DNA of 9,688 nt from an uncultured Fibrobacter sp. (GTDB taxonomy: Bacteria > Fibrobacterota > Fibrobacteria > Fibrobacterales > Fibrobacteraceae). Below are positions 1 to 9,688 of the stretch, one piece after another (within the stretch, counting starts at the first letter, position 1; every line of letters starts with the position of its first letter). The stretch lies in the NCBI GenBank assembly GCA_947306025.1, contig CAMZFJ010000041.1, positions 1 through 9,688 on the forward strand, given 5' to 3'. The position numbers and the translations under genes are program-made. The notes beneath the pieces are model-generated. The model was not told the origin of the DNA, did no database searches, and saw only the letters and a list, made by a program, of their open reading frames with translations.

Positions 1-15
1 GAAGGATGAAAAACA

Positions 16-921
16 ATGAAAAAATTACATCTGACACGTTTTGCCGCCGTGGCGATAGTCGCTCTGATGGGTTCAACCGCAGCTTGGGCTGATGATTCGG
101 GGTACGAGCTTTCTGGGGATGGTAAGACGCTAACGTTGAAATCGGATGGATCAGCTACATCTATTGAGATTACAGCTGGTGAAAAATTTAATAACGTGAC
201 AACTGTTAAAGTTGAACGAGGCTCATTGGGTACAACACAATATTCAACTATTATGCTTCCTGTAGACGTGTCTGTGGATGAACACGATCAAATTGATGCG
301 GCATATACAGTGGGGAGTATTAATTATTATGGTTCTGTTCCCGAATTGACCATGAATAAGGTTACTACTCTTTACGCTAATAAGCCATATATTATAAAGT
401 TTAAAGAGGGAAAATATGGCTCAAGTACAAATATTACATTCAGTACAACCTTCAGCGTTCAATCTACAGCTGTAAGTGGTGAAAAGCCTTATACTACTGA
501 AGTTTCTGGATCTTGCTTTTCGATGACAGGAACTTACGAAACCAAGCAATGGAATAATGGTAGTTCTCTTTCCAATGACTATGGTTTTTCTGCAGATGGT
601 ACTGATCAGGGAAAATTTGTTAGAATTCAAAATAATCCCAATGATGATTGCGTTACCATTTACCCGGCTCGTGCTTATTTGACATGCACCAAGCCTCAGT
701 TGGTGAATGGCTTAGGTAAGGTGGCTGAAGAGTCTCTCCCGGATGTAATCAACGTCCGTTTCGTAGACAAGGATGGTGGAACGTTGTCCATAGGCAAGAT
801 GAACACCAAGACTGGCGACATCCAGATGCAGGACCGCTATTACGATCTTAAGGGCCGCAAGCTTAACGGCAAGCCGCAGAACAAGGTCATGTACGTCAAC
901 AAAAAAGTTATTAAGCACTAA
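16..921 (+). CDS. Secreted beta-rich protein with C-terminal sorting-like tail
   Basis: A 301-residue protein of unknown function, predicted to leave the cytoplasm. Residues 1-25 form a clear signal peptide: a basic start (MKK), a hydrophobic core (AAVAIVALMG) and a likely signal peptidase I site after A-W-A, before D26. The mature part is rich in Ser, Thr, Gly and Asn, as in beta-sandwich surface proteins. It carries phrases typical of Prevotella/Fibrobacter secreted proteins: S-T-I-M-L-P-V-D-V near residue 80, A-N-K-P-Y-I-I-K near 125 and Y-P-A-R-A-Y-L near 220. The last ~30 residues (YYDLKGRKLNGKP, then MYVNKKVIKH) resemble C-terminal sorting tails of Bacteroidota/Fibrobacterota secreted proteins; this is inferred from pattern only. 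The start has a GAAGGA ribosome site at bases 1-6. The gene lies 18 bases before the small peptide gene, so the two are probably co-transcribed. The middle of the gene is visibly more A+T-rich than its end, suggesting a mosaic origin. Confidence 0.85.
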   Translation: MKKLHLTRFAAVAIVALMGSTAAWADDSGYELSGDGKTLTLKSDGSATSIEITAGEKFNNVTTVKVERGSLGTTQYSTIMLPVDVSVDEHDQIDAAYTVGSINYYGSVPELTMNKVTTLYANKPYIIKFKEGKYGSSTNITFSTTFSVQSTAVSGEKPYTTEVSGSCFSMTGTYETKQWNNGSSLSNDYGFSADGTDQGKFVRIQNNPNDDCVTIYPARAYLTCTKPQLVNGLGKVAEESLPDVINVRFVDKDGGTLSIGKMNTKTGDIQMQDRYYDLKGRKLNGKPQNKVMYVNKKVIKH

Positions 922-924
922 TTC

Positions 925-931
925 AAAGGAG
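925..931 (+). promoter_or_regulatory. Strong ribosome binding site of the small peptide gene
   Basis: AAAGGAG sits 8 bases before the ATG at 940. It is one of the best Shine-Dalgarno matches in the window. This supports real translation of the short ORF at 940-1092, which could otherwise be dismissed as chance. Confidence 0.8.
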
Positions 932-939
932 CTAAAATT

Positions 940-1092
940 ATGAAGAAAAAAGAATACGAAACTCCTAAGATGAGCTCGATTGATTTCGAATATAAAACAA
1001 GCCTTTTAGCTGGATCTTGTGGCGCAGAGGGTGTCAAGAATAGTGGCTTCTTGTCCTTGAACATCGATGATGTTACAGATCCCAAGGCTTAA
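940..1092 (+). CDS. Putative RiPP precursor peptide with YxxP leader (50 aa)
   Basis: A 50-residue peptide with a strong ribosome site, packed between the secreted protein (18-base gap) and the first nucleotidyltransferase (3-base gap). The N-terminal part is charged and polar: K2-K3-K4, then Y6-E-T-P9-K-M11, I14, F16 and T20-S21. The Y-x-x-P-x-(L/M) pattern matches the leader motif that PqqD-like B1 proteins recognise in lasso-peptide precursors, and a PqqD-like gene lies downstream. The middle reads L22-L-A-G-S-C-G28. The C-terminal part is small and acidic (GFLSLNIDDVTDPKA) with a single Cys at 27. Possible cleavage points are after T20-S21 (Thr at -2, lasso style, placing Glu30 as core residue 9), after A24-G25 (double-glycine style) or after A-G-S (signal-peptidase style). 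There is no hydrophobic signal sequence. The precursor role is inferred from size, motif and context; the product structure is unknown. Confidence 0.72.
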   Translation: MKKKEYETPKMSSIDFEYKTSLLAGSCGAEGVKNSGFLSLNIDDVTDPKA

Positions 1093-1098
1093 GCCTTG
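1083..1098 (+). promoter_or_regulatory. Perfect palindrome over stop/start junction; possible translational hairpin
   Basis: CAAGGCTTAAGCCTTG is a perfect 16-base palindrome. As RNA it can form a 6-bp stem (CAAGGC/GCCUUG) with a UUAA loop. It covers the likely AAGG ribosome site (1084-1087) and the TTG start (1096) of the nucleotidyltransferase, with the peptide gene's stop codon in the loop. Ribosomes finishing the peptide would open it, which suggests translational coupling. The structure is seen in the sequence; the function is inferred. Confidence 0.5.
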
Positions 1099-2196
1099 AA
1101 ACATTCTCTTGACGAAATGTTTTGTGAACTCCTGCGAGTGTCTCTCGGGCTCTCGCAGGTTTTTCCGTATATTCCGACTTCTGAAGAATGGCAGTCGCTC
1201 TATACAATGGCGCACCGCCAAACGCTCTTGGGGGTTGTTTATAATGCCATAGCGCGTTTACCCAAGGAATCTCAACCGCCACGTTTGTTAATGTTGCTTT
1301 GGGCTCGGGATGCCGAGGCTATCCGCGGCAAGAACCTCCTTTTCAATCAGGAGTCTGCCCGTTATACGAAAATGTTTGCCGAACGCGGGTTCCGCAGCGC
1401 CATCTTGAAAGGCCAAGCCAATGCGCGCCTGTACCCCGATCCGTTATCCAGGCATCCCGGCGATATTGATATCTGGGTTTCTGGCGGTTACGAAAAAGTT
1501 CTGGCGTTATTACAGGGGCTAGGGATTCAAAACCTTGAACATGTAACTCCTGACTATCACGACATTGAATTTGTAAATGAAAACAACGTCCTTGTGGAAG
1601 TCCACCACAAGCCGACTTCTGCAACATACGCGGTTCGATTAAATAAAACCTACGACGAAGTCCTAAAAGTCCTGGAGCCAGAACTTGAGAACCTTACGCT
1701 TACGTCTGAAGGTTTTTACAGCCCGAGCATCCGGTTTGCATTGCTCATGCAGCTAGTTCATTTGTACAAACACGCCTTGCTTTCTGGAGTAAGTCTTAGG
1801 CAGTATACGGATTACTATATACTGTTGACTCATTCTACTGAGGCTGACCGTCAATACACTTGGGAGTTTGCCCAAAAAATCGGGATGAAAAACGGTTGCG
1901 CCGCTATCATGGGTGTTCTTGGGCGTGTATTCAAGTTGCCTCAAGACAAAATGCTTTGCAAGCCAAGCAAATTCTATAGCAGAATTTTGTACAAGTCTAC
2001 ATTTGCAGAGGGCGACTTCGGTGCAAAAAAAACTTATAAACAAAATGTGTTTAAGCGCTGGTTCAACGACCGCGTTCAAAATTTGCGCATATTCCCGATT
2101 GCTCCCCGGTATTACATTTATAAGGAATCTAATTACTGGAAAAGTACAATTTTGCTTATTCCCGAGCGTATTCGACGTCGTAAAATAGCGCTTTAG
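1096..2196 (+). CDS. NTP_transf_5-type nucleotidyltransferase, first paralog
   Basis: A 366-residue cytoplasmic protein of the uncharacterised nucleotidyltransferase family (Pfam NTP_transf_5 type). The signature block is A-I-L-K-G-Q-A-N at about 101-108, followed by P-G-D123-I-D125-I-W-V, the metal-binding Asp pair of the polymerase-beta-like fold. V-E168-V-H-H-K-P is a candidate third acidic position. The C-terminal part has the family phrase L-C-K-P and a later G-D-F-G. Relatives in lasso-peptide clusters act after a peptide kinase, decorating the phosphate. The start is TTG at 1096, 3 bases after the peptide stop, with AAGG 8 bases upstream. This start gives an N-terminus that lines up with the paralog at 2307 (CELLRV versus YELLRI); the alternative ATG at 1117 would trim seven residues. 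A terminator-like hairpin lies inside the first 70 bases. The family call is firm; the substrate is unknown. Confidence 0.87.
   Translation: MKHSLDEMFCELLRVSLGLSQVFPYIPTSEEWQSLYTMAHRQTLLGVVYNAIARLPKESQPPRLLMLLWARDAEAIRGKNLLFNQESARYTKMFAERGFRSAILKGQANARLYPDPLSRHPGDIDIWVSGGYEKVLALLQGLGIQNLEHVTPDYHDIEFVNENNVLVEVHHKPTSATYAVRLNKTYDEVLKVLEPELENLTLTSEGFYSPSIRFALLMQLVHLYKHALLSGVSLRQYTDYYILLTHSTEADRQYTWEFAQKIGMKNGCAAIMGVLGRVFKLPQDKMLCKPSKFYSRILYKSTFAEGDFGAKKTYKQNVFKRWFNDRVQNLRIFPIAPRYYIYKESNYWKSTILLIPERIRRRKIAL
1131..1164 (+). terminator. Intragenic terminator-like hairpin (possible attenuator)
   Basis: CCTGCGAG (1131-1138) pairs perfectly with CTCGCAGG (1152-1159) across a 13-base loop and is followed at once by TTTTT (1160-1164). 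This is the form of an intrinsic terminator, but it lies inside the 5' end of the nucleotidyltransferase gene, about 40 bases after the peptide stop. Ribosomes translating that gene would block it, so it could act as a polarity-type attenuator. The five-base T run is short, so chance remains possible. Confidence 0.45.
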
Positions 2197-2261
2197 CATG
2201 GTCCTCCCTATAAGTTTATATCGCTTAACAATGTATTTTTTAGAGGTTCCCATAAATTAAA

Positions 2262-2290
2262 ACTTCGCCATGGCGGAGTCCTCTTTTTTT
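2262..2290 (+). terminator. Probable intrinsic terminator between the two nucleotidyltransferase genes
   Basis: ACTTCGCC (2262-2269) pairs with GGCGGAGT (2272-2279), with one T-G wobble and a tight CATG loop. It is followed by CC-T-C and seven T residues (2284-2290), and preceded by an A-rich stretch. It lies 65 bases after the first nucleotidyltransferase and 16 bases before the ATG of the second, in a 110-base gap. No convincing promoter fits between it and the next start, so partial read-through, a promoter within the first paralog or post-transcriptional processing must supply the downstream operon. Confidence 0.7.
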
Positions 2291-2306
2291 ACTAATTTGA
2301 GAATTG

Positions 2307-3467
2307 ATGGTACGCTTTGAAAAAGATGCTCTTTATGAACTTTTGCGGATAGCGCTAGATGACGAACGCTTGCCGTGCTCTTTTTCGCATAAGTTGACCG
2401 CTGGATCTTGGGATAATCTCCATACGGAATGTGCCAAGCAACTTGTTACAGGGGTTGTTTACAGAGCTATTAGTCGTTTGCCTCATGATTTACAGCCTCC
2501 TCATAAAATCGTATTGCGTTGGGCTCTCGAAGCGGAAACTATCAAGGGGCAGAATAAGCTTTTGAATGCCGAAGCCGCTAGGCTTACGGAATTATTTGCA
2601 ACACAAGGGTGCAAAACGGCTGTGCTCAAGGGCCCTGCCAATGCATTGCTTTATGTAGACCCCTATATGCGACAGGCCGGGGATATTGACTTGTGGGTTG
2701 ATGGCGGTCGCGACCACGTTTTTGCGGTAATGAAGAAAATGGGGTATAAGATTCACGAAAGGGATTTGTGCTCGTCGCATCAGGTTCATTTGGATCCTGA
2801 AGAAAACGGTGTTCCCGTTGAAATCCATTACCGGCCGTCTTCTGGAATATGGAATCCGTTTGCGAGTGCGCGCCTCCTGCGTTTTTTGGAAAAAGAAATC
2901 CAGAATGTAGAACGGGGGAGTGAAGGCTTTTATGTACCCTCGATCAAGTTTGCGCTTGCGATGCAGTTGGCCCATATTCAGGCTCATTTTATTAAGGATG
3001 GTATCGGCTTTAAACAAATCCTTGATTATTATGTGCTGTTGAAACATTCTTCTGAAGATGATCGTCGCGAAATTGCAAATAGACTTTCGAATTTTGGACT
3101 TTTGAAAGTTTGCGGAGCGCTCATGTGGATAATGGGCGATGTGTTTAAGCTTGATTTATCAAGGATGCTTTGTAAGCCGGATGAAAAGCGCGGCCGAAAA
3201 ATGCTCGCCATCATACAAAAAGGCGGAAATTTTGGTATTTATGAAATGGATTCGCTGAATGAAATTTCAAAGAACTTTGTTGTTCGATTTTTGAAGCATC
3301 GTTGGCGTAGTCTTCGGTTGATTTGGTTCGCTCCTGTTGATGTTGTGGTGAGCGAATTGGATTATTGGAAGGAGTTTTTTAAATCTATTTCTGTTCGGAT
3401 TAAATTGCGGCGATGGTCGCTTTGGGATTTGTCTCACTCTAAATATGTAAAGAAAGAAGCTCGATGA
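2307..3467 (+). CDS. NTP_transf_5-type nucleotidyltransferase, second paralog
   Basis: A 386-residue protein homologous along its whole length to the gene at 1096. Shared blocks include L-P-x-x-x-Q-P-P near residue 60, A-V-L-K-G-P-A-N, A-G-D126-I-D128-L-W-V (metal-binding Asp pair), V-E172-I-H-Y-R-P and M-L-C-K-P. It is about 20 residues longer, mainly at the C-terminus, which is basic and aromatic. Divergence between the copies is substantial (roughly half identical in the best blocks, judged by eye), pointing to an old duplication and possibly different substrates. ATG at 2307 is preferred over the in-frame TTG at 2304; the only ribosome site is a weak GAGA at 2299-2302. The stop overlaps the kinase start as ATGA. 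Likely role: nucleotidyl or sugar-phosphate transfer onto a peptide, inferred from family context in lasso clusters. Confidence 0.87.
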   Translation: MVRFEKDALYELLRIALDDERLPCSFSHKLTAGSWDNLHTECAKQLVTGVVYRAISRLPHDLQPPHKIVLRWALEAETIKGQNKLLNAEAARLTELFATQGCKTAVLKGPANALLYVDPYMRQAGDIDLWVDGGRDHVFAVMKKMGYKIHERDLCSSHQVHLDPEENGVPVEIHYRPSSGIWNPFASARLLRFLEKEIQNVERGSEGFYVPSIKFALAMQLAHIQAHFIKDGIGFKQILDYYVLLKHSSEDDRREIANRLSNFGLLKVCGALMWIMGDVFKLDLSRMLCKPDEKRGRKMLAIIQKGGNFGIYEMDSLNEISKNFVVRFLKHRWRSLRLIWFAPVDVVVSELDYWKEFFKSISVRIKLRRWSLWDLSHSKYVKKEAR

Positions 3468-4387
3468 TTAAGAAGTTTTTTAAAGTTGCTGAACATTTTT
3501 TTGCGGTAGAAGCCGACGAAGAAATTATGTCGCAAATGGGTAATTACGCTCCATTTGCGGTTGATTCGTGCGAAAATCCTGTGTTTTCGGTTGCGGTGCA
3601 AGAAGCTTCTGCGCCCGGATACACCGAAGAAATCAGTCAGGATGAAGAAGGACAATCGATTTTATGCGGGCGCACGGCAGATGGTTTGCTTGCGTTTGAC
3701 TTTTTGTTGTTCGGCGTATCTACGGGTGTCTTGGTGTGCGATAGTACGCTAAAAAAGTCTATGTTGTTTTTGACTCCACGAGATGTTTTGGCGATGTCGA
3801 CTGATGATGTCCAGCGAAAGCATGTCTTTGCTTTGAACAATTCGTTGATGGTTTTATTTGCGCTTGCGACCTCTGAATTGGATACGGCCTTGTTCCATGC
3901 GGCGGGAATCCGCTACAAGGGGCGCGGCTATTTGTTCTTGGGCAAGAGCGGAACGGGAAAGAGCACCCATGCAAGGCTCTGGCTCAAGTATAACGAGGGC
4001 TCCGAGCTGTTCAATGATGATAATCCTGTAGTGCGTTTGTTCAAAAATGCGGATGGAAAGCCGGTTGCTAAAGTTTTCGGTTCGCCGTGGAGCGGTAAGA
4101 CGCCTTGCTACAAGAATGTCGAAATGGAAATGGGCGGATTCGTATTGCTATCGCAGGCGCCGTTCAATAAGATTTCGCCGTTGAAAGGTGTTGCGGCATA
4201 CGCTGCTATTTTGCCTTGTATTTCTGGAATGCGGTGGGATAAAAAGATGGCCGATGGTTTGCATAAAACGCAAAACGGTCTTGTAATGTGTGTTCCATCG
4301 TGGTATTTAGAATGCCTGCCGGACGAAGAGGCGGCCACGTTGTGTTGTAAAACAGTCGTTTATGAAAATGGAGATTCCGCGCCATGA
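3464..4387 (+). CDS. HPr-kinase-like serine kinase, probable peptide kinase
   Basis: A 307-residue protein whose second half matches the catalytic fold of HPr kinase/phosphorylase. The order is L-F-H-A-A-G (about 144-148), a Walker A loop G160-K-S-G-T-G-K166-S-T, then L-F-N-D185-D186-N-P-V-V, which corresponds to the catalytic S-D-D segment of HprK, then the G-S-P-W-S-G-K-T motif (about 206-213) usual in HprK-like proteins of peptide clusters. The first ~130 residues are divergent and lack the usual HprK regulatory domain. No HPr or PTS gene is nearby. In paeninodin-type lasso clusters a homologous kinase phosphorylates the precursor peptide, so the small peptide encoded upstream is the proposed substrate (inference). 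The gene starts in a 4-base ATGA overlap with the gene before it, with AAAGAAG upstream, and ends in an ATGA overlap with the peptidase gene. Confidence 0.85.
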   Translation: MIKKFFKVAEHFFAVEADEEIMSQMGNYAPFAVDSCENPVFSVAVQEASAPGYTEEISQDEEGQSILCGRTADGLLAFDFLLFGVSTGVLVCDSTLKKSMLFLTPRDVLAMSTDDVQRKHVFALNNSLMVLFALATSELDTALFHAAGIRYKGRGYLFLGKSGTGKSTHARLWLKYNEGSELFNDDNPVVRLFKNADGKPVAKVFGSPWSGKTPCYKNVEMEMGGFVLLSQAPFNKISPLKGVAAYAAILPCISGMRWDKKMADGLHKTQNGLVMCVPSWYLECLPDEEAATLCCKTVVYENGDSAP

Positions 4388-4845
4388 GCGGTTCGGGAAA
4401 AAAGGATGACTCGCTGATTCTTGCCGAGGCGATTCGCATGGTCAAGAGTGGCGTGAGCGTCACGTTTCCGGTAAACGGGCGGAGCATGTTGCCGTTTATC
4501 GTGGGCGGGCGCGATAGCGTGATTCTGGAAAAGCCGAAAGAATTACGGCGTGGCGATGTGGTGCTTGCCCTTGTCAAAACGAACAGTCCCGGAAAACATT
4601 ACGTTGTGCACCGGATTGTTTCGTTGAACGGCGAGCATGTGGTGCTCATGGGCGATGGAAATCTTGCCTTGCGGGAATATTGTGATGTCTCGGATGTTTG
4701 TGCCAAGGTGATTTGCGTTGTAAAACCGAATGGGAAAAAATACGCTATGGCGGCTTGGCGATACCGAATCGCTGCAAAAATATGGTATATTCTGTTACCG
4801 ATTAGACGTTACTTACTTTGGATTTATAGGAAGATAAAAAAATGA
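4384..4845 (+). CDS. S24/S26 family serine peptidase, Ser/His type
   Basis: A 153-residue signal-peptidase-like protein. Visible motifs are P-V-N-G-R-S34-M-L-P-F-I (nucleophile Ser in the S-M-x-P box), R-G-D-V-V (about 55-59), Y-V-V-H76-R-I-V and L-M-G-D91-G-N93. The position that is Lys in classical bacterial signal peptidase I is His76 here, as in SipW/ER-type enzymes, so a Ser34-His76 dyad is likely. It lacks the N-terminal membrane anchor of LepB. The last ~30 residues instead form a basic, aromatic hydrophobic stretch (WYILLPIRRYLLWIYRKIKK) that could bind the membrane. Since the neighbouring ABC exporter has no peptidase domain, this enzyme is the best candidate for removing the precursor leader (inference). 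It overlaps both neighbours by ATGA; GGAG at 4370-4373 is its ribosome site. Confidence 0.83.
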   Translation: MSGSGKKDDSLILAEAIRMVKSGVSVTFPVNGRSMLPFIVGGRDSVILEKPKELRRGDVVLALVKTNSPGKHYVVHRIVSLNGEHVVLMGDGNLALREYCDVSDVCAKVICVVKPNGKKYAMAAWRYRIAAKIWYILLPIRRYLLWIYRKIKK

Positions 4846-5111
4846 AAATCAAGAAAGGTTTTGTGCTGCGCGATGTGTGCGGTGAACAGGTGATTATGGG
4901 TGAAGGTATTGGTGCTCTCGATTTTGGACGCCTCCTTTGCTTGAACGAAACGGCAGCTTGGCTTTGGAAACAGGCCGAACAGCAAGGCGACTTCACCGTA
5001 GATTCCCTTGCCGAAGCGCTTTGCGGTGAATACGACGTTGGTGCAGAACAGGCGAAGGTCGATGTTGCTGCTATTGTCGCCGAATGGCAAAAGGTGAACG
5101 TGCTCGAATGA
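4842..5111 (+). CDS. PqqD-like RiPP recognition protein
   Basis: An 89-residue protein matching the PqqD family, the stand-alone RiPP recognition element that binds leader peptides and presents them to modifying enzymes. The typical order is seen: an N-terminal beta region (FVLRDVCGEQVIMGEG), then D-F-G-R-L-L-C-L-N-E-T-A-A-W-L-W-K at about residues 27-43 (the conserved LN-x-TA-x-x-(I/L)-W helix), then T-V-D-S-L-A-E-A-L, a Y-D-V segment and a C-terminal D-V-A-A-I-V-A-E-W helix. Length is normal for the family. It probably binds the Y-x-x-P leader of the peptide encoded at 940-1092. It starts in an ATGA overlap with the peptidase gene (ribosome site AGGAAG at 4828-4833) and ends in an ATGA overlap with the exporter, so its output is tied to both. 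Confidence 0.88.
   Translation: MKIKKGFVLRDVCGEQVIMGEGIGALDFGRLLCLNETAAWLWKQAEQQGDFTVDSLAEALCGEYDVGAEQAKVDVAAIVAEWQKVNVLE
5091..5097 (+). promoter_or_regulatory. Ribosome binding site that fixes the ABC exporter start
   Basis: AAGGTGA lies 10 bases before ATG 5108, inside the end of the PqqD-like gene. The in-frame ATG at 5084 has no ribosome site upstream. Choosing 5108 also gives the same 4-base ATGA overlap seen at the three preceding junctions. Confidence 0.7.
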
Positions 5112-6790
5112 AATATATCGCTTGGCTGTGGCGCGGAACAAAAGGCTTTCGCGTAAATATTGTCGCTCGCATTTTGGCGGGAATCGCACGCGTGGCATGC
5201 GGTCTTTTGATGATATGGCTCAGCAAGCGGTTTATTGACGAAACGATACGCACAGGATCGCAAGATGATATTGTGCGTATGATTGCGTTCCTTGTTTTTA
5301 CTGTGGTGGGGACGATTGTCCTTAGGCTCCTGTATTATTACATGACTGCATCGGCCTCGGTGAAAATGACTAATGCGCTTAGGCTGTTCTATTTTGGCAC
5401 GTTATTTAAGCGGCCGCTTTTTGACGGGCATGAATTGCATTCGGGCGATGTGTCGTCGAGGCTTTCGAAGGATATTGAAACGGTATCGACTTCGGTGATC
5501 GATACGCTCCCGCAGATGGCGGTGACGGGAATCCAGCTTGTGGGCGCATTCCTTTTGATGCGTTGGTTTGATGCCCGGCTGGCATGGGCGCTTCTGTTGC
5601 TTACGCCCGTGATGGTCGTTGTGGGTAAGCTGATTTCGCGCAAGTTGCGCAAGATGACGTTAGACATTCGCGAGGGCGAAAGCCGCATCCAGATGCAGGT
5701 GCAAGAAGGCGTGGAATACAATGCCGTGTTGCGTTCGCTCGAAAGCGAAAGCTGGGTGACGGAACGGCTTGGTTTAAAACAAAATAAACTTGAACGCGAT
5801 GTGCTGCGGCGGACTCGCTTTACGACAGTCGCGCGTTTTGCAATAGGCTCTGCGTTTGGACTTGGCTATTTGCTAGCCTTTGTGTGGGGCGGGCTTGGGC
5901 TGCGCGATGGGACGATTACGTTTGGCGTGATGACTTCTTTTTTGCAGTTGGTCGGGCAAATCCAGCACCCGATTTTGACGTTGCTTGGGATGGTGCCGCA
6001 ATTGGTGCATTCGACCGCGAGTATCGACCGCTTGGATGAACTGGTGAAAAAGGCTGTGGTTGATGCTGGGGAGTGCGCGGGTGAAACGCGCGGGGAAGAG
6101 CTTGGAAAAACGCCTTCTGGAAAGACTTTGGAATTGCACTCTGAACTGCGCGGGCGCCTTGGCTTGCGGTTAGAGAATGTACGCTTTGGCTATGCGGGCG
6201 GCGATTGCGAAATAGTCCGTAATTTTTCGCACGATTTTATGCCCGGGAGCAAGGCGGCGATTATGGGCGAGACCGGTAAAGGCAAGACGACTTTGTTCAG
6301 GCTTTTGCTCGGTTTTGTAAAGCCCGATAGTGGCCGCATGGTGATTTATTCGAATGGCGCCGTTGTGGATGTTTCGGAAGAGACGCGTTCGAATTTTGTG
6401 TATGTGCCGCAGGGCAATACGCTGATGAACGGCTCCGTGCGATACAATTTGCAGTTGGCAAAGCCCGATGCGACTGACGATGAAATGCGCCGCGTTTTGC
6501 ACATTGCTTGTGCGGAATTTGTGGAGACGTTGCCCGATGGAATTGATACAGAAATTGGGGAACGCGGGCATGGGCTTAGTGAAGGCCAGGCGCAGCGCAT
6601 TGCGATTGCCCGTGGGCTTTTGCGCCCCGGCAACATTTTGCTTTTTGATGAAATCAGTTCTTCGCTGGATGAGGAAACCGAGGCGGAACTTTACCGCCGC
6701 TTATTCGAGGCCTTCCCGGAAAAGACGATGATCTTTGTAACGCACCGAACCGCTGTTTGCGAAATGTGCGATGAAACGGTCCGGCTGTAG
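5108..6790 (+). CDS. ABC exporter, fused transmembrane and ATPase domains
   Basis: A 560-residue half-transporter of the type I exporter (MsbA/McjD-like) class, expected to work as a homodimer in the inner membrane. Residues 1-300 hold about six membrane helices (approximately 18-40, 55-80, 130-150, 155-175, 240-262 and 270-290). The ATPase domain follows: Walker A G387-E-T-G-K-G-K-T-T, Q-loop V-P-Q435-G, signature L490-S-E-G-Q, Walker B I-L-L-F-D514-E515, and H-loop T-H546. All catalytic residues are intact. There is no N-terminal C39 peptidase domain, so it does not cut its own substrate. The linker at about 312-355 is long and hydrophilic with repeated Gly/Glu/Lys. As the last gene of the coupled operon, its likely job is export of the finished peptide, possibly with self-immunity. 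The start at 5108 is chosen over 5084 because of the ribosome site and the ATGA overlap. Confidence 0.9.
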   Translation: MKYIAWLWRGTKGFRVNIVARILAGIARVACGLLMIWLSKRFIDETIRTGSQDDIVRMIAFLVFTVVGTIVLRLLYYYMTASASVKMTNALRLFYFGTLFKRPLFDGHELHSGDVSSRLSKDIETVSTSVIDTLPQMAVTGIQLVGAFLLMRWFDARLAWALLLLTPVMVVVGKLISRKLRKMTLDIREGESRIQMQVQEGVEYNAVLRSLESESWVTERLGLKQNKLERDVLRRTRFTTVARFAIGSAFGLGYLLAFVWGGLGLRDGTITFGVMTSFLQLVGQIQHPILTLLGMVPQLVHSTASIDRLDELVKKAVVDAGECAGETRGEELGKTPSGKTLELHSELRGRLGLRLENVRFGYAGGDCEIVRNFSHDFMPGSKAAIMGETGKGKTTLFRLLLGFVKPDSGRMVIYSNGAVVDVSEETRSNFVYVPQGNTLMNGSVRYNLQLAKPDATDDEMRRVLHIACAEFVETLPDGIDTEIGERGHGLSEGQAQRIAIARGLLRPGNILLFDEISSSLDEETEAELYRRLFEAFPEKTMIFVTHRTAVCEMCDETVRL

Positions 6791-6847
6791 GCGGAGTGTT
6801 CGGAATATTTTGAAGGAATGCCGCCGGTCTAGGGGTGCTTTGGTGGG

Positions 6848-6880
6848 CGTTTCAAAAAAATGCTTTGAAACGTTGTTTTT
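6848..6880 (+). terminator. Hairpin plus T-tract ending the exporter operon, or an activator site
   Basis: CGTTTCAAA (6848-6856) pairs with TTTGAAACG (6864-6872) as a 9-bp stem with a 7-base loop, followed by TTG and TTTTT (6876-6880). It begins 58 bases after the exporter stop, where an operon terminator is expected. The stem is A+T-rich, so termination may be weak. The same inverted repeat lies about 150 bases upstream of the sigma-54 promoter start, a usual place for enhancer-binding proteins, so a DNA-binding role is an alternative. Confidence 0.5.
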
Positions 6881-6926
6881 GAAACGCTTGCGTGTTATTT
6901 TTTGAATAGGTGGGGGCTTTGAAACG
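6848..6926 (+). repeat. Repeated TTTGAAACG boxes upstream of clpB
   Basis: The nonamer TTTGAAACG occurs three times in direct orientation (6864-6872, 6878-6886, 6918-6926) and once inverted (6848-6856). The first and third copies share the longer GCTTTGAAACG. Relative to the predicted clpB start at about 7009 the direct copies lie near -145, -131 and -91. This arrangement fits an activator-binding array for a sigma-54 promoter; that role is inferred. Confidence 0.5.
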
Positions 6927-6949
6927 GCTCGAAATGGCTTTTTTTTTCG

Positions 6950-6963
6950 AAAATCGCGATTTT
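6950..6963. promoter_or_regulatory. 14-bp palindrome upstream of the clpB promoter
   Basis: AAAATCGCGATTTT is a perfect palindrome centred about 52 bases before the predicted clpB transcription start and 20 bases before the -24 element. It could be an operator for a dimeric regulator. No specific regulator is recognised. Confidence 0.35.
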
Positions 6964-6981
6964 TGGGGTGCTAGGGAACTT

Positions 6982-6999
6982 TTGGCACATTGTTTGCAA
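6982..6999 (+). promoter_or_regulatory. Sigma-54-type promoter of clpB
   Basis: TTGGCAC-N5-TTGCAA matches the RpoN consensus (YTGGCAC-N5-TTGCW) almost perfectly. The invariant GG is at 6984-6985 and the invariant GC at 6996-6997, with the standard 10-base separation. The predicted start is near 7009, giving a short leader of about 24 bases with the AGGA ribosome site at 7025-7028. No good sigma-70 or sigma-32 elements are seen nearby. Confidence 0.7.
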
Positions 7000-7032
7000 T
7001 AGGGATGGGGAAAAAAGAAAAGCGAGGATAAA

Positions 7033-9600
7033 ATGTCCGATTTTACTAATGATGCTGAAAAGGTTTTGGCAAAAGCGCAGAGCTTGCGTGACCGTTGTTC
7101 GCACTCTTACCTGGGTGCGGCGCATTTGGCCGTTGGCCTTGTTGAAGGCCCCGATGCAACCTTGAAGAAACTTTATAAGTCCAAGGGTGTGAAGACTTCG
7201 GAACTCCGTGGCCGTTTGGAACCGTTTGTCCAGAAAATCCCGCGTATGGAAGGCGTGAATCCGGATGTAGAACCGGATAGCGACTTGAACCGTATCTTGC
7301 GTGCGGCTGTGCAGGCGGCTCGTCAGGTAAGCCGTATGGTGACGCCGGGCGATTTGCTCGTGGCGTTGATGAAGTTCTCGGGCGACCGTGCGCTTTCGAA
7401 GGTGTTTGCCGATGCGCTTGGCTCGACCGAAGTGGTGGAAACCTGGCTTTCGGACCCGTTTGCAGGTGCCGCGAATGCCGAGGAACAGTCTCCGCTGAAA
7501 CTTTATGGCCGTGAACTTGTGGAAATGGCAGCGGACGGAAAGCTCTCGCCGGTGATTGGCCGTGAAGAAGAAATCCGTCGTGTGATTTTGATTTTGAGCC
7601 GTAAGACAAAGAACAATCCGTGCTTGGTCGGTGAACCGGGTGTGGGTAAGACCGCTATTGTCGAAGGCCTTGCCGAACGTATTTACCGCGGCGACGTGCC
7701 GGATGCGTTGAAGGGCAAGAAGGTCTTTGCGCTGGATTTGTCGGCCTTGATGGCGGGTGCAAAGTACCGTGGCGACTTTGAAGAAAGGCTCAAGAGCGTG
7801 ATTGACGCTATCGAAGAAGATGGCAACACGCTGATGTTCATCGACGAACTCCACAACATTGTGGGTGCGGGCAAGACCGAAGGCTCGATGGACTTGGGCA
7901 ACATGCTTAAGCCGAAGCTCGCTCGTGGCGAACTGCATTGCATTGGTGCGACGACAACGCAGGAATACCGCAAGTACATCGAAAAGGATTCCGCTTTGGA
8001 ACGAAGGTTCCAGCCGGTGCAGGTTTCGGAACCGAGCGAAGACGAAGCGATTTCGATTTTGCGTGGCATTAAGGAAGGTTTTGATGCGCACCATGGCGTA
8101 CGTCTGCACGACAACGCGCTGGTGGCAGCCGTGAAACTTTCGAACCGTTACATCAGTGACCGATTCCTCCCGGATAAGGCTATTGACTTGATCGACGAGG
8201 CGGCAAGCCTTGTGAAAACGCAGATGGACACCGTGCCGGAAGCGCTCGATACCTTGCAGCGTAAGGAACTCCAGATGAAGATCGAGGAGCAGGCCTTGGC
8301 GAAGGAAACGGACGAAGCGAGTGTGAAGCGCTTGAAAGAACTCCGTGAAGATCTTGCCGTAACGGATGCTGCGGTCAAGAAAATGCAGGAACGCTGGCAG
8401 GATCGCCGTGCCGCATTTGCCGAAGTGCAGGACTTGAAGAAATCCTTGAAGGCCGCAAAGGACGAGATGGAACAGGCCGAAGCCCGTTACGACTTGAACC
8501 GTGCTGCCGAACTCAAGTACAATAAGATTGTGAACATCGAAAAGGAACTTGCCCAGAAGACCGAAGCGCTCCGCAAGAGTGCAGAAGAAGGCGGCTTGAG
8601 CGAAGAAGTCACGGAAGAGACGATAGCGCTTGTGGTAAGCCGTTGGACGGGCATTCCGGTAACGAAGCTTTGCGAAGGCGAAAAGGCGAAGTTGTTGCAC
8701 TTGGACGAACGTCTGCATGCCCGCGTGATTGGCCAGGACGATGCCGTGGAAGCCGTGTCCGAAGCGATTTTGCGTAACCGTAGCGGTTTAAGCCGTGAAA
8801 ATGCTCCGATTGGTAGCTTCTTGTTCCTCGGCCCGACGGGTGTTGGTAAGACGGAACTTGCGAAGGCTTTGGCTGTGGAACTTTTCGATAGCGAAAATGC
8901 GCTTGTGCGTATCGACATGAGCGAATACATGGAAAAGCATAGCGTGAGCCGTTTGATCGGTGCTCCTCCGGGATACGTGGGCTACGAAGAAGGCGGCCAG
9001 CTGACCGAAGCCGTGCGTACGCATCCGTACTGCGTGATCTTGCTCGACGAAATCGAGAAGGCGCATCCGGACGTGTTCAATACGCTGTTGCAGGTGTTGG
9101 ACGATGGCCGTTTGACGGACGGCAAGGGCCGTACGGTGAACTTCAAGAACACCTTGATTTTGATGACTTCGAATCTGGGTGCCGAGAAGTTCCGCTTGAG
9201 CGCTGCTAGCGCCAAGAACGGTGTACCGCCGCAGGTGTCGCTTGAAGATGTCGAAGCTGATTTGCATGCGTTCTTCCGCCCGGAATTCTTGAACCGCTTG
9301 GACGAAGTGCTTGTGTTCCAGAGCCTCTCGAAACCGCAGATCCGCGATATTGTCAAGCTTAAATTTGCGGACTTGGCAAAGCGTGCGGCTCGTCAGGACT
9401 TGGTGCTTACGCTTTCGGATGCGGCGCTTGATGCGATTGCGGAAGGCGCTTACCAGCCGGAATTCGGTGCTCGTCCGATCCAGCGTTATATCGAACGTAA
9501 CATTGAACGCCCGTTGAGCCACGCGATACTCTCGGGAACCGTGAGTGCCGCAAAGCCCGCTGTCGTGGACTACCAGAACGGAATGTTTGTGGTTGCTTAG
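7033..9600 (+). CDS. clpB: ClpB protein disaggregase
   Basis: An 855-residue cytoplasmic AAA+ chaperone that, with DnaK/DnaJ/GrpE, pulls proteins out of heat-induced aggregates. Domain order is complete: N-terminal Clp repeat domain (about 1-145); first ATPase domain with Walker A G200-E-P-G-V-G-K-T207, Walker B L267-M-F-I-D-E272 and arginine fingers R324-R325; a long coiled-coil M domain (about 395-515) that marks ClpB rather than ClpA; and a second ATPase domain with Walker A G600-P-T-G-V-G-K-T607 and Walker B V668-I-L-L-D-E673. Pore-loop motifs K-Y-R-G and G-Y-V-G-Y are present. No ClpP-docking I-G-F/L loop is seen, as expected for ClpB. Codon use is strongly biased, as in a highly expressed gene. 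The ribosome site is AGGA at 7025-7028. It stands alone behind a sigma-54-like promoter and is probably unrelated to the peptide cluster. Confidence 0.97.
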
Positions 9601-9603
9601 GGA

Positions 9604-9631
9604 ACAGGTGTTAGGTATTAGGTGTTAGGTA
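9604..9631 (+). repeat. Short tandem heptad repeat TTAGGTR
   Basis: Three exact-phase copies, TTAGGTA (9611-9617), TTAGGTG (9618-9624) and TTAGGTA (9625-9631), follow a degenerate copy ACAGGTG (9604-9610). They begin just after the clpB stop. Function is unknown; the array may be the edge of a dispersed intergenic repeat. Confidence 0.6.
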
Positions 9632-9638
9632 AAGAATC

Positions 9639-9675
9639 GCGGCTTTGCCGCACTATAATAACGCACGAAGTGCGT
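9639..9675. other. Two small hairpins downstream of clpB
   Basis: GCGGC-TTT-GCCGC (9639-9651, 5-bp stem) and ACGCAC-GAA-GTGCGT (9661-9675, 6-bp stem) lie 9 bases apart. Neither is followed by a T-tract, so they are not clear intrinsic terminators, though one may protect the clpB mRNA end. With the adjacent heptad repeats they look like a composite intergenic repeat element cut by the window edge. Confidence 0.45.
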
Positions 9676-9688
9676 GTTACTTATCCTA

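Follow-up and report, generated by a model that had tools for sequence, protein, structure and literature searches.

The closest described counterpart of the locus reported here is the pathway for linear polyphosphorylated peptides (LPP), a RiPP family published in May 2026 and described as restricted to Bacillota (Popov et al. 2026, PMC13381572). According to the available part of that report, the LPP core, with lpp of Paenibacillus alginolyticus as type cluster, comprises an HprK-like kinase, an NTP transferase, an archaeal-type signal peptidase, a stand-alone RRE and an MsbA-like exporter. LppK adds up to four phosphates to core Ser3 of LppA, LppS removes the leader aided by LppB, no effect of LppN could be seen in the heterologous host, and the product remains linear; the clusters of Bacilli lie within capsule loci. 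A related gene set occurs in paeninodin-type lasso clusters, which contain a YxxP leader, a B1-like RRE, an HprK-like kinase and an NTP transferase, and for pseudomycoidin the same review, as far as its available text goes, records that hexoses are put on the phosphorylated peptide via PsmN (PMC9266682).

The window analysed here, a stretch of 9,688 nucleotides from an uncultured Fibrobacter sp. (GCA_947306025.1, contig CAMZFJ010000041.1, positions 1 to 9,688 of the forward strand), carries a similar cassette. The sequence-only reading had proposed an undescribed RiPP system made up of a peptide, a kinase, two nucleotidyltransferases, an S26-type peptidase, a PqqD protein and an ABC exporter; domain searches of the window recover every one of these genes, while the word undescribed gives way to the publication of the same enzyme set as LPP in Bacillota (PMC13381572, in the part available). 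The ORF listing and domain searches place the genes from peptide to exporter (940-6790) on the plus strand and tightly packed. The unit extends upstream to base 16, since the 301-residue candidate secreted-type protein encoded at 16..921, also on the plus strand, is part of a recurring pattern considered below. Between the two NTP_transf_5 genes lies a terminator-like hairpin (2262..2279, plus strand), a consensus match which we count as weak because a hairpin scan of the window yields 15 such sites against 13.0 expected by shuffling, and thus no excess. A search of the window against Rfam gave nothing at gathering score, and the gene at 7033-9600 on the plus strand, named from its sequence, is presumably ClpB. 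A contig of the MAG Fibrobacter succinogenes RUG12208 matches the window at 91% identity from base 2284 onward, and by sequence comparison bases 1-2283 have no counterpart in the 21-kb RUG12208 locus. The order of tail protein, peptide, NTP transferase a and kinase is the same in three Fibrobacterota genomes (loci L117, L119 and L120), whose NTP transferase is 85-89% identical to that of the window.

The kinase gene (3464..4387) had been called HprK-like, a designation that is weak by sequence and that stands at the level of predicted fold. Sequence models give E=0.27 for Hpr_kinase_C and E=4e-4 for HprK_rel_B, and a kinase profile searched against the PDB reaches HprK at E=0.39 only; no useful PDB match came from single-sequence searches for the kinase, S26 protein or NTP transferase b. 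The predicted fold (mean pLDDT 89.2) matches both PEPCK and HprK, with the 50 VIA-align matches listed all being PEPCK and the HprK entries appearing in the Foldseek list only, and His145, Lys166, Asp185 and Asp186 are invariant across 18 aligned relatives. Both NTP transferases are clear members of PF14907: protein a (1096..2196, E=3.6e-44, with a TTG start as listed and an ATG at 1117) and protein b (2304..3467, E=3e-46). NTP_transf_5 is present in 29 of 30 genomes and absent from one. A relative lies near the kinase in 26 of 81 loci, as counted by single-sequence search in loci clipped by contig ends; among 51 NTP transferase genes, a set that omits weak fragments, at least 15 are followed directly by the kinase and at least 12 directly follow a listed peptide, both counts being lower bounds because the peptide lists are incomplete.

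Database models also match the remaining three genes. An archaeal/ER-type signal-peptidase-like protease of S26/S24 type (4384..4845), the proposed leader peptidase, has TIGR02228 as its best NCBIfam model (E=1.9e-7, below the curated cut-off of that model), and its Ser34, His76 and Asp91 are invariant across 65 aligned relatives. The stand-alone PqqD-type RRE (4842..5111; PF05402, E=1.4e-13) has a predicted fold that matches the leader-bound lasso RREs TbiB1 and TfuB1, and its profile recovers TfuB1 (8.4e-4), PbaB1 (0.011) and TbiB1 (1.5) from the PDB as true RRE matches; LppB (9X8Z) is not among the eight PDB matches of this profile at E<=10. The MsbA-like exporter (5108..6790, the listed ORF starting at 5084) combines PF00664 with PF00005 and scores E=6.1e-65 against the MsbA model; it has no N-terminal peptidase domain, the NHLM ABC1 model matching from profile position 142 onward only.

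The presumed substrate of these enzymes is a 50-residue precursor peptide (940..1092) composed of a leader with the sequence YETPKM (955..972), then LLAGS (1003..1017), and then a 24-residue acidic remainder. YETPKM corresponds to the RRE-binding motif [Y/W]xxPx[hydrophobic] as defined in the available text of PMC13381572. The peptide is short and has no match in the curated Pfam or NCBIfam families, as would be expected of a chance or regulatory ORF. Against this reading, syntenic homologues exist in three other Fibrobacter genomes (L117, L119, L120); between these and the window peptide 20-23 of the 26 leader residues through LLAGS are identical, while the part beyond LLAGS shares 9-10 residues in 24-28 aligned columns. 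Judged from the alignment, a conserved leader followed by a variable remainder is the leader/core pattern of a RiPP.

The peptide also belongs to a wider family. An initial regular expression gave 50 matches among 13813 short ORFs, from which 28 were chosen by eye, with the conserved serine playing no part in the choice, and combined with the window peptide into a 29-peptide profile; the other 22 matches were left out as chance-looking translations. This profile matches 88 places across 12 of 12 genomes picked for carrying the kinase, at 2-28 places per genome. Protein-level conservation is seen in 120 unique relatives (110 loci, and 135 rows prior to the removal of identical ones). LLxxS, with related residues allowed, is present in 109 of these, against an average of 7.7 and never more than 18 in 500 shuffles, and in 81 of 91 once the set is thinned by similarity, although the later matches lean towards LLxxS because the profile itself contains the motif. 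The Tyr-to-Ser distance is 20 residues in 97 peptides, 19 in 10 and 21 in two, and since position counts are anchored on [YFC]..P the 100% proline is by construction. The stretch after LL has a median length of 22 residues and is acidic (about -3.5 per peptide). The idea of a chance ORF is refuted as to coding, and we give next to no weight to what is left of it.

The cassette is not confined to this genome. It was found in Fibrobacter, Prevotella, Segatella and other Bacteroidales records, so that Fibrobacterota and Bacteroidales carry an LPP-like cassette, against the restriction to Bacillota stated in the available part of PMC13381572; among open-licence PMC papers we found no account of such a system in Fibrobacter or Prevotella. 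Of 81 loci, namely the window and 80 fetched ones, 59 have the full four-gene core of kinase, S26 protease, PqqD protein and ABC exporter; many of the others are clipped by contig ends or lose genes to the single-sequence search with the window proteins. Among 16 additional kinase loci from Bacteroidales, which span about 3.5 kb, the S26 gene is seen in 13 and PqqD in nine.

Kinase and peptide tend to occur in the same genomes. Across 150 evenly sampled Fibrobacterota genomes, 61 have both, one has the kinase only, two have the peptide only and 86 have neither; the strong kinase matches (62 genomes) are nearly always single copy, and the 63 peptide-bearing genomes have 1-12 peptides each. The corresponding numbers for 247 Bacteroidales genomes are four, 12, none and 231. 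Fisher p values for concordance, which ignore relatedness, are 1.7e-38 for Fibrobacterota and 1.2e-5 for Bacteroidales. The Fibrobacterota concordance is largely a matter of one lineage versus others. The sequence-only reading had suggested looking for co-occurrence of these genes with short YxxP peptides in Fibrobacterota and Bacteroidota; in Bacteroidales, four of the 16 kinase-bearing genomes have a match to the peptide profile. One of the 12 profile-negative genomes nevertheless contains a divergent peptide beside its kinase (L139). The peptide family is nearly restricted to genomes with the kinase, and a conserved short peptide does lie beside homologous loci, the absence of which had been named in advance as evidence against the proposal.

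These observations bear on the possibility that the enzymes have a target other than the peptide, for instance a cell-wall polymer or the secreted protein, with the peptide present only incidentally. The sequence-only reading had named consistent linkage to a different substrate as its own point of failure, and the capsule loci that house the LPP clusters of Bacilli, as placed in the available text of PMC13381572, lend the idea some substance. It is difficult to reconcile with a leader conserved through LLAGS ahead of a variable remainder, with an RRE whose predicted fold is that of a peptide-leader binder, and with peptide matches in none of 231 kinase-negative Bacteroidales genomes and in only two of 88 kinase-negative Fibrobacterota genomes; we therefore consider it very unlikely. 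Linkage to a different substrate is touched only by the pairing with secreted-type genes described below, and these proteins may be partners rather than substrates.

The shared components also raise the prospect of an ordinary lasso system whose cyclase and B2 peptidase are encoded elsewhere in the genome, one of the two options left by the sequence-only reading. The cassette has the kinase, NTP transferase, B1-type RRE and YxxP/WxxP leader in common with the phosphorylated lasso peptides of paeninodin/pseudomycoidin type (PMC9266682, in the part available), and the paeninodin precursor model gives E=6.7e-4 for one related peptide, which falls short of the cut-off of that model. Unlike those systems, the B2 leader peptidase (PF13471) is found in none of 72 cassette genomes, with two of 14 control genomes positive, and no cyclase was seen beside the cassette; the conserved serine sits at the end of the leader here and at the C-terminus of the lasso peptides. 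Searches for Asn_synthase in 16 Fibrobacterota genomes gave no match better than E=3.3e-6. Nine of 10 Bacteroidota genomes have one Asn_synthase gene of ordinary length (about 560 aa or more), which in the two genomes with known placement (G005 and G213) is on a different contig from the kinase. A rumen survey, as far as its available text goes, reported lasso clusters solely in Firmicutes (PMC7533575). A lasso peptide with a remote cyclase was accordingly rejected; this alternative is already largely refuted, and we hold it to be extremely improbable. The other option, a non-lasso class based on phosphate or nucleotide modification, fits best. RiPPs mined earlier from Bacteroidales, an order in which the cassette also occurs, likewise have small precursor peptides and an exporter, yet their modifying enzymes are of the radical SAM or YcaO kind, their leaders are GG leaders and their transporters contain a peptidase; the available part of that paper makes no mention of HprK, an NTP transferase or an S26 peptidase for them (PMC10352776).

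An LPP-like RiPP pathway, understood to include the mechanism set out below and an action together with a partner protein, best explains the locus, and we regard this reading as probable. On the available description of LPP (PMC13381572), both systems have an HprK-like kinase, an NTP transferase, a discrete RRE, an MsbA-like exporter and an archaeal-type signal peptidase with Ser, His and Asp, predicted here to cut the leader; both also have a YxxP leader with a conserved Ser beside its end, and neither needs a macrolactam cyclase. By analogy, the system would work like LPP, as a variant with a different phylum, a different leader, scattered precursors and partner genes. The full LPP leader consensus YxxPxVLxHQxIxFETxxS is absent, the window sequence being YETPKMSSIDFEYKTSLLAGS, and for this reason we do not file the system as an LPP member; the overlap is YxxPx[hydrophobic] and a later Ser only, separated from the Tyr by 20 residues here and 18 in LPP. 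The leader motif YxxPxM...LLxxS thus differs from that of LPP and is new here. The hosts are Fibrobacterota and Bacteroidales rather than Bacillota, the precursors are usually many and scattered over the genome rather than one to three per cluster, they are paired with secreted-type genes, which LPP precursors are not in the available account, and the lasso B2 domain is missing from all the cassette genomes examined here.

Our data, coupled with the LPP precedent, suggest a model for the activity of this pathway. The PqqD-type RRE would bind the YxxPx[hydrophobic] leader of cassette-adjacent and scattered peptides alike, and the conserved Ser in LLxxS, by analogy with Ser3 of LppA Ser26 of the window peptide (codon 1015-1017), would receive at least one phosphate from the kinase. 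The NTP_transf_5 proteins may further decorate the phosphorylated peptide with a nucleotide or a sugar-phosphate. We propose that the signal-peptidase-like protease then cuts the leader within or beside LLxxS, either as LL|xxS (LL|AGS in the window), which by analogy with LppA would leave Ser third after the cut, or as Lxx|S, a register suggested by the small residue preceding Ser. The exporter would release the product, a short and acidic linear peptide, from the cytoplasm; outside, this peptide may work with the secreted or surface protein of the adjacent gene, or act for it.

This last step draws on the position of the precursors, which in genomes of this kind lie mostly away from the cassette. 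At least 62 of the 88 precursor places sit within 500 bp, and mostly 8-75 bp, downstream of a same-strand gene whose product ends in the tail pattern WYDLxGRKLxxKPTxKGxYIxNGKKVxIK, against 0.28 expected if the 296 tails were placed at random; 62 is a lower bound because just 150 of the 296 tails were listed. The tail is on the opposite side of the precursor in two of 88 places. Among loci outside both profile-building sets, the tail is upstream in 59 of 69 unique Fibrobacterota peptides and in two of 20 from Bacteroidales, both in genome G269, with none of 15 in G213. In G213 each of the 12 precursors fetched is instead followed by a secreted-type gene (ORFs of 392-467 aa), with a lipobox by pattern in 11 cases, and a secreted-type gene likewise follows at three places in G009, G011 and G269, three of three with a lipobox. 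The protein encoded at 16..921 of the window belongs to this pattern: its N-terminus looks signal-like by eye and its C-terminal tail reads YYDLKGRKLNGKPQNKVMYVNKKVIKH. It has no useful Pfam or NCBIfam family, and in L117, L119 and L120 the syntenic peptides are preceded by fragments 85-92% identical to it over 52-61 residues. The sequence-only reading had left out both this protein and the remoteness of most precursors from the cassette.

The tail of the partner proteins may resemble a T9SS sorting domain; five of these proteins, searched against NCBIfam and Pfam at E<=10, matched no T9SS sorting-domain model. A crude signal-peptide filter passes 26 of 29 complete tail partners and says little, because it also passes 94 of 147 other ORFs. 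The tail family is wider than the pairing: a precursor follows 60 of the 150 tail genes listed, and in Bacteroidales tails occur in 13 of 247 genomes, four of the 16 with the kinase and nine of the 231 without.

Two readings of this arrangement have to be weighed. The modified peptides may be free signals or antimicrobials, their adjacency to secreted-type genes arising merely from the co-regulation of surface and accessory genes. In keeping with this, tails also work without a precursor, a listed tail gene is absent upstream of 26 of the 88 precursors (G010 and G012 having none in 10), and 37 unique peptides have no upstream tail, some sitting beside housekeeping genes with no obvious surface-protein neighbour (e.g. 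L100 and L166). This explanation has to contend with the 62 of 88 pairings, so tightly spaced, and with another kind of secreted-type partner that takes the same position at all 12 places fetched from G213, and we regard it as a serious possibility short of being the probable one. The same two observations suggest that the pairing of a precursor with a secreted-type gene is itself selected; from gene order, we infer that the peptide and the neighbouring protein act together. More tentatively, and as a possibility we rate as rather unlikely in its full form, the cassette could serve a genome-wide, trans-acting surface pathway. One enzyme set would then supply as many as about 28 proteins, secreted or lipid-anchored, each with an acidic peptide of its own that is phosphorylated, and perhaps carries a nucleotide or sugar as well, and that serves the neighbouring protein alone, whether as ligand, as cofactor or as a covalently attached ornament.

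Fibre degraders that are dominant in the rumen possess an LPP-type enzyme set, as a rule in one copy per genome, together with many scattered precursors; mining confined to gene clusters would overlook the majority of the precursors in a pathway of this kind. The precursor positions in turn name individual secreted or surface proteins as candidate partners, which makes the purpose of phosphorylated linear RiPPs directly testable. No domain was recognized in some of these partners, and others have surface-type domains, namely List_Bact repeats (L008) and Big_2 (L227 and L233). The usual state of a genome is one cassette with 1-28 scattered precursors; two MAGs have two kinase loci each, RUG10775 (L051 and L070) and RGIG3308 (L020 and L060), and in one locus (L056) two kinase genes stand in tandem.

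The upstream part of the window, comprising the tail protein, the precursor peptide and NTP transferase a, seems to be a module that comes and goes between genomes, since it is missing from the locus of the closest genome (L001) at the place matching window positions 1-2283, and in three Fibrobacterota loci with a syntenic peptide (L117, L119 and L120) it lies directly 5' of the kinase, NTP transferase b being absent there. The C-terminal tail of the window protein at 16-921, WYDLxGRKLxxKPTxKGxYIxNGKKVxIK, belongs to a family found at a further 296 places in 12 genomes, and in five proteins it is covered by no Pfam or NCBIfam match; it may resemble a T9SS sorting domain in shortened form.

In two loci from Prevotellaceae the cassette is accompanied by a Cys-rich peptide with an FxxP leader and by a peptide maturase of the radical SAM/SPASM type, the pair lying at 46-186 and 381-1718 in L056, which also carries two adjacent kinase genes, and at 660-800 and 1002-2339 in L070. 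The maturases match their best models with E-values of 1.2e-34 and 5.1e-34, respectively, the scores falling far short of the cut-offs of those models. These loci are possibly a hybrid of thioether-type and LPP-like maturation. A divergent peptide, MKKLYTSPEIEVVEVIEYGFAASEPLGRSKVSQSFEEEEF, is encoded directly 5' of a distant Bacteroidales kinase (locus L139, 2385-2549, minus strand); it was not picked up by the precursor-peptide profile, and the real spread of the system may exceed our counts. The precomputed Pfam annotation of kinase relatives is PF27840, a family that the Pfam copy searched does not include; that search gave no match to it.

Antisense to ClpB runs an open frame of 607 aa (6895-8718, minus strand), with an 875 aa counterpart in L001; codon bias probably accounts for it. 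The stretch 3' of ClpB, at 9608-9688, contains hairpins and short repeats (ggtgttaggta...), with terminator-like sites.
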